Shown here: positions 1 through 58,524 of the stretch, piece by piece
How positions within the stretch are numbered: the first letter of the stretch is position 1
How the letters are laid out: every line of letters starts with the position of its first letter
Origin: Flavobacteriales bacterium
GTDB lineage: Bacteria > Bacteroidota > Bacteroidia > CAIKAF01
Length of the DNA stretch: 58,524 nucleotides
Direction of reading: 5' to 3'
Assembly (NCBI GenBank): GCA_025055575.1
Contig: JANWWP010000064.1
Coordinates: 1 to 58,524, forward strand
Made by a program: the position numbers and the translations under genes
The notes under the pieces: generated by a model
Seen by the model: the letters and a program-made list of their open reading frames with translations, nothing else
Database searches by the model: none
What the model was told of the DNA's origin: nothing

Positions 1-1857
1 CTTCAAGCCCAAAAGGCGCTCTATTTGGCACCTCCGGATTTGGAGAGGCTGCGCCAGGAGGATCAGCAGCGCGCTGCAGAAGGCACCTTTCCACGCTGTG
101 CCGTGGGTGTTCCTGTCCAGGATTTTGACTTGAGCCGTCAGGGGGCTTGGTCCGTGGATGCAGAGGGAAAACTGGTTTGGCAGCTTTCTTTACATGTACC
201 TGGTGCCCCCGGATTAGCCTTATATTTCGACCGATTGACCTTGCCTAAAGGGGCTTTACTGCGGGTGAATACAGGAGATCGAAAATGGAGCGAAGTGGTG
301 CACCCCGAAGATCTGGAACCCGCCGCCGGTTGGCTCAGTGAATTTTTTCCGGGCGAATCGTTAGACCTCATACTATCTCTACCTCCCGATGCCAGAGATG
401 ATTTGGAAATGCATCTGGAGCATGTGGCGGTGGCTTACCGCATGCTGTATTTTCCTCTTTTCCCCGCTTCCTCTGAAAAAGATTTCGGGGACGCCGATGC
501 CTGTCAGGTGAACGCCCGGTGCAGCCCGGAAGGTGATAATTGGCAGGACCAACGCCGGTCGGTCGTACGCATCCTATTGAAGGAAGGTTCCAGCTATGGA
601 TGGTGCAGCGGGGCTTTGATCAACAATACAAACCAGGATTGCACACCTTATGTGCTGACGGCCAATCACTGCGGCGCTGGGGCATCTGCAGCCGACTTTA
701 GAAATTGGAAATATTATTTCAATTATGAAGCGCCCACCTGTGCTAATCCTTCCGGCGAAGGCACTTTAGCCACGCAGACTGTGACCGGCAGTATGAAAGT
801 GGCCAGTTCTTCGGAATCATCAAGTATTTTCCGTTCTGATTTCTTGTTGACCATTCTAAAAATCCGTCCACTTGCATCCTACAATGCCTATTTGGCCGGC
901 TGGAGCACCTCCAACACAGGTTCGCCCTCCGGCGTGGGCATTCACCATCCATCTGGGGATATTAAAAAAATTTCTACGTACTCCCAAACTTTGCTTTCTA
1001 CTACGTGGGGTGGCACCCCGGGCACCCACTGGCAGGTGAAATGGGTGGCCACGGCCAATGGGCATGGCGTCACAGAGGAGGGCTCTTCAGGCTCGCCAAT
1101 TTTCAACAATTCCAAGCTCATTGTGGGCCAGCTCAGCGGAGGAAGTTCTTTTTGCAGCCAGCCCAACAACCCGGACGCCTACGGAAAATTTTGGTATAGC
1201 TGGGATCAAACCGGCACCACGGCGAACCGCCGCTTAAAAAGCTGGCTGGACAGAAACAACACCAATGCCACCACACTGAACGGACGTCAGAATAACTGTG
1301 CATCGGCCACTTTGCCTACTGTCGATTTTACCGCGGATCAAACCAATGTTATGGCCGGGCAGACAGTTACTTTCACCGACCTGACCACCGGAAGTCCCTT
1401 TGCCTGGAGCTGGACGGTGTCTCCTTCCACCTTCAGCTTCACGGGGGGCACCAGCGCCCAGTCCCAAAACCCCAAGATGGTTTTCAACGCTCAGGGTAAT
1501 TATACCATCACCCTCACCGCAGCCAACACGGCAGGCTACGAAACCAAGGTGCGCAGCGCCTATATCAAAGTGACAGGCAACATTGGTGTGGAGGATTTTC
1601 CGTCAGATCCCCTGCAACTTTCATTTTATCCCAATCCAGCGGTGGATTTTGTGCGTTTTGATGCCGCCTGGGATGACGTGAAAAGTCTGTGGGTTTCAGT
1701 TTTTGATGCGGAAGGCCGTCTTGTGCAACACAATCTTGTGGGGCCCGAGAATGCCACCCTGCCCCTCGCCTTTCAAAGAGAAGGTCTGTACGTTGTGCGC
1801 GTACGGTCTCAAAATGGCCTCAGTGGCTATTACAAGTTAATAAAAATGGCGCCATGA
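1..1857 (+). CDS. Secreted trypsin-like serine endopeptidase with PKD domain and T9SS type A signal (5' partial)
   Basis: The frame is open to the first base of the window, so the true start and signal peptide lie upstream. The catalytic part resembles the lysyl endopeptidase branch of S1 peptidases: the His lies in TANHCGAG (codon 667-669), a candidate Asp in SDFLL (838-840) and the Ser in GSSGSP (1087-1089). Several Cys suggest disulphides and export. A PKD-like beta-sandwich follows (about 1318-1580, VDFTADQTNVMAGQTVTF then NYTITLTAAN). The last 80 residues form a T9SS type A domain, with LSFYPNPAVDF and a terminal YYKLIKM strand. I infer an extracellular or cell-surface protease processed by the type IX system. 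The stop overlaps the next start as ATGA. Lys specificity is a guess from family resemblance. Confidence 0.88.
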   Translation, partial: LQAQKALYLAPPDLERLRQEDQQRAAEGTFPRCAVGVPVQDFDLSRQGAWSVDAEGKLVWQLSLHVPGAPGLALYFDRLTLPKGALLRVNTGDRKWSEVVHPEDLEPAAGWLSEFFPGESLDLILSLPPDARDDLEMHLEHVAVAYRMLYFPLFPASSEKDFGDADACQVNARCSPEGDNWQDQRRSVVRILLKEGSSYGWCSGALINNTNQDCTPYVLTANHCGAGASAADFRNWKYYFNYEAPTCANPSGEGTLATQTVTGSMKVASSSESSSIFRSDFLLTILKIRPLASYNAYLAGWSTSNTGSPSGVGIHHPSGDIKKISTYSQTLLSTTWGGTPGTHWQVKWVATANGHGVTEEGSSGSPIFNNSKLIVGQLSGGSSFCSQPNNPDAYGKFWYSWDQTGTTANRRLKSWLDRNNTNATTLNGRQNNCASATLPTVDFTADQTNVMAGQTVTFTDLTTGSPFAWSWTVSPSTFSFTGGTSAQSQNPKMVFNAQGNYTITLTAANTAGYETKVRSAYIKVTGNIGVEDFPSDPLQLSFYPNPAVDFVRFDAAWDDVKSLWVSVFDAEGRLVQHNLVGPENATLPLAFQREGLYVVRVRSQNGLSGYYKLIKMAP

Positions 1858-2420
1858 GATTGCCCGGGAAAAGTTTTTACTTCCTGGCCTTATTATCCTG
1901 CATAATCGTGTTTCTTTCGGCCATGGTGGCGCGTGAAGCCGGAGAGAAATCCCGGACGCTGCATCCTTTGCCGCCTGGCTTGGGGGATCCGGCGCCCGAA
2001 ATTGCCCTCAGGGATACATCCGGAACATCAGTTTTGCGCCTTTCGGAATTGAGAGGTTACTATGTTTTATTGGATTTCTGGGCCTCCTGGTGCCGTCCCT
2101 GCCGAATGGAAAATCCCTATGTGGTGGAGGCCTGGAAGCAGTTTGGCCGTGCAAAATTTCAGAAAGGCAAAGGGTTCCGCATCTTCAGCGTATCGTTGGA
2201 CAATAATCTTCAGGCTTGGAAAAATGCCATTCGCGAGGACAAACTGGATTGGCGCTGGCATGTGTCGGATTTACAAGGTTGGAAAAATACAGCAGCCAAA
2301 ACCTACGGCGTCACTAAAATTCCTTCCAATTTTCTCCTGGATCCCAAAGGCATTATCATGGCCCAGAATCTGAGAGGTCCTGCTCTCGAGCAGGAATTAA
2401 GGAAATATGTGAAAAATTGA
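1854..2420 (+). CDS. TlpA/ResA-like thioredoxin-fold protein
   Basis: This 188-residue protein has one N-terminal hydrophobic segment (FYFLALLSCIIVFLSAM) that should anchor or export it. A thioredoxin-like domain (AhpC-TSA/Redoxin type) covers about residues 45-185. The redox motif is WASWCRPCRMENP, a CxxC of the TlpA/ResA class, and the cis-Pro region reads KIPSNFLLDPKG. Such proteins reduce disulphides or heme-binding Cys pairs on the outer side of the inner membrane. The start overlaps the stop of the Cys-rich secreted protease by 4 bases, so the two are probably translationally coupled; a role in thiol homeostasis of exported proteins would fit but is inferred. The physiological target cannot be read from sequence. 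Confidence 0.88.
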   Translation: MRLPGKSFYFLALLSCIIVFLSAMVAREAGEKSRTLHPLPPGLGDPAPEIALRDTSGTSVLRLSELRGYYVLLDFWASWCRPCRMENPYVVEAWKQFGRAKFQKGKGFRIFSVSLDNNLQAWKNAIREDKLDWRWHVSDLQGWKNTAAKTYGVTKIPSNFLLDPKGIIMAQNLRGPALEQELRKYVKN

Positions 2421-2577
2421 GAGTTGGAGCTCTGCTTAAAAAAAGTTATTTTTAATACTCAAAGTTTAGATGTAGAAAATTATTTGAAACCGATAATAGT
2501 TTATTTTTCTTGAAAAAAATGTTATCCATGAACATCCCTTCTGCGTGAGTTTGGTATAAGAATTGAACTTTTGTTTA

Positions 2578-4563
2578 ATGAAAACACAGTTGAATCGGTT
2601 TTGCATGTTTTTTTTTCTTTCTTTTTTTTTAGGAATTCTGAGTGTGGGTTTGAGTTCTACGGCAGGAATGGCCCAATCATTTAAAAACCTGAGCAGTTCC
2701 AATAAGAAGGCTTTGAGGCATTTTGAAGACGGTCGCGTATATTACCAGAATGGAAAACTCAACGACGCTGAAGTTCAATTCCGCAAAGCCGCCGAAGAAG
2801 ATCCGAATTTTGTGGAGGCCTGGCTGCTGTTGGGGGATGTGATGGCCGACAAAAAAAATACTGAGGAGGCTATAGTCCATTACAAAAAGGCCATTGCCCT
2901 CAAACCGGATTTGTTTCCCAAAATACATTTCGTGGTGGCCAATTTGGAACGGCGTTTGGGTCATTTTGGAGAGGCGGCAAAGTACTACGAAAGCTATCTG
3001 CACTATGCCAAGGATAAGGATACCCTGCGCAACGCGGATGTTCGCCAAAGTTTGAAAGTCGTGCGCGCGGCCGATTCCATTCTGCAGCAACCGGTCACTT
3101 TTCGGCCTGAAAATCTGGGCGAGGCGGTGAATACGGCCTCCGCAGAGTATCAACCCTCCCTAACGGCCGATGAAAGCATACTTGTGTTCACGCGTCTTGT
3201 GCCCGCGGATCGTGCGGCCTGTCCAATTCTGATGGACAAATGGTCAGAGGATTTTTTTATTTCCAGCGCGCACAACGGCATCTGGCGAAAAGCTCAGGCT
3301 GTGGGTCCGCCCCTGAACACGGCCTGCAATGAGGGCGCTCAGGCATTGTCACCGGATGGCCGTTATATGTTTTTCACGGCCTGTAATCGAAAAGACGGTT
3401 TGGGCCGCTGTGATATCTACTGGAGCCGTCGCACCGGGGAACGGTGGACCGAACCGAAAAATCTTGGTGCGCCTGTGAACACAGCCCACTGGGAAAGCCA
3501 GCCTTCTTTTTCCTCCGATGGAAAAACATTATATTTCATAAGCAACGCCCCAGGAGGATTTGGCAAGAGCGATATCTACACTTCGGAATTGCAGCCGGAT
3601 GGCAGCTGGTCCAAACCTCTGAATCTGGGGCCGAACATCAATACGCCGGGTGACGAGAATTCCCCCTTTATTCATCCAGATAACCAAACCCTGTTTTTTG
3701 CGTCCGATTTTCATCCTGGTCTGGGAGGACAGGATTTGTTTGTTTCCCGGCGGCAGCCCGATGGCAGCTGGGGGCCTCCCCGGAATCTGGGCTCCCCCAT
3801 CAATACTCTGGGCGATGAACGCAGCCTCATTGTGGCAGCGGGTGGACGATGGGCCTATTATGCTACCGACAAAGGTGAGGGTTTTGGGGATTATGATTTG
3901 TATCGCTTTGAGCTCCCGGAATTTCTGAGGCCCAATCCCGTGACATTCATGAAAGGCATTATCACGGATAAGAAAACAGGTAAACCTCTGGAAGCACGTT
4001 TTGAACTCTCTGATCTTGCCACGGGCCAGGTGGTAGCCTCCGCGTTTTCCGATGCGGCCACGGGCGCCTTTTTGGTGTGCCTTCCCCTGCATCGTAACTA
4101 TGCCCTCACGGCTTCGGCTTCCGGATATTTGTTCTTCAGCGAGCACTTTGAACTGGCCGAAGCCGCCACAGCCGATAAGCCCTTCATAAAAAATGTGCAG
4201 ATGAGTCCGGTGGAAGCCCAGGAACGCATCGTACTGCGCAATGTTTTTTTCGACTTCAACAAATCTGAACTCAAACCCGAATCACGGATTGAATTAGAAA
4301 AATTGGTCCAGATTCTGAAACAAAATCCCACCTTAAAAGCAGAGATTGCCGGCCACACGGATAATACCGGAAGCCGGGATTACAACCTTCAGTTGAGCCA
4401 GCAGCGCGCCCAGGCCGTGGTGCAGTATCTCACGGAGCGGGGCATAGACAAAGGCCGGCTCACCGCGCGCGGATATGGCGATACCCAGCCCGTGGCCGAC
4501 AATACCACCGAAGCGGGCCGGGCTGAAAACCGCCGAACAGAATTCCGCATATTGGGCATCTGA
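2578..4563 (+). CDS. PorE-like TPR / five-bladed PD40 propeller / CRD / OmpA protein
   Basis: An ATG at 2578 gives 661 residues with a plain signal peptide (MKTQLNRFCMFFFLSFF..., cleavage near GMAQS). An in-frame TTG 15 bases upstream is a weaker start. Domain order: TPR repeats (about 45-150); five PD40/WD40-like blades, each with a variant of LGxPINT followed by acidic-Ser/Pro residues (about 175-450); a carboxypeptidase-regulatory-like beta-sandwich (about 460-530, starting KGIITDKKTGKPL); and a C-terminal OmpA peptidoglycan-binding domain (AGHTDNTGS, then NRRTEFRI). This matches the architecture of Porphyromonas gingivalis PorE, a T9SS component, in domain order and approximate size. I see no lipobox, whereas PorE is a lipoprotein as I recall. 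Bacteroidota carry several paralogues, so PorE identity is unproven. Confidence 0.85.
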   Translation: MKTQLNRFCMFFFLSFFLGILSVGLSSTAGMAQSFKNLSSSNKKALRHFEDGRVYYQNGKLNDAEVQFRKAAEEDPNFVEAWLLLGDVMADKKNTEEAIVHYKKAIALKPDLFPKIHFVVANLERRLGHFGEAAKYYESYLHYAKDKDTLRNADVRQSLKVVRAADSILQQPVTFRPENLGEAVNTASAEYQPSLTADESILVFTRLVPADRAACPILMDKWSEDFFISSAHNGIWRKAQAVGPPLNTACNEGAQALSPDGRYMFFTACNRKDGLGRCDIYWSRRTGERWTEPKNLGAPVNTAHWESQPSFSSDGKTLYFISNAPGGFGKSDIYTSELQPDGSWSKPLNLGPNINTPGDENSPFIHPDNQTLFFASDFHPGLGGQDLFVSRRQPDGSWGPPRNLGSPINTLGDERSLIVAAGGRWAYYATDKGEGFGDYDLYRFELPEFLRPNPVTFMKGIITDKKTGKPLEARFELSDLATGQVVASAFSDAATGAFLVCLPLHRNYALTASASGYLFFSEHFELAEAATADKPFIKNVQMSPVEAQERIVLRNVFFDFNKSELKPESRIELEKLVQILKQNPTLKAEIAGHTDNTGSRDYNLQLSQQRAQAVVQYLTERGIDKGRLTARGYGDTQPVADNTTEAGRAENRRTEFRILGI

Positions 4564-4568
4564 AGCGG

Positions 4569-5594
4569 ATGTTTGTCATCAATGGCCGTTTTCTCACCCT
4601 GCCACAGGGTGGCGTGCGGCGTTATGCATTGGAATGGGCGCGCCTGCTGGGGCAAAAAATGGCAGAGTTACAGATTGTGGCGCCTCCGGATGCACCGTTG
4701 GAACCCGGCTTGCCTGTAACCCGGGTGGGAAACCTGAGGGGGCACGCTTGGGAGCAGATGGAACTGCCCTTGTATTTGAAACGACGCCATCGGCCGTTGC
4801 TTTTGAATCTGGCCAATACGGCGCCTCTGATGTATGACCACAACATCCTTGTTGTGCATGACTTGGCTTGGAAAGATTCCCGACTGGCATTTCATCCCCG
4901 GCTGCGGCGGGGCTATCGTTTTTTGATTCCCAGGTTGGTGCGCCGGGCCAAGGCTGTGTGGACGGTGAGCCGTTTTGCGGAATCTGAAATTCTTAAGGAG
5001 TTTCCTTTTTTGAAAGGGAAAACAGAATGCCTCCCTCCCGTCCTGGATTATGTCAAAAGCTGGAAATCCCAACAGCCTCAGACCTCGGGGCTTTCCCACC
5101 GACCATTTTTCCTGACGGTGGGCCTGACCTCCCCCCGAAAGGATCCGGCGGTGTTGTTTCGGGCTTTCTCCATGCGGCCGGAGCGGTTTTTAGTGGTGGC
5201 TGGTTACGCGGCGCGGGTCCTTAAAGATCTTGCTCCGCTTCCTGATAATGTGCTCCTAATGAACGCATTAGATGATGAAGAATTGGCCTGGCTTTACGCC
5301 CATTCTCAGGCCTGTATTTCGGCCAGCCGGTATGAAGGATTTGATCTTCCGCCCCTGGAAGCTGCGCTCTTAGGCCGTCCGGTTATTTTGAGCGATATTC
5401 CCGTGCATCGGGAAATTTGGAAGGACAGGGCCTGTTATTTCCCTATGGGTGAAGCTCCTGCCCTCGCCGAAATTTTAGATTCTCCGGATGGGGCGAGATT
5501 TCCAGTCCCCCAATGTGATTTTACTGAAAAGTTTTCGGCTGAACGTCTGTACCCATTGTTTCAAGCCTTGATTGCCAGATTCTTAAAGGAATGA
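4569..5594 (+). CDS. Glycosyltransferase family 4-like (GT-B fold)
   Basis: The 341-residue protein starts five bases after the PorE-like gene and is probably co-transcribed with it. The C-terminal half carries the GT4 donor-site pattern: FFLTVGLTSPRKDP, then SRYEGFDLPPLEAALLGRP and SDIPVHREIW, with the EGFxLPxxEA signature that holds the nucleotide-sugar. The N-terminal half is a Rossmann-like acceptor domain with HDLAWKDSR. There is no signal peptide or obvious membrane segment, so a cytoplasmic or membrane-associated enzyme is expected. Donor and acceptor sugars cannot be told. Placement beside an envelope protein suggests surface polysaccharide or glycan synthesis, which is inference. Confidence 0.9.
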   Translation: MFVINGRFLTLPQGGVRRYALEWARLLGQKMAELQIVAPPDAPLEPGLPVTRVGNLRGHAWEQMELPLYLKRRHRPLLLNLANTAPLMYDHNILVVHDLAWKDSRLAFHPRLRRGYRFLIPRLVRRAKAVWTVSRFAESEILKEFPFLKGKTECLPPVLDYVKSWKSQQPQTSGLSHRPFFLTVGLTSPRKDPAVLFRAFSMRPERFLVVAGYAARVLKDLAPLPDNVLLMNALDDEELAWLYAHSQACISASRYEGFDLPPLEAALLGRPVILSDIPVHREIWKDRACYFPMGEAPALAEILDSPDGARFPVPQCDFTEKFSAERLYPLFQALIARFLKE

Positions 5595-5596
5595 TA

Positions 5597-5611
5597 ATAA
5601 AGTCTTTATTG
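5597..5611. repeat. AT-rich inverted repeat between convergent genes
   Basis: AATAAAG and CTTTATT are perfect complementary arms around a single T, three bases past the glycosyltransferase stop. The rest of the gap up to valS is AT-rich with no ORF. A role as a weak terminator is possible, but the loop is too short for a standard hairpin. Confidence 0.35.
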
Positions 5612-5724
5612 CTAAATTACCGGTCAAATTTCAACATAAATTATATTCATTCAATAAAATTAAATTCATATTTTAAAATAATCTGGTCTTGATGAATAAT
5701 AAAAAGGATTAAAAAAAAGCATCA

Positions 5725-8397
5725 TTATTTTTTCTCCAGTCCGAGCAGGTCCCGGAGATTCCGGATGCGGGCTTCGGCGTCCGCTTTTTTCTTGCGTTCC
5801 TTTTCTACCAGTTCGGGAGGAGCGTTCTGAATAAATCGGGAGTTTGCCAGTTTCTTTTCTACAATTTCCAGAAAACCTTCCATATACTGCAGTTCCTGAC
5901 GCCATTTTTCTACCTCATCCGGGAGGCTGCCGCCTGGCCGGAGGACGAACAATTTGGTTTTCCCGGCCACCACAGGTCGGACGTTTTCGGGTTTTTCCTT
6001 TTCAGCCTGCCACACACCCACGTGGCCTAATTTTTTTAAAACGGCGAGATAGGGAATGTCTTGTGAGGCAAAGACGGTGAGGGGCTGCCGGAATGGTATT
6101 TTTTCTTCAGCGCGCACCTGGCGGAGGGCTGCCACCGCTTCCATCGTTTCTTCAAACTGTTGGAGAGCCTGGGCATCGTAGGGTTGTTTTTGAGGCCAGG
6201 GCGCCTGGATCAGAAATCCGGAATACGAACGGAAGGCGTCTGGAATAAAGCTAAAGAGCTTTTCTGTGGTAAAAGGGATAAAAGGATGTGCCAGACGCAG
6301 CACGATGTCCAGATATTCCCAGGCGGCGCGATGGGTGGCGGCATCCTGATGATTTTCTTCAGGCTTGATGGCTTCCAGGAAGGTTGCGCAGAATTCATCC
6401 CAAATCAGCTTATATACCGTCATGAGCGCCTCGCTCAAACGGTACTGTGAAAATTGTTCTTCCAGGTCGTGGATCGCTTTATGCAGCCTGTGGCCAAACC
6501 AGCTTACCGCTTCGGAAGCCGCTGGGGCCTGCGTTTTTGAAGCATCGGTCTCCCAGCCATGGATCAGTCGGAAGGCATTCCACAGTTTGTTGCAGAAATT
6601 GCGCCCCTGTTGGCAGAGGGCCTCATCAAAGAGCAGGTCGTTGCCAGCCGGGGCGCTGAGAAGCATGCCCACGCGCACCCCGTCGGCCCCGTAGCGGGCC
6701 ATCAGCTCCAGAGGCTCCGGGGAGTTGCCCAGACTTTTGCTCATTTTACGGCCTTGCTTGTCGCGTACGATACCTGTGAGATATACGTCCCGGAAAGGCG
6801 GGGCGCCCATATATTCACAGCCGGCCATAATCATGCGGGCCACCCAGAAAAACAAAATCTCCGGAGCGGTCACCAGAACGGTGGTAGGATAATAGTATTG
6901 TAAGTCGTGCGGTATTTCAAGGAAGCAGGCCGTGGTGGTATCATAATGGTCAAATCCGTCAAACACGGCGATGGGCCACAGCCACGAGGAAGCCCAGGTA
7001 TCCAGAACATCCGGGTCCTGCTCCAAATGATGGGCCTGAAGGGAAGGATCTTCCTGGCGGAATAACTCCAAAGCTTCTTCCATGTTTTCGGCCACTTTCC
7101 AACGCGTGCGGTCGTGGCGCAGATACCAGGCCGGTATGCGATGCCCCCACCACAATTGGCGGCTGATGCACCAATCGCGCACATTTTCCATCCAATGTTT
7201 GTAGGTGTTGGTGAACTTCGCGGGAAAAAGACGTACCTGTTGGTTTTCCACCACCTCCAGAGCGCGGGGTGCCAGTTTATCCATCTTTAAAAACCATTGC
7301 TCTGAGAGCCGTGGCTCCACCACAGAGCCCGTACGTTCGCTGCGGCCAATGCGGGACAGCACTTTTTCTTCTTTTTCAATAAGGCCGGACTTCTGTAACA
7401 TCTCAACAGCTTTCTTTCGAGCTTCAAACCTATCCATTCCAATGAGCTCCGGCACTTGACAGGCCGGGCTGAGGGTGCCGTCATCATTCAGCACGTCGAT
7501 GACCTGCAATTGGTGTCGGAGGCCTATCTCGTAGTCGTTGATATCGTGCGCCGGGGTCACCTTGAGGCAGCCTGTACCGAAAGCCGGATCCACATACGTA
7601 TCGGCGATAATCGGAACCTCCCTGTTCACTAAGGGTACGCGCACTGTGCGCCCGATCCAGGCGCGGTAGCGTTCATCTTGGGGATGCACGGCCACGGCCA
7701 CATCGCCCGGAATAGTTTCTGGGCGCTGGGTGGCCACGGTGAGATAGCCTTCACCCTGGCTCAGTTCGTACCGTACGTAGTACAGGGTGGCTTCTTCTCC
7801 CGGTTCCTGATATATTACTTCTTCATTGCTGAGCGCCGTGCGGGCTTCGCAATCCCAATTGATCATCCGGAGCCCCCGATAGATGTACCCTTTTCTGTAC
7901 AAATCCACGAACACGCGGATGACGGCCCTGTAATAGCCTTCGTCCATGGTGAAGCGCGTACGCTCCCAGTCGCAACTGGCGCCCAGTTTTTTCAACTGCT
8001 CCAAGATGATGCCGCCGTATTTGTTTTTCCAATCCCAGGCGTGGCGCAAAAATTCTTCCCTTGAAAGGTCGGATTTTTTTATGCCCTTTTCTCGCAACAT
8101 TTTCACCACACGGGCCTCGGTGGCAATGGAGGCATGGTCGGTACCGGGCACCCAGCAAGCGTTGTAGCCTTCCATCCGGGCTTTCCGGATAAGCACGTCC
8201 TGTATGGTGTTGTTGAGCATGTGACCCATGTGCAGCACGCCTGTTACGTTGGGTGGCGGGATGAGAATGGTGTAGGGCCGGCGTGCATCCGGGCGGGAAC
8301 GAAAGCAACCGGCATCCAGCCAGCTGTTATAAATGTCTTGTTCAAACGTTTCCGGCAGCCATTTATCCGGAAACCCACCGGGCCTGGTGTTGCTCAT
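5725..8397 (-). CDS. valS: Valyl-tRNA synthetase
   Basis: This 890-residue protein is a class I aminoacyl-tRNA synthetase that charges tRNA-Val in the cytoplasm. The HIGH-type motif is HMGH at residues 56-59 inside PPPNVTGVLHMGHMLN, and KMSKS lies at 551-555 (GRKMSKSLGNSPEPL). The editing (CP1) insertion includes the ATQRPETIPGDVAVAVHP and TPAHDINDYEIG stretches typical of ValRS. An anticodon-binding domain follows, and a C-terminal coiled coil (about 820-890, rich in Glu and Lys) closes the protein as usual. The ATG lies only four bases after a TACTTTTG promoter-like element. Its 3' end converges on the glycosyltransferase. Confidence 0.98.
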   Translation of the reverse strand: MSNTRPGGFPDKWLPETFEQDIYNSWLDAGCFRSRPDARRPYTILIPPPNVTGVLHMGHMLNNTIQDVLIRKARMEGYNACWVPGTDHASIATEARVVKMLREKGIKKSDLSREEFLRHAWDWKNKYGGIILEQLKKLGASCDWERTRFTMDEGYYRAVIRVFVDLYRKGYIYRGLRMINWDCEARTALSNEEVIYQEPGEEATLYYVRYELSQGEGYLTVATQRPETIPGDVAVAVHPQDERYRAWIGRTVRVPLVNREVPIIADTYVDPAFGTGCLKVTPAHDINDYEIGLRHQLQVIDVLNDDGTLSPACQVPELIGMDRFEARKKAVEMLQKSGLIEKEEKVLSRIGRSERTGSVVEPRLSEQWFLKMDKLAPRALEVVENQQVRLFPAKFTNTYKHWMENVRDWCISRQLWWGHRIPAWYLRHDRTRWKVAENMEEALELFRQEDPSLQAHHLEQDPDVLDTWASSWLWPIAVFDGFDHYDTTTACFLEIPHDLQYYYPTTVLVTAPEILFFWVARMIMAGCEYMGAPPFRDVYLTGIVRDKQGRKMSKSLGNSPEPLELMARYGADGVRVGMLLSAPAGNDLLFDEALCQQGRNFCNKLWNAFRLIHGWETDASKTQAPAASEAVSWFGHRLHKAIHDLEEQFSQYRLSEALMTVYKLIWDEFCATFLEAIKPEENHQDAATHRAAWEYLDIVLRLAHPFIPFTTEKLFSFIPDAFRSYSGFLIQAPWPQKQPYDAQALQQFEETMEAVAALRQVRAEEKIPFRQPLTVFASQDIPYLAVLKKLGHVGVWQAEKEKPENVRPVVAGKTKLFVLRPGGSLPDEVEKWRQELQYMEGFLEIVEKKLANSRFIQNAPPELVEKERKKKADAEARIRNLRDLLGLEKK

Positions 8398-8401
8398 GCC
8401 G

Positions 8402-8409
8402 CAAAAGTA
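8402..8409 (-). promoter_or_regulatory. TACTTTTG -7-like element of valS
   Basis: TACTTTTG fits the Bacteroidota TAnnTTTG element and ends four bases before the valS ATG. With the element centred at -7, transcription would begin at or within two or three bases of the start codon. No good -33 TTTG is visible at 19-21 bases spacing. Confidence 0.5.
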
Positions 8410-8421
8410 GCCAGCAAGCTT

Positions 8422-9225
8422 TCATCCTTCCGGCAGGTTGCGGATCCAGGATTCCATAATGGCACAGACAGCTTCCCAACGGGTGTCCAACATCATGTCA
8501 TGGGCCACATCTTCAAATACCTGTAGATGAGCACCAAAGCCTCGGGTTGTTCTTTCCAGAGCTTTCAAAGGCACAAAACAATCTTTTCCAGAAGCCAGGA
8601 TGAGGGTGGGAACCTGTGTTGGGGCCGGGCGGTGCAGATCGCCTATCACCATATCCAAGAAAGCCCTAAAAGATTCGGGCTGGAGCGCCATAAACGTGCT
8701 GTGAACCCTTTCTTCCGGGGCATCCTGCGAAAAGCACAAACGCTTCACCACCTGCACGTCCTCCGTGAAGGGTGTGGTGCTAAAGGTGATCAGGCCTTTC
8801 AGAAACCGGGCCGGCTCCAGCCGGAATAAGGTCCACAAGGCACGGCCAAAACCAGAGGCCGGCACTGGGGCCACCAGAACAGCTCCTTTGAGCGGGGTGC
8901 GGCTAAGCAACAACTTTTGGACAATGAATCCGCCCATGGAATGGCCAACGACCACAGGCAGGGTGTCTAAATGGGATAATACGAACCGGACGTCTTGCAC
9001 ATAGGCACGCACTGGGGTCCGCGATAATCTTTCCCAACCTTCGCTTTCGCCATGGCCGCGCAAATTGAGGGTGAGACAGGTGTAGCCTCTGTGCAGAAGC
9101 CAGGGCACCCACAACCATTCCCAGCACCAAGCCCCATGCGCCATGCCATGGATGAACACCAACGGAGGGCGGCCATTGGGAAGCTCAGGCTGGTGCCACT
9201 GATAGGCAATGCGGGGCTGTTTCAC
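8422..9225 (-). CDS. Alpha/beta hydrolase
   Basis: The 267-residue protein has the alpha/beta-hydrolase fold: an HGMAHGAWCWEW oxyanion region near residue 25, the nucleophile elbow GHSMGG (about residue 95), a candidate acid in SGKDCFVPL and the His in EDVAHDMML near the C terminus. The triad is therefore complete. No signal peptide is visible, so it is probably cytoplasmic. It lies between rpoN and valS on the same strand, with gaps of 4 and 24 bases, but shares no obvious pathway with them. Substrate is unknown; esterase, lipase or C-C hydrolase are all possible. Confidence 0.9.
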   Translation of the reverse strand: MKQPRIAYQWHQPELPNGRPPLVFIHGMAHGAWCWEWLWVPWLLHRGYTCLTLNLRGHGESEGWERLSRTPVRAYVQDVRFVLSHLDTLPVVVGHSMGGFIVQKLLLSRTPLKGAVLVAPVPASGFGRALWTLFRLEPARFLKGLITFSTTPFTEDVQVVKRLCFSQDAPEERVHSTFMALQPESFRAFLDMVIGDLHRPAPTQVPTLILASGKDCFVPLKALERTTRGFGAHLQVFEDVAHDMMLDTRWEAVCAIMESWIRNLPEG

Positions 9226-9229
9226 GCGT

Positions 9230-10711
9230 TTAAATTTCTTTGCGCAGCCGGGCCACCGGAATATCCAATTGCTCGCGGTATTTGGCCACGGTTCGGCGGG
9301 CGATATTGTAACCTTTTTGCTGAAGCAGCTCTGTGAGTTTTTCGTCTGTCAGGGGTTTTTTCTTACTTTCATTCCGGATGAGTTCCAGCAAAATGCTTTT
9401 CACTTCCCGCGTGCTCACTTCATCACCGTCCTCCCGGGATATGGATTCCGAGAAAAAATCTTTCAAAAGCTTGGTGCCATAAGGCGTCTGAATGTACTTG
9501 CTGCCCGTCACGCGCGACACAGTGCTGATATCCAAACCCACTTTTTCAGCAATGTCTTTCAGTATCATGGGTTTAAGTTTTTTTTCGTCTCCAGTGGCAA
9601 AGTACTCTGCCTGGTGTTCCATGATGGCTGTCATTACTTTCATGAGGGTGTCCTGGCGCTGTTTGATGGCTTCTATAAACCATCGGGCGGAATCGATTTT
9701 TTGTTTGACGAATTGAGCGGATTCCTTTTGATTTTTATCGTTGCTCATGGCCCTCAGGATGTCAGCATAACGGGGACTGATGCGCAGTTGCGGGGCATTG
9801 CGGCTGTTCAGGGACAAATGCAACTGGCCGTCCATATCTTTTTCTAAAATGAAGTCCGGCGTCACGGAATAGGGATTGCTTTTGACGGACTCAAAAGCGC
9901 TGCCGGGTTTTGGATTCAAATGTAAAATTTCCTGAACGGCTTCCCGAAATTCCTCGTCCTCCAGATGAAGCCTTCTCTGGATGCGGTCATAGTGTTTCTT
10001 GGTAAATTCTTCAAAGTGATCCCGCAAAATCCGCTGAGCGTTTAAAACAGCTTTTTCGCGCGATCCAGAGTTTTCCAACTGGAGAAGCAGACACTCTCGT
10101 AAATCCCGGGCACCCACGCCAGAGGGCTCTAGCTCCTGGACTATGCGTAGGGCTTTTTCCACCTCTTCTTCCGTGCAATGTATTCCGGCCGTAAAGGCCA
10201 GGTCGTCTGCAATTTGGCTCAGACTGCGGCGCAAATACCCGTCTTCATCCAAATTCCCCACAATATGCCGGGCTATTGTGGCGGTTTTTTCATCCATATC
10301 CCGCATGCCCAGCTGCCCCAGCAAGTGCTCCATAAAACTCACATTCTGGACCACAGGCATTTCCCAGGGTTCGTCGTCCGGGCTGTGGTTGGAGGCGTGG
10401 GTTTTGTAATAATTTTCCTCTTCTTCGTTAAGGAATTCTTCGAGCGAAATTTCGGCTTCGTTATTGTCGTTGGGTTCGCTGTCGAGGTCAGGGTCCAGAT
10501 TTTCATCATCACTTTCGGTCGCAGAGGAGTCGCTCTGGGACTCTTCGCGCATATCTATACGGCTGAGATCTTCAAGGGCCGGGTTGTTTTCTAATTCTTC
10601 TTTGATGCGTTGGTCCAGCAGAGCCGTAGGCACTTGCAGAAGTTTCATCAATTGAATCTGCAAAGGCGAAAGTCTTTGCGTAAGCCTTAGGGATTGTTCT
10701 TGTTTTAACAT
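9230..10711 (-). CDS. rpoN: RNA polymerase sigma-54 factor
   Basis: This 493-residue protein shows the full sigma-54 layout. Region I at the N terminus (LTQRLSPLQIQLMKLLQVP) interacts with activators, an acidic linker follows at about residues 45-100, then the core-binding domain with VSFMEHLLGQL and ELEPSGVGARDLRECL, and finally the DNA-binding part with the helix-turn-helix STVSRVTGSKYIQTPYG and the RpoN box ARRTVAKYR. It directs RNA polymerase to -24/-12 promoters and needs an AAA+ activator. No such activator is encoded in this window, nor are the hpf/ptsN genes that often follow rpoN in Proteobacteria. Confidence 0.97.
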   Translation of the reverse strand: MLKQEQSLRLTQRLSPLQIQLMKLLQVPTALLDQRIKEELENNPALEDLSRIDMREESQSDSSATESDDENLDPDLDSEPNDNNEAEISLEEFLNEEEENYYKTHASNHSPDDEPWEMPVVQNVSFMEHLLGQLGMRDMDEKTATIARHIVGNLDEDGYLRRSLSQIADDLAFTAGIHCTEEEVEKALRIVQELEPSGVGARDLRECLLLQLENSGSREKAVLNAQRILRDHFEEFTKKHYDRIQRRLHLEDEEFREAVQEILHLNPKPGSAFESVKSNPYSVTPDFILEKDMDGQLHLSLNSRNAPQLRISPRYADILRAMSNDKNQKESAQFVKQKIDSARWFIEAIKQRQDTLMKVMTAIMEHQAEYFATGDEKKLKPMILKDIAEKVGLDISTVSRVTGSKYIQTPYGTKLLKDFFSESISREDGDEVSTREVKSILLELIRNESKKKPLTDEKLTELLQQKGYNIARRTVAKYREQLDIPVARLRKEI

Positions 10712-10775
10712 TTTTCGAGCATGCTGAATATTTGGCTTGGGATAAATTTAGCCACAAAATTGAAAACCATGCATC

Positions 10776-11345
10776 GTGAAAAAAAATTCAGCGCCATCTC
10801 CCCATCCGTATCTGCCTAAATTTGTCCACGTGAAACCAGGTATTTTACATTTTCAGTTCGAAGATTTTCGCATTTCGGATGATGGAGAAAAAATTTGCTT
10901 GGAGGGTTCCAAAGAGGAGGGCCTTCAAGTATCTGAAATACAAAGGTTGGGTTTATTTGATTTTAGGGTGGGCCCAGGTGGTATCCGGGTGTTGTATGAA
11001 AATTTTGATGCGGACAACAGGATATTCACCTTGCGGGTGAACGGAAGGCGCGTGCAGGTGCGCGTTCAGGATTTTTTGGACGATGTGGCCGCGCGTACGG
11101 GGGCCGTTAGACCGGGCGCAAAACGGGCTCAAAGTCTTAGATCGCCCATGCCGGGTCTGGTAAGTAAAATTTTGATTCAGGCCGGGGCGCCTGTCCGGAA
11201 AGGGGACACGCTTCTGATTTTGGAAGCCATGAAGATGGAAAACGCCATAAAAGCTCCTGCGGACACCGTGGTGGACGCTGTGCTTTGTGAGGCGGGGCAG
11301 TCGGTGGAGAAAGGCAGTGTTCTGGTGCGGTTTAGGGAGTCTTAG
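10776..11345 (+). CDS. Biotin carboxyl carrier protein (acyl-CoA carboxylase biotin subunit)
   Basis: The 189-residue protein ends in a biotinyl domain (about 115-189) with the signature EAMKMEN, whose Lys is biotinylated, preceded by MPGLVSKILIQAGAPVRKGD. The N-terminal half (FEDFRISDDGEKICLEG, then FTLRVNGRRVQVRVQDF) follows the pattern of Bacteroidota stand-alone biotin subunits of acetyl- or propionyl-CoA carboxylase. The carboxylase and transferase subunits are not in this window. The only start compatible with the frame is GTG at 10776; a nearby ATG at 10769 is out of frame. It is divergent from rpoN across 64 bases. Confidence 0.88.
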   Translation: MKKNSAPSPHPYLPKFVHVKPGILHFQFEDFRISDDGEKICLEGSKEEGLQVSEIQRLGLFDFRVGPGGIRVLYENFDADNRIFTLRVNGRRVQVRVQDFLDDVAARTGAVRPGAKRAQSLRSPMPGLVSKILIQAGAPVRKGDTLLILEAMKMENAIKAPADTVVDAVLCEAGQSVEKGSVLVRFRES

Positions 11346-11433
11346 CCCTGAGGAGCGGAGCGGTTTTTCTGGTAGGCTTGTACTATCGGATGCGTCCTAT
11401 GCTTTGGAGAGACCAATCGGAATTCTTCCAATT

Positions 11434-12822
11434 TTAGAAATGATACATCAGAGCCGGTCGCACTCCCAGGTGGATATATCGCGATCCCGCAAATCCGGAG
11501 CGGCTGAGCGGGGTGAGCCAATAGCCTCCCTGGAAGCCCACCGAAAGCACCAGTTTCTGCAAACGGTAGCCCACAGAGGCCCCTGCGGAGAGGGAAAATG
11601 CCACCGGTCTTAGGCCTTCGTGTTTGTAGGTGTGAACACTTTGGGCGAAGGTGGCTTCGGCGCGATTGCCGGCAAGGATGTGGGCATGCGCCTGGGCATT
11701 GAAGCCCACTACCCAGTTTTTGAGATGGTGTTGATATAAGACGCCCGGCGAAAGGGTTATGAAGCTAAATTGCTGAGATAATTTTTTCATTCGCACCATC
11801 GAGTCGCTGACAGCCTCCGGACCTACTTTCCAAGCGCCGGTTTCTGTCATAAGGCCCAAGCGGCCATCGGAGGGCAGGGCGCGTTCCAGAAGACTGCCGG
11901 ACTCGAAGTGTCCAATGCGGGTGTGCCCTATAGCCATTTGAACAGAAAGAGCCTCTCCGAAGCGATAGCCGGCCATGAGTTGAATGGCTTGAATCACATC
12001 GCTGAAAGAGGTGGAGGTGCCCCCTTTTGCGGAGGCAAGATGTTCCACCTGACTTTCGGGCATCCAGGCGTTGGGAGTTGCGGATTGGGGCATCAGGCGC
12101 CACATGCTTCCGGCTTCGTAAGTGATGCCCACATACAACGGCCACTTCTTACATTTTGAGTCGGATGTTGTTGCGGGCTTGAGCTCAGGCGCCTCAGCCA
12201 TGTGTTCTTCAGAATTTTCAGAGGCCTTTTTCAATCCGGATTTTTCTTCGTTTTTCAGAGTTTCAGCAACCGCGCGATTTGGGTCTTCCTGAAGGACGTT
12301 GGCATCCGTCGATGCATGAGATTCAATGGGGTTTATGGATTCCTCTGTGATTTTGTTTGGAATGGGCGTGGGTTCAGTTACCGGATGGGAGCCATACACT
12401 TTTTGATTGGCGCGGGTAGGGCTTGCGAGGCGCTCAGGGGCAGGGTTGGGTACTCGAAGCGTAAAAGACGCCTCAGGCCTTTGATTTTGATTCCCCTGCG
12501 TTGGGGCTGCAGAATGGGCATTGGTTGAATTGAACAACGGGGCAGAGACTTCACTTTGAGCTTTAGCCGGTTGTTCCAAATTTTGAAGATTGGACAGGAT
12601 GGGATTGGGCTGGCTGGGCGTTTTTCTTATCCAAAAAAGTGCAGCCGTCAAAAGAATACAGCCCGAGAGAGTTCCACCCCAAAGAAAGGCCGCTTTGCGC
12701 CGGCGGCGGGCCGCCAGTCTTTGGGAAATACCAGTCCAGACTTCGCTGGGAGGGGCTTCCCGATAGTTCTGCAATTCCTTTCGGAACAATTCTTCAATCG
12801 GTATCTTCTTCATGATTTTCAA
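11434..12822 (-). CDS. Anti-sigma-like membrane protein with C-terminal barrel-like domain
   Basis: The 462-residue protein overlaps the 3' end of the ECF sigma gene by 29 bases (20 if the second ATG, MKKIPIEEL, is used). Residues 1-40 form a short charged segment (FRKELQNYREAPPSEVWTG) typical of Bacteroidota ECF partner proteins. One transmembrane helix follows (AFLWGGTLSGCILLTAALFW), then a long Pro/Ser/Asn/Glu-rich low-complexity region (about 70-220). The C-terminal 240 residues have alternating aromatic strands (ITYEAGSMWRLM, ALSVQMAIGHTRIGHF, LGVRPALMYHF) like small outer-membrane barrels. Known partners usually stop after the periplasmic region. I infer an inner-membrane anti-sigma factor; there is no zinc-binding HxxxCxxC motif. 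What the barrel-like part does is unclear. Confidence 0.65.
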   Translation of the reverse strand: MKIMKKIPIEELFRKELQNYREAPPSEVWTGISQRLAARRRRKAAFLWGGTLSGCILLTAALFWIRKTPSQPNPILSNLQNLEQPAKAQSEVSAPLFNSTNAHSAAPTQGNQNQRPEASFTLRVPNPAPERLASPTRANQKVYGSHPVTEPTPIPNKITEESINPIESHASTDANVLQEDPNRAVAETLKNEEKSGLKKASENSEEHMAEAPELKPATTSDSKCKKWPLYVGITYEAGSMWRLMPQSATPNAWMPESQVEHLASAKGGTSTSFSDVIQAIQLMAGYRFGEALSVQMAIGHTRIGHFESGSLLERALPSDGRLGLMTETGAWKVGPEAVSDSMVRMKKLSQQFSFITLSPGVLYQHHLKNWVVGFNAQAHAHILAGNRAEATFAQSVHTYKHEGLRPVAFSLSAGASVGYRLQKLVLSVGFQGGYWLTPLSRSGFAGSRYIHLGVRPALMYHF

Positions 12823-13456
12823 TAAGGTTGTTTTTAAATCTTTCCGGATAAATGTGGATTAATTTTTGACGGAGCCAATCCTTGGCCCTGGACAGTTGCG
12901 ACTTGGATGTTCCTTCCGAAATGCCGAGCATCGCAGCAATCTCAGCATGGGAATATCCTTCAATGGCATACAGGTTAAATACGGTGCGATAGCCTAAAGG
13001 CATTTGGGACAGGAGCGCCATAAGCTCTCCGGCCTGGAGCGATTCTTCAATAAAATCGCGGCCGGCTACCCCGCGTCCTTTTTCAATTTCTTCAAAGTAA
13101 GGCGACTTTTTCCTTAAAAATTCCAGCGCCGTGTTTACGGTAATGCGCCGGGCCCATCCCTCAAATGAGCCTTCATGACGGAATCGGGAAAGGTTGCTAA
13201 AAATTTTAATAAAACTTTCCTGCAGCATATCCTGGGCATCCTCACGACGGGGGGCATAGCGCAGGCAAATCCCATACAGCAGGGGAGAGAGGGTTTGATA
13301 GATCATGTGCACATAGCGGCCTTTACCCTGGGCTGCCATTCGGATAACTTCTTCCGTGAGACCGTTTCCGGAAACAGGCGGGTTTACATCAGGTTGTAAA
13401 ACACCTGAACCATCTGACTCCATGAGAGCCAGATCAGGGCTTCCGGGAGGACTCAT
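12794..13456 (-). CDS. ECF-type RNA polymerase sigma factor
   Basis: Region 2 (ICLRYAPRREDAQDMLQESF, then FEGWARRITVNTALEFLRKK) and region 4 (LPLGYRTVFNLYAIEGYSHAE, then ISEGTSKSQLSRAKDWLRQKL) identify a sigma-70 family ECF factor. The frame opens at a TTG at 13492, but the ATG at 13456 is the first regular start and gives 220 residues; the N-terminal 30 residues are Pro/Ser-rich and unlike the family core, so the real start may be later still. The 3' end overlaps the anti-sigma-like gene, indicating translational coupling. The gene is divergent from the heme oxygenase-like gene, and the shared 146-180 base region holds dyads. Confidence 0.93.
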   Translation of the reverse strand: MSPPGSPDLALMESDGSGVLQPDVNPPVSGNGLTEEVIRMAAQGKGRYVHMIYQTLSPLLYGICLRYAPRREDAQDMLQESFIKIFSNLSRFRHEGSFEGWARRITVNTALEFLRKKSPYFEEIEKGRGVAGRDFIEESLQAGELMALLSQMPLGYRTVFNLYAIEGYSHAEIAAMLGISEGTSKSQLSRAKDWLRQKLIHIYPERFKNNLIENHEEDTD

Positions 13457-13511
13457 CAAAATACTTTGGTTATCCAACGCAAAGGAAATCAATTTGCCGT
13501 TTTAGTGTGGG

Positions 13512-13530
13512 TTAGACGTTAAAAAAGTCT
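13512..13530. promoter_or_regulatory. Imperfect dyad TTAGAC-N9-GTCT upstream of the ECF sigma gene
   Basis: AGAC and GTCT arms are separated by nine bases, and the left arm extends to TTAGAC, the same half-site as the perfect palindrome 86 bases away. The element lies in the upstream region of the sigma gene. Operator function is inferred only from the shared half-site. Confidence 0.3.
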
Positions 13531-13569
13531 TTTAGGTTGCAGGGGCAAACAGGTTTTCACAGGATCTGT

Positions 13570-13598
13570 ATCCCCTGAAAAGGGGATTTTCTGTTTTA
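13570..13598 (+). other. GNRA-capped hairpin followed by a T-rich tract between divergent genes
   Basis: ATCCCCT and AGGGGAT pair over seven bases around a GAAA loop, then TTTTCTGTTTT follows. The shape is that of an intrinsic terminator on the + strand, but no + strand gene lies immediately upstream. It could shield the heme oxygenase gene from read-through or be part of a protein-binding region. Confidence 0.45.
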
Positions 13599-13599
13599 T

Positions 13600-13614
13600 T
13601 TAGACAAAGTCTAA
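13600..13614. promoter_or_regulatory. Perfect palindrome TTAGAC-AAA-GTCTAA upstream of the IsdG-like gene
   Basis: Two perfect six-base arms around AAA lie 23 bases before the ATG and 10 bases before the TATTTTCG -7-like element (13625-13632). That position suits a repressor operator. Because the gene product looks like an iron-regulated heme oxygenase, a metal-responsive regulator is a reasonable guess, but the regulator is not identified. Confidence 0.45.
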
Positions 13615-13637
13615 TTTAACTACATATTTTCGCGCTC

Positions 13638-13991
13638 ATGGAAAATGGTAACAGCGAAACCCCATCCTCTGAATTTGTAGCTATCAATTATATCACCTGT
13701 CAGCCGGACTACATTTCACGTTTTGAAGAATTGTTTTCCTCCCGGGCCCATGCCATCGACCGCTTGCCGGGTTTTCGTCGGATGCAGGTTTTGAAACCTC
13801 AGGAACCCGGCGGGCGTTATCTGGTCATCAGTTGGTGGGACAGCGAAGAACATTTCAAGGAATGGACGCGGTCACCCGAATTCATCGAGGGGCATAAACG
13901 AGGATTTGCAGATATGGCCAAAGCCCGCGAGGAAGGCCGGACCCCTCCGATGCACAGTGAATTTAAATGTTACGAAGTGCTGACGCATTAA
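13638..13991 (+). CDS. IsdG-type heme-degrading monooxygenase (ABM domain)
   Basis: The 117-residue protein is one ABM-fold domain. It retains a candidate catalytic triad of the IsdG/IsdI/MhuD group: Asn17 (AINYIT), Trp76 (FKEWTRS) and His86 (IEGHK). The Trp-to-His spacing of 10 and the Asn-to-Trp spacing of 59 match the Staphylococcus IsdG pattern (Asn7, Trp67, His77) almost exactly. Such dimers cut heme with a reductant and release iron in the cytoplasm. A TATTTTCG element ends five bases before the ATG, and a perfect palindrome lies just upstream. The next gene, a 42-residue membrane protein, follows after nine bases. An antibiotic-biosynthesis-type monooxygenase is the alternative, made less likely by the triad. 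Confidence 0.82.
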   Translation: MENGNSETPSSEFVAINYITCQPDYISRFEELFSSRAHAIDRLPGFRRMQVLKPQEPGGRYLVISWWDSEEHFKEWTRSPEFIEGHKRGFADMAKAREEGRTPPMHSEFKCYEVLTH

Positions 13992-14000
13992 TTTTGCCTA

Positions 14001-14129
14001 ATGGCCTCCCGGCAAAAAATTTTGAAAAGACTGCGCCAACTGGGTTTTTTGGGATTTTTGTTTTTTCTCATAAAGGGTCTGTTGTGGTTGCTGGTGCCAT
14101 ATTTGATTGCAAAGGGAATTTTCAATTGA
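14001..14129 (+). CDS. Small single-span membrane protein, 42 residues
   Basis: The ORF runs ATG to TGA and encodes a basic N terminus (MASRQKILKRLRQLG) and one long hydrophobic helix (FLGFLFFLIKGLLWLLVPYL), ending AKGIFN. It starts nine bases after the heme-monooxygenase stop on the same strand, with no gene on the opposite strand, so it is likely co-transcribed. From memory, short Bacteroidota proteins with a similar KKLxxLGxxGFLFFLIKGLLWL pattern exist, but I cannot verify this. Topology by the positive-inside rule would be N-in. No function can be assigned. Confidence 0.6.
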   Translation: MASRQKILKRLRQLGFLGFLFFLIKGLLWLLVPYLIAKGIFN

Positions 14130-14207
14130 AATAATCCTAAAATTCGGAATACGCCATACAGGCATTTACACCAAAGGATTGTAGGGAAGGACAATCTGGA
14201 GTCCAAG

Positions 14208-16229
14208 TTAATCTTTTGCGATTTGGACCAATTTTTTGAGATTTCGGAATACGATTGGCACATCATGCCACCACACATAATCGCGGAGGTATAATCTTTC
14301 CAAATCCTGCCGGTGGTGCTCGGAAAGCGTACCGGAACCCACATTGTGCCAGGGCGCCAGAACGGCTGGTTTCAAATGGCCCAAATCGGGCAGTGACTTA
14401 GGGCCCACCCAAGTGCGGCGCCCCATCAGGACTTTCCAAATGATGGGCACAAGTTGTGCTGGGCGCACGCCACCTAACCAAAGAAAAGGCGTGAGAAGGA
14501 GCAACCCCACGGACAGGGCCACATCCACACAACGCTTTCGAAAGCGGTTGTTCGGCGCGGTGAGGGCGTTCACTTCCATCACATACAAGTCGCCCCTCCG
14601 GTTCACAGAATGGCTGCCAATAATAAAAGCGCTTTCGGGCGGGGCTATTTTAAAATCCAGGTGGGTTTCAGATAGGGCATCTATGAGCCGAATAATGAGA
14701 TCGGAAGAAAGTTCGGCCCCTGAAAAAATGACCTCCTGCGCATCAAAAACCCTGGCCGTTTCTTGGATCCGATGAACCAAGGCGGGAAAAGATTCTTCCG
14801 TTCGCACCGATACTTCGGTCTGAATGCGCACCGGACTGCCGGATTCCAACAGGAGGGTGCGGATCCTTTGAAAATCAGTGTCCCGGGCCACGAGGATGGC
14901 TTTTTTCTGGAGGTTTTGATGGCGACTTCCACCGAACCATCGCAGAAGACTTCTTAAGAAACCCATCACGAGACCCGTGGAAACAGCGCCAGATAAGATT
15001 AAGGCCCGCGAGAAGCGCCAGTGTTCCGGAAGCAGGGCATACACGGCCAGAATAATGAGAGTGCCAAAGGCAATACCTTTGACCAGAGAAGCCCGGGCTG
15101 TGTTTCTGGAATAGGCTCCAAAAGCGGTGGCCGATAAGAGCCACACCAGAAGATAGGCCGGTACCACCCAGCGCAGGAAAGCCGGGGGATAGTATCCGGG
15201 CCCTGTTTTCACATGGGTGGCCCACCACAAAGTGATCTCGCGAAGCGCCCCATAGCTCAGCATTGCATCCGCAAGGGGCAGCCAAATCAGCCCCAAAAAG
15301 CGACGGGCCAGGGCCAGGGTGGCCCTCAGCACCACCGCACCCCGGATTATCCATCGGAAACCCAGCCCGCCTGAGCCTGTGAAATGCTTTTCCGCAAAGA
15401 TGATCATGGCCTGATAAAATACTTTTACATAGTTGAGGCTGCCTTTTTTGGTGCTCTCCCCTTTGTAATGAATAATGGTGGTGTGCGGAAAATAATAGTT
15501 TTTGTAGCCGGCTTTGAGAATGCGGTAGGAGAGATCAATATCTTCCCCATACATAAAGAAATCTTCATCCAGTCCTCCAATTTTTTCCAGAACCGATCGC
15601 CGCAACAACATGAAAGCGCCAGAGAGCACCTCCACGGAGTGCACCTGAAATTCATCTAAATAACGCACATGGTAGCGGCCAAAAAGCCGGGATTTTGGAA
15701 ATAGGGCAGCCAGACCACAGACTTTGAAGAAAGCGGTCAGGGGTGTAGGCAGCCCTCTTTTAGACTCCGGTAGAAATCGCCCGGAGCCATCCACCATGCG
15801 CACTCCCAGGCCCCCGGCATCGGCGTGTTGGTCCATGAAGTCGCAAACGCGGGTGAGGGTATCCGGCTGGATGAGGGTGTCCGGATTCAGCAACAAAATG
15901 TAACGGCCGGATGCCTGCTGTATGGCCTGATTATTGGCTTTTGCAAACCCTTTATTTTCAGCGTTGACCAGAAGGCGTACCCATGGAAATTTTTCCTTTA
16001 CCATTTGGGGGCTATTGTCTACGCTGGCATTATCCACCACGAACACCTCGGCTTCTCCCTCTTTCCAATTTTCTAATGCTTTTTTGACGCTTTCCAGACA
16101 TTGTTCCAGGAAATAGCGCACATTGTAACTCACCACCACCACGGAGAGCCTGCGTTGGGTTTGGCCAGATGCGAGGGGGGGTATTTCTGGAGCAGCCGGA
16201 CTCATAATTCCTTCAGCCGAATTTGGCAC
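14208..16229 (-). CDS. GT2 glycosyltransferase fused to a degenerate polyprenyl-phosphate glycosylphosphotransferase
   Basis: Of 673 residues, 25-270 are a GT2 domain of the rhamnosyltransferase type (LSVVVVSYNVRYFLEQCLES, LLLNPDT, then MYGEDIDLSYRILKAGYKNY). Residues 285-430 hold several membrane spans that resemble the N-terminal helices of WcaJ-like transferases (LLVWLLSATAFGAYSRN). Residues 440-545 form a Rossmann-like domain (KAILVARDTD, AQEVIFSGAEL). The C-terminal 110 residues look like the two ends of a bacterial sugar transferase domain: RKRCVDVALSVGLLLLTPFL at its start, and RTWVGPKSLP then DVPIVFRNLKKL at its end. The catalytic middle that normally reads FRQxRxGxxGxxFxxxKFRTM is missing. 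Only the GT2 part is likely active. It overlaps the next upstream gene by 28 bases. Confidence 0.82.
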   Translation of the reverse strand: MPNSAEGIMSPAAPEIPPLASGQTQRRLSVVVVSYNVRYFLEQCLESVKKALENWKEGEAEVFVVDNASVDNSPQMVKEKFPWVRLLVNAENKGFAKANNQAIQQASGRYILLLNPDTLIQPDTLTRVCDFMDQHADAGGLGVRMVDGSGRFLPESKRGLPTPLTAFFKVCGLAALFPKSRLFGRYHVRYLDEFQVHSVEVLSGAFMLLRRSVLEKIGGLDEDFFMYGEDIDLSYRILKAGYKNYYFPHTTIIHYKGESTKKGSLNYVKVFYQAMIIFAEKHFTGSGGLGFRWIIRGAVVLRATLALARRFLGLIWLPLADAMLSYGALREITLWWATHVKTGPGYYPPAFLRWVVPAYLLVWLLSATAFGAYSRNTARASLVKGIAFGTLIILAVYALLPEHWRFSRALILSGAVSTGLVMGFLRSLLRWFGGSRHQNLQKKAILVARDTDFQRIRTLLLESGSPVRIQTEVSVRTEESFPALVHRIQETARVFDAQEVIFSGAELSSDLIIRLIDALSETHLDFKIAPPESAFIIGSHSVNRRGDLYVMEVNALTAPNNRFRKRCVDVALSVGLLLLTPFLWLGGVRPAQLVPIIWKVLMGRRTWVGPKSLPDLGHLKPAVLAPWHNVGSGTLSEHHRQDLERLYLRDYVWWHDVPIVFRNLKKLVQIAKD

Positions 16230-17788
16230 ATTCGAATCTTGTTGTTGCCGCCCAGCGCCAACACCATTATTTCATCCGCACCCACCTGGCGCGAAAACTT
16301 GGGCCGAAGCGTCCAGCCTTCAGCTTCTGAGTTAAAAAGAATTTTTTTCTGGAGGCCGCCACCAAATCCCAATTGCACGAGCACGGCATCGGCTTTCTGG
16401 GGACGGTTCATATCGCGATAATCCGCAGGCTTTTCGGCTTGCCGGTTTTTGGGATTATCCAGAAAAACAAAGTATAACCCCGAGTCATTGACAGCTAAAG
16501 CGTAGGAAAGAAAATATCCGTCGTCGTCCAGGCTGTTTTGAAATTTAGGAATCACATACGTGTTCCTTATTTCGCCTGAAGTGTCGGCGTGAATTACGAG
16601 GATGCTGTTGTAGAAATAATGATAATTACAATATAAGAAACCTCGGGCATCCCGCACACAGATTTCCTGCATCCAAAACTGCTCCCCAACTATAAACAGG
16701 TCCCCTTCTGGACCCGTTACCACTTCTTTCAACCCAAATCTGGAAAGCACCGGATTTCGGGGTGCCTTTTTTTCGCCCAGAGCTTCCTGCACAAAATTTT
16801 TGTCAAAGGGCATGTGCGCTGTGCTGAGCACGCGCAGGGAGTCTATGGCCAGAGAATACAGGAGAGTACCGGCCACCCCCTCCGATGCTGAACGTGCAAA
16901 AAAGCCGCACAGAGCCAGCCCGGATTTAGTGCGTGCCAATGCCAGGTCTGCCACAGGATAAGGGGCGTCCCGGAGCACGAGTTCCTGAACTTCTTCCGGT
17001 GGTGAGATGCGCAATTTCAAAACGGAATATTCAAAATCCGGGAGACCGCGTTCCCGATTGGGCCGTTCCGGATACACCTTACCCAACATAAAAAGTTGAT
17101 CTTCTCCGTCCGGTAGCAGATCTGTCATTTCGAACTGGCGGTCTTTGTAGGGAAGGGTGAGGGTGCGACGATACAGATTTTGAAGACTGTCATTGAATAG
17201 GAAAAATTCAAATTGCTCGAGATCGTTTTTGTCCTGAGGATGGCTCAGAATGAGCCATAGATTTTTTTGAGAGAGTGTGGGCACCAAGCGGAACTGGCCT
17301 TTATTGGGACGCGTAGCGTTATGGGTTTCTGCCAAGCGGACCATGTTCAAAAATTGGCCTAAAGTGTCGTACCTTAGGCCATAGAGCACCTGGGATGCAC
17401 GGTTTTTATCAAAAGCGCTGAGAAATAATACGATGTGATTCCCCAGAATAAAAATGCCTTCATACTCCGGCAGGGCGCGCAGGTCTCCATCTTCCACATA
17501 GGTATTTCGGGGCAGAAGCGTGATTCCGCCCGCATAGGCCAAGTCCGGGAAACTGAACATATCGAGGGCCAACTCGTCCTGGCTGAACGGCAAACTGCGA
17601 AAACGGGTGCTGTAATACCGCGCGCCGATCCGGCCGATGATGGCATCGGGCGTTTCGTTGGACCGAATACGGAACTCCTGTCCCCAACGCCAGGTTTGAG
17701 CGGAAGGCGGCGCGGTTCCTAAAGCCAGCCAAAGACCGAGTGCAAGAAGACAGACAAGGTTCAGTCGCTGCCGCACTCTCTCATCCAT
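16202..17788 (-). CDS. Hypothetical exported protein, possible beta-propeller
   Basis: The ATG at 17788 is chosen because it gives a basic N terminus and signal peptide (MDERVRQRLNLVCLLALGLW, cleavage near PSAQT). The longer open frame to 18205 would run through the opposite-strand gene starting near 17906. The 528-residue product is rich in strand-like stretches (GIFILGNHIVLFLSAFD, DLFIVGEQFWMQEICV, GLYFVFLDNPKNRQ), which suggests a propeller, but I recognise no family. It overlaps the GT2 fusion gene by 28 bases and probably forms an operon with it, so a role at the cell surface is plausible. Confidence 0.7.
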   Translation of the reverse strand: MDERVRQRLNLVCLLALGLWLALGTAPPSAQTWRWGQEFRIRSNETPDAIIGRIGARYYSTRFRSLPFSQDELALDMFSFPDLAYAGGITLLPRNTYVEDGDLRALPEYEGIFILGNHIVLFLSAFDKNRASQVLYGLRYDTLGQFLNMVRLAETHNATRPNKGQFRLVPTLSQKNLWLILSHPQDKNDLEQFEFFLFNDSLQNLYRRTLTLPYKDRQFEMTDLLPDGEDQLFMLGKVYPERPNRERGLPDFEYSVLKLRISPPEEVQELVLRDAPYPVADLALARTKSGLALCGFFARSASEGVAGTLLYSLAIDSLRVLSTAHMPFDKNFVQEALGEKKAPRNPVLSRFGLKEVVTGPEGDLFIVGEQFWMQEICVRDARGFLYCNYHYFYNSILVIHADTSGEIRNTYVIPKFQNSLDDDGYFLSYALAVNDSGLYFVFLDNPKNRQAEKPADYRDMNRPQKADAVLVQLGFGGGLQKKILFNSEAEGWTLRPKFSRQVGADEIMVLALGGNNKIRMCQIRLKEL

Positions 17789-17905
17789 TGTATTTCCCAA
17801 AGTGGTGCGAAAAATAAGGTCGTAAAAAAACAACACAGTGGGGTATTGTGATGTAATATTGTAGAAAGTTACTGAAAGGGACGCATGCACACACCTTCCG
17901 GCTCC

Positions 17906-18610
17906 ATGAGGATGCGGATTTTGAGCGCATTTTTTATGGTATTTTGGTGGACTGTGTCTTCGCCTAAAGCCCAGTGGTCTGAATGGCGCCGTCACGATCT
18001 CGGGAGGCAGGAGCAGGAAGGGATTTTTCTGATGGATCCGCCACCTCGTCAGGTACTGAAATTTTTTCCCATGGGAGGATTCCGAGGGGATTACAGTTTG
18101 CACTATCAATACAGGCTCTCGGATTTCTGCGCCGTTCAGGCAGGAGGTGGACTTTCCCTCAGGGATCCTCTTTTTGAGCGCTTTGCAGCCCGGCAGCCCT
18201 GGCATGCGGGCAGCCTACGCAATGTGCCCTCAGGAGGTGGTCGTCTTTCGGTACGTTGGTTTCCCAGGAATATGCCGGCCCGCATGGATTTTTATATTGC
18301 CCAAGAATATCTTTTTCGAAACGTCCGTTTCCATTTTACAGAGGAATTGCCTCAGCCGGATGGTTCTCTGGGCCAACGCCGTATTGCAACAGGCTACAGC
18401 TACCATAGCTTACGGCTACTTGTGGGCTGGCAAACCTTGAGCGTATGGCATTTTCATTTGGATCTTTTCACAGGTCTGGCCTTTAGCCTGGCAGAAGAGA
18501 AATTTCCTCAATTTGTGAACGGTGTGCAGGGGCCGGCTTACCATTACCGACGGGACCGGCACTTTTTTCCTGGCTTTGTGGCCGGGCTGGCATCGGGCTA
18601 TGTCTTCTGA
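17906..18610 (+). CDS. Probable small outer-membrane beta-barrel protein
   Basis: The frame opens at 17885, but the ATG at 17906 (MRMRILSAFFMVFWWTVSS) starts a compact signal peptide with cleavage near PKAQW. The mature part of about 210 residues alternates aromatic and polar residues (DYSLHYQYRLSDFCAVQAGG, FYIAQEYLFRNVRFHF, LRLLVGWQTLSVWHFHLDLF) and ends in GFVAGLASGYVF with a terminal aromatic, as barrel proteins do. I recognise no specific family. It overlaps the start of the next small gene by 11 bases and is divergent from the hypothetical exported protein. Confidence 0.68.
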   Translation: MRMRILSAFFMVFWWTVSSPKAQWSEWRRHDLGRQEQEGIFLMDPPPRQVLKFFPMGGFRGDYSLHYQYRLSDFCAVQAGGGLSLRDPLFERFAARQPWHAGSLRNVPSGGGRLSVRWFPRNMPARMDFYIAQEYLFRNVRFHFTEELPQPDGSLGQRRIATGYSYHSLRLLVGWQTLSVWHFHLDLFTGLAFSLAEEKFPQFVNGVQGPAYHYRRDRHFFPGFVAGLASGYVF

Positions 18611-18977
18611 AATCCTGCCTTTCCAGTGGCCGGTGGCGCCCGGCACATCCATAGAAACCTGGAGGCGTCTCTGGCCTATGGCTTTAGCCCAAGTGGAAAA
18701 AGACCTTGAGATGAGCGGCGCCCGGCTTTCCCTTGCCCCGGATTTGGCCCCGCACCTTGCTGTCATGAGGCTGGCAACATGGATGGCAAAGATGTCGCCG
18801 GAAATTTTGAAGAGGTTTTTGTACCGGATGGATGTGCCGGAGCCCTTACAGGACCAAGACATCGGCGTTTTGGCAATCCGATGCTTTCAAAGAGCGCTTC
18901 TGAAGGTGTGGCTTCGCGAAAAACTGAGCGATCGCCATAGCCCGGGTCCCAGTGAAGAGGATTCAAGAAGTATTTGA
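18600..18977 (+). CDS. Hypothetical helical protein, 125 residues
   Basis: The start is set at the ATG at 18600, overlapping the upstream gene by 11 bases; the open frame reaches back to 18522 but there lies inside the barrel gene. The product is helical and soluble-looking, with a centre reading APHLAVMRLATWMAKM then LKRFLYRMDVPEPL and an acidic/Ser tail. The LYRxDV stretch recalls a short conserved Bacteroidota family of unknown function, from memory only. The overlap argues for real translation coupled to the upstream gene. Confidence 0.5.
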   Translation: MSSEILPFQWPVAPGTSIETWRRLWPMALAQVEKDLEMSGARLSLAPDLAPHLAVMRLATWMAKMSPEILKRFLYRMDVPEPLQDQDIGVLAIRCFQRALLKVWLREKLSDRHSPGPSEEDSRSI

Positions 18978-19041
18978 TAGTTCAAAGAGGACCGCCCGGA
19001 GGAGGGGATTATTGGTCTGGAAATCTGAAGTAGTTTGTGCG

Positions 19042-20754
19042 CTATTTACGCCAGCCTTCAATTCCAATCTTGAAATATTCACGGCTGTAGGAAATGTTCC
19101 CTGCGTAGTCCATGACCCAAAAATCCAGAACATGGTCACCCGGCGCGAGCATTGGCATTTCGGCAGTCATCAGGCGGTCTTTATATTCATACTCGAACAG
19201 GAGGAATTGACCGTTCAGTTCCGCATACCAAAACCGCACGCCACTTTCGTTCTCCCGCACATGCACTTGAAGTTTTGAAAAACCGGTGAGGTCCTGGCAA
19301 GAGCCGAAGAGGAACCGTATTTCGGGTCGTGTGGTGTCGGCTTTCACGGTGAATTCCCCGAAGCGGTCGGTGTGGGTGGTCAGGAAACCGTCTTCCAGAC
19401 GCGTACGGAGAAAACGCTTTCCATGAACGATGCAATAACGTTCCGGAGGAATAGGGCTTTCCTGATAGCGGATGCCCAATTGATATTTTTTACGCAGCGC
19501 CGTCGTCGTAGGTCCAATAGTGTAAGTGGCATAACCGAAGGGATTTGGACGGGGATTTTTGGTGACGGTTAAGTAAAGGGTATCTAAAACACTGTTGGCC
19601 GGAAAATTCAGTCGGATGGTTTCGGCCTGCCAGGATGCGGGCTTTCGCCAGTCAATTATCTGTACTGTTCCAGGCGGCACCGAAGGTCCGGCAGCAAATG
19701 ATGCGGGCACACCCCGGAGGCGAAAGCTCAGTTGGGAAGTATTGTGCTGGACGTCCATTGCTACGATTCGAACGGTATGCACTTTTCCGGGGGTGGGGCG
19801 GAAAACACCGCGGCTGAGCGGAAAGTAAAAAATCTGGTTGTCGTCATTGGGCAACACCCGGCACAAGTGAAAGTTGTGCCCCCGGGCGCGTTCCTCCGGA
19901 TCAGCATGGGCGCTCACACGGGCTGATTCGTCAAAAGTGAATCGGTCAAACTTGAGTTGAAAAACTAAAGAATCATCCACAAAAACCTGCATTTGATAAA
20001 TGGCGTTATTCGAAACACCGCCGTCTTCACGGTCCCAGACTTCCACGGCCAGAGCTATGGAACCTCCAGCTTCGGGGATCAGACCCTTTTTCAGGCGGTA
20101 GCGTCCATCCGCCTCCCGCTCTACTGAGAATTTTCGGGCCGAACTACTTCCGGCCACCAGCGCTCCGGGGCCCGCCGGAACGATTCGGAGAGCCCCGAAC
20201 ACGGGTTTAGTGCGGTCTGCAATGGGCAAACCGAACAACAGCGGATTGATGGGTTCGTCGGTCTGTGTGTCCCGGATTTCGAAGTGCAAATGGGGCCCAG
20301 TGCTGCTGCCGCTGTTGCCCGAAAATCCAATCATCTCACCCCGCGCCACAGGCACCAACCCGGGAGGCAGATTCACATCCACTTCGTAAAACCGGTTTTG
20401 ATATTGGAAATTCCGTACTAACGAATCAAGGCGGGGCGCGTATTTTTCCAGATGCGCATACACGGTGGTATAGCCATTCGGATGATTTACATACACAGCT
20501 TTTCCATAACCATGCACCGATACCAACAGCCGGGATACGTAGCCTTCTGCTGCGGCCACGACGGGCAGCCCGGTGGTTTTTGCCGTCCGAAAATCAAGAC
20601 CTGCATGAAAATGGGTGGCCCGCATTTCTCCAAAATTTCCTGTGAGCACCGGGGAAATGTTGAGCGGCAGCCGGAAGTTACTGGTCAAGCTGTTCTGGGC
20701 CGTAGCAAATCTCCACAGGAAAATAAAGCTCAATATCAGGAGCAGACAACGCAT
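19042..20754 (-). CDS. Exported M23 family metallopeptidase
   Basis: The 570-residue protein has a signal peptide (MRCLLLILSFIFLWRFATAQ). The LytM/M23 domain sits at the N-terminal side (about 45-170). Its zinc ligands are His and Asp in HFHAGLDFRT and His in GPHLHFEIRD, and YTTVYAHLEKY is also family-typical. The 400 residues that follow are beta-rich and contain no catalytic motif I recognise. M23 enzymes cut peptide cross-links of peptidoglycan, or act as activators when degenerate; here all ligands are present. It is preceded on the same strand by the O-antigen ligase-like gene, with 38 bases between. Confidence 0.9.
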   Translation of the reverse strand: MRCLLLILSFIFLWRFATAQNSLTSNFRLPLNISPVLTGNFGEMRATHFHAGLDFRTAKTTGLPVVAAAEGYVSRLLVSVHGYGKAVYVNHPNGYTTVYAHLEKYAPRLDSLVRNFQYQNRFYEVDVNLPPGLVPVARGEMIGFSGNSGSSTGPHLHFEIRDTQTDEPINPLLFGLPIADRTKPVFGALRIVPAGPGALVAGSSSARKFSVEREADGRYRLKKGLIPEAGGSIALAVEVWDREDGGVSNNAIYQMQVFVDDSLVFQLKFDRFTFDESARVSAHADPEERARGHNFHLCRVLPNDDNQIFYFPLSRGVFRPTPGKVHTVRIVAMDVQHNTSQLSFRLRGVPASFAAGPSVPPGTVQIIDWRKPASWQAETIRLNFPANSVLDTLYLTVTKNPRPNPFGYATYTIGPTTTALRKKYQLGIRYQESPIPPERYCIVHGKRFLRTRLEDGFLTTHTDRFGEFTVKADTTRPEIRFLFGSCQDLTGFSKLQVHVRENESGVRFWYAELNGQFLLFEYEYKDRLMTAEMPMLAPGDHVLDFWVMDYAGNISYSREYFKIGIEGWRK

Positions 20755-20792
20755 GCTTTACCCCAAAAAAACGGAATAACGGGAAAATTCGT

Positions 20793-21962
20793 TCATGCTT
20801 CGGACCGATATTTTTTAGATAGGCATGTTAACAACGGCCACACGAAACCGGCCCATAGGCAACCCAAGCTGCGCTGCAAAAAGCTCTCGCTGAAGCCCCA
20901 GCATAAAAACAAAAAAAGCCAGGCCAGCCAAAGGGAAGGGGTTGTTTTTCCGACCGGCACGACCCCCATCATCACCAACACCCAGAGGCAACATCCCAGA
21001 AGGCCATGCAACAGCCATTCTTCTAAAAACTGATTGTGCAGGTTATATTGGTGTTTGAAGGGGACATCTAAGTTTTTTTCTGAATATTCCAATAGAAGCC
21101 TTTGGCGCAGTGCTGTTTCGCCGAGGCCCGTCAGTCCTGCTTTCGGGAGAAGCTTCAGGCCGACTTCCCAAATATTGAAGCGTACCAGCAAGGAACTGTT
21201 GTATTTCTTTTCAGGCCATAAGCCTTGCATTTCTCCCCAGGTTTCAGAGAGGCGGGGTAATAGCAGGAAGCTTGCAAAAATCAGGAGGCTGAGTCCCAAA
21301 AGTTTTTGAAAGGTTGTGAACCTGAAGCGGATAAATGCCGGATCTTTTAAAAAAAATCCAACCACCACACTGCACAACCAGGCGCCCCATACAGCTTTAG
21401 TGGCCAAAAGAAGCAACATCCCGACATACAAAGCCTGGCGCCAAAGCGTCCCGCTGTTCAAAAAAATTTCCATCCTCCACATCAGAAATACCAAAGCGGC
21501 CAGATATCCTGGGTGCATAAACAATGACAAGTCTGAATACACCAATTTTTCCAAATTTCCATACCAGAGAGAGCGTCCTATTCCTGTCAGCAGGCAAAGG
21601 CTAAGGCTTAAGTCCAGTCCAGTGCGGAGGGCACGGTAAAGGGAGAGTAATTTTTCATGCGGCCATCGGATGCCCCATACGAAAATAAGACCCAGCCAGA
21701 ATCCGGCCCGCGTTTCAAAGGTCTTTGCCAGACCCGGTACATCTTTATAAACAAAAAGATACATACCCGACAAATAAGCTGCATACACCAAGGAAACCAC
21801 GGTGGTTCCAGTGCCCAATCGGGGAGCCACCTGACCGGAGACCCAGGCTGCCAGCCAAAAAACACTGGTGATGGCGGCTAAAATGCCGATCCAGGCCGGG
21901 TTAAAAGGAAGTAAAAAGGCTGTGGACCACAACAAATTATAAAAAAGACCGCGCCACAGCAT
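20793..21962 (-). CDS. O-antigen ligase / polymerase-like membrane protein
   Basis: The 389-residue protein has ten or more predicted membrane spans (for example LLWSTAFLLPFNPAWIGILA and LLGLSLLIFASFLLLPRL). The large loop near the C-terminal half contains RFNIWEVGLKLLPKAGLTGLG and then KHQYNLHNQFLEEWLLHGL, the R...W...G...H-N pattern of the Wzy/WaaL (O-antigen ligase) family. Such proteins join or polymerise lipid-linked glycans on the outer face of the inner membrane. No other polysaccharide assembly genes flank it directly except the GT2 fusion about 5 kb away. Ligase versus polymerase cannot be decided. Confidence 0.78.
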   Translation of the reverse strand: MLWRGLFYNLLWSTAFLLPFNPAWIGILAAITSVFWLAAWVSGQVAPRLGTGTTVVSLVYAAYLSGMYLFVYKDVPGLAKTFETRAGFWLGLIFVWGIRWPHEKLLSLYRALRTGLDLSLSLCLLTGIGRSLWYGNLEKLVYSDLSLFMHPGYLAALVFLMWRMEIFLNSGTLWRQALYVGMLLLLATKAVWGAWLCSVVVGFFLKDPAFIRFRFTTFQKLLGLSLLIFASFLLLPRLSETWGEMQGLWPEKKYNSSLLVRFNIWEVGLKLLPKAGLTGLGETALRQRLLLEYSEKNLDVPFKHQYNLHNQFLEEWLLHGLLGCCLWVLVMMGVVPVGKTTPSLWLAWLFLFLCWGFSESFLQRSLGCLWAGFVWPLLTCLSKKYRSEA

Positions 21963-22069
21963 GGCCGAATAAAATTAAGCGATCTGGCTACTTGGACAAC
22001 CCAAGGTCAAATTAGTTGCTGGAAACTTTCTAAAAACTTTTAAAACATCTTGTCCCGATCGGAAATAAA

Positions 22070-22087
22070 GTCTAAAAGGTATTAGAC
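22070..22087. repeat. Dyad GTCTAA-N6-TTAGAC between efflux operon and O-antigen ligase gene
   Basis: Perfect six-base arms flank AAGGTA, about 108 bases upstream of the O-antigen ligase-like start and 37 bases past the TolC stop. The half-sites equal those of the palindrome at 13600-13614 but face the other way. The rest of this 161-base gap shows no ORF. Confidence 0.3.
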
Positions 22088-22123
22088 ATGGCAGGAGGTC
22101 ATGTTGAATAAGATATCAAGGAC

Positions 22124-23587
22124 TCAAAGTCCACCGCCCAAGGCGCGCAGCAATTGCACCGAAGCCAAAAACTGCTGCAGGCGGGCTTCGGTGAGCTCCA
22201 GTTCGGCCCGCAGCAGCACCTGCCGTGTCATGAGCACTTCCAGATAATTGGCGAACCCGGTGTAGAAAAGTTGATCTGAAATCTTGGAGGCCTCCTTCAT
22301 GAGCTGAAATTCTTCGGCTTTATATTGAGCCACTTTCCTGAAATTTTCAAAACGGTTTAATTCGTTCACCACTTCCTGCGCGGCGTTGATCACTTTTTGC
22401 TGGTAGTCCAGGAGGGCTTTGTTTTTTTCAGAAAATGCGATTTTATATTGCCCCAAAAGAACGTATCGGTTCAGGATGGGCGCGGTGAGCCCGGACAGCA
22501 GATTAAATGCCAGGCTGGCCGGAACACTCAACAATCCCGCGGCATCAAATCCATTCAAACCAAAATTTGCATTCAGCACGAGGCTTGGGTAAAGCTCTGC
22601 TTTAGAAGCTTTCAGATGATGATGGGCGCCTGTGAGTTGGTGAAGTCCTGCCTTGATATCAGGCCGCTGAAATACATAATTAAAAGACACAGGCCCCTGG
22701 ATGAGGGAGGGCAAGTCTTGGACATTGAGGGTATCCTTCCGCGGAATTCGGGCAGGATAACGTGCTAAAAGGGTGTTGAGGGCGTTTTCAATCACCAGCC
22801 GCTCCTGGAGTTTTTCATATTCAAGACTTCGGGTGTCTAAAACCTGCGTGCGAAATTGCTTGACGGCCAATTCGTTGATTTTTCCGCTTTGTTTTTGAAT
22901 TTCAATAACTTCAAGTGCCGACTCTTGCAGTTCAATATTGCGTCGGATAATTTCAAGTTCCGTATCCAAAGAAATGAGGAGGTAGTATAAGTGGGCCACG
23001 GCGCCTATGATTTGGGTTTTCAGAAAGCGCAGGCCTTCTTCTGAAGCCATAAAACGGGCGCGGGCAGCCTTTTTGTAATGGCGGATTTTTCCCGAAATAT
23101 CCACCTCCCAGGTGGATTGAAATCCCAGAGCAAAATCCGGAACAGGGTTTGGTATGCGTTGATCTGCCGCGATGTTAGGTGAAAAGTTGACATCGTAATT
23201 GCCCACGCCGTCTATGGTTTGGCGTCCAAAGCGCGTGAGACCGGCGCCTGCAGTTGCATTCACAGTGGGCCACAATCGGCCACCGGAAGCTTTCAAGAGC
23301 GCCTGGGCAGCGAAAAGGTTTTGTTCGGCGTTTTTGAGATCCAGGTTTCTTTGCAGGGCTGTATCAATCAGGGCTATCAGAAGCGGATCGCGGAAAAATG
23401 TTTTCCAGTTCAAACTTCCGAGAGCAGCAGAATCGGCAGGAGATTTTTCCGTAAGTCCATAATTTAAATAAGTGGGCGGGCTGGGTAAATCCCTTATTTC
23501 AAGGTGGGCCGGCAGCTTGCATGAAAAAAAAGCCAGTCCGGCCAGAGCGAGCCCTGCCGAATACCTTAGGATAGGGTGCGGCGCCAT
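22124..23587 (-). CDS. TolC-family outer-membrane efflux lipoprotein
   Basis: The 487-residue protein has a lipoprotein signal (LALAGLAFFSCKLPAH, Cys about residue 23) and two repeated helical-hairpin OEP domains, as in OprM/NodT factors: ALIDTALQRNLDLKNAEQNL at the first and IKAGLHQLTGAHHHLKASKA at the second. It forms the outer-membrane channel of a tripartite RND pump. Its start overlaps the stop of the RND gene by 22 bases, and it is the last gene of the three-gene efflux operon. Confidence 0.94.
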   Translation of the reverse strand: MAPHPILRYSAGLALAGLAFFSCKLPAHLEIRDLPSPPTYLNYGLTEKSPADSAALGSLNWKTFFRDPLLIALIDTALQRNLDLKNAEQNLFAAQALLKASGGRLWPTVNATAGAGLTRFGRQTIDGVGNYDVNFSPNIAADQRIPNPVPDFALGFQSTWEVDISGKIRHYKKAARARFMASEEGLRFLKTQIIGAVAHLYYLLISLDTELEIIRRNIELQESALEVIEIQKQSGKINELAVKQFRTQVLDTRSLEYEKLQERLVIENALNTLLARYPARIPRKDTLNVQDLPSLIQGPVSFNYVFQRPDIKAGLHQLTGAHHHLKASKAELYPSLVLNANFGLNGFDAAGLLSVPASLAFNLLSGLTAPILNRYVLLGQYKIAFSEKNKALLDYQQKVINAAQEVVNELNRFENFRKVAQYKAEEFQLMKEASKISDQLFYTGFANYLEVLMTRQVLLRAELELTEARLQQFLASVQLLRALGGGL

Positions 23588-26500
23588 CGGGATTCTATTT
23601 TCGCAAACAACAGGTACAAACCCGGAATTAAAATAATGCCCACCACCGTTCCCATGAGCATTCCGGCCGCTGCACTGGTGCCGATGGTACGGTTTCCCAT
23701 TTCGCCAGCCCCACCGGCAAATACTAATGGAATGAGTCCGGCGATGAAAGCAAAGGAGGTCATCAGGATGGGCCTAAAACGCGACAGGGCCCCTTCCAAA
23801 GCGGCCTTCCGCAATGGTTCTCCACTGCGCAGCCGCAATTGGGCATATTCCACGATGAGAATAGCGTTTTTCCCCAACAAACCGATCAGCATCACCAGCG
23901 CCACCTGCGCATAAATGTTGTTGTCCAGCCCAGCCAGCCACAAACCCAGGAAGGAGCCCACGGCTCCGAAAGGAAGCGAAAGCAAAACGGCCAGGGGCAG
24001 CATGAAACTTTCGTATTGCGCCGCCAAGATTAAAAAAACAAACACCAGAGAAATCAGAAAAATGATACCGGCCTGGTTGCCTGAGATCACTTCTTCCCGC
24101 GTCATCCCGCTCCATTCGTAGGTGAAACCCCTGGGCAGCCGTGCGCCCACTTCTTCAATGGCCCGGATGGCATCGCCACTGGAATAACCCGTTGCCGCTT
24201 CGCCAGTTATCAAAATGGCATTAAACATGTTGAAACGGGTCATTTGTTCGGGCCCAAATACTTTCTGTAGCCGGATGAATGCGGAGAGAGGCACCATCTG
24301 ACCTTCTTCATTTTTCACATAAAATTTCAGGATGTCTTCGGGTGTTTTCCTGTATTCCGGGCTGCTTTGAAGCATCACCTTATACATCTGGCCAAAACGA
24401 ACAAAGTTGCTGGCATAATAACTGCCCACCAGCGCCTGGAGTGTGCGCAAAGCGTCGGAGGCGCGAATTTTCTTCCGGGCCGCCGTTTCATAATCCACCT
24501 TAATGAGATATTGAGGAAAATTGGTCTCAAATGTGGTAAAGGCATTGGCTATTTCTTTCCGGGCCGCGAGATCGGCCGTAAATTTTCTCCCCACTTCCGC
24601 GAGGCGGTGCAGGTTGGGTGAGCCGCTGCGGTCCAGGAGACGCAATTCAAAACCGCTGGTGTTGCCAAAACCGGGCACGGTGGGCGGCGGAAAAATTTCA
24701 ATTTGCGCATCTTGTAATTTTTCAGCTCGCGCACGGAGGTCTTCGATCACCTCAAACACCTTCCGGGATCGTTCATGCCAGGGCTTTAGGTTGATGATGG
24801 CCATGCCATAGGAGGCGCCCGCCGATTCGGTGAGGAGCGAATATCCGGCCAATGTGCTCACGTTTTCCACTTCAGGAAGCTGGTGGGCTATTTGATTGAT
24901 TTGGTCCAGTACCTCGCCTGTGCGTTCCACCGTGGCCCCAGGAGGCGTACTAACGGCCACATATAAAATGCCTTGATCTTCTGTGGGAATAAACCCGGTG
25001 GACAGGATTTTGGAGAGTGCCACAACACCCAATATGGCCACCACAGTGGCCAATACCACAAAGCGGCGCCGAAGTCCGAATTTTTCAAGCATCCGGATAT
25101 ATCGAACCATCAGGCCATCAAAAAACTGATTGAACCGGTTGAAAAACCCCCCAGCCCATCCGCCTTTGTGGGCATGGTGTGGTTTTAGCCATCGGGCGCA
25201 TAGCGCTGGTGTGAGGGTAAGGGCATTGATGCCGCTAATCACAATGGCGATGGCCAGAGTCAGGGAGAACTGTCTGTAAAAAATACCCACAGGTCCGGAC
25301 AAAAACGAAACAGGAATAAATACAGCGCTCATTACCAAGGTGATAGAGATAATGGCGGCGGCAATTTCTTTCATGGATTCCAAGGTGGCTTCGCGGGCGC
25401 CTAGCCCGGTATCCGCCATTTTGGCGTGGATGGCTTCCACCACTACAATGGCGTTGTCCACCACGATTCCTATGGCCAGAACCAAGGCAAAAAGAGTGAG
25501 AAGATTGATGGAAAATCCCAGCAGTTGAACAAAGGCAAATGTGCCTATGAGGGCCACCGGAATAGACAGTCCTGTGATCAGCGTGGCGCGCCAGTCTTGC
25601 AAAAAAATAAAAACCACCAGAAAAACAAGCACAAAAGCTTCCAATAAGGTTTTCAAAACCTCTTGAATAGAAGCATCCAAAAACCGGGATACATCATAGG
25701 CGATATTAAATTGCATCCCGGGCGGAAAGGTGGTGGCCTGCAAATAGGCCATGCGCTTTTTGATGTTTTGGATCACATCGCGGGCGTTGGACCCCGGGCG
25801 CTGCTTGAGCATGATGGAGGCCGATGGACGGCCGTCGGTTTTGGAGTCCATATGATAGCTCAGAGCCCCGAATTCCACATCGGCCACATCCCTGAGTTTC
25901 AGGATAGAACCATCGGGGTTGGCCCGCAGCACAATGTTTTTGTATTGCTCCACATCAATGAACTTTCCTGTGTAGCGCAGCACGTACTGCGTGGATTGAT
26001 TGAGCTTGTCCGAGCTTTCGCCCGTTTTTCCGGGAGCGGCCTCCAAATTCTGGCCCCGGATGGCTTCCACAATATCATCCGTGGAAAGGCCATAGGCCTG
26101 CAACTTATCCGGCTTCAGCCACACGCGCATGGAATAATCTTTGGCTCCCATGATTTCGGCATAGCCGACCCCGTCGATGCGTTTTAGTTCAGGTAAAATA
26201 TTGATGTCGGCGAAGTTGTAAACAAAGGTTTCATCCACCGTGGAATCGGTGCTGAAAAGATTCAAATACATCAACATGCTGTTCACCTCTTTTTCTGTGG
26301 TGACGCCCGCTTTCAACACCTCCTCAGGGAGTTCGTCCATGACCGTGGTCACACGGTTTTGAACATTCACGGCCGCCAGGTCCGGATCGGTCCCCACCTT
26401 AAAATTGACCGTGATCACGGTGACACCGGCGTTGTTGGATACCGAGGCCATGTAAGTCATACCGGGCACGCCATTGACAGCCCTTTCGATGATCGTGGCC

Positions 26501-26682
26501 ACGGATTTCGCGCATACTTCGGCGTTGGCACCGGTGTAGCGCGTGGTGATGCTCACCGAAGGAGGCACGATTTCAGGAAACTGTGTGATGGGCAGTGTGG
26601 CCAGAGCAATCAAACCGAGCAAAACCAGCAGCAGGGAAATAACCAAAGAAAGAATGGGCCTTTCTATGAAGGTGCGCAGCAT
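23566..26682 (-). CDS. RND multidrug efflux permease (AcrB/HAE1 type)
   Basis: The 1038-residue inner-membrane protein has the usual two halves of six membrane spans and large periplasmic loops. The N terminus reads FIERPILSLVISLLLVLLGL, and the switch of the second half reads LPFGAVGSFLGLWLAGLDNN. Proton-relay residues: Asp409 is present in GIVVDNAIVVVE, but the neighbour equivalent to AcrB Asp408 is Asn410; Lys938 (LLGKNAILIVEYA) and Arg in RFRPILMTSFAF are present. It exports hydrophobic or amphiphilic compounds using proton motive force. It lies two bases after the adaptor gene; no TetR-type regulator is adjacent. Confidence 0.97.
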   Translation of the reverse strand: MLRTFIERPILSLVISLLLVLLGLIALATLPITQFPEIVPPSVSITTRYTGANAEVCAKSVATIIERAVNGVPGMTYMASVSNNAGVTVITVNFKVGTDPDLAAVNVQNRVTTVMDELPEEVLKAGVTTEKEVNSMLMYLNLFSTDSTVDETFVYNFADINILPELKRIDGVGYAEIMGAKDYSMRVWLKPDKLQAYGLSTDDIVEAIRGQNLEAAPGKTGESSDKLNQSTQYVLRYTGKFIDVEQYKNIVLRANPDGSILKLRDVADVEFGALSYHMDSKTDGRPSASIMLKQRPGSNARDVIQNIKKRMAYLQATTFPPGMQFNIAYDVSRFLDASIQEVLKTLLEAFVLVFLVVFIFLQDWRATLITGLSIPVALIGTFAFVQLLGFSINLLTLFALVLAIGIVVDNAIVVVEAIHAKMADTGLGAREATLESMKEIAAAIISITLVMSAVFIPVSFLSGPVGIFYRQFSLTLAIAIVISGINALTLTPALCARWLKPHHAHKGGWAGGFFNRFNQFFDGLMVRYIRMLEKFGLRRRFVVLATVVAILGVVALSKILSTGFIPTEDQGILYVAVSTPPGATVERTGEVLDQINQIAHQLPEVENVSTLAGYSLLTESAGASYGMAIINLKPWHERSRKVFEVIEDLRARAEKLQDAQIEIFPPPTVPGFGNTSGFELRLLDRSGSPNLHRLAEVGRKFTADLAARKEIANAFTTFETNFPQYLIKVDYETAARKKIRASDALRTLQALVGSYYASNFVRFGQMYKVMLQSSPEYRKTPEDILKFYVKNEEGQMVPLSAFIRLQKVFGPEQMTRFNMFNAILITGEAATGYSSGDAIRAIEEVGARLPRGFTYEWSGMTREEVISGNQAGIIFLISLVFVFLILAAQYESFMLPLAVLLSLPFGAVGSFLGLWLAGLDNNIYAQVALVMLIGLLGKNAILIVEYAQLRLRSGEPLRKAALEGALSRFRPILMTSFAFIAGLIPLVFAGGAGEMGNRTIGTSAAAGMLMGTVVGIILIPGLYLLFAKIESRWRRTLS

Positions 26683-26684
26683 GA

Positions 26685-27812
26685 TCAGAGCAGGGGCAAA
26701 TCAATCAAAACATCTTTCTCCGCCAAGGCTTGCGGTTGAATAACCTGACCCTCCTGCAGGTTTTGGACGCCTTCGTAGATGATGAGGTCCTCTGAGCCCA
26801 GACCTTCAGCCACAATGTAGTATTGTCCATAGCGTTGGTAGGGTGTAAAGCTTTTAAGCTTCACAATATTGTTTTCCACCCTGAAAACAAATAACTTATC
26901 CTGGATTTCTAAGGTTGATTTCTGCGGCACCAACAAAGCGTTTTTCAAAAAGCGGTGCAGCCGGATTTTTCCCGTTGATCCATGTTTGAGCAGATAATTT
27001 TTATTGTCAAAAACAGCCCGCAGGGCAATGGAGCCTGTTTCATTATCAAATTCGCCCGCCATGGTTTCAATTTTTCCGGTTACTGGGAAAACGCTGCCAT
27101 CTGCCAAAACCAGCTCCACCCTGGACTGCCGGAGTGAGTCGTCCCGGCTGCCGCTCAGGTTTTCTAAATATTCCACCTCCGACACATTGTAATACGCATA
27201 CACGCGGCTCACATCGGACAGGGTGGTCAGCAAATCGCCTTCCCGGATGAGACTGCCTATTTTGAAAGGAATGAGGTTGATGATTCCATCAAAAGGGGAG
27301 CGGATCTCGGTGTTGGCCAGCTTGATTAAATCGCGGGCCTCCTCAGCTTTGGCCTCTTCAATTTTGGCCTTGGCAATCTCCACCTTGGCCTGAGCCAGAT
27401 CCAATTCCGTGCGGGTCACCACATTTTTATCCACCAGAAGACGCACGCGGTCCAATTCAATGAGGGCTGATGCCAGTTCGGCCTCGGCCACTTTCAATAA
27501 AGCACGGGCTTTTGCTAAGGACGCTTTGTATTCTTCGTCGTTGATTTTGAAAAGAACCTGGCCTTTTTTCACCTGTTGCCCTTCATCCACCATGATCTGG
27601 TCCAGATAGCCTTCCACCCTGGCCCGGATTTCGACATTTTTCAAGGCTTTGATGCCCGCCGTGTAGTCTATTTTGAGATCTACATTTTGACGGAGGGGAT
27701 GAATGACTTTAAATATTTCGGGGGGATCATGAGCTTCGTTCTTTTCTGAACTATGGGAGCAATTCCAGTAAAAAAATGCAAGGCTCAGAAGTGGAATGAC
27801 AAATCGCCGCAC
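26685..27812 (-). CDS. Efflux RND periplasmic adaptor lipoprotein (AcrA/MexA type)
   Basis: The 375-residue protein has a lipobox (LLSLAFFYWNCSHSSE, Cys at residue 18). The membrane-fusion layout is complete: a first lipoyl half (NVEIRARVEGYLDQIMVDEG), a coiled-coil hairpin rich in Ala, Lys and Glu (about 110-170), a second lipoyl half (EIRSPFDGIINLIPFKIGS) and beta-barrel domains to the end. It bridges the RND pump to the TolC channel. It is the first gene of the operon and begins 59 bases after tRNA-Leu on the same strand. Confidence 0.95.
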   Translation of the reverse strand: MRRFVIPLLSLAFFYWNCSHSSEKNEAHDPPEIFKVIHPLRQNVDLKIDYTAGIKALKNVEIRARVEGYLDQIMVDEGQQVKKGQVLFKINDEEYKASLAKARALLKVAEAELASALIELDRVRLLVDKNVVTRTELDLAQAKVEIAKAKIEEAKAEEARDLIKLANTEIRSPFDGIINLIPFKIGSLIREGDLLTTLSDVSRVYAYYNVSEVEYLENLSGSRDDSLRQSRVELVLADGSVFPVTGKIETMAGEFDNETGSIALRAVFDNKNYLLKHGSTGKIRLHRFLKNALLVPQKSTLEIQDKLFVFRVENNIVKLKSFTPYQRYGQYYIVAEGLGSEDLIIYEGVQNLQEGQVIQPQALAEKDVLIDLPLL

Positions 27813-27871
27813 AAGACAATTTAATTAACATCAACTCGCAAAGGCGATACCACCTCTGGCCTCCTCACCAG

Positions 27872-27953
<82 letters not shown>

Positions 27954-27957
27954 CATT

Positions 27958-28533
27958 TTATGGCATTTTCTGAATGCGGGCGCAAATATCGGAAAAAATT
28001 TCCTCAATGGCACCCGTGCCCTCCACTTCTTCCAACAGGCCTCTGTTTTTGTAATATTCTTTTAGAGGCAATGTTTCTGCTTTATACACTTCAAGACGCT
28101 TTTGGATCACCTCCAGCCGGGCATCGTCGGATCGGCCTGACGTGCGCGCCCTGTTTTGGAGGCGGGCGATCAGTTCTTCGTCCGGCACCTCCAGTGAAAA
28201 CACACGGCATAAAGGCATACGCGCTTCCGCGAGCAGCTGATCTAAGGCCTGGGCTTGGGGAATAGTGCGGGGAAACCCATCCAAAATCACGCCCTCGTGG
28301 GCGGGGTGGCTGGACAGATAACCCCGCAACATCGCAATGGTCACTTCATCGGGCACCAACTTGCCGGCTTCGATATACCTTTTGGCTTCCAGGCCCAGCG
28401 GCGTGCCGGAGGCCATTTCGCGACGAAAAATGTCGCCCGTGCTCAAATGCAAAAGATGGAAATGCCGGGCCAGCTTCTCGGCCTGAGTGCCTTTGCCCGC
28501 CCCGGGAGGTCCAAATAAAATATAAGTCTTCAT
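27958..28533 (-). CDS. adk: Adenylate kinase
   Basis: The 191-residue protein is a short-type adenylate kinase (AMP + ATP to 2 ADP). The P-loop is FGPPGAGKGTQAEKLA at the N terminus. The NMP-binding part has LSTGDIFRREMASGTPLG, the DGFPRTIPQA motif follows, and the short LID region reads NRARTSGRSDDARLEVIQKR, without the zinc-finger LID of long forms. The start ATG overlaps the stop of hpt by four bases (ATGA), and tRNA-Leu follows directly, so hpt, adk and the tRNA probably share a transcript. Confidence 0.97.
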   Translation of the reverse strand: MKTYILFGPPGAGKGTQAEKLARHFHLLHLSTGDIFRREMASGTPLGLEAKRYIEAGKLVPDEVTIAMLRGYLSSHPAHEGVILDGFPRTIPQAQALDQLLAEARMPLCRVFSLEVPDEELIARLQNRARTSGRSDDARLEVIQKRLEVYKAETLPLKEYYKNRGLLEEVEGTGAIEEIFSDICARIQKMP

Positions 28534-29066
28534 CCTTTCAACTTAAAAATTTCTGGTAGAGACCGACCTTTTTCTTCATAATCCAGTCCATAACCCACCA
28601 CAAAATAATTGGGGATGGTCAGGCCTTTAAAATCAATGGTACGAAGGCCCCTGTACACTTCCGCTTTAAATAAAAATGTACAGATATGCAACGACAGGGG
28701 GCCGGCCTCCTGAATCCTGCCGGCCAGGTAGTTCACCGTGAGCCCTGTGTCCACAATGTCTTCCACAAGCACAACACGTTGGCCGGAAAGCGCATCAGCG
28801 TTGAGTTCGGAAAGCCACACCTTGCCAGTGCTCTGGGTGCCGGCATAGGATTTGGCAAAAATGAATTCCTGACGTCCGCCGGATCCAAGTTGCTTCATTA
28901 GGTCCGAAAAAAACATGAAAGCCCCCTTCAAAACGCAAATAAAGACCGTGTCTTCGGTTGGGATGGCCCTGACCATTTCGGATGCCAGTCGGTTCACGGC
29001 CACATCTATTTCAGCTTTTGAAATATAGGGTTCAAAAATTTTATCGTGCAGGTACAGATCCCTCAC
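28530..29066 (-). CDS. hpt: Hypoxanthine phosphoribosyltransferase
   Basis: The PRPP-binding signature VVLVEDIVDTGLT, together with the LKGAFMFFSDLMKQL and VGYGLDYEEKGRSLP stretches, identifies a type I phosphoribosyltransferase that salvages hypoxanthine and guanine. A TTG at 29075 is the longest start, but the GTG at 29066 gives MRDLYLHDKIFEPYIS, which fits the usual family N terminus, and follows an ATTTG element at promoter-like distance; I prefer it. The product has 178 residues. It is coupled to adk by a 4-base overlap and is divergent from the AddB-like gene. Confidence 0.93.
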   Translation of the reverse strand: MRDLYLHDKIFEPYISKAEIDVAVNRLASEMVRAIPTEDTVFICVLKGAFMFFSDLMKQLGSGGRQEFIFAKSYAGTQSTGKVWLSELNADALSGQRVVLVEDIVDTGLTVNYLAGRIQEAGPLSLHICTFLFKAEVYRGLRTIDFKGLTIPNYFVVGYGLDYEEKGRSLPEIFKLKG

Positions 29067-29142
29067 AAGCGGCAAATTAAATACAATTTAAGGCTTCGGA
29101 AGAGTGGGATAACCTTTTTATCTTGCCTGGCCATAGCGGAAT

Positions 29143-31968
29143 ATGTCGGGGTCATTTCCTTCCTCTTTTTTGCTGAATAATGTGGCGCAATGGTTAGGGC
29201 GCCAGTCCGAGGAGACCGCACTGGTATTGGTGCCTAACCGTCGGATGCGGTCCCTGATGCTTTCGGAATTTTCAGCTCAGCTCCAAGGAAAAAAACTGGA
29301 GGTGTTCACCGTGCCAGAATTTTTGCGTGGGATTTCGGGCCTAAATTCCATTCATGTTCTGGCCTTATTAAATCACCTCTATGAAATTCAATGTTCCCTC
29401 TGGGAAGAGGCGGAACCTTTTGTCCGCTTCATGCCCTTCGGATTACGGCTGTTGCAGGATTTTGACGAAATCGACAACCATGTTCTGGACCCGGAAGCCC
29501 TGTTTCTAAACCTGGAAAATTATCACCGATATGATTGGCGGCACAGCGATTATCCGGAAAGCGTGGTTCGGATAGTGTGTAAGTTTTGGGAAGAATTCGG
29601 GCAACGCCGCCATGAAAAAGGCCGGGAAAAATTTTTGCACACCTGGCGCACCCTGTTGCCCATGTATCAAAAACTGCGTACTAAAGCGCTCCAAAACGGA
29701 CAGGCATGGGATGGTCTGGCTGTGCGGCTGGGGCTTCAGGAAGAGGAAAAGCTGGCCCGTCAGACGGAAAACTGTGCGGTGGCCTTTGCCGGGTTTAGTC
29801 TGGCCACCCGCGGAGAAGAAATGCTCATGGAAAAACTTAAAAGAGGGAGGAATACGGCTTTTTTTTATGATGCAGATCCCTGGTTCATTCGGCCTGTGGA
29901 GTTCTTGAATGAAGCGCCAGCCGAGCCCCTGAGACGCCTCATCCGAAAATTTCCGCCTTTTTCTCAAGCCTCCGGTTCCCTTCACGCTCCGAAAAAGATT
30001 ATCCTCCACAGCTGCCTGGGCTCAGAAGCGCAAGCCCGAAAAGCGGCAGAGCTGGCCTCGACATGTCCGGCACCCATTCTCCTGGTAAGCCCAACGGAAG
30101 AGACCATGCGGCGCCTGATGCGAATGCCCTCGTTGCAAAATGGTTTTTATTCATCGGGCCTTGCGGCCCTGGAGCCGTTTGATTTTTCAGGATTTTTTCA
30201 GACCTTATTTAAGCTTTTTTCAAAATACACAGCGAATCCGCGTTCTGGTTTTCACATCGGAGATCTCCTAAACCTTTTGGAACATCCGGTGGCGAGCAAA
30301 TATTCCCAGGCTTTGCATCAATTGGGACACCGAGTTAGGGAGGCCTGTGCGCATCAGAAAAATCCTCCCGTGTATGTACGTCCTGAAGCTTTGATGGCCC
30401 AATGGCCAGAACTGGAGATTGTGGCCGGGCCGGTGATGGAAGCGACAAATCAAGCGGGTATGTCCTTTTTTGAAGTCGCTCAAAAGGTATTCTTAGGGCT
30501 TCAGCCATTGGGCGAGGTACAAGAGCTCTTTCAATCCGTAGCGGAAATCTGGCAATATCTGGCGGACTTCCGTGTGAAATTGGCCGAACCCAAACAAGCT
30601 TTGCAGGTGCTGCAATTGTGGCTGCAAATGCAGCCTCTGCGGATGCCAACCCAGGATGGTTATTCCTTAGGCTTCGTGACCGGTTTGCTGGACAGCCGTG
30701 CCCTGGACTTTAAGACGGTTGTATTTACGGATTTTGGGGAAGGTATTTTTCCGGATTATAAAGGGCCTTCCAGCTTCATTCCGGTTTCCTTGCGACAGGC
30801 TTTTGGGTTGCCCTGGGCCAGGACTTATTTTTCGGAGCAGATTTATTTGTTTTTCAGATTATTTCAATCTGCCCAAGAGGTCCATCTCCTATACCATGGA
30901 GGCGACAAACGCGGGATGGCTTCTATGCCCAGTTTACTGCTCCACCAAATGAAAGCTGAATTTCCTGGTTGGACCTATGAGGATAAGCCTAAGGAATCCT
31001 TAAGGCCTTTGACGCAAAAGTCTCTTGAAATTAGTGTGGAAAAAGAAGGGCCTGTATATGCAGCCTTAAAAAGGTACATGACCGAACAAGAAGGTCTTTC
31101 CCCTTCCGCCTTGATCACCTATTTGGATTGTCCGCTCAAATTTTATTTCCGTCATATAGCACGTTTGAGGGAGCCCGATCCTGGAGGGGTATGGACGCCC
31201 GCAGCTTACGGAACCCTTTTGCACAATATCATGGAAGACCTCTACAGGCCCTACACCGGAAGAACGATAACTTCTGAAAAATTAAAGGATTTAGAGAGGG
31301 ATTTGGAATCATGTATCCTGGCTGCCATCTCCACAGTGGAAATAGGAAGTCCGCAAAAAGACTATGCTTTGAAAGGAAAAAATATACTTTTGAAAGAGGC
31401 GCTTCTGCGCAGTGTGAAGTCCATCCTGACCTACGATGCCACCCGCACACCTTTTACAATTTTACATACGGAATGGAAAAGAGTACAAATACTGAGCGTT
31501 TCAGACGGGCATTCCGGCACCACTTCGGAAGTGAAGCTTAAAGGCAAAGTGGACAGAGTGGACGAAAGGATGGGTGCCATTCATATTTTGGATTACAAAA
31601 CGGGTCGGGAGCTTTGGAGCCAATTCAATCCCATTTTTCTAGAGAATATTTTTGAAAATTATCATCGGGCCAGGTACGATATCCAACTGATGTTTTATGC
31701 CTGGCTGGCCAGAGACGTCCTCCGGACCGGCCAGCCCATGTATCTTGAAGTGGTGGCTGTACGCACCCTCGGCGCTTATGGTAAGGAGTCTTTTTCAAAA
31801 GTTTTTTCAAATCATACTGAAAATGATGTAACCTCTTTTTTTGGTCCTTGGAAGGATGCCCTGACGCAGGTGGTGAAGGACATCCTGGATCCAGGAATTC
31901 CATTTTATCAGACACAGGACAAACAAAAATGCCAAGTTTGTTTTTTCAGAAAGATTTGTAAAAGATAA
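29143..31968 (+). CDS. AddB-like PD-(D/E)XK nuclease with iron-sulfur clasp
   Basis: The 941-residue protein has an N-terminal inactive helicase-like part (ALVLVPNRRMRSLMLSEF, without a Walker A) and a C-terminal nuclease. Nuclease motifs: LSPSALITYLDCPLKFYF, GTLLHNIMEDLY, GKVDRVDE and HILDYKTGRE, the last holding the D...YK catalytic core. Four Cys match the AddB 4Fe-4S clasp: one in LDCPLKF, then C-x2-C-x5-C in CQVCFFRKIC at the end. It should process DNA double-strand ends for RecA with a UvrD-type partner; no such AddA gene is in the window. The start is the ATG at 29143, and its stop directly precedes the T9SS type B gene. Confidence 0.88.
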   Translation: MSGSFPSSFLLNNVAQWLGRQSEETALVLVPNRRMRSLMLSEFSAQLQGKKLEVFTVPEFLRGISGLNSIHVLALLNHLYEIQCSLWEEAEPFVRFMPFGLRLLQDFDEIDNHVLDPEALFLNLENYHRYDWRHSDYPESVVRIVCKFWEEFGQRRHEKGREKFLHTWRTLLPMYQKLRTKALQNGQAWDGLAVRLGLQEEEKLARQTENCAVAFAGFSLATRGEEMLMEKLKRGRNTAFFYDADPWFIRPVEFLNEAPAEPLRRLIRKFPPFSQASGSLHAPKKIILHSCLGSEAQARKAAELASTCPAPILLVSPTEETMRRLMRMPSLQNGFYSSGLAALEPFDFSGFFQTLFKLFSKYTANPRSGFHIGDLLNLLEHPVASKYSQALHQLGHRVREACAHQKNPPVYVRPEALMAQWPELEIVAGPVMEATNQAGMSFFEVAQKVFLGLQPLGEVQELFQSVAEIWQYLADFRVKLAEPKQALQVLQLWLQMQPLRMPTQDGYSLGFVTGLLDSRALDFKTVVFTDFGEGIFPDYKGPSSFIPVSLRQAFGLPWARTYFSEQIYLFFRLFQSAQEVHLLYHGGDKRGMASMPSLLLHQMKAEFPGWTYEDKPKESLRPLTQKSLEISVEKEGPVYAALKRYMTEQEGLSPSALITYLDCPLKFYFRHIARLREPDPGGVWTPAAYGTLLHNIMEDLYRPYTGRTITSEKLKDLERDLESCILAAISTVEIGSPQKDYALKGKNILLKEALLRSVKSILTYDATRTPFTILHTEWKRVQILSVSDGHSGTTSEVKLKGKVDRVDERMGAIHILDYKTGRELWSQFNPIFLENIFENYHRARYDIQLMFYAWLARDVLRTGQPMYLEVVAVRTLGAYGKESFSKVFSNHTENDVTSFFGPWKDALTQVVKDILDPGIPFYQTQDKQKCQVCFFRKICKR

Positions 31969-31985
31969 ATGAATTGTTATATTTG
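31955..31985 (+). promoter_or_regulatory. Consensus Bacteroidota promoter TTTG-N19-TATATTTG
   Basis: TTTG at 31955-31958 and TATATTTG at 31978-31985 are separated by exactly 19 bases, an exact match to the known -33/-7 consensus. It overlaps the end of the AddB-like gene and places transcription start near 31989, about 20 bases before the ATG at 32011, which rules out the longer start at 31969. Confidence 0.8.
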
Positions 31986-32010
31986 TAGGTTAATGATTGA
32001 CAAGGTGCAT

Positions 32011-35000
32011 ATGAAAAACCGTTATTCCGGTTTTTTTTATTTTTTACTGATTCTGCTTGTTTTTCCTGAGAAGATTTTAAAGGCCAGCCACATCTCGGGA
32101 GGGGATATCTCCTACACCTGCGTGGGGCCCAACCAATACCAGGTGACATTGAATCTGTACCGCGATTGCTCGGGCATCACGATGAGCACCACAGAATTCA
32201 TCACCCTCACCAGCACTTGTGGCGCCAGTCTCACATTCACCCTGGATTTGGTAAACGGCCCTGCCGGCTTGGAAATTTCACAACTCTGTCCGCCCCAAAT
32301 GCCTCAGAGCTCCTGCAACGGGGGCAGTTTGCCGGGTATGCAGCATTACATCTATCAAGGCATCGTCACGTTGACACCCCCTTGTGATACATGGACGATA
32401 TCCTGGAGCACGTGTTGCCGTAACAACACCACCAACCTGGCCGGGGGATCGGGCGATGATATTTACATCCAAACCACACTGAACACGGCCAGTTTTCCAT
32501 GCAACAACTCGCCAGTATTTATGAACCATCCCACCCCTTATGTGTGCAATGGCCAACAAGTGAATTATAACCCGGCCGTGGTGGAACCAGACGGCGATTC
32601 TATCGCATTCACCTTCATCTCGGCCATGAATGCCTCCGCTATGCCTTTGCCTTATTCGGGAGGATACAGCGCCGGACAGCCCATTCCAGGAATTAACCTT
32701 AATCCTGTCACGGGTCAGCTCACCTTCACGCCTACTGTGAACGGGTATTTTGTGGTCGTGATTCAGGTGACCGAATACGATGCCAACGGAAATGTGATCG
32801 GAACGGTGATGCGGGACTTTCAGTTTGTGGTGCAAACGTGCAATAATACGGTTCCTGCAGCCCCTTCAGCTTTTACCAACATCAATGGACAGGGCATTCA
32901 AACAGGGCCCCTGGAAGTGACCCTGTGCGAAGGCCAATCCTTCTGTGCCACACTCACTTTTACAGACCCCAACGCAGGAGATGCTATTACCCTCACGTCC
33001 AATGCCGCACAGGCCCTACCGGGGTCCACACAAAGTTTGAGCGGCACCAATCCGGCCAGCATTCAAATCTGCTGGACGGCTCAGCCAGGATCCCCTTCTG
33101 TCAACACCGTTACAGTATTTGCTGAAGATAATGCCTGTCCCATTGCAGGCATCACTTCTCAAAATTTTGTAGTCAAAGTTATCACGAGTACCTATGCCGG
33201 ACCGGATCAGACCATTTGCGGATCACAAGTAGCCCAACTGCAGGCCTCAGGCGGAAGTGTTTTCAATTGGAGTGTTATAAATGGTCCTCCTATGCAGGTG
33301 GGTACTAACTTTTCCTGTAACCCTTGCGCCAATCCGGTGGCTTCACCTCAACAAACCACAACCTATGTTGTGGTAAGCGACCTGGGTGCCGGATGCACCA
33401 ATACCGATACGGTGAAGGTATTTGTGGTACCAGACTTCTCGTATTCTGTCACCCAATCTTCCCCCAACTCCTGTATGCTTCAGGATGTTTTTCTGAATGT
33501 AACAGTCAATCCCAATGTGCCAGGGTATCAGTTTCAGTGGTCTCCCTCCAATGGTTTGAGCAATCCTTCCATCCCCAATCCGGTTGCTTCTTTCAATACT
33601 CCCGGGAACAAACTTATTCAGTTGACCGTAACCTCTCCCCAGGGCTGCGTGAAAAAGGATACCATCACCATTTCCGTGGCGCCTTCCTATGCGCCCAATG
33701 TGACGGCCACAGCCGACACCAACTACTATGTATGCGGTAGCCCTAACGGCGTTCAATTAGGGGTCAACTTCGCGGCGGCGGTTCCTACCATCTGCGCCCT
33801 AAGCAATACGGGCAACTGTCCTTCTACCAATACCCTCACCTTAGGCACCGGGAATATTCAAAACACTTCCACCACATATCCCGCGCCTTTTGGCAACTGG
33901 TACTGGAGCTCGCGTCACCAGATGCTGTACCTTGCCTCTGAACTTCAAGCCCTGGGCTTTAACGGAGGCAAAATCCAATCCATCGCTTTTGAAGTTCTTG
34001 GGCTCAATGGCGGTACATCCGTGTACAACAACTTTGAAGTGAAAATCGGTTGCACGAATCTCACCAGTCTCACCAGCTTTCAGACAGGCCTTGTGACGGT
34101 GTATTCCGCACCGTCGCTGAATATTACCACCGGCTGGAATACTTTAAATTTCAATACTCCCTATGAGTGGGATGGCATGAGCAATATCATTATCGAAACC
34201 TGTCATTTCAATCCGAATTATACTTTAAACCCTACAATGCCGGCCACAAATACGCCTTTTACGTCGGTGGTGTATGCCTATCAGGATGTCACCTCCTTAT
34301 GCGGTACGTCAGGCTCCAGTGCCTGGGTGACTACTGGGACTGCCCGGCCCAACACGCGCCTTGGGGTGTGCCCCACGGCAGCTATCCCTTCCAATTACAC
34401 CTACCAATGGACCCCTGCCCAGTGGTTAAACAATCCCAACATTATCAACCCGGTGGCCATGCCGGCCGGTAACATTACGTATACCGTGACGGTGACAGAT
34501 ATTCAAGGCGGCTGCTGGGACACAGCTTCCGTCACCATTTTCACGAGCTGCGGGGATTGTTTGCCTCCCATACCTCAACTTTCTCATATTACCTGTCATG
34601 GTGGCACTAACGGAAAAATACGGGCCATACCTGTCGGCGCCGGTGGTCCGCCCTGGACGGTTACGTATTTTAATGGGGCCAATAACCAGTTGCTGGCTGT
34701 TCATAATGGAGTGCATGGTTTGGATTCTTTAGTGGGCCTGCCAGCGGGCACCTATATCATTCGACTGACGGACACAACCGGTTGTTCCAAAGACACCACT
34801 ATCACACTCACACAACCTACACCGGTAGTGGTGACGGCTTTCAACGATACCACCATCTGCCAGAGCGGCACAGCGCTGGTGGGCGCTACAGCCCTCGGGG
34901 GCAATGGAGCGCCCTACACTTTTACATGGAATCAAGGTCTGGTGGGCAATGGGCCCCATAACGTGAGTCCGACGGCATCCATCACTTACACTGTCACGGC

Positions 35001-36105
35001 TTCGGATGCCCAGGGCTGCACCTCTGGTCCGGACGCCATGACCGTGACGGTGCGTCCGCCCCTGCAGGCTGGCATTACGGGCCAGTTGAATGTGTGTCCT
35101 CTGGGAGGAACCACCCTTTCTGCCACAGCACAAGGCGGAAGCGGTGTGGGGTACACGTATCAGTGGCTTCAAAACGGACAGCCGCTTGGCCCGGGGTCTC
35201 AAGCCTATGTCGTGCCACCTGGCCCTGTGGCTTCTTATTGCCTTGTGCTCTCGGACAATTGCGGAACGCCTTCCGATACAGCCTGCGTTCAGGTTACCTG
35301 GTATCCCGTGCCTCCTGTTTCATTTTCTCCCATGCCCCAGGAAGCCTGTATCCCGGCCGCTATTCAGTTTGTTAATACCACTGGCGGCGGACCGGGCGGG
35401 CAATGTACATGGTATTTTGGGGATGGCGACACCGCCGTCACCTGCGGCACAGTAACACATGTATACAACCAGCCGGGTTGTTATGATGTCCGGTTAAAAA
35501 TTTTATCGGCAGAAGGTTGTCTAAGAGACACTTTGTTGCCCAACATCGTATGCGCAAGGCCTTTACCCACGGCCGCCTTCTCTTTTGGACCCCAGCCCAC
35601 CGATATTTTTAATTCCACCATTTACTTCACGAATGAATCTCAGGGGGCTTCCCATTATCAATGGTATTTTGGGGCTTTTGGGGAACTGGGCCAATCCACT
35701 GTGGAAAACCCCGCCTTTTATTTCCCCAGCCAGGAAGCAGGTGCTTACGATGTGATGCTGGTGGCTTTTACGCCATTTGGCTGTTCAGATACGGCCTTTA
35801 GCAGGGTTTACATCGATGGCGCCATGACTTTTTATTTGCCTACGGCTTTCACGCCGGACAACGATAATTTGAATGAAGTATTCAAACCTGTCGGGACATT
35901 TATTTCCACAGAAGGTTACCACTTCTTGATTTTTGACCGATGGGGCGAAAAAATATTTGAAACCCGCGACCTGAACGCCGGTTGGGATGGAACTTTTGGC
36001 GGGCGTCGTGTGAAAAATGATACCTACGTGTGGATGGTGCGGCTCATTGAACTCACCACCGGCGCGGAACGGGTATTTAAAGGCCATGTTTCAGTGCTAC
36101 GCTGA
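32011..36105 (+). CDS. Large secreted surface protein with T9SS type B (CHU_C) sorting domain
   Basis: The start at 32011 (MKNRYSGFFYFLLILLVFPE) is set by the signal peptide and by a consensus promoter lying downstream of the longer ATG at 31969. The product has 1,364 residues. The N-terminal domain begins ASHISGGDISYTCVGPNQYQ, a motif common to large Bacteroidota adhesin-like proteins. Ig/PKD-like repeats follow, including STYAGPDQTICGSQVAQLQA and a late PKD module (CTWYFGDGDTAVTCG). The last 90 residues form the gliding-motility-associated type B domain: FYLPTAFTPDNDNLNEVF, FDRWGEKIFETRD, and a VFKGHVSVLR end. It should be exported through the type IX pore and released or surface-held. Ligand unknown. 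Confidence 0.93.
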   Translation: MKNRYSGFFYFLLILLVFPEKILKASHISGGDISYTCVGPNQYQVTLNLYRDCSGITMSTTEFITLTSTCGASLTFTLDLVNGPAGLEISQLCPPQMPQSSCNGGSLPGMQHYIYQGIVTLTPPCDTWTISWSTCCRNNTTNLAGGSGDDIYIQTTLNTASFPCNNSPVFMNHPTPYVCNGQQVNYNPAVVEPDGDSIAFTFISAMNASAMPLPYSGGYSAGQPIPGINLNPVTGQLTFTPTVNGYFVVVIQVTEYDANGNVIGTVMRDFQFVVQTCNNTVPAAPSAFTNINGQGIQTGPLEVTLCEGQSFCATLTFTDPNAGDAITLTSNAAQALPGSTQSLSGTNPASIQICWTAQPGSPSVNTVTVFAEDNACPIAGITSQNFVVKVITSTYAGPDQTICGSQVAQLQASGGSVFNWSVINGPPMQVGTNFSCNPCANPVASPQQTTTYVVVSDLGAGCTNTDTVKVFVVPDFSYSVTQSSPNSCMLQDVFLNVTVNPNVPGYQFQWSPSNGLSNPSIPNPVASFNTPGNKLIQLTVTSPQGCVKKDTITISVAPSYAPNVTATADTNYYVCGSPNGVQLGVNFAAAVPTICALSNTGNCPSTNTLTLGTGNIQNTSTTYPAPFGNWYWSSRHQMLYLASELQALGFNGGKIQSIAFEVLGLNGGTSVYNNFEVKIGCTNLTSLTSFQTGLVTVYSAPSLNITTGWNTLNFNTPYEWDGMSNIIIETCHFNPNYTLNPTMPATNTPFTSVVYAYQDVTSLCGTSGSSAWVTTGTARPNTRLGVCPTAAIPSNYTYQWTPAQWLNNPNIINPVAMPAGNITYTVTVTDIQGGCWDTASVTIFTSCGDCLPPIPQLSHITCHGGTNGKIRAIPVGAGGPPWTVTYFNGANNQLLAVHNGVHGLDSLVGLPAGTYIIRLTDTTGCSKDTTITLTQPTPVVVTAFNDTTICQSGTALVGATALGGNGAPYTFTWNQGLVGNGPHNVSPTASITYTVTASDAQGCTSGPDAMTVTVRPPLQAGITGQLNVCPLGGTTLSATAQGGSGVGYTYQWLQNGQPLGPGSQAYVVPPGPVASYCLVLSDNCGTPSDTACVQVTWYPVPPVSFSPMPQEACIPAAIQFVNTTGGGPGGQCTWYFGDGDTAVTCGTVTHVYNQPGCYDVRLKILSAEGCLRDTLLPNIVCARPLPTAAFSFGPQPTDIFNSTIYFTNESQGASHYQWYFGAFGELGQSTVENPAFYFPSQEAGAYDVMLVAFTPFGCSDTAFSRVYIDGAMTFYLPTAFTPDNDNLNEVFKPVGTFISTEGYHFLIFDRWGEKIFETRDLNAGWDGTFGGRRVKNDTYVWMVRLIELTTGAERVFKGHVSVLR

Positions 36106-36769
36106 AAATGGTTTTACCCCTCGGCTTTTGATGTTTCTTAGTGCATACCGACATGTAGCGCCGGAAGATTTGCCGGCTTTAGGTTTTCAAACTTTTGAAA
36201 TTTTAGAGACCGGGCGTGTAGGGGAGTTTGTTCTTCGATTCATAGGACGCCACAGTTGGCTGCGCAATATCTTCTTCAGCATTATCTTTTTAATTGTTCT
36301 TCTGTGCATTATCTGGGTTAAAACAGCGCCATGGAGTTACAACTCCATAAAGCCGATCGAATGGATTTTTTGGGGCATGTTGGCATTTTTTGCACTCATC
36401 CCGGTCCATGAAGGCTTGCATGCCTTGGCTTATCGTCTTTCAGGAGCCCGAAACGTAAGGGTGGAAGCGCATTGGCGCCAGGGTTATTTTCTGGCCCTGG
36501 CGCCCCGCTTTGTGGCCGATCGCCGAAGCTTTTTTTTCGTGGCATTTCTTCCCTTCGTGCTCATTACGGGTGCTCATGGACTTACCATCGTCTTCATCAA
36601 GGCCGAATGGGTCACGGGTGTGTGGGGAAGTCTCATCATGCACACTCTGGGCTGCGTGGGCGATTTTTCCGTGGTACGACTTTTTTTGGATCGTAGCGAT
36701 TGTGAAGTGGTCACCTATGATGATCTTTCAGGAACAACGTATTTTCTGTATCGAAAAAAAACAGGATAA
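36086..36769 (+). CDS. DUF3267-like membrane protein, putative zinc metallopeptidase
   Basis: The ATG at 36086 overlaps the previous stop by 20 bases and gives 227 residues; the ATG at 36131 (MFLSAYRHVAPEDLP) is also possible. Several hydrophobic helices are visible (IFFSIIFLIVLLCIIWVK, WIFWGMLAFFALIPV). The motif HEGLHALAYRLSGA sits at the end of the second pair and resembles the HExxH of DUF3267 (YfeC-like) proteins, which resemble site-2-type proteases. A following GYFLALAPRFVADRRS loop also fits. Peptidase activity has not been shown for this family as far as I recall. Confidence 0.7.
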   Translation: MFQCYAENGFTPRLLMFLSAYRHVAPEDLPALGFQTFEILETGRVGEFVLRFIGRHSWLRNIFFSIIFLIVLLCIIWVKTAPWSYNSIKPIEWIFWGMLAFFALIPVHEGLHALAYRLSGARNVRVEAHWRQGYFLALAPRFVADRRSFFFVAFLPFVLITGAHGLTIVFIKAEWVTGVWGSLIMHTLGCVGDFSVVRLFLDRSDCEVVTYDDLSGTTYFLYRKKTG

Positions 36770-36877
36770 AGCCAGGCTTAAGTGTGGCGAAGATTTTGAA
36801 TTCCCACCAAGATAAATGTAGGATAAAAACGCTCCGTCCGGTCTGAACACTTTTTAATCCGGCATGGTTTTTAGGGG

Positions 36878-36885
36878 TACCTTTG
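36878..36885 (+). promoter_or_regulatory. TACCTTTG -7 element of ribBA
   Basis: TACCTTTG followed by C fits TAnnTTTG and ends 10 bases before the ATG, implying a leader of about six or seven bases. The expected -33 site is a T-run (36851-36855) instead of TTTG. No FMN riboswitch fold is present in the 126-base gap. Confidence 0.6.
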
Positions 36886-36895
36886 CAGCACATTT

Positions 36896-38122
36896 ATGAG
36901 CGCGGAAGCCGAATTTAAATTAGATCCCATAGAAAAGGCCTTGGACGATATACGGCAGGGGAAAGTGGTGATTGTGGTAGATGATGCCGACAGGGAAAAT
37001 GAAGGCGACTTTGTGACAGCCGCACGCAATGTGACGCCTGAAATTATCAATTTTATGGCCACCCACGGCCGGGGGCTTATTTGCGCCCCTTTGATCGAGG
37101 AACGATGTGACGAGCTCAAGTTAGACCTGATGGTGCGGGACAACACCTCGCTTCATGCCACACCCTTCACGGTTTCCGTGGATTTGATAGGACATGGATG
37201 CACCACGGGAATATCCGCCCACGACCGCGCTAAAACCGTCCGGGCCTTGATAGATCCTGAAATTAAACCCGAAGATTTTGCCAGGCCAGGCCATATTTTC
37301 CCTCTCCGGGCCCGGAAAGGCGGGGTTTTGCGCCGGAGCGGGCATACGGAAGCCACCATTGACCTGGCGCGGCTGGCCGGATTTGAACCGGCGGGGGTGC
37401 TTGTGGAAATCATGAACGAAGACGGCACCATGGCGCGCCTTCCCCAATTGATGGAAATTGCCCGCAAATTCAATTTGTCCATCATCAGCATAGAAGATTT
37501 AATTGCTTACCGCCTTAAGACCGAGACGCTTATAGAACGTGAAGTGGATGTGGAGCTTCCGACACGCATCGGCAACTTTCGCCTCTCGGCTTATCGGCAA
37601 ACCACCACAGGGGAGATCCACCTGGCTTTGATAAAAGGGCAATGGCAAGCGGATGAGCCCGTGCTGGTGCGGGTGCATTCTTCCTGCGTCACGGGAGACA
37701 TCTTCGGTTCTTGTCGCTGTGACTGTGGACCCCAACTGCACAAAGCCATGGAAATGATTGAAAAAGAAGGTCGTGGCGTTGTAGTGTATATGAATCAGGA
37801 AGGACGGGGGATTGGTCTTTTGAATAAATTAAAAGCTTACAAACTCCAGGAGGAGGGACTGGACACCGTGGAAGCCAACGAAAGACTGGGATTTAAAATG
37901 GACCAACGCGATTATGGGGTAGGGGCCCAGATCCTCCGAGATCTGAACGTGCATAAGATCCGCCTTCTGACCAACAATCCCAAAAAAAGAGTGGGACTGT
38001 TTGCTTATGGCATCGAAATCGTAGAAAACGTACCCTTGGAAATAGATCCCAATCCATTTAATATTAATTACTTAAAAACAAAAAAGAACAAAATGGGCCA
38101 CCGGCTCAAAAAAGTTGATTAA
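36896..38122 (+). CDS. ribBA: Bifunctional DHBP synthase / GTP cyclohydrolase II
   Basis: The 408-residue protein fuses two riboflavin pathway enzymes. Residues 1-205 are 3,4-dihydroxy-2-butanone 4-phosphate synthase ([17 protein letters not shown], then [16 protein letters not shown]). Residues 210-408 are GTP cyclohydrolase II, with the zinc Cys set in [15 protein letters not shown] and the [17 protein letters not shown] motif. It makes ribulose-5-phosphate-derived DHBP and the first pyrimidine intermediate from GTP. A short TACCTTTG promoter element is just upstream. tRNA-Val follows 34 bases after the stop, with its own promoter overlapping the 3' end. Confidence 0.98.
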
Positions 38123-38144
38123 TTCATTTTTCTCCTTACCTTTG
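38115..38144 (+). promoter_or_regulatory. Promoter TTG-N19-TACCTTTG of tRNA-Val
   Basis: TTG at 38115-38117 and TACCTTTG at 38137-38144 are 19 bases apart. The mature tRNA begins 12 bases after the element, which anchors the position of transcription start and supports the reading of the same TACCTTTG motif elsewhere in the window. Confidence 0.75.
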
Positions 38145-38156
38145 CACCCCGCAAAA

Positions 38157-38231
38157 GGGAGCTTAGCTCAGTCGGTTCAGAGCATCTGCCTTACAAGCAG
38201 GGGGTCGGGGGTTCGAATCCCTCAGCTCCCA
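38157..38231 (+). tRNA. tRNA-Val (anticodon TAC)
   Basis: A full cloverleaf can be drawn: acceptor GGGAGCT/AGCTCCC with discriminator A, D arm GCTC/GAGC, anticodon stem TCTGC/GCAGG around CTTACAA (anticodon TAC), and T arm GGGGG/CCCTC around TTCGAAT. CCA is not encoded; CCC follows the discriminator. It has a clear promoter and a clear terminator, so it is a single-gene transcription unit. Confidence 0.97.
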
Positions 38232-38235
38232 CCCT

Positions 38236-38269
38236 CAACCCCAACCCGCCAGGTTGGGGTTGTTTTTTT
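38236..38269 (+). terminator. Intrinsic terminator after tRNA-Val
   Basis: CAACCCCAACC (38236-38246) pairs perfectly with GGTTGGGGTTG (38252-38262) around a five-base loop, and a run of seven T follows. This is the strongest terminator in the window and ends the tRNA-Val transcript. Confidence 0.93.
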
Positions 38270-38350
38270 GTAGGGTTCCGCTTTGTTTTTTCAGCGTTTG
38301 AAGCTTAATATCCCTTTTTTCTGCGAGGGCCGGCCCGCTTAATTTCCTCT

Positions 38351-38358
38351 TAACTTTG
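38351..38358 (+). promoter_or_regulatory. TAACTTTG -7 element of the NeuB-like operon
   Basis: TAACTTTG followed by CAC lies 14 bases before the ATG at 38373 and is the only good TAnnTTTG between the terminator and the gene. No TTTG is seen at the -33 distance. Confidence 0.55.
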
Positions 38359-38372
38359 CACGGTTTTTCAGA

Positions 38373-39263
38373 ATGCAGACACAGAAAAGTCACCGGATTC
38401 CTTTGGGCAACAATATGTACCTTGGACACGGAGAGCCGGTGTTTATCATCGCCGAAATCGGCATCAATCACAACGGTTCCGAAGAACTGGCCCTCAAAAT
38501 GGTGGAAGCAGCGCACGCTGCCGGAGCTAATGCTGTGAAATTTCAGAAGCGTACGCCGGAAATATGCACACCCCCTGAACAGTGGAACCAAGTCCGCATG
38601 ACGCCCTGGGGTGAAATGACATATATCGAGTACAGGCACCGCGTGGAACTGTCCTTCGACACCTACAAAGCCATTGACCGGCTGTGCCGCAATCTGGGTA
38701 TCATATGGTTTGCCTCCTGCTGGGACGAGCCCTCGGTGGATTTTATGCAGGCTTTTGATATTCCTCTCTATAAAATTGCTTCCGCCTCTTTGACCGATAG
38801 GGGCCTACTTGAGAAAATTAAGGCGACTGGCAAACCGGTTATTCTTTCCACAGGAATGAGCACCCCAGAAGAAATTCGTTCGGCTGTGGATATTCTGGAT
38901 TCGGGTCATTTGGCTTTAGCGCATGCCACATCCACCTATCCCTGCCCCCCCCAGGAACTCAATCTGCGTGTCATTGAAACCTTGCGTCGCGAATACTATC
39001 CACTTCCGGTGGGCTACAGCGGTCATGAAACCGGACTGGCCACCACTTATGCCGCCGTGGCTCTGGGGGCGTGCTTCGTGGAGCGGCATTTCACCCTGGA
39101 TCGTGCAATGTGGGGCACTGACCAGGCCGCCAGCGTGGAGCCTGAAGGTTTTCGCCGGATGGTGCGCGATATCCGGGACATAGAACGAGCTTTGGGCGAC
39201 GGTATTAAAAAAGTATATGAAAGTGAATTGGGGCCCCGAGCCCGGCTCAGAAGGTTTTTATGA
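38373..39263 (+). CDS. NeuB-family sialic-acid-type synthase without SAF domain
   Basis: The 296-residue protein is a TIM-barrel synthase of the N-acetylneuraminate synthase family: EIGINHNG (residues 28-35), NAVKFQKRTPE, YKIASASLTDRGLLEK, STGMSTPEEI and GYSGHETGLA then ERHFTLDR. It should condense phosphoenolpyruvate with an aldose, making a nonulosonic or related acid. Typical NeuB proteins have about 340-350 residues with a C-terminal antifreeze-like SAF domain that caps the active site; this one ends before it. It is the first of four genes joined by ATGA overlaps. No CMP-sugar synthetase or epimerase is in the window, so the product is unknown. Confidence 0.85.
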   Translation: MQTQKSHRIPLGNNMYLGHGEPVFIIAEIGINHNGSEELALKMVEAAHAAGANAVKFQKRTPEICTPPEQWNQVRMTPWGEMTYIEYRHRVELSFDTYKAIDRLCRNLGIIWFASCWDEPSVDFMQAFDIPLYKIASASLTDRGLLEKIKATGKPVILSTGMSTPEEIRSAVDILDSGHLALAHATSTYPCPPQELNLRVIETLRREYYPLPVGYSGHETGLATTYAAVALGACFVERHFTLDRAMWGTDQAASVEPEGFRRMVRDIRDIERALGDGIKKVYESELGPRARLRRFL

Positions 39264-40192
39264 TGGAATTTACGCTGCACAGTCTGGAATTTGGGTGTAC
39301 TCTCGTCCTGGTCTTTTGGACCCTGTTGATGGTTCTTTTGGAGCGCTTTTTCCCATACAGAAAAGGCATTTCCCTATTCAGGGAAGGCTTTTGGCTGGAT
39401 TTGGTCTGGTACACCCTCATTCAGAGTTATGTGCTCAAAATAGTGATCTTCGACTGGATCATTCTCCCCATCGATGCGCGCTGGCATTTGTCGTCTCTCA
39501 GGATCGTCACGGACTGGCCGCTGTGGGCTCAATTGGGCTTCTTCTTTGTGACGCATGATTTTTACATTTACTGGTTTCATCGTTTCCAACATGCCAATAA
39601 AATCCTCTGGCGCACCCACGAAGCCCATCACAGCGTTAAAGAAGTGGACTGGCTGGCCGGCTCCCGTTCGCACAGTCTGGAAATTTTGATCAATCAAACC
39701 ATTGAATTTGCCCCTATTCTTCTGCTGGGGGCACGTCCCGAAGTGGTGCCCTTGAAAGCCCTGATGGACGCGTGCTGGGGCATGTTCATTCATGCCAACC
39801 TCAATATTAAGTTGGGCCCCCTGCGCTACATTATCAACGGACCTGAAATGCATTTGTGGCATCACGCCGATGAAGTGCAGGTGTACCATCGCAATTTTTC
39901 CACCAAGCTGTCCCTGTGGGACTGGCTCTTCAACACCGCGTATCTGCCGGACCGAAAGCCGTTCAAATGGGGATTATGGTATGATTTTCCCAAAGATTAT
40001 TTTTTACAACATCTCTTCGCCTTCAAAAGGTTTGACTTTAAACGAATAGAAACCCATCCCCGATGGCAATGGTATTTTCAATGGCGCACCCATCTGCTTG
40101 CTTTCGTGGGCTTTCCCCGGTTGAAAAATGGGCAGAAAAAAGTAAACTCCCCGTCCAACGCGGCCCCTGTGGCTGAACCTGTGGAGCTATGA
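39260..40192 (+). CDS. Sterol desaturase / fatty acid hydroxylase superfamily protein
   Basis: The 310-residue membrane protein has hydrophobic spans at the N terminus (LEFGCTLVLVFWTLLMVLLE) and the histidine clusters of the diiron hydroxylase superfamily: HDFYIYWFHRFQH, HEAHHSVKE, a later HANLN and HLWHHADEVQVYH. These bind two irons and use oxygen and an electron donor to hydroxylate or desaturate lipids. Its ATG overlaps the NeuB-like stop by four bases. The Bacteroidota members I know of act on sterol-like, carotenoid or fatty acid substrates; here the substrate is not readable. Confidence 0.9.
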   Translation: MMEFTLHSLEFGCTLVLVFWTLLMVLLERFFPYRKGISLFREGFWLDLVWYTLIQSYVLKIVIFDWIILPIDARWHLSSLRIVTDWPLWAQLGFFFVTHDFYIYWFHRFQHANKILWRTHEAHHSVKEVDWLAGSRSHSLEILINQTIEFAPILLLGARPEVVPLKALMDACWGMFIHANLNIKLGPLRYIINGPEMHLWHHADEVQVYHRNFSTKLSLWDWLFNTAYLPDRKPFKWGLWYDFPKDYFLQHLFAFKRFDFKRIETHPRWQWYFQWRTHLLAFVGFPRLKNGQKKVNSPSNAAPVAEPVEL

Positions 40193-40578
40193 TAAACCCG
40201 TGGCTGAGTTTGATTTTGGCTTCCATGATGGAAGTGGGTTGGCTTTTTTCCCTGAAATTTCTCAGCTTTCAAGCCATAAAAAATCTGCGTATTCACGATT
40301 TGATGACCCAACCGGAAACCTTGAAAGTTTTAGCACCTTTAGCCGGCTATGTGGGGTTTGGGCTGGCCAACATTGTTTTGTTCAATGCCGCGCTCCGGCA
40401 CATCGCGGCACCGACGGCTTTTGCTATTTGGATGGGCTTAGCTTTGACCGGTTCCACCCTTTTAGAAATGCTTTTAGGCAGTTTGCGTTTTTCCTGGTAC
40501 CAAATTTTTTTTACCGCTCTGATTTTGGCCGGTATTGTGGGGCTTAAATTCACCGCTGGGAATGAAGTGCGCCCATGA
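40189..40578 (+). CDS. Small multidrug resistance (SMR/EmrE-like) transporter
   Basis: The 129-residue protein has four hydrophobic helices and the SMR essentials: a Glu in helix 1 (ILASMMEVGWLFSLKF, matching EmrE Glu14) and the helix 3 pattern PTAFAIWMGLALTGST. The loop between helices 1 and 2 is longer than in EmrE. SMR proteins act as dual-topology dimers that exchange cations, guanidinium or lipids for protons. It overlaps the hydroxylase stop and the next start by four bases each, so export or flipping of a product of the operon is possible, but this is inference. Confidence 0.88.
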   Translation: MINPWLSLILASMMEVGWLFSLKFLSFQAIKNLRIHDLMTQPETLKVLAPLAGYVGFGLANIVLFNAALRHIAAPTAFAIWMGLALTGSTLLEMLLGSLRFSWYQIFFTALILAGIVGLKFTAGNEVRP

Positions 40579-41330
40579 TAGCCCGCTTTTCTTTTGGTAA
40601 CCGAATTCTCAAAGCCGACCTTACCCGTGGATGTGATGTGTCCCTGCCGGCGGTTTTTGGGCCCGAGGGTTGCCGGGCATGGCATGCACCGCCTCCCCAG
40701 GAACAACCGCTTCAATATGGACGTCCTGCGGCTGTGGCCCAAGGCTTTCCGGTCAATTCTTTTGAGTTTCGGCTGGCGCCCCATAGCCATTGCACCCACA
40801 CCGAATGGCAGGCCCATTACCTGGAGGATAGACAGCCCTTGCCCCTTAAGGATATGCCGGTTTGGATGCCGGCCTTGTTGATTTCTGTTTTTCCGTTTGG
40901 AGATAACGGAGCTCAAAAATGGATTCGCCGGCAAGATCTGAAAGCTCTTTTTATTGAAGGGGAAAGTATTAAAGCCATCCTGGTGCGCACATTGCCCAAC
41001 CCTCCGTCGAAGGGGCGGTTTAATTATTCCGGTTCCCATCCTCCAGCATTCCAGCCGGAAGCTTTAAAATACCTCAGGGATCAAGGTATAGAACACCTGC
41101 TCACCGACCTTCCTTCCGTGGATCCTGAGGAGGACGAAGGGTTATTAAATGCCCATAAGATTTTTCTTGCCACGAAATATCCATCGGAGCCTCTCCGCAC
41201 CATCACCGAACTCATCTATGTACCAGACTCCTACGACGACGGGCTTTACCTCCTGAACCTGCAATTGGCGCCCATTCCGGGCGATGCTGTTCCATCGAGG
41301 CCAGTGATTTTTCCAGTTGTAGGATTTTAA
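40575..41330 (+). CDS. Cyclase family (kynurenine formamidase-like) putative hydrolase
   Basis: The 251-residue protein has ADLTRGCDVSLP near the N terminus and the metal-site region FEFRLAPHSHCTHTEWQAHY. In the cyclase/kynurenine-formamidase superfamily this region reads HxGTHxDxPxH; here the pattern is HxxCTHTExxAH, as I recall for a Bacteroidota-specific branch. EGLLNAHKIFLATKYP and GLYLLNLQLAPIPGDAVPSRP complete the fold. It would hydrolyse an amide, imide or lactone with bound metal. It closes the four-gene overlapping run. The substrate is unknown, and tryptophan degradation is not supported by the neighbours. Confidence 0.75.
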   Translation: MIARFSFGNRILKADLTRGCDVSLPAVFGPEGCRAWHAPPPQEQPLQYGRPAAVAQGFPVNSFEFRLAPHSHCTHTEWQAHYLEDRQPLPLKDMPVWMPALLISVFPFGDNGAQKWIRRQDLKALFIEGESIKAILVRTLPNPPSKGRFNYSGSHPPAFQPEALKYLRDQGIEHLLTDLPSVDPEEDEGLLNAHKIFLATKYPSEPLRTITELIYVPDSYDDGLYLLNLQLAPIPGDAVPSRPVIFPVVGF

Positions 41331-41356
41331 GATATCCCCCCGGAAATAATCCTAGA

Positions 41357-41392
41357 TTTAAAAAGGCCGGACGCACCTGGGGCGGCCCGGCC
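41357..41392 (-). terminator. Intrinsic terminator downstream of hpf
   Basis: On the minus strand GGCCGG and CCGGCC pair across a 16-base loop, and TTTTTAAAT follows. It sits in the 106-base gap between the convergent cyclase gene and hpf and best serves the hpf transcript. Confidence 0.65.
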
Positions 41393-41436
41393 GTGATGCA
41401 AATGAGGATCAAATCAGCCTTCCCGCGAAGAGGCCA

Positions 41437-41727
41437 TTAGCGCTTGTCCTTAAATTTGATTAGTTGCTTATTCAGGGCTTCAAAAGCCGTGTCAATGGCT
41501 TCTTCGGCCTTATCGGCTTCCTTTTTGGCAAACAGGTTTTGCCCGGCCACATGCAAGTGCATTTCCACGATCTTCGGGGAGGGATCCATGGCTTTTTGTT
41601 TCTTCACAAACACCTCCGCAGATAAGATTTCATCGTACACATGCCGCAGTTTTTCAATGCGTTGTTGGATGTGCTCTTTCAGTTTTTCGCTGTTGTTCAC
41701 GTCCTGAATGCTGATATTGACTTTCAT
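41437..41727 (-). CDS. hpf: Ribosome hibernation-promoting factor, short form
   Basis: The 96-residue protein is one HPF/RaiA domain: MKVNISIQDVNNSEKLKEHI, RIEKLRHVYDEILSAEV, and the central strand pair KIVEMHLHVAGQNLFAKKEA, ending with a helix AIDTAFEALNKQLIKFK. It binds the 30S subunit and silences ribosomes in stationary phase. It lacks the C-terminal dimerisation domain of long HPF. The order xer recombinase then hpf is common in Bacteroidota. A TATATTTG element sits between the two genes, suggesting a separate promoter. Confidence 0.93.
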   Translation of the reverse strand: MKVNISIQDVNNSEKLKEHIQQRIEKLRHVYDEILSAEVFVKKQKAMDPSPKIVEMHLHVAGQNLFAKKEADKAEEAIDTAFEALNKQLIKFKDKR

Positions 41728-41752
41728 AAGCTAAGAATAAATTGAAATTTGA

Positions 41753-41760
41753 CAAATATA
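41753..41760 (-). promoter_or_regulatory. TATATTTG -7 element of hpf
   Basis: TATATTTG lies entirely in the 34-base gap between the recombinase stop and hpf, ending 25 bases before the ATG. It would allow hpf expression independent of the recombinase. No clear -33 TTTG is seen. Confidence 0.5.
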
Positions 41761-41761
41761 T

Positions 41762-42658
41762 TTAGAGGCGATGTAATTTCTCTCGTGGATGGGCCTTGGC
41801 ATGAACTTGTCTGAGTTTTTCGAGGGAATTATGCGTGTAAATCTGGGTGGCTGCCAGGCTGGCGTGTCCCAAAAGTTCTTGAACAGCCCGGATGGAAGCT
41901 CCCTCATCCAGCAAATGCGTGGCAAAGGTGTGGCGCAGAATGTGGGGACTTCTTTTTTCATGGGTCGTAAAGGCCGACAAATGCATCTTTACGAGCTGAT
42001 ACAATTTTTTCTCTGATAATCTCTTTCCATCCGGCAGGGCAAAAAATACTTCATCCTGCCAGGCTTCTGGTCTCATACGGAGGTATTGCTTAAGGAGTTC
42101 CGTGGCTTTTTCTGTGAGGGGTACCAGACGTTCCTTATGCCGTTTGCCTAAGACTTTTATTTGGCGTTGCTTTAAGTCCACATTTTCAGGTTTTAAATGG
42201 AGCAATTCGGAGCGACGCAACCCTGTGTGGTACAAGAATTCACAGAGCAATGCGGCCAGACGAATCTCAGGTTTTGCTTCCGAATTTTCCACAGCCTGCC
42301 CCAAAAGATGGGTTTTAGAAACATCCAAAAAAACGGGCAGCTTTTTGGCCATTTTCGGGGCCTGGATACCATGGAGCGGGTTGTGGGAGGCTTTGCCGTG
42401 GCGCAAAAGGTATTTATAATAGCTGCGAAGGCTGGAAAGTTTCCGACGGACGGAAGAGGCTTCCAGGCCGGAAGCCGCCAGTTGCATCACCCAGCGGCGC
42501 ACACTTCGCGGGCTCACCGCGTCCGGGTGGGGCCATCCTTCCGGATACACGGCCTCAAAAAATTGAGTAATATCCTGAAGATAGGCCTGGCTGGTGTGCG
42601 ACGAATAGCGTTTTTCGGTTTTTAGGTATTTTTCGTAGGCTTCCAGAAAATCCCTCAT
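41762..42658 (-). CDS. Tyrosine recombinase, XerC/XerD type
   Basis: The 298-residue protein has an N-terminal SAM-like core-binding domain (FLEAYEKYLKTEKRYSSHTS) and a catalytic domain with the conserved set: Arg in HTGLRRSELLHL, Lys in VLGKRHKERLVPL, His-x-x-Arg in HILRHTFATHLLDEG, His in LLGHASLAATQ and the nucleophile Tyr in QIYTHNS. Its size and lack of extra domains fit a chromosomal XerC/D that resolves chromosome dimers at dif, rather than a phage integrase. It lies directly upstream of hpf, the usual Bacteroidota arrangement. No dif-like site was recognised here. Confidence 0.92.
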   Translation of the reverse strand: MRDFLEAYEKYLKTEKRYSSHTSQAYLQDITQFFEAVYPEGWPHPDAVSPRSVRRWVMQLAASGLEASSVRRKLSSLRSYYKYLLRHGKASHNPLHGIQAPKMAKKLPVFLDVSKTHLLGQAVENSEAKPEIRLAALLCEFLYHTGLRRSELLHLKPENVDLKQRQIKVLGKRHKERLVPLTEKATELLKQYLRMRPEAWQDEVFFALPDGKRLSEKKLYQLVKMHLSAFTTHEKRSPHILRHTFATHLLDEGASIRAVQELLGHASLAATQIYTHNSLEKLRQVHAKAHPREKLHRL

Positions 42659-42709
42659 AGAAATTTACAGCGGTTTTAAACCGGCGTGTTATAGTACATA
42701 GTACGGATT

Positions 42710-44023
42710 TTACTCAAAAGATGTTGCAGAATGGGGCTTAGAGGAGGAACGGAATGAAATTTTCATGCTGCCGAGCCCTATCAAAAGCAAGCCAAATACG
42801 CATAGACGGAGCCAGTAGGGCCATACATGGGCCCATTTGCCGCCTCTTAAGAGACCTTCATAAAGACTTTGTAAGGCCCAGTGCAGGGGAGACATTGCCG
42901 ATATTTTTTGCAAAAATTCAGGCAACACAAATTGTGGGACCCATAATCCTCCCAGGGCAGCCAGGATCACGACGCTTAAAGATCCAAAAGCAGCGGCTTG
43001 CTCGTGGGTGTGGGCTATACGGCCCACAAAATGCCCGTAGGAAGTGGCGGCAAAAGCAATACAGATCAGACTTATGACCCAGGTTATCATGTCGGAAGGC
43101 ATCTCCAGGTTGCCCAAACCCAGATGGGGGAATAGCTGCCACCCGGCCAAAAAAATGACCAAAGCCTGAAGGCCGCACACGGCTGAATAAACTGCTATTC
43201 GGGCCACGTCAAACAACCAAACCGGCGGTGGGAGGGTTTGCAACCTGAGGCGCAGGCCCATATCCCGTTCCCGCACCATTCCAGTGGCCATCGGTACCAC
43301 GATAAAAAATAAGGCAAAAACAGTCCATGCCGGAATATTGTGTGTGGCTGCAGTAAGGTGGGTGGATACTGTCGACGTTGTTTGAATTTCCTGAATTCCC
43401 AAAGGATTAAAAAATTCTATGTGCTGCAAGGGCTCCGCTCCTTTGGGGAGAAGTTGTGTCCTTAGATAGCCGGCCAGGAATGCCGCTCCCATGGCTTGGG
43501 CGCTGTGTTCGAGGCTTTGGTAAAGTGCCAGCCGCACAGCCCCAGACACTTCCGGATCAAAAGCGATCTCCAGCCGTGGACTTTCATCGGGATTTTCTGT
43601 TGTATCCGGGGTCATCAGCTGTTGAATTTTATTCTCCGTCGCACGAATAAATTTTTGACTCAGGCCATGAGGGATCAAAATCACGGCCTGTCGGTCCCCA
43701 TGAGTTGTGGCAGACCGTGCATACTGATAGGCGGAATCACAACTCCCGAATTGGTGAAACTCGGGCTGCAAACCTGAAACACGGCCCAGGTGAACCTTTA
43801 ACAATCCCCCCAGGGTATCGTTGTCGCAATCGGCTACCCCGATCCGAAGGTTTAACGCGGCCATCTGGTCAAACGCGCTTTTCTGTATCAGCGTGACGAT
43901 ACATACCATGGCCAGCGGCATCACAAACAAGAGCAACAGCGCGCTGATGTCGCGCCGCAACTGCAAGGCATGCAGCCGCAGGGCCTGGCCGAAGTAGCGG
44001 AAAAAAAAGCGGTCCTGCTTCAG
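42710..44023 (-). CDS. ABC-2 type transporter permease, probable CTG start
   Basis: The first regular start (TTG at 43966) cuts off part of the usual amphipathic N terminus. The frame is open further upstream and reads KQDRFFFRYFGQALRLHALQ, matching permeases of this type, but holds no ATG, GTG or TTG. A CTG at 44023 overlaps the esterase stop as CTGA, like the ATGA overlaps elsewhere, and gives 437 residues. One N-terminal span (ISALLLLFVMPLAMVCIVTL), a large extracytoplasmic loop, and five or so C-terminal spans (for example WTVFALFFIVVPMATGMV) fit the ABC2_membrane_3 family. No ATPase gene is adjacent, so substrate and partner are unknown. Confidence 0.8.
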   Translation of the reverse strand: MKQDRFFFRYFGQALRLHALQLRRDISALLLLFVMPLAMVCIVTLIQKSAFDQMAALNLRIGVADCDNDTLGGLLKVHLGRVSGLQPEFHQFGSCDSAYQYARSATTHGDRQAVILIPHGLSQKFIRATENKIQQLMTPDTTENPDESPRLEIAFDPEVSGAVRLALYQSLEHSAQAMGAAFLAGYLRTQLLPKGAEPLQHIEFFNPLGIQEIQTTSTVSTHLTAATHNIPAWTVFALFFIVVPMATGMVRERDMGLRLRLQTLPPPVWLFDVARIAVYSAVCGLQALVIFLAGWQLFPHLGLGNLEMPSDMITWVISLICIAFAATSYGHFVGRIAHTHEQAAAFGSLSVVILAALGGLWVPQFVLPEFLQKISAMSPLHWALQSLYEGLLRGGKWAHVWPYWLRLCVFGLLLIGLGSMKISFRSSSKPHSATSFE

Positions 44024-45237
44024 AGCTTTGAAATCCGGCGGATATACGTGGAAGAACCCATTTGGATGTGCAGCGCGTAGAACCCAGGCGGGATGCCCCT
44101 CATATCCAAACGACCAGAAGCTTGCATCGGACGAACAGACAGAACTTTTTTACCCTGCATATCAAAAATCTCTATTTGATGAACGCGTTCTCCGAATTCA
44201 GAAAAGAAATGTATTTCCTCACCGGCCGGGACTGGCCATAGGCGTAAGTTTTGGGTTTCAAGGGCTGGAGTGATGCTGGCGTTCGCACACATGTAATCAT
44301 AAATGAAATCCCGGACAAAATCTGATGTTTGATTCATTTTGCCTGTATTGGTTTGGTAGGGTACATGACCATCCCCATTAAAAATTAAAAAGGCATGGGG
44401 GATGCCCAGCTTGGCTGCTTGTTCGTCGATGGAAGCACTGCCATCCACCTCCATCACCGGGAAAGTTCCAAGAAAATTTATTACGGCCGAACCAAAAGGC
44501 ACTACCGCATCGTTGGTGCCATGCACACTCACAACGGGGGTGGTGTTGCCCCGCATCCAGGCGGTGTCCCCAAGGGCGCCGCAGAGATTGATGACAATTT
44601 TGGCATGGCTGGGGTATCCGGGATTCCCACAGATGCCTTCCAATCCATTCAGACCGGTGGTATCCACACCGGATGGAATTTCGGAAGGTTGGTCCACATA
44701 AGCCAGGTGGAGGGCAATGAAAGCCCCCGCCGAACTGCCTCCCACAAAAATGTTGTCCGGGTCGATACGAAATTGATTAGAGGTGGCTGCGTCTTTACGG
44801 AAAAACCGAACGGCCGCCTTCATCTCGTGCACCGACCGCACCACAGTGCGGGCGGCTGATTCCGGATTGGGCGGAAAAACGTCGAACCCCAGGGTGTAAT
44901 TGATGGGCGCTGTCACATATCCCATCTTGGCAAAGCGGTTACATAAATCTACGATTGCGTTGTCGCTTTCTTTGGAGCCGGAGATAAATGAACCGCCGTG
45001 CGCAAATATGATGAGGGGCCTCCGGGCTAAGGTATCGCCCTGGGGCTCATAGACGTCCATGAGCAGGTTGGTGGTGCCATTGGGATTGCTTCCGTACTGA
45101 ATATTGCTGGTCGTGGTCACCTGGGTAAACACATTGCTGCGGAACCTGTCGGTGCCACACAGAAATTGGGCTCGAGAAGAGGCCATCCATAGGAAGCCCA
45201 ACCCAAAATTCAAAACAAGGAGAAATGTTCTATTCAT
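44020..45237 (-). CDS. Secreted carboxylesterase/lipase with T9SS type A signal
   Basis: The ATG at 45237 begins a signal peptide (MNRTFLLVLNFGLGFLWMAS); a TTG at 45246 would lie inside the promoter element. The esterase domain has the oxyanion motif FAHGGSFISGS, the nucleophile elbow GGSSAGAF, and a His in FNGDGHVPYQ, as in hormone-sensitive-lipase-like or type B carboxylesterases. The last 75 residues form a T9SS type A domain (LRLWPVPAGEEIHFFSE, IEIFDMQGKKVLSVRP, GFYALHIQ, then STYIRRISKL). The protein has 405 residues and should be exported across the outer membrane. Its stop overlaps the permease start. Confidence 0.88.
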   Translation of the reverse strand: MNRTFLLVLNFGLGFLWMASSRAQFLCGTDRFRSNVFTQVTTTSNIQYGSNPNGTTNLLMDVYEPQGDTLARRPLIIFAHGGSFISGSKESDNAIVDLCNRFAKMGYVTAPINYTLGFDVFPPNPESAARTVVRSVHEMKAAVRFFRKDAATSNQFRIDPDNIFVGGSSAGAFIALHLAYVDQPSEIPSGVDTTGLNGLEGICGNPGYPSHAKIVINLCGALGDTAWMRGNTTPVVSVHGTNDAVVPFGSAVINFLGTFPVMEVDGSASIDEQAAKLGIPHAFLIFNGDGHVPYQTNTGKMNQTSDFVRDFIYDYMCANASITPALETQNLRLWPVPAGEEIHFFSEFGERVHQIEIFDMQGKKVLSVRPMQASGRLDMRGIPPGFYALHIQMGSSTYIRRISKL

Positions 45238-45243
45238 AAAAAT

Positions 45244-45251
45244 CAAAGATA
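45244..45251 (-). promoter_or_regulatory. TATCTTTG -7 element of the esterase gene
   Basis: TATCTTTG ends six bases before the ATG at 45237, implying a two- to four-base leader. It lies in the gap after the S41 protease stop, so the esterase and permease may have a promoter of their own. Confidence 0.5.
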
Positions 45252-45260
45252 AAGAAACAA

Positions 45261-46820
45261 TTATTTAAAATGTTGTAATGCCGCTTTAAAATAAGGATCA
45301 AAGCGAAGAAGCGCGTAGTGATATGCATCGGCCCCCCAAAGGTGCCGGGCAGAAAGCGCCATGAGAAGGCGCTGAAGCCGGGTGTGCAATGTGCCCGGTT
45401 CCTTTTTAGAGCCCTGAAGTTCTAGAAATTCATGGAGGAGTTGATCGGCAAGGGTCCTTTGGTTCAAAAAGTCGCGGTAACTTTTAAAGTTTAATTTCCA
45501 GGAGATCCTCATCTTATCAGCTTTTGAAAAAGCAAATTCGCCAGCGGCGTTGAGCAAGGAAGGCGGAAGTGCCAGGGGATCCTCCTCCGGTGAAACACGG
45601 ATGACTACATCGGGTTGAATGCCGCCCGATTCATATACCGGTCTGCCATTCTTTGTATAAAATTTCTTTAGGCTGGAGCTGTCTGCCACAGAGTCATAAG
45701 CCTGCGTAAAATGCCGTAAGTAATAATTGGCCGGGTCTTCGCCCTCATATTTTCTTTGGATACAGCGTCCGGAAGGCGTGTAGTATCGGGCCACTGTCAG
45801 ACGCAGGGCTGAGCCATCGGGGAAATCCACTTGTTCCTGTACAAGCCCTTTACCGAAGGAATTTTCACCGATGATGAGCGCCCTGTCATTATCCTGAAAG
45901 GCGCCTGCCACAATTTCGGAAGCACTGGCCGATCCACGATCGATGAAGACAACCAATGGAAGGTCATGATATCCATAGGCGGAGCGGCTGTTATACACCA
46001 CTTGTGGACGGTGTGCCCCTCGCGTGGAAACTATGCGGCTTCCCTTGGGAAGAAAAAAATCTGACAAAGCCACCGCTTGGTCCAACAAGCCCCCCGGGTT
46101 GTTTCTGAGGTCTAGGATTAATTTGCGCATCCCAGCGCTGTCCAACTTTAAATAGGCCCGCCGGAATTCCTCAAAGGTATTGTCAGAGAAGCGGGCCAAT
46201 CGTATATATCCCACGTCCTGGTAAGTAAATGCTGCTTCCACGGAATTCACTGGTATTTTAGCACGTCGGATATCCACCGAAAAGGGCGCCACGCCGTGCC
46301 GTATCATTTGCAGACGCACCGTGGTGCCCCGTGGACCCCGGAGCAAACGAATCACCTGTTCGCTGGTGATACCTGTGCCGGCTACCAGGCTGTCGTTGAC
46401 CCGCACAATCCGGTCGCCTGGCCGAATGCCGCTTATTTCTGAGGGTCCGCCGGCTACAACACTGACCACCACAATCGTGTCTTCAGCCAGGTTAAATTCT
46501 ATGCCAATGCCATCAAAAGCGCCATGCAGATCTTCGTAAGCCGACTGAAAGTCCGATGGAGCTATGTATGTGGAATGTGGATCCAGATGTTCCAATAGGG
46601 ATGTGATGGAAAGATTCTCTAAATCCTCGGATTCGAGAGAGTCGACGTAATTCTGGGTCAGGAATCGGCGCAGATCCTCCATTTTTCGGCCAAAGGAATA
46701 GTCAGAACCAGACAATAGGATGGCGCCTCCGGCTGTGAAACGGCCTACAAGGATTCCCATAGCCAACACCAGGCCCAGGAATAGGGGAAATAAAATGGCC
46801 TTGGCCGTATTTCGATACAT
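45261..46820 (-). CDS. S41 family C-terminal processing peptidase
   Basis: The 519-residue protein has an N-terminal signal anchor (AILFPLFLGLVLAMGILVGR), a PDZ domain (FDGIGIEFNL, then GIRPGDRIVRVNDS) and an S41 catalytic domain. The Ser lies in GSASASEIVAGA and the Lys in ENSFGKGLVQEQ, the Ser-Lys dyad of CtpA/Prc-type enzymes. NNPGGLLDQAVALSDFFLP is the conserved GGxL region. It cleaves C-terminal tails of periplasmic proteins. A TAATTTCG element (46832-46839) with one mismatch to TAnnTTTG sits 11 bases before the ATG. It follows metH by 63 bases. Confidence 0.95.
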   Translation of the reverse strand: MYRNTAKAILFPLFLGLVLAMGILVGRFTAGGAILLSGSDYSFGRKMEDLRRFLTQNYVDSLESEDLENLSITSLLEHLDPHSTYIAPSDFQSAYEDLHGAFDGIGIEFNLAEDTIVVVSVVAGGPSEISGIRPGDRIVRVNDSLVAGTGITSEQVIRLLRGPRGTTVRLQMIRHGVAPFSVDIRRAKIPVNSVEAAFTYQDVGYIRLARFSDNTFEEFRRAYLKLDSAGMRKLILDLRNNPGGLLDQAVALSDFFLPKGSRIVSTRGAHRPQVVYNSRSAYGYHDLPLVVFIDRGSASASEIVAGAFQDNDRALIIGENSFGKGLVQEQVDFPDGSALRLTVARYYTPSGRCIQRKYEGEDPANYYLRHFTQAYDSVADSSSLKKFYTKNGRPVYESGGIQPDVVIRVSPEEDPLALPPSLLNAAGEFAFSKADKMRISWKLNFKSYRDFLNQRTLADQLLHEFLELQGSKKEPGTLHTRLQRLLMALSARHLWGADAYHYALLRFDPYFKAALQHFK

Positions 46821-46883
46821 GAAAAGCGGCGCGAAATTAACTCAGGAGCCGGGCGTTTTCAGGTGTTTGAGTGATTTTGATAT

Positions 46884-49571
46884 TTAAGAATTTTCAAGCA
46901 AAATACCTGCCAGCCACTTGTTCTTTTGGGCTTCATCCCAACCTTTGCGGCGAGCGTAATCCTCGGCCTGGTCTGGGAGTATCTTACCCAACCCAAAATA
47001 TTTGGCTTCGGGATGGGCCAAATACCAACCGCACACGGAGGAAGCCGGATACATAGCCAGGTTCTCCGTAAGGCGGATACCACAACGTTCTTCCCCTCCC
47101 AACAGTTCAAACAACGTCACCTTTTCGGTGTGTTCCGGACAGGCGGGATAGCCTGGCGCCGGACGGATACCGCGGTATTTCTCAGCAATCAGCGCCTCAT
47201 TGTCCAGGTTTTCATCGGCCGCATACCCCCAAAATTCTCGACGCACCCGCATGTGCAAATATTCCGCTAAAGCCTCTGCCAAACGGTCCGCCAAAGCCTG
47301 TACCATTATAGCGCCATAATCATCATGTTTTTTTTCGAGGTATTGAATATACGTTTCCAGTCCAATACCGGAAGTCACGGCAAACGCGCCGATATAGTCT
47401 GGTATACCTGTATTTTCTGGAGCCACGTAATCTGCCAAGGATAAGTTCGGAAGGCCGGCGGCCTTTCTGTTTTGCTGACGCAGGAAATGGAGTCGGGCCG
47501 CTATCTCACGCCGGGAATCATCTCTATAAATCAGAATGTTGTCATCCTGCGTGGCGTGGGCAGGAAAAATCCCATATACGGCTTTGCCGTGTAATCGGTT
47601 TTCCCGGATAAGCCTGTCCAGCCAGGATTGGGCATCTTCATACAATTTCCGGGCTTCCGGGCCCGCTTTAGGATCGTCTAAAATTGCCGGATATTTTCCC
47701 GGCATCTCCCAAGTGAGAAAAAACGGTGTCCAATCAATGTATTGGCGCACGGTGGTCCAATCTATGGGGGCCCATTCGTGGACACCAAGCTGGGCCGGCG
47801 GGTGCACCGTTTCAGAACTGAAAACAACGCGGTGTCTGTTTTTTCGTGCTTCGTCCAGATTAAGGAATTCCTTGGCAGCGCTCTGTCCGCTGTGACGGCT
47901 TCGGAGCTCGGCGTATTCAGAGCGGATTTTCTGAATATACGCATCGGCCTTTTCGGATAATAAATTTTCGGCCACAGGCACACACCGGGAAGCATCCAGC
48001 ACATGCACCACTGGCCCCTGATAACAGGGTGCAATTTTTACGGCGGTGTGGAGGCGGCTGGTGGTGGCGCCGCCGATGAGGAGGGGTGTGCGCATCCCCC
48101 TCTTTTCCATTTCAGAAGCCACATGCACCATCTCATCCAAGGAGGGGGTAATCAGTCCACTCAGACCAATGATGTCCACATTTTTTTCTTCAGCGGTATT
48201 CAAGATGGTTTCAGCGGGCACCATAACGCCCAGATCCAGCACTTCGTAATTGTTACAAGACAACACAACGCCCACAATATTTTTTCCAATGTCGTGGACA
48301 TCGCCTTTAACAGTGGCTAAAAGGATACGCCCGTTTTTTCGTGCCGTGGCCGATTCCGCCGCTTCGGCCTCCATAAACGGCTGAAGATAGGCTACGGCTT
48401 TTTTCATGACCCGTGCGCTTTTTACCACCTGGGGCAAAAACATTTTTCCTGCACCAAAAAGGTCGCCCACCACATTCATGCCTGCCATCAATGGGCCCTC
48501 GATCACTTTAAGAGGTGCCCCCAGGTGTTGGCGGGCTTCCTCGGCATCCTGCTCTACAAACTGGTCAAGGCCATGTACAAGGGCATGTTTAAGGCGTTCT
48601 TCCACAGGCAAGTACCTCCAGGCATCGTCCTGCCGCTTGGTTTCCTTGCGGGATTTCACGGTTTCCGCAAAGGCAACCAGTCTTTCGGTGGCATCCGGCC
48701 GTCGGTTGAGGATGACATCCTCCACAAGTTCCAAAAGATCGGGCGGTATATCGTCGTATATCGTGATCTGTCCAGGATTAACAATACCCATGTCCAGACC
48801 ATGGCGGATGGCATGGTACAAAAACACAGAGTGCATGGCTTCGCGCACCGCATCATTCCCCCGAAAAGAAAAAGAAACATTGCTAATACCGCCTGAGACT
48901 CGTGCTCCCGGAAGATTTTCCTTTATCCATTTTGTGGCTAGAAAAAAGTCCACAGCATAGTTATTGTGGCTTTCGATACCCGTGGCCACAGGAAAGATGT
49001 TCGGGTCAAAAATGATTTCCTGGGGTGGTATGCCCGCATCGCGCGTCAATAGTTCATAAGCGCGCTGGCAAATTTGTATGCGGCGCTCTAACGTGTCGGC
49101 CTGGCCTTCTTCATCAAAGGCCATCACCACCATGGCGGCCCCCATACGCCGAATGTAGCGGGCTTGCCTCAGAAATTCGGCTTCCCCGCCTTTGAGTGAA
49201 ATGGAATTGACAACGCCTTTTCCCTGAAGGCATTTAAGTCCGGCTTCTATGACTTCCCAACGGGAGGAGTCGATCATGACCGGCACGCGCGCTATATCGG
49301 GTTCGGCTGACAACAAGCGCAGAAACCGGACCATACAGCCCACCGAATCCAACAGGGCCTCGTCCATGTTCACATCCAGTATTTGCGCACCGTTCAAAAC
49401 TTGCTCGCGCGCCACTTCCAGAGCCTCCCCGAATCGATTGTCTTGAATGAGCTTGAGAAAACGTCGGGATCCTGTGACGTTGCATCGTTCCCCGATATTT
49501 ACAAAATTCACTCCCGGCCCTATTCGAACAGGTTCCAGTCCACTGAGCCACAAGTTGTCCCTGGCGTCCAT
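46884..49571 (-). CDS. metH: Cobalamin-dependent methionine synthase lacking the homocysteine domain
   Basis: The 895-residue protein begins directly at the methyltetrahydrofolate (pterin-binding) domain ([18 protein letters not shown], then [11 protein letters not shown]). A B12 cap and a cobalamin domain follow, with the cobalt-ligand His in [13 protein letters not shown] near residue 421 and [13 protein letters not shown]. The SAM-dependent reactivation domain closes it ([29 protein letters not shown]). Full MetH has about 1,200 residues with an N-terminal zinc homocysteine domain, which is absent here; in Bacteroidota that part is often a separate gene. None is adjacent: the upstream neighbour is divergent uvrC. 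It transfers methyl from folate via B12 to homocysteine together with that partner. Confidence 0.94.
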
Positions 49572-49578
49572 GGGCGGG

Positions 49579-49586
49579 CAAAGGTA
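49579..49586 (-). promoter_or_regulatory. TACCTTTG -7 element of metH
   Basis: TACCTTTG followed by C, identical to the ribBA and tRNA-Val elements, ends seven bases before the metH ATG, implying a leader of three or four bases. The space to uvrC is too short for a cobalamin riboswitch. Confidence 0.6.
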
Positions 49587-49644
49587 AAACGAGCCTATGG
49601 CCCATAAGTTTATTTTTCTTCGTATCTATGGTATTTGAAGAAAA

Positions 49645-51531
49645 ATGGAAAACAAGAGGCAAAAAACAAACGATTATAATTTTATGCCAGAGGTCATGAC
49701 AGTATCCGAAGTCTTGGAGGCGACCCTTAAAGCCATGCCTACACTTCCCGGGGTGTATAAATTTCTGGATGCAGAGGCCCAAGTGATATATGTGGGCAAA
49801 GCCAAAAATTTAAAAGCCCGCGTGAGTTCGTATTTCAACTCTTTGGCCCAGGCCTCCGGAAAAACCCGCCATTTGGTGCGTCGTATTCACAGCATCGAGT
49901 ATATCGTGACCCGCAGCGAAAGCGACGCCCTGCTGCTGGAAAACAACTTGATTAAAAATCTTCAGCCCCGCTATAATATAAACCTCAAAGACGATAAAAG
50001 TTATCCTTACATTGTGGTGCGCCGCGAGCCTTTTCCAAGAGTGTATCCCACCCGCAGATTCCGGCCGGAGGAGGGGGAATATTTCGGTCCTTATACTTCG
50101 GTGGGCGCCATGCGGGCCACCTTGGCGCTGGTGAAAAGTTTGTTCAAACTGCGCACCTGCAATCTGAATTTAAGTCCTGAATCCATATCGAGGGGGCGCT
50201 ACAAAGTGTGCCTGGAGTATCACATTGGCAATTGTGCAGCGCCTTGCGTGGGCTTACAAAGTCAGGCAGAGTACGACGAAACCCTACGACAGGTGCGTCA
50301 GATTTTACAGGGACGCTATGGCCAACTTCGGGACCATCTGACCCGCGCCATGCAAGACCATGCGGCGCGTTTGGCTTTTGAAGATGCCCAGCGCTGCAAA
50401 GAAATGCTCGAAAAATTAGATCGCTTCAGGGAAAAAACAGCTGTGGTGACGCGGGAAGTAGAGGATGCGGATGTGTTTTTTATGGATGTGCAAGGAGAGG
50501 AGGCAGTACTGTCTTATCTGAGGGTAACAGAAGGCTACGTGGTACAGGGCTTTTCCACTGAAGTGAAAAGACAGGCAGGAGAATCTCCTGAGGACGTCCT
50601 AGCGACTATGATACTGCAAATTCGGGATCGCGTCGGAAGCTCGGCTCCTTTGATTATCACCAATTTGTTGCCTGAATTCACACTACCCGGAGTGCGGCTG
50701 GAAGTGCCCGGTCAGGGAGAAAAAAAGCGCTTGTTGGATCTGGCTGAGCGCAACGCTCAGGCCCACAAAATGAGCCGCCTGAAACAACTGGCCGTCACCC
50801 AACCGGAGGAGCATACCCGCCGGCTGTTGTCCACGGTGCAGCAGGATCTTCGGTTGCATGCTCTTCCAGTGCGTATCGAATGCTTTGATAACTCCAATTT
50901 TCAGGGGGCCCATCCCGTGGCTGCCATGGTGTGTTTTGTGGATGGGAAGCCGGCCCGAAGCGAATACAGAATTTTCAATATCAAAACAGTTCAGGGGCCG
51001 GATGATTTTGCCACCATGCGGGAGGTGATTTTAAGACGCTATGGTCGCCTGTTGGAGGAAAAAAAAGCCTTGCCGGACTTGGTGGTGATAGATGGCGGCA
51101 AGGGTCAGCTCAACGCTGCTTTGGAATCTCTTAGGACCTTGGGGCTCGAAGGGCGCATTCAAATCCTAAGTATTGCCAAACGTCTGGAAGAAATTTACTA
51201 CCCAGGGGATGAATTGCCCCTGCATTTAAATAAAAAATCGGAGACTCTCCGCCTGCTTCAAAGGCTGCGGGATGAAGCCCATCGTTTTGGCTTGAAACAT
51301 TACCGGCAAAAACACCGGAAAACCCTGACACGTACCAGTTTAGAAGATATCCCGGGAATTGGGCCGGCGTCTTCCCAAAAGTTGCTTCGTCATTTTAAAT
51401 CTTTAGCCCGTCTTCGTCAGGCCACTGAGGAGGAAATCGCCCAAGTCGTGGGATGGAACAAAGCACGTGGGGTGTGCGCATTCCTCCGGCAGCCTTCAGG
51501 CCCTTCAGAAACTCCAGATTCTTCTTATTGA
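49645..51531 (+). CDS. uvrC: Excinuclease ABC subunit C
   Basis: The 628-residue protein has the GIY-YIG nuclease domain (LPGVYKFLDAEAQVIYVGKA) that makes the 3' cut, a conserved Cys-containing segment (YKVCLEYHIGNCAAPCVGLQ), a UVR motif region around residues 205-240, the RNase H-like domain for the 5' cut (RIECFDNSNFQGAHPVAAMV, then LPDLVVIDGGKGQLNAA), and terminal helix-hairpin-helix repeats (LEDIPGIGPASSQKLLRHF). It acts with UvrA and UvrB in nucleotide excision repair. The ATG at 49645 is used; an ATG at 49684 (MPEVMTVSE) is a possible shorter start. It is convergent with the TRAP operon. Confidence 0.98.
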   Translation: MENKRQKTNDYNFMPEVMTVSEVLEATLKAMPTLPGVYKFLDAEAQVIYVGKAKNLKARVSSYFNSLAQASGKTRHLVRRIHSIEYIVTRSESDALLLENNLIKNLQPRYNINLKDDKSYPYIVVRREPFPRVYPTRRFRPEEGEYFGPYTSVGAMRATLALVKSLFKLRTCNLNLSPESISRGRYKVCLEYHIGNCAAPCVGLQSQAEYDETLRQVRQILQGRYGQLRDHLTRAMQDHAARLAFEDAQRCKEMLEKLDRFREKTAVVTREVEDADVFFMDVQGEEAVLSYLRVTEGYVVQGFSTEVKRQAGESPEDVLATMILQIRDRVGSSAPLIITNLLPEFTLPGVRLEVPGQGEKKRLLDLAERNAQAHKMSRLKQLAVTQPEEHTRRLLSTVQQDLRLHALPVRIECFDNSNFQGAHPVAAMVCFVDGKPARSEYRIFNIKTVQGPDDFATMREVILRRYGRLLEEKKALPDLVVIDGGKGQLNAALESLRTLGLEGRIQILSIAKRLEEIYYPGDELPLHLNKKSETLRLLQRLRDEAHRFGLKHYRQKHRKTLTRTSLEDIPGIGPASSQKLLRHFKSLARLRQATEEEIAQVVGWNKARGVCAFLRQPSGPSETPDSSY

Positions 51532-51610
51532 CAAATTATGAGCCGATACGAAGTTTTCCGGTCAAAAAATTTTATGCCTGCAGGCAAAAAATACCTGGTA
51601 TTCAGTGTGG

Positions 51611-52906
51611 TTATTCTGTACCTGCAGCCGGGCTGTCGGAGCCGGAAATGAGCAGAAATGTGAGCTCTGGTACAAACGCCACGATGATCAGAGCCAATAA
51701 TACCATCAATAAGTAGGGCAATGCGGCCACCACGACCCGACCAAAAGGTTTGTTAAAAACGCCGGCCGAGACAAAAAGATTCACCCCCACCGGCGGAGTC
51801 AAGTAGCCGATCTCAAGACCAAGTATAAAAACAATGCCCAGATGGATGGGATCCACTTCATACAACAGGGCCGTGGGTAAAAGAAGAGGGGCCAGGATCA
51901 ACACCGCCGAAATGGAGTCCATGAAAAGACCGACCACCAGAAGGATACCCATGGTGACCAGGAGGAACATGGTTTGGGAAGTGATGAATTTTTCTAGGTT
52001 TTCCAGGAGCCAGAAAGGCGCTTCCTGCAGCACCAGGTAGTAGTTAAAAACCGTGGCCATAGCAATGATAATGAAAATGGTGCCCATCACCATCACCGAA
52101 TCGTGTAATGTGTCTCCTATATCTTTTATTTTAAGACTTTTAAAGAAAAGCATCTCAACGCCGATGGCATACACGGCTCCCACAGCGGCTGCTTCAGTCA
52201 CATTGTAGATACCGCTGTAGATGCCGCCCAAAATCAACACCGGCAGCAACAGGGCCGGAATACCGCGCCAGAAAGCGGTGACCAGATTTTTGGCCGAAAA
52301 TGGCTGCGTGGAAATTTCGAGCCGCAACCCCAGAAAGAGTGCCAGGAGGATGATGAGCAACGCCGTCAAAATGCCGGGTACAATGCCGGCAATGAAAAGT
52401 TTATTGACGTCCGTTCCGGTTACGATTGAAAATATTATCATGGGGATGCTGGGTGGGATAAGAATGCCCAACGAACCGGAAACTGTGAGGACGCCCAAGG
52501 CCATCTTGTCCGGATAGCCTTTTTGAATCATGGCCGGATACATGATGGTGCCAATGGCGATCAGCGTAACGGGCGAGGAACCGGAAATAGCGGCAAACAG
52601 GACACAGGCCATCACAGCTCCGGCAGCCAGGCCGCCGCGCACCCAGCCCAGTGCTGCCATAGCCAGATCGATCAGCCTTTTGGCAATTTCGCCCCGCGAC
52701 ATCAAGGCGCCGGCAAATACGTACAAAGGGATGGAGAGTAGGGCCGGTTTGTTCAAAGAATCGAACATGGTTTTGGTGAGGGAAAACAGTTCTACATCAT
52801 TTCCCATCCAAAAAAGGCCCAGAGACACAGCGCCAATTACCAGGAATAAGGGAGCGCCGATCAGCACTAGAACCAGAAGCAAAAGCACAACGAGGCCCAA
52901 GGTCAT
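51611..52906 (-). CDS. dctM: TRAP transporter large permease (DctM)
   Basis: The 431-residue protein has a dozen or so membrane spans and the typical DctM patterns: LLSIPLYVFAGALMSRGEIA, FAAISGSSPVTLIAIGTIMYP, LGILIPPSIPMIIFSIVTGT and LGLEIGYLTPPVGVNLFVSA. It carries the sodium-driven elevator-type transport step. It starts three bases after the small permease stop and is the last gene of the four-gene operon. The stop is near a 12-base palindrome in the gap to uvrC that is too tight for a hairpin terminator. Confidence 0.96.
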   Translation of the reverse strand: MTLGLVVLLLLVLVLIGAPLFLVIGAVSLGLFWMGNDVELFSLTKTMFDSLNKPALLSIPLYVFAGALMSRGEIAKRLIDLAMAALGWVRGGLAAGAVMACVLFAAISGSSPVTLIAIGTIMYPAMIQKGYPDKMALGVLTVSGSLGILIPPSIPMIIFSIVTGTDVNKLFIAGIVPGILTALLIILLALFLGLRLEISTQPFSAKNLVTAFWRGIPALLLPVLILGGIYSGIYNVTEAAAVGAVYAIGVEMLFFKSLKIKDIGDTLHDSVMVMGTIFIIIAMATVFNYYLVLQEAPFWLLENLEKFITSQTMFLLVTMGILLVVGLFMDSISAVLILAPLLLPTALLYEVDPIHLGIVFILGLEIGYLTPPVGVNLFVSAGVFNKPFGRVVVAALPYLLMVLLALIIVAFVPELTFLLISGSDSPAAGTE

Positions 52907-52909
52907 GGG

Positions 52910-53434
52910 TCAGAGCACCTGTTTTGAAACAAATTCCTCTTCTTTCAAGCGTCCCCGAAATACTTCCAGCCAGAGAAAAATGCCGAAAAAAAAGCGGAGC
53001 GCCGAAATGGCAAAGCTGACGGGAATAATGGCCACGATATACCAGAGCGGAATATCCAACACCAAGTCCCGGTCTCCTAATTCCCGGCTTTGTACAACGT
53101 ATTCGTAGCCATAAAAGGCAAACTGAAACAGAAATAAGGCCGCCAGAAGGCAGGCCGTCATGTTCATCACGGCTTTGACCTTGCCGGAAACCCGTGCTTT
53201 TAAAAATTCCACCTCTATGTGGCGCATTTTGGCGGTGGCAATCTGGAAACCCAGGAAACCGAGCCACACCATCGCATAGGTGGCCAAGCGGTCGGCCCCG
53301 AAGATCGGCTGGTTTAAGACATATCTGGAAAAGGTGCCTGCAAAAACAACAACCACAATCCCCGAAATCAAAAGAATTGCGAGCAGTTTTTCAAGAACCC
53401 CTATCCAATTATTCAGGCTGAGGTATCGCCGCAT
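52910..53434 (-). CDS. dctQ: TRAP transporter small permease (DctQ)
   Basis: The 174-residue protein has four membrane helices: LEKLLAILLISGIVVVVFAG, LATYAMVWLGFLGFQIA, MTACLLAALFLFQFAFYGYE and IPLWYIVAIIPVSFAISALR. MVWLGFLG followed by an IEVEFLKARV segment is characteristic of DctQ. It partners with the large permease. It starts five bases after the solute-binding-protein stop. Confidence 0.93.
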   Translation of the reverse strand: MRRYLSLNNWIGVLEKLLAILLISGIVVVVFAGTFSRYVLNQPIFGADRLATYAMVWLGFLGFQIATAKMRHIEVEFLKARVSGKVKAVMNMTACLLAALFLFQFAFYGYEYVVQSRELGDRDLVLDIPLWYIVAIIPVSFAISALRFFFGIFLWLEVFRGRLKEEEFVSKQVL

Positions 53435-53439
53435 CCGAA

Positions 53440-54492
53440 TTATTTTTTGGGAGCGGCTTTACCGGAAGGTGCCGTGGGTGAGACTTTCTGGCTGTCTTTG
53501 AAGGCCCGGAGATGAGTATTCACTTCTTGAATGAGATTTTTTCCGATTTTTCCTTCCAAAATTGTGTACACCGGTTGGGAGGCTTTTTTAAAGGCTTCCC
53601 TCTGGGCCTCTGAAAGATTATACACTTTGATGCCGATACCCGGGAATGAACCCAGCACTTCGGCATCCTCCTTACGCACCAGTTCCCTGGAGGTTTTTTG
53701 AAGATTTTGCCTTTCGGCACGGGCAAGAAGTGCCTGTTGAAGGTCGGCCGGCTGCTTGTCTAAAAAGCGTTTTGAAACCACCACGGCGCCGGGCTGATAG
53801 ATATGTTTGGTCAGCGTAAAATGTTTGACGGTGTTAATCCAACTGGAAGAAAGGGAAAAGACGGGCGTCTGGTCGTAGCCGTCCACCATGCCGGTCTTTA
53901 AAGCCACCAGCACTTCCGGGGTGGCGATGGGCACAGGGGTGGCTCCGAGTGCTTTGTAGAACTGAATGTAAACATCCGATTCCTGGGCACGCATTTTCAA
54001 TCCTTTGAGGTCAGCGGGGGAGAGGGCTGGTTTTGATTTGGTGCCAAAACTGCGCCATCCGTTGGTGCCCCATAAAATGAGGACAATGCCTTTCTGCGCT
54101 AGTATTTCGCTCATTCGGTCAAACATTTTGTCCATGACGTAGTCGGCTTCCTCATCGCTGCTAAATAAAAAAGGCAACTCAAACAATTGCAGCTGTGGAA
54201 GGGATAAAGCTTCAGCCATAGCCGCCAGGCTAAATGCTCCCGCGTCCAAAGACCCCATCGCAATGCTTTTGATCATCTCTACTTCCCCGCCCAGCTGCCC
54301 GCCGAGGTAAGTTTTAAATTTCAGGCGTCCGCCGGATTTGCTTTCAGCCTGTTTCACATAGGCCATCACCCCTTCCTCCCAGGGGCTGTCTTTAGGAATC
54401 ACACTGCCAAAGCGCACTTTGACAACTTCTTGGGCAGGAAGACTGAGATAAAATAGACTTCCCAGACCCAGGGCCAGCACTCTTTTTTTCAT
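53440..54492 (-). CDS. dctP: TRAP transporter solute-binding protein (DctP/TatP type)
   Basis: The ATG at 54492 is chosen because it begins a signal peptide (MKKRVLALGLGSLFYLSLPA) and follows the TatT-like stop by 13 bases; the longer frame to 54618 runs through that gene. The product has 350 residues with the DctP pattern VRFGSVIPKDSPWEEGV, GGQLGGEVEMIKSIAMGSLD and DLKGLKMR, whose Arg usually grips a ligand carboxylate. The C-terminal tail is Lys/Pro/Ala-rich. No lipobox is seen, so it should be soluble in the periplasm. In TPAT systems it works with the TPR subunit. Confidence 0.93.
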   Translation of the reverse strand: MKKRVLALGLGSLFYLSLPAQEVVKVRFGSVIPKDSPWEEGVMAYVKQAESKSGGRLKFKTYLGGQLGGEVEMIKSIAMGSLDAGAFSLAAMAEALSLPQLQLFELPFLFSSDEEADYVMDKMFDRMSEILAQKGIVLILWGTNGWRSFGTKSKPALSPADLKGLKMRAQESDVYIQFYKALGATPVPIATPEVLVALKTGMVDGYDQTPVFSLSSSWINTVKHFTLTKHIYQPGAVVVSKRFLDKQPADLQQALLARAERQNLQKTSRELVRKEDAEVLGSFPGIGIKVYNLSEAQREAFKKASQPVYTILEGKIGKNLIQEVNTHLRAFKDSQKVSPTAPSGKAAPKK

Positions 54493-54505
54493 TTTGTGAT
54501 AGGTA

Positions 54506-55324
54506 TTAATCGAACAATTCCGTTTCCTGTGCCAGCAAAGCCTTGGCTTTGCTTTTGGCAATTTCATTTTCGGGTGCAATATCCGGATAGGCAGAGACAT
54601 CGGCTTCCAGCACCTCATTCAGCAGTTTTCGGAACAGTTCGCGATCTTTTACTTTTCCATGGGTGCAATAAGCCTCTGCAAATAGCACTTTGGTTTCCAG
54701 GTAGTGGGGTGCGCTTTGAACCCCTTTTTCAAACATCTCTTTGGATTTCACCGGATCTTGTTCTCCCGTTATGGATGGCACCAGGGCAAAATAACCGCCA
54801 AAGAATCGGTACACTCCGCCATAATTATAGTCTGGGTCCACTTCCATCACGCGGTCCCACAGATAGCGAACGCGGGACTTCACAGCCAGTTTTTTGCTAA
54901 AAGGCGCAAACTTGGCATACCGCGCCAGGTTGGCGGCAGTCCAGTAAAAGGCATCCATATCCTCTTTTCCTAATTTTTTGATAATGTTTTCTTCTTTTTC
55001 CTTAGCCGCCAGGCCTTCCTTGTATTTTGGCAGGGTGGAAAGTGCGGTTTCGCCGGCTTTTACGCCTTTTTCGAACCATTCCAGCTTTGCATTTTTGTCG
55101 GCTGTTCCTTCTCCTTTAAAATAATAGGCACGCGCCAGCAAAACCGCAACATCACGTTGGGGAGATTGGGTCAGAATTTCTTCCCCTAGTTTAATGCAGG
55201 CCTCCAATTTTTCAGGATTAAGCCGTTCCCTGAACAGGGCTTGCATAGCCGACACATCGTTCTGGGCCGCAAGGAAAGGCATCCAGCCAATGATCCACGT
55301 GAAAAACAAAATTTGACGCACCAT
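54506..55324 (-). CDS. TatT-like TPR subunit of a TRAP transporter (TPAT)
   Basis: The 272-residue protein has a signal peptide (MVRQILFFTWIIGWMPFLAA) and then helical repeats that follow the pattern of Treponema pallidum TatT (Tp0956): VAVLLARAYYFKGEG, KEDMDAFYWTAANLARYAKF, VMEVDPDYNYGGVYRFFGGY, and SAPHYLETKVLFAEAYC. TatT trimers pair with the solute-binding protein TatP and are proposed to handle hydrophobic ligands. Unlike TatT, which is a lipoprotein, no lipobox Cys is present. It is the first gene of the operon, with a TTTG-N20-TATTTTTG promoter 16 bases upstream. Confidence 0.85.
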   Translation of the reverse strand: MVRQILFFTWIIGWMPFLAAQNDVSAMQALFRERLNPEKLEACIKLGEEILTQSPQRDVAVLLARAYYFKGEGTADKNAKLEWFEKGVKAGETALSTLPKYKEGLAAKEKEENIIKKLGKEDMDAFYWTAANLARYAKFAPFSKKLAVKSRVRYLWDRVMEVDPDYNYGGVYRFFGGYFALVPSITGEQDPVKSKEMFEKGVQSAPHYLETKVLFAEAYCTHGKVKDRELFRKLLNEVLEADVSAYPDIAPENEIAKSKAKALLAQETELFD

Positions 55325-55340
55325 AAGCTTTGATTTTGGC

Positions 55341-55372
55341 CAAAAATATTTTATGGCTCACAATAGAACAAA
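55341..55372 (-). promoter_or_regulatory. Promoter TTTG-N20-TATTTTTG of the TPAT operon
   Basis: On the minus strand TTTG (55372-55369) precedes TATTTTTG (55348-55341) by 20 bases, within the accepted -33/-7 spacing. The element ends 16 bases before the TatT-like ATG, implying a leader of about 12 bases. Confidence 0.68.
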
Positions 55373-55449
55373 AATTTTTAATCCAGTGGCCCTTTTTCCT
55401 AATTTAGGACTGATCCCTTTAAAATTTCAATATTCTGTGATTGAATTGA

Positions 55450-56031
55450 TTAGGAAGAAATTTTGGTTAAAATAAATGAAGTGGTCTTTGAATCTTCACC
55501 CTCTTTTTTATTTACAGTCCACACCCTAAGTCTCTCCGGTGACAGAAATTGATATTTCCAAAGGGCATCTTGTTGAGGGTTGTCAAGTTTAACCCCTTTC
55601 AGGGTCAATAAACTATCCGAAGGACTGACGGTGAAAGTGCCGGATTTACTATCATGTTCAAAATACTTTCCCTCGAAATCCCTAAAAAAGACACTTAAGG
55701 ACACTTTGTCGGGATTTTCAAACTTCAATTGAATATAAAATTGCATGAGTTTATTTTCTACAATATCACGGGCATAGCTGAAAGCTTCCGCCGTATCCTC
55801 TGCCGTGAGGGGTTCATACTCTCCATCTCCCTTGTAACGTCTTTGGAGTTCAGCATCTAAAGAATTATGGACTAGCTGCTGAATAAAAGAATCCGGAGCA
55901 TTGAAGTTGAGTCTTCCTTCAGGAGCTTCAATTTCCGTCATTTTCCATGTCCCGTAAAAAGCGGTGCGGGGATCTTTTTTACAGGATAAGAAAAAGAGAG
56001 TGGATACGATGAGAAAAGAAAATGTTTTCAT
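55450..56031 (-). CDS. Lipocalin-like hypothetical lipoprotein
   Basis: The ATG at 56031 (MKTFSFLIVSTLFFLSCKKD) starts a lipoprotein signal with Cys at residue 17; an ATG two codons earlier is also possible. The mature part of about 175 residues begins RTAFYGTWKMTEIEAPEG, a GTW start typical of lipocalin-like domains, and alternates strands such as DKVSLSVFFRDFEGKYF and SGTFTVSPSDSLLTLKG. I recognise no named family. It follows the YkuK-like gene by 24 bases and probably shares its transcript. Confidence 0.75.
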   Translation of the reverse strand: MKTFSFLIVSTLFFLSCKKDPRTAFYGTWKMTEIEAPEGRLNFNAPDSFIQQLVHNSLDAELQRRYKGDGEYEPLTAEDTAEAFSYARDIVENKLMQFYIQLKFENPDKVSLSVFFRDFEGKYFEHDSKSGTFTVSPSDSLLTLKGVKLDNPQQDALWKYQFLSPERLRVWTVNKKEGEDSKTTSFILTKISS

Positions 56032-56055
56032 AATCAATAGAATTCGTTTTTGAGT

Positions 56056-56532
56056 TTAATGACAAAATCGGTCGGCGCATTTGCTGCTGGCAAAAGCATC
56101 CGGTTTGCAAACAAATCTGTATCCCATGCCGAGGATATAACCCTGGGCATCGTGAAATGAAGCGTGCGAGGGGAATCTTGGATTTTGATTGATATCGGCA
56201 TGTATTTCCAAAGAAATTCCATAGGTCCTTACAAAATCTTCAAGCTCTCCGGCGGCTTCAATGGAATAGGCAATTTCGGAGAGCATGCGTTCCCTAAGGC
56301 TCACAGGCCCCCGTTGCCGGTGTTTTTTGACGTACATAAAGCCGCCGTTCCCTTTCACGATCACCACCACCACGGTAGCAAAATTGATCATGTGGCCTTG
56401 CACGTGCGAATCAGTTCCAATACAAAGCCGGATTTCATAACCTTCTTTCTGCAGACGATGGTAGTCCGAAATGAGCACCTGGGCTAAAGAGACACCCACT
56501 TCTTTTCCATAATAATTCCGCCAGACGCTCAT
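56056..56532 (-). CDS. YkuK-like RNase H-fold protein (DUF458)
   Basis: The 158-residue protein matches the YkuK/DUF458 pattern: an acidic strand CIGTDSHVQGHMINFATVVV near residue 40, MYVKKHRQRGPVSLRERMLS, then EIHADINQNPRFPSH and a C-terminal YRFVCKPDAFASSKCADRF. The Asp residues in GTDS and HADIN could form an RNase H-like metal site, though the family has no well-established activity that I recall. A TACCTTAG element (56542-56549), one mismatch from TAnnTTTG, ends nine bases before the ATG. Confidence 0.82.
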   Translation of the reverse strand: MSVWRNYYGKEVGVSLAQVLISDYHRLQKEGYEIRLCIGTDSHVQGHMINFATVVVVIVKGNGGFMYVKKHRQRGPVSLRERMLSEIAYSIEAAGELEDFVRTYGISLEIHADINQNPRFPSHASFHDAQGYILGMGYRFVCKPDAFASSKCADRFCH

Positions 56533-56623
56533 TTTTTTTGACTAAGGTAAACGTTCAAACAAAGGGGCTTGTTGGAATAATGAAAAATTTTATGAACTTT
56601 TAAATAACAATTACTGGTGTAGA

Positions 56624-57127
56624 TCAGACATAAATGAATGTGCCGTTTTTGTATTGAATTTTCTTATACGCTGTGGGTCTTACAGAAAAGTCCGCGAATA
56701 ACAATTCTTTTTTATTCTTTTTATTTTGAGGATCATAGGCCACATGAATCCAGCGGGGATTCTCCAGGCTGCCGCCTTCCAAAATCAATTGTTTGAATGG
56801 CAGATTCCAGTCTATTATGCCACGTGCCAGACGAAGATTGTCTTCTGTGCCTTTGTCATAAAAGTTTAAGTCCACCGCATTTCCTGAAACATGATCGCTA
56901 CTGGGGCTGCCTCCAACCAAAGCGTTGAGACGCGAACAACGGTACCCGCTGCTGATGTAAATGGGTTTGGCCAATTTGTCACGCAGGGGCTGAAGCACTT
57001 TTTCGCACAAAGTTTTTAAATTTTCTATAACTTTTTTGGGCGGGTCAAACTGCTCCTTAATCCCATGCCTTTCGGCTGTTTGGCTCCGGATGAGTTCTTC
57101 AAGGGTAAAATCTTTTGAAAGTTTCAT
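56624..57127 (-). CDS. Peptidase M15 (D-Ala-D-Ala carboxypeptidase-like)
   Basis: The 167-residue protein is a single Peptidase_M15_3 domain: KDFTLEELIRSQTAERHGI, YISSGYRCSRLNALVGGSP and SSDHVSGNAVDLNF, which holds the zinc His and Asp (HxxGxAxD), with the last His in RWIHVAYD. It should cleave peptidoglycan peptides. There is no signal peptide. Related proteins are common both as phage endolysins and as chromosomal enzymes; no phage gene is near, so a chromosomal role is more likely. TAAATTTG lies 10 bases upstream of the ATG. Confidence 0.88.
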   Translation of the reverse strand: MKLSKDFTLEELIRSQTAERHGIKEQFDPPKKVIENLKTLCEKVLQPLRDKLAKPIYISSGYRCSRLNALVGGSPSSDHVSGNAVDLNFYDKGTEDNLRLARGIIDWNLPFKQLILEGGSLENPRWIHVAYDPQNKKNKKELLFADFSVRPTAYKKIQYKNGTFIYV

Positions 57128-57137
57128 TATTTTTTGA

Positions 57138-57145
57138 CAAATTTA
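57138..57145 (-). promoter_or_regulatory. TAAATTTG -7 element of the M15 peptidase gene
   Basis: TAAATTTG lies between the upstream terminator hairpin and the M15 ATG and ends 10 bases before the start codon. The -33 distance falls inside the terminator stem and shows no TTTG. Confidence 0.5.
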
Positions 57146-57151
57146 CTTTTT

Positions 57152-57181
57152 TAAAACAAACCGGCCCCCAGTGGGGGCCGG
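57152..57181 (-). terminator. Intrinsic terminator after the T9SS surface protein
   Basis: On the minus strand CCGGCCCCC and GGGGGCCGG form a perfect nine-base-pair stem around a three-base loop, and TTTGTTTT follows. It lies 27 bases past the stop of the GC-rich T9SS gene and separates it from the M15 gene. Confidence 0.85.
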
Positions 57182-57208
57182 CCTTTGTATGTTTTCAGGT
57201 TGCCCTGA

Positions 57209-58524
57209 TTATTTCACCAGACCCAGCGCCAGGCGCGCGCTCTGCGTGCTCTGTCCGTCGCTCCAGCTCAGAATGTACAGTCCGCCGCTCACTTCCAGCG
57301 TGCCCAGATCGTACACCCCGCGCACCGCATTCTGCAGTGCATCCGTCCACACCACCTTGCCGCTCATGTCCATCAGCCGCAGCGTCAGACGCCCCGGCAC
57401 ATCCCGTCCCAGCGACAGATACACCCGCTCCCCGCTCGTCCACGCACGGTCCGGCTCGTTGCCGGCCATAGCCTCCGACTTCTCCTCTTTTTGCGGCAGG
57501 GCCGGCGTCGTCACCACCACGGGCTGTTCTCTCCGGAACCGCAGCACAAACCGATCCTTCATCTCCACGCCGCCCGTCTCAAACACATAGCTCGTCTCGC
57601 TGCCTACCCGCACTTCTTTCTGCTTCTCCTTGTCCACCAGATAGCACGTCATGCCCTCGGGCAAGCGGTCGCCGCCCTTCAGCGTGAACACAAACGTGCC
57701 CGAGGCGCCGGGATTCAGGCCCAGTGGCACTTCGCTCAGCGAGGTGTGCAGGTTCAGCCCGTTCACACTCACAGGCCAGGCCGTCCCGGAGGCCAGCGTG
57801 TAGAGCGTCGGATAGCCCTCCGCACTGGCAAACTTGTAGCCATCTTCCTGCAGGTCGAAGCCGTCCTTCAGGCCTTCGCCAAAGTACACCACCGTCGCGT
57901 CACGGTGTTCTGCATCGCGGCCCGTCACCACCACTTCCAGCTTGTGCGGCACCGCCATCGCATCGGTGAAGGCCAGCGTGTTGCCCGTCACGCGCATGCC
58001 CTGGTTAAAGGTCACCGTGCCCGTACCCACCGCGCTCTTCACCACCTGGAAGCCCTGGAACGAAGCGATCAGGCTCGGCGTGCCGTCGTTCATGTTCACC
58101 GTGTTGAACGTGGTGCCGTTGTAGATATAGGCCATCGTGCCGATCACCGAACTGTTGGCTGCGTAGAAGGCATCCAGGTTGATGCCGCTCGGATAGGGGT
58201 TGCTCAGCAGGTTCACGCCCTGATTGGCCGTCGTGTTAGCTGCTGTACGGGTTACATTGGCCGTAATCACACCCGTGTTGGCAAGGCCCGTCAGGTCGTA
58301 GAGCAGTTGGGCGGCCGGCTGATACACCATGTAGCCCCGCCCGTTGGTGGTGGTGCCGCTCAGACGTATCTGCCAGCCGTTGAAGGCGCAGGTGGTCACC
58401 GTGCTCTCATCGTACTGCATCAGACGCGCCCAGGGCGACGATGGCGACTGGTAGGTGCAGGTGGGATCGGCCACAAAGTTGCTGCCGTCGCTGCCGTTGC
58501 CGTTGTGCGCCAGACCTCCCGGCA
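57209..58524 (-). CDS. T9SS type A sorted surface protein (5' partial)
   Basis: The frame is open through the last base of the window, so only the C-terminal 438 residues are seen. A Bacteroidota surface-protein motif NLLSNPYPSGINLDAFYA is present, and beta-rich segments follow (VTFNQGMRVTGNTLAFTD, GFDLQEDGYKFASAEG). The last 80 residues form a T9SS type A domain (RVYLSLGRDVPGRLTLRLMD, GLYILSWSDGQSTQSARLAL). The DNA is clearly richer in GC than the rest of the window, with strong preference for codons such as GGC, CTG, CAG and ACC. A strong terminator follows. It may be a highly expressed surface protein or a recently acquired one. Confidence 0.85.
   Translation of the reverse strand, partial: PGGLAHNGNGSDGSNFVADPTCTYQSPSSPWARLMQYDESTVTTCAFNGWQIRLSGTTTNGRGYMVYQPAAQLLYDLTGLANTGVITANVTRTAANTTANQGVNLLSNPYPSGINLDAFYAANSSVIGTMAYIYNGTTFNTVNMNDGTPSLIASFQGFQVVKSAVGTGTVTFNQGMRVTGNTLAFTDAMAVPHKLEVVVTGRDAEHRDATVVYFGEGLKDGFDLQEDGYKFASAEGYPTLYTLASGTAWPVSVNGLNLHTSLSEVPLGLNPGASGTFVFTLKGGDRLPEGMTCYLVDKEKQKEVRVGSETSYVFETGGVEMKDRFVLRFRREQPVVVTTPALPQKEEKSEAMAGNEPDRAWTSGERVYLSLGRDVPGRLTLRLMDMSGKVVWTDALQNAVRGVYDLGTLEVSGGLYILSWSDGQSTQSARLALGLVK

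Follow-up and report, generated by a model that had tools for sequence, protein, structure and literature searches.

TPR-assisted TRAP importers (TPATs), in which a TRAP transporter is aided by an additional helical protein, are a little-studied class, and papers on the Treponema pallidum system, PMC4646407 among them, describe its physiological ligand as undetermined. A 58,524-nucleotide contig from a Flavobacteriales bacterium (JANWWP010000064.1, hereafter the window) contains a set of genes that an earlier sequence-only reading interpreted as a TPAT operon, which raised the question of whether its substrate is acidic or hydrophobic. That reading had placed four genes 13, 5 and 3 bases apart, and the coordinates bear this out: tatT, dctP, dctQ and dctM follow each other with these gaps, all on the minus strand, within positions 51611-55372 (Table 1). 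A second in-frame ATG for dctP, at 54618, lies upstream and within tatT. The TTTG-N20 promoter that was also proposed is present in the sequence, but as a match alone it is weak, since the window contains two matches to the Bacteroidota-type pattern where chance would give 0.71, and 16 shuffles reached two. Scans of the window for sigma-70 promoters and terminators found 8 of each, not many more than the 4.1 and 7.1 expected at random.

Table 1. Features of the TPAT operon in the window.
Feature	Coordinates	Strand	Length	Basis and remarks
tatT-like gene	55324-54506	minus	272 aa	PF16811 match; N-terminus resembling a Sec signal, no lipobox; predicted T component of TPAT
dctP, TRAP substrate-binding protein	54492-53440	minus	350 aa from ATG	PF03480
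dctQ, small TRAP permease	53434-52910	minus	174 aa	PF04290; hydrophobic stretches
dctM, large TRAP permease	52906-51611	minus	431 aa	PF06808, TIGR00786
Bacteroidota-type promoter-like TTTG-N20-TATTTTTG	55341-55372	minus		pattern match; ends 16 bases before the tatT ATG

The first gene had been called TatT-like, to be refuted by a missing match to the TatT family or by a structure lacking the TPR funnel; the family search and the predicted structure both support the assignment. The 272-residue product matched the TAtT family (PF16811) in Pfam with an E value of 6e-31 and 108 bits, well over the cut-off of 26.5. We modeled the protein with AlphaFold2 from five sequences, with a mean pLDDT of 82.6 and a weaker region around residues 161-200. 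The model has the same fold as PDB 8g52, the T component of a "bacterial TPAT family transporter" released in 2023 for which our literature search found no relevant paper (30-32% identity; Foldseek E value of 4.7e-11 and TM score of 0.83; VIA Z score of 28.4 over 256 residues). It also matches T. pallidum TatT (VIA Z of 22.8 for 3u64/4di3; Foldseek TM of 0.70 for 4di3) and the helical ring of the TatT-like sterol binder BstC (7t1s; VIA Z of 18.3). Since other helical repeat proteins start at a Z of 17.4, 8g52 and T. pallidum TatT are clearly above background and BstC is barely so. The likeness to the Treponema protein that had been noted thus holds for the fold, whereas in sequence Tp0956, the T. 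pallidum TatT, is only distant (22.9 bits with a profile) and 8g52 is the nearest solved TatT (124 bits by phmmer, 160 bits with a profile). Judged by family membership and predicted fold, the first gene product is a TatT, the T component of a TPAT.

The three other genes encode the DctP, DctQ and DctM proteins of a TRAP transporter. Pfam matches were strong for DctP (PF03480; 1e-62, 212 bits), DctQ (PF04290; 6e-25, 88 bits) and DctM (PF06808; 2.5e-99, 333 bits), the last of which also matched TIGR00786 at 378 bits. The window has separate Q and M proteins, whereas one dctQM homolog is described for T. pallidum in the parts of PMC5812351 and PMC4646407 that deal with it. DctP contains the motif DLKGLKMR, whose arginine, said in the sequence-only reading to grip the ligand of carboxylate TRAP systems, is indeed retained as R168 (codon 53991-53989), and it keeps a second pocket arginine, R147 (codon 54054-54052). 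Fischer et al. 2015 (PMC4646407) present the arginine of TRAP binding proteins as a selectivity filter restricting them to carboxylates, and report for Tp0957 an alanine at that position and a hydrophobic pocket. The T. pallidum-like hydrophobic subtype is marked by the lack of an arginine at the position of SiaP Arg147, where the window DctP has Arg168. All three families and the arginine of the substrate-binding protein (SBP) are present. TRAP transporters of the DctP type whose SBP takes organic acids share these features but have no TatT. The solved structures nearest to the window DctP are, by their titles, TRAP SBPs for dicarboxylates and sugar acids. In our DctP model, residues 190-207 form a weak stretch with pLDDT under 50.

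We wondered how widespread such systems might be among the relatives of this bacterium. The genome to which the window belongs encodes a single copy each of TatT, DctP and DctM, and this is its only TRAP system. In a sample of 395 Bacteroidia genomes, 27 had a TatT-family match, 24 of them over the cut-off, and 22 carried a tatT TRAP unit; in the family of the window's bacterium, the system occurs in 6 of 16 genomes and 2 of 6 genera. The five matching genomes that we left out were G288 (a contig-edge fragment), G394 (below the cut-off, region not fetched), G116 (weak at 29.8 bits, the fetched stretch lacking any match to DctP, DctQ or DctM) and G060 and G080 (both below the cut-off, with no TRAP match). 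The weak TatT-family proteins of G116 (L028/L055), G060 (L029/L053) and G080 (L030/L054), with no TRAP genes nearby, are perhaps solitary TatT-like carriers like BstC. A DctM match of more than 200 bits was found in 47 of the 395 genomes: these comprise the 22 TatT carriers, with a single such DctM apiece, and 25 genomes that gave no TatT match. The order TatT-DctP-DctQ is common to the window locus and the 21 relatives, and 20 of these 22 clusters include DctM, while the flanking genes are not conserved, which argues that the gene order is not due to chance. As the flanks vary, no substrate can be inferred from the neighbors, and no neighboring catabolic gene points to one. Two loci, L037 and L039 (in G022 and G041), have tatT-dctP-dctQ without dctM, and the sole full-length dctM of each genome lies elsewhere. 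In L052, a short open reading frame (9343-9705), presumably encoding a protein resembling a four-helix bundle, is found between dctQ and dctM.

A second sample, of 395 genomes from the whole phylum, revealed another kind of TPAT. Besides that of the window, 18 genomes had a TatT at 230-277 bits; G578, which is among these 18, also had a second TatT at 99 bits. All but one of these 19 loci are of a single type (Trp-type, L083-L100) with the same TatT family and the same tatT-dctP-dctQ-dctM order as the window; L102 (in G619), below the cut-off, was left out of this set. The remaining locus, L101, is the second system of G578 and groups with the type of the window, its DctP being 43% identical to the window's and keeping the arginine. 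We therefore defined an Arg-type set of 23 loci: the window, the 21 other Bacteroidia loci and L101. Position 168 of DctP is an arginine in 23/23 Arg-type proteins and in all 25 ordinary TRAP SBPs that were aligned, but a tryptophan in 18/18 Trp-type proteins. The latter show further changes, namely N144 to V (in 17 of 18), R147 to V, Q170 to W, D207 to Y and H230 to L, and their pocket is hydrophobic. G578 carries both a Trp-type (L088) and an Arg-type (L101) system, which fits different ligands. We later searched 351 genomes of the class of G578, 102 of which had a match, and added 20 fetched loci (2 at about 100 bits and 18 above 235 bits) to the fixed alignments. In the two low-scoring loci, L158 and L159, DctP has N-R-R-Q-D-H at these six positions and TatT has the five basic positions described below. 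The 17 others with a scorable DctP have V/I, V, W, W, Y and L/I, and their TatT positions are without charge; L175, whose best DctP match is on the other strand, was left unscored for DctP, and its TatT fits the Trp type. All 19 scorable TatT-DctP pairs thus follow the two-type pattern, which is a test of consistency and not of independent evolution since these loci are relatives of the first set. These findings show that Bacteroidota TPATs split into two chemical types, Arg and Trp. Since the two types are two clades, the matched change in TatT and DctP is probably one event and not many independent ones.

How TatT differs between the types was assessed by mapping the window TatT onto BstC with a phmmer alignment, which at 20.8 bits is weak. 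The tunnel and cavity residues of BstC, which was studied as a sterol carrier and binds sterols, are listed in the portion of PMC10942540 used here; on the alignment the listed residues have a constant offset of 14 and all 16 inside it show the listed letter, an agreement that checks the numbering and not the alignment of window TatT with BstC itself. At these 16 tunnel-aligned positions, 23/23 Arg-type TatTs have five basic and no acidic residues (R135, K138, K145, K149 and R173 in the window; R173 codon 54808-54806), while 18/18 Trp-type TatTs have none of either, with two of the positions being gaps in that type. A basic difference of five was reached by 0.7% of 2,000 random sets of 16 positions. 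Arg-type TatTs are also more basic overall, with a mean net charge of +0.7 against -8.5 for the Trp type. As read from the printed alignments, four of the 16 positions are basic in 8g52 and one in Tp0956; like the window TatT, 8g52 has an arginine at the R173 position and is basic where 135, 138 and 149 align. Because BstC, a sterol binder, also has an arginine at the R173 position, this residue alone does not imply an acidic cargo. If the alignment holds, the basic positions of the window TatT would face the pore.

These results bear on the possibility that the ligand is hydrophobic and uncharged, as proposed for T. pallidum, with the retained arginines being relics or binding a polar head group. 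The TatT fold is indeed common to a protein with a hydrophobic pore, and the sections of the review PMC5812351 on this point describe the pore and cleft of the T. pallidum pair as hydrophobic and count hydrocarbon degraders among the other organisms that carry such a system. Such a ligand nevertheless appears quite improbable for the window system, since Arg168 is kept throughout the Arg type where the hydrophobic type has Trp and Tp0957 has Ala (as given in part of PMC4646407), the nearest solved DctPs are, by title, dicarboxylate or sugar-acid binders, and the tunnel-aligned TatT positions are basic, albeit on a weak alignment. The question of an acidic or a hydrophobic substrate can thus be answered provisionally, from these sequence features, in favor of an acidic one.

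TPR-like folds usually bind proteins, which would suit a TatT that never touches the ligand but partners DctP in docking or assembly, its basic residues serving for protein contacts or stability. The difference in charge between the types extends to the whole protein, the ring and tunnel are predicted features only, and two systems of the same DctM/DctP clade (L127 and L129, see below) have no annotated TatT alongside, which suggests that the TRAP permease can do without it. We still regard this explanation as fairly unlikely, because the difference in charge is concentrated at the tunnel-aligned positions, with few random sets showing one as large, and because TatT charge goes with the DctP pocket in the later-fetched loci as well.

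We also considered that the window might encode an ordinary importer for dicarboxylates or sugar acids that merely lies beside an unrelated TPR gene, as could be suspected from its DctP, whose closest sequence relatives among solved structures are ordinary TRAP SBPs. Trees were computed with 41 DctP (all of them), then with 42 DctM and 40 DctP, and then with 33 DctM and 35 DctP sequences, L118 being left out. With Bacteroidia TRAPs as the outgroup, both TPAT types fall on one side (supports of 94/95 for DctM and 95/84 for DctP), and the DctM and DctP of the window are placed together with those of other TPATs and separated from every TatT-less Bacteroidia TRAP in the sample. Taken with the PF16811 membership of its TatT and the linkage of tatT in 22/22 Bacteroidia loci, this makes a chance neighborhood of an ordinary TRAP system highly improbable. 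When Proteobacterial TRAPs were added, L127 and L129, which are plasmid systems of Pukyongiella and Sulfitobacter (Roseobacter group), fell inside the TPAT group (supports of 100/99 and 100/100). No annotated TatT is found near either. A separate plasmid search for TatT gave no match. TPATs forming one clade was neither shown nor rejected (p-AU of 0.498 and 0.096 for the DctM and DctP trees), and we make no claim of a single TPAT origin on account of these values and of the two systems inside the group that lack an annotated TatT. L129 adjoins beta-oxidation-type genes.

In T. pallidum, TatT and DctP are likewise encoded with a TRAP permease, and this pair (TatT/TatP, Tp0956/Tp0957) consists of lipoproteins according to the parts of PMC5812351 and PMC4646407 concerned. 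In the window, by contrast, neither TatT nor DctP has a cysteine in its first 40 residues, in agreement with the lack of a lipobox read from the sequence earlier, and the window thus falls outside a T. pallidum-like subtype with a lipoprotein TatT. This lack extends to the whole set of Bacteroidia TatTs, since a clear lipobox is absent in 22/22; L049 has an early GIAC within its hydrophobic core that we did not count. Lipobox-like cysteines are found in the TatTs of the 18 Trp-type loci (15 by pattern and 3 by eye), in Arg-type TatTs outside Bacteroidia (ISC/TSC-(A/S)GR sites in L101, L158 and L159) and in the printed N terminus of 8g52 (SGC-KGR). DctP has no lipobox in either type, with one possible exception, L090. 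Since Arg-type TatTs elsewhere and 8g52 have such cysteines, the missing TatT lipobox is best read as a loss in Bacteroidia and hence as a trait of this lineage. The assignment of the window system to a distinct Arg type of TPAT, non-lipidated in Bacteroidia, is well supported.

The mechanism that we favor, and consider probable, is that of an acid-type TPAT in which DctP binds an organic acid, TatT acts as a charge-matched conduit and DctQM carries out the import. In the periplasm, DctP would bind the acid by means of R168 (and R147) and hand it to the DctQ-DctM permease, for which Na+-coupled import is expected by analogy with characterized TRAP systems. TatT, an exported protein without a lipid anchor, would form a helical ring docking on DctP, and the same acid would pass through its pore lined with about five basic residues; TatT might thereby feed or shield an amphipathic carboxylate that is crossing the periplasm. 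Amphipathic acids, fatty or hydroxy acids for example, would suit both a helical pore and an arginine. For T. pallidum, a route across the outer membrane via FadL-like proteins to TatT/TatP is suggested in passages of PMC8407342.

More tentatively, with chances that we would put at slightly under even, we propose that TatT pore and DctP pocket switched polarity together, giving two TPAT classes that combine either a basic pore with a carboxylate-binding arginine or a neutral pore with a tryptophan. TatT would then be a ligand conduit and first selectivity filter instead of a passive docking protein, and the Arg class of Bacteroidia would be a relay of two fully soluble proteins that takes an amphipathic acid through the periplasm. 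What most deserves a test is whether TatT and DctP are matched in polarity; if the charges of TatT pore and DctP pocket do match, TatT is likely a ligand conduit. The Arg type lends itself to this because its soluble, lipid-free pair should be easy to purify and its ligand should be a carboxylate. A further lesson of this type is that a hydrophobic cargo should not be taken for granted in every TPAT.

The surroundings of the operon in the window show a few other features. The gene immediately upstream of tatT, also on the minus strand (55450-56037), is small and lipoprotein-like (LSCKKD near the N terminus); it has no Pfam match and is not conserved beside the operon in relatives. A minus-strand gene (46884-49571) encodes a B12-dependent methionine synthase, whose pterin, B12 and activation domains were recognized but in which no match to the homocysteine-binding domain was found; it is probably part of a split MetH whose first part is located elsewhere. 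About 12 kb from the TRAP operon, a plus-strand gene of the NeuB family (38373-39263) encodes a sialic-acid-synthase-like protein, which would make, and not import, sialic-type acids.
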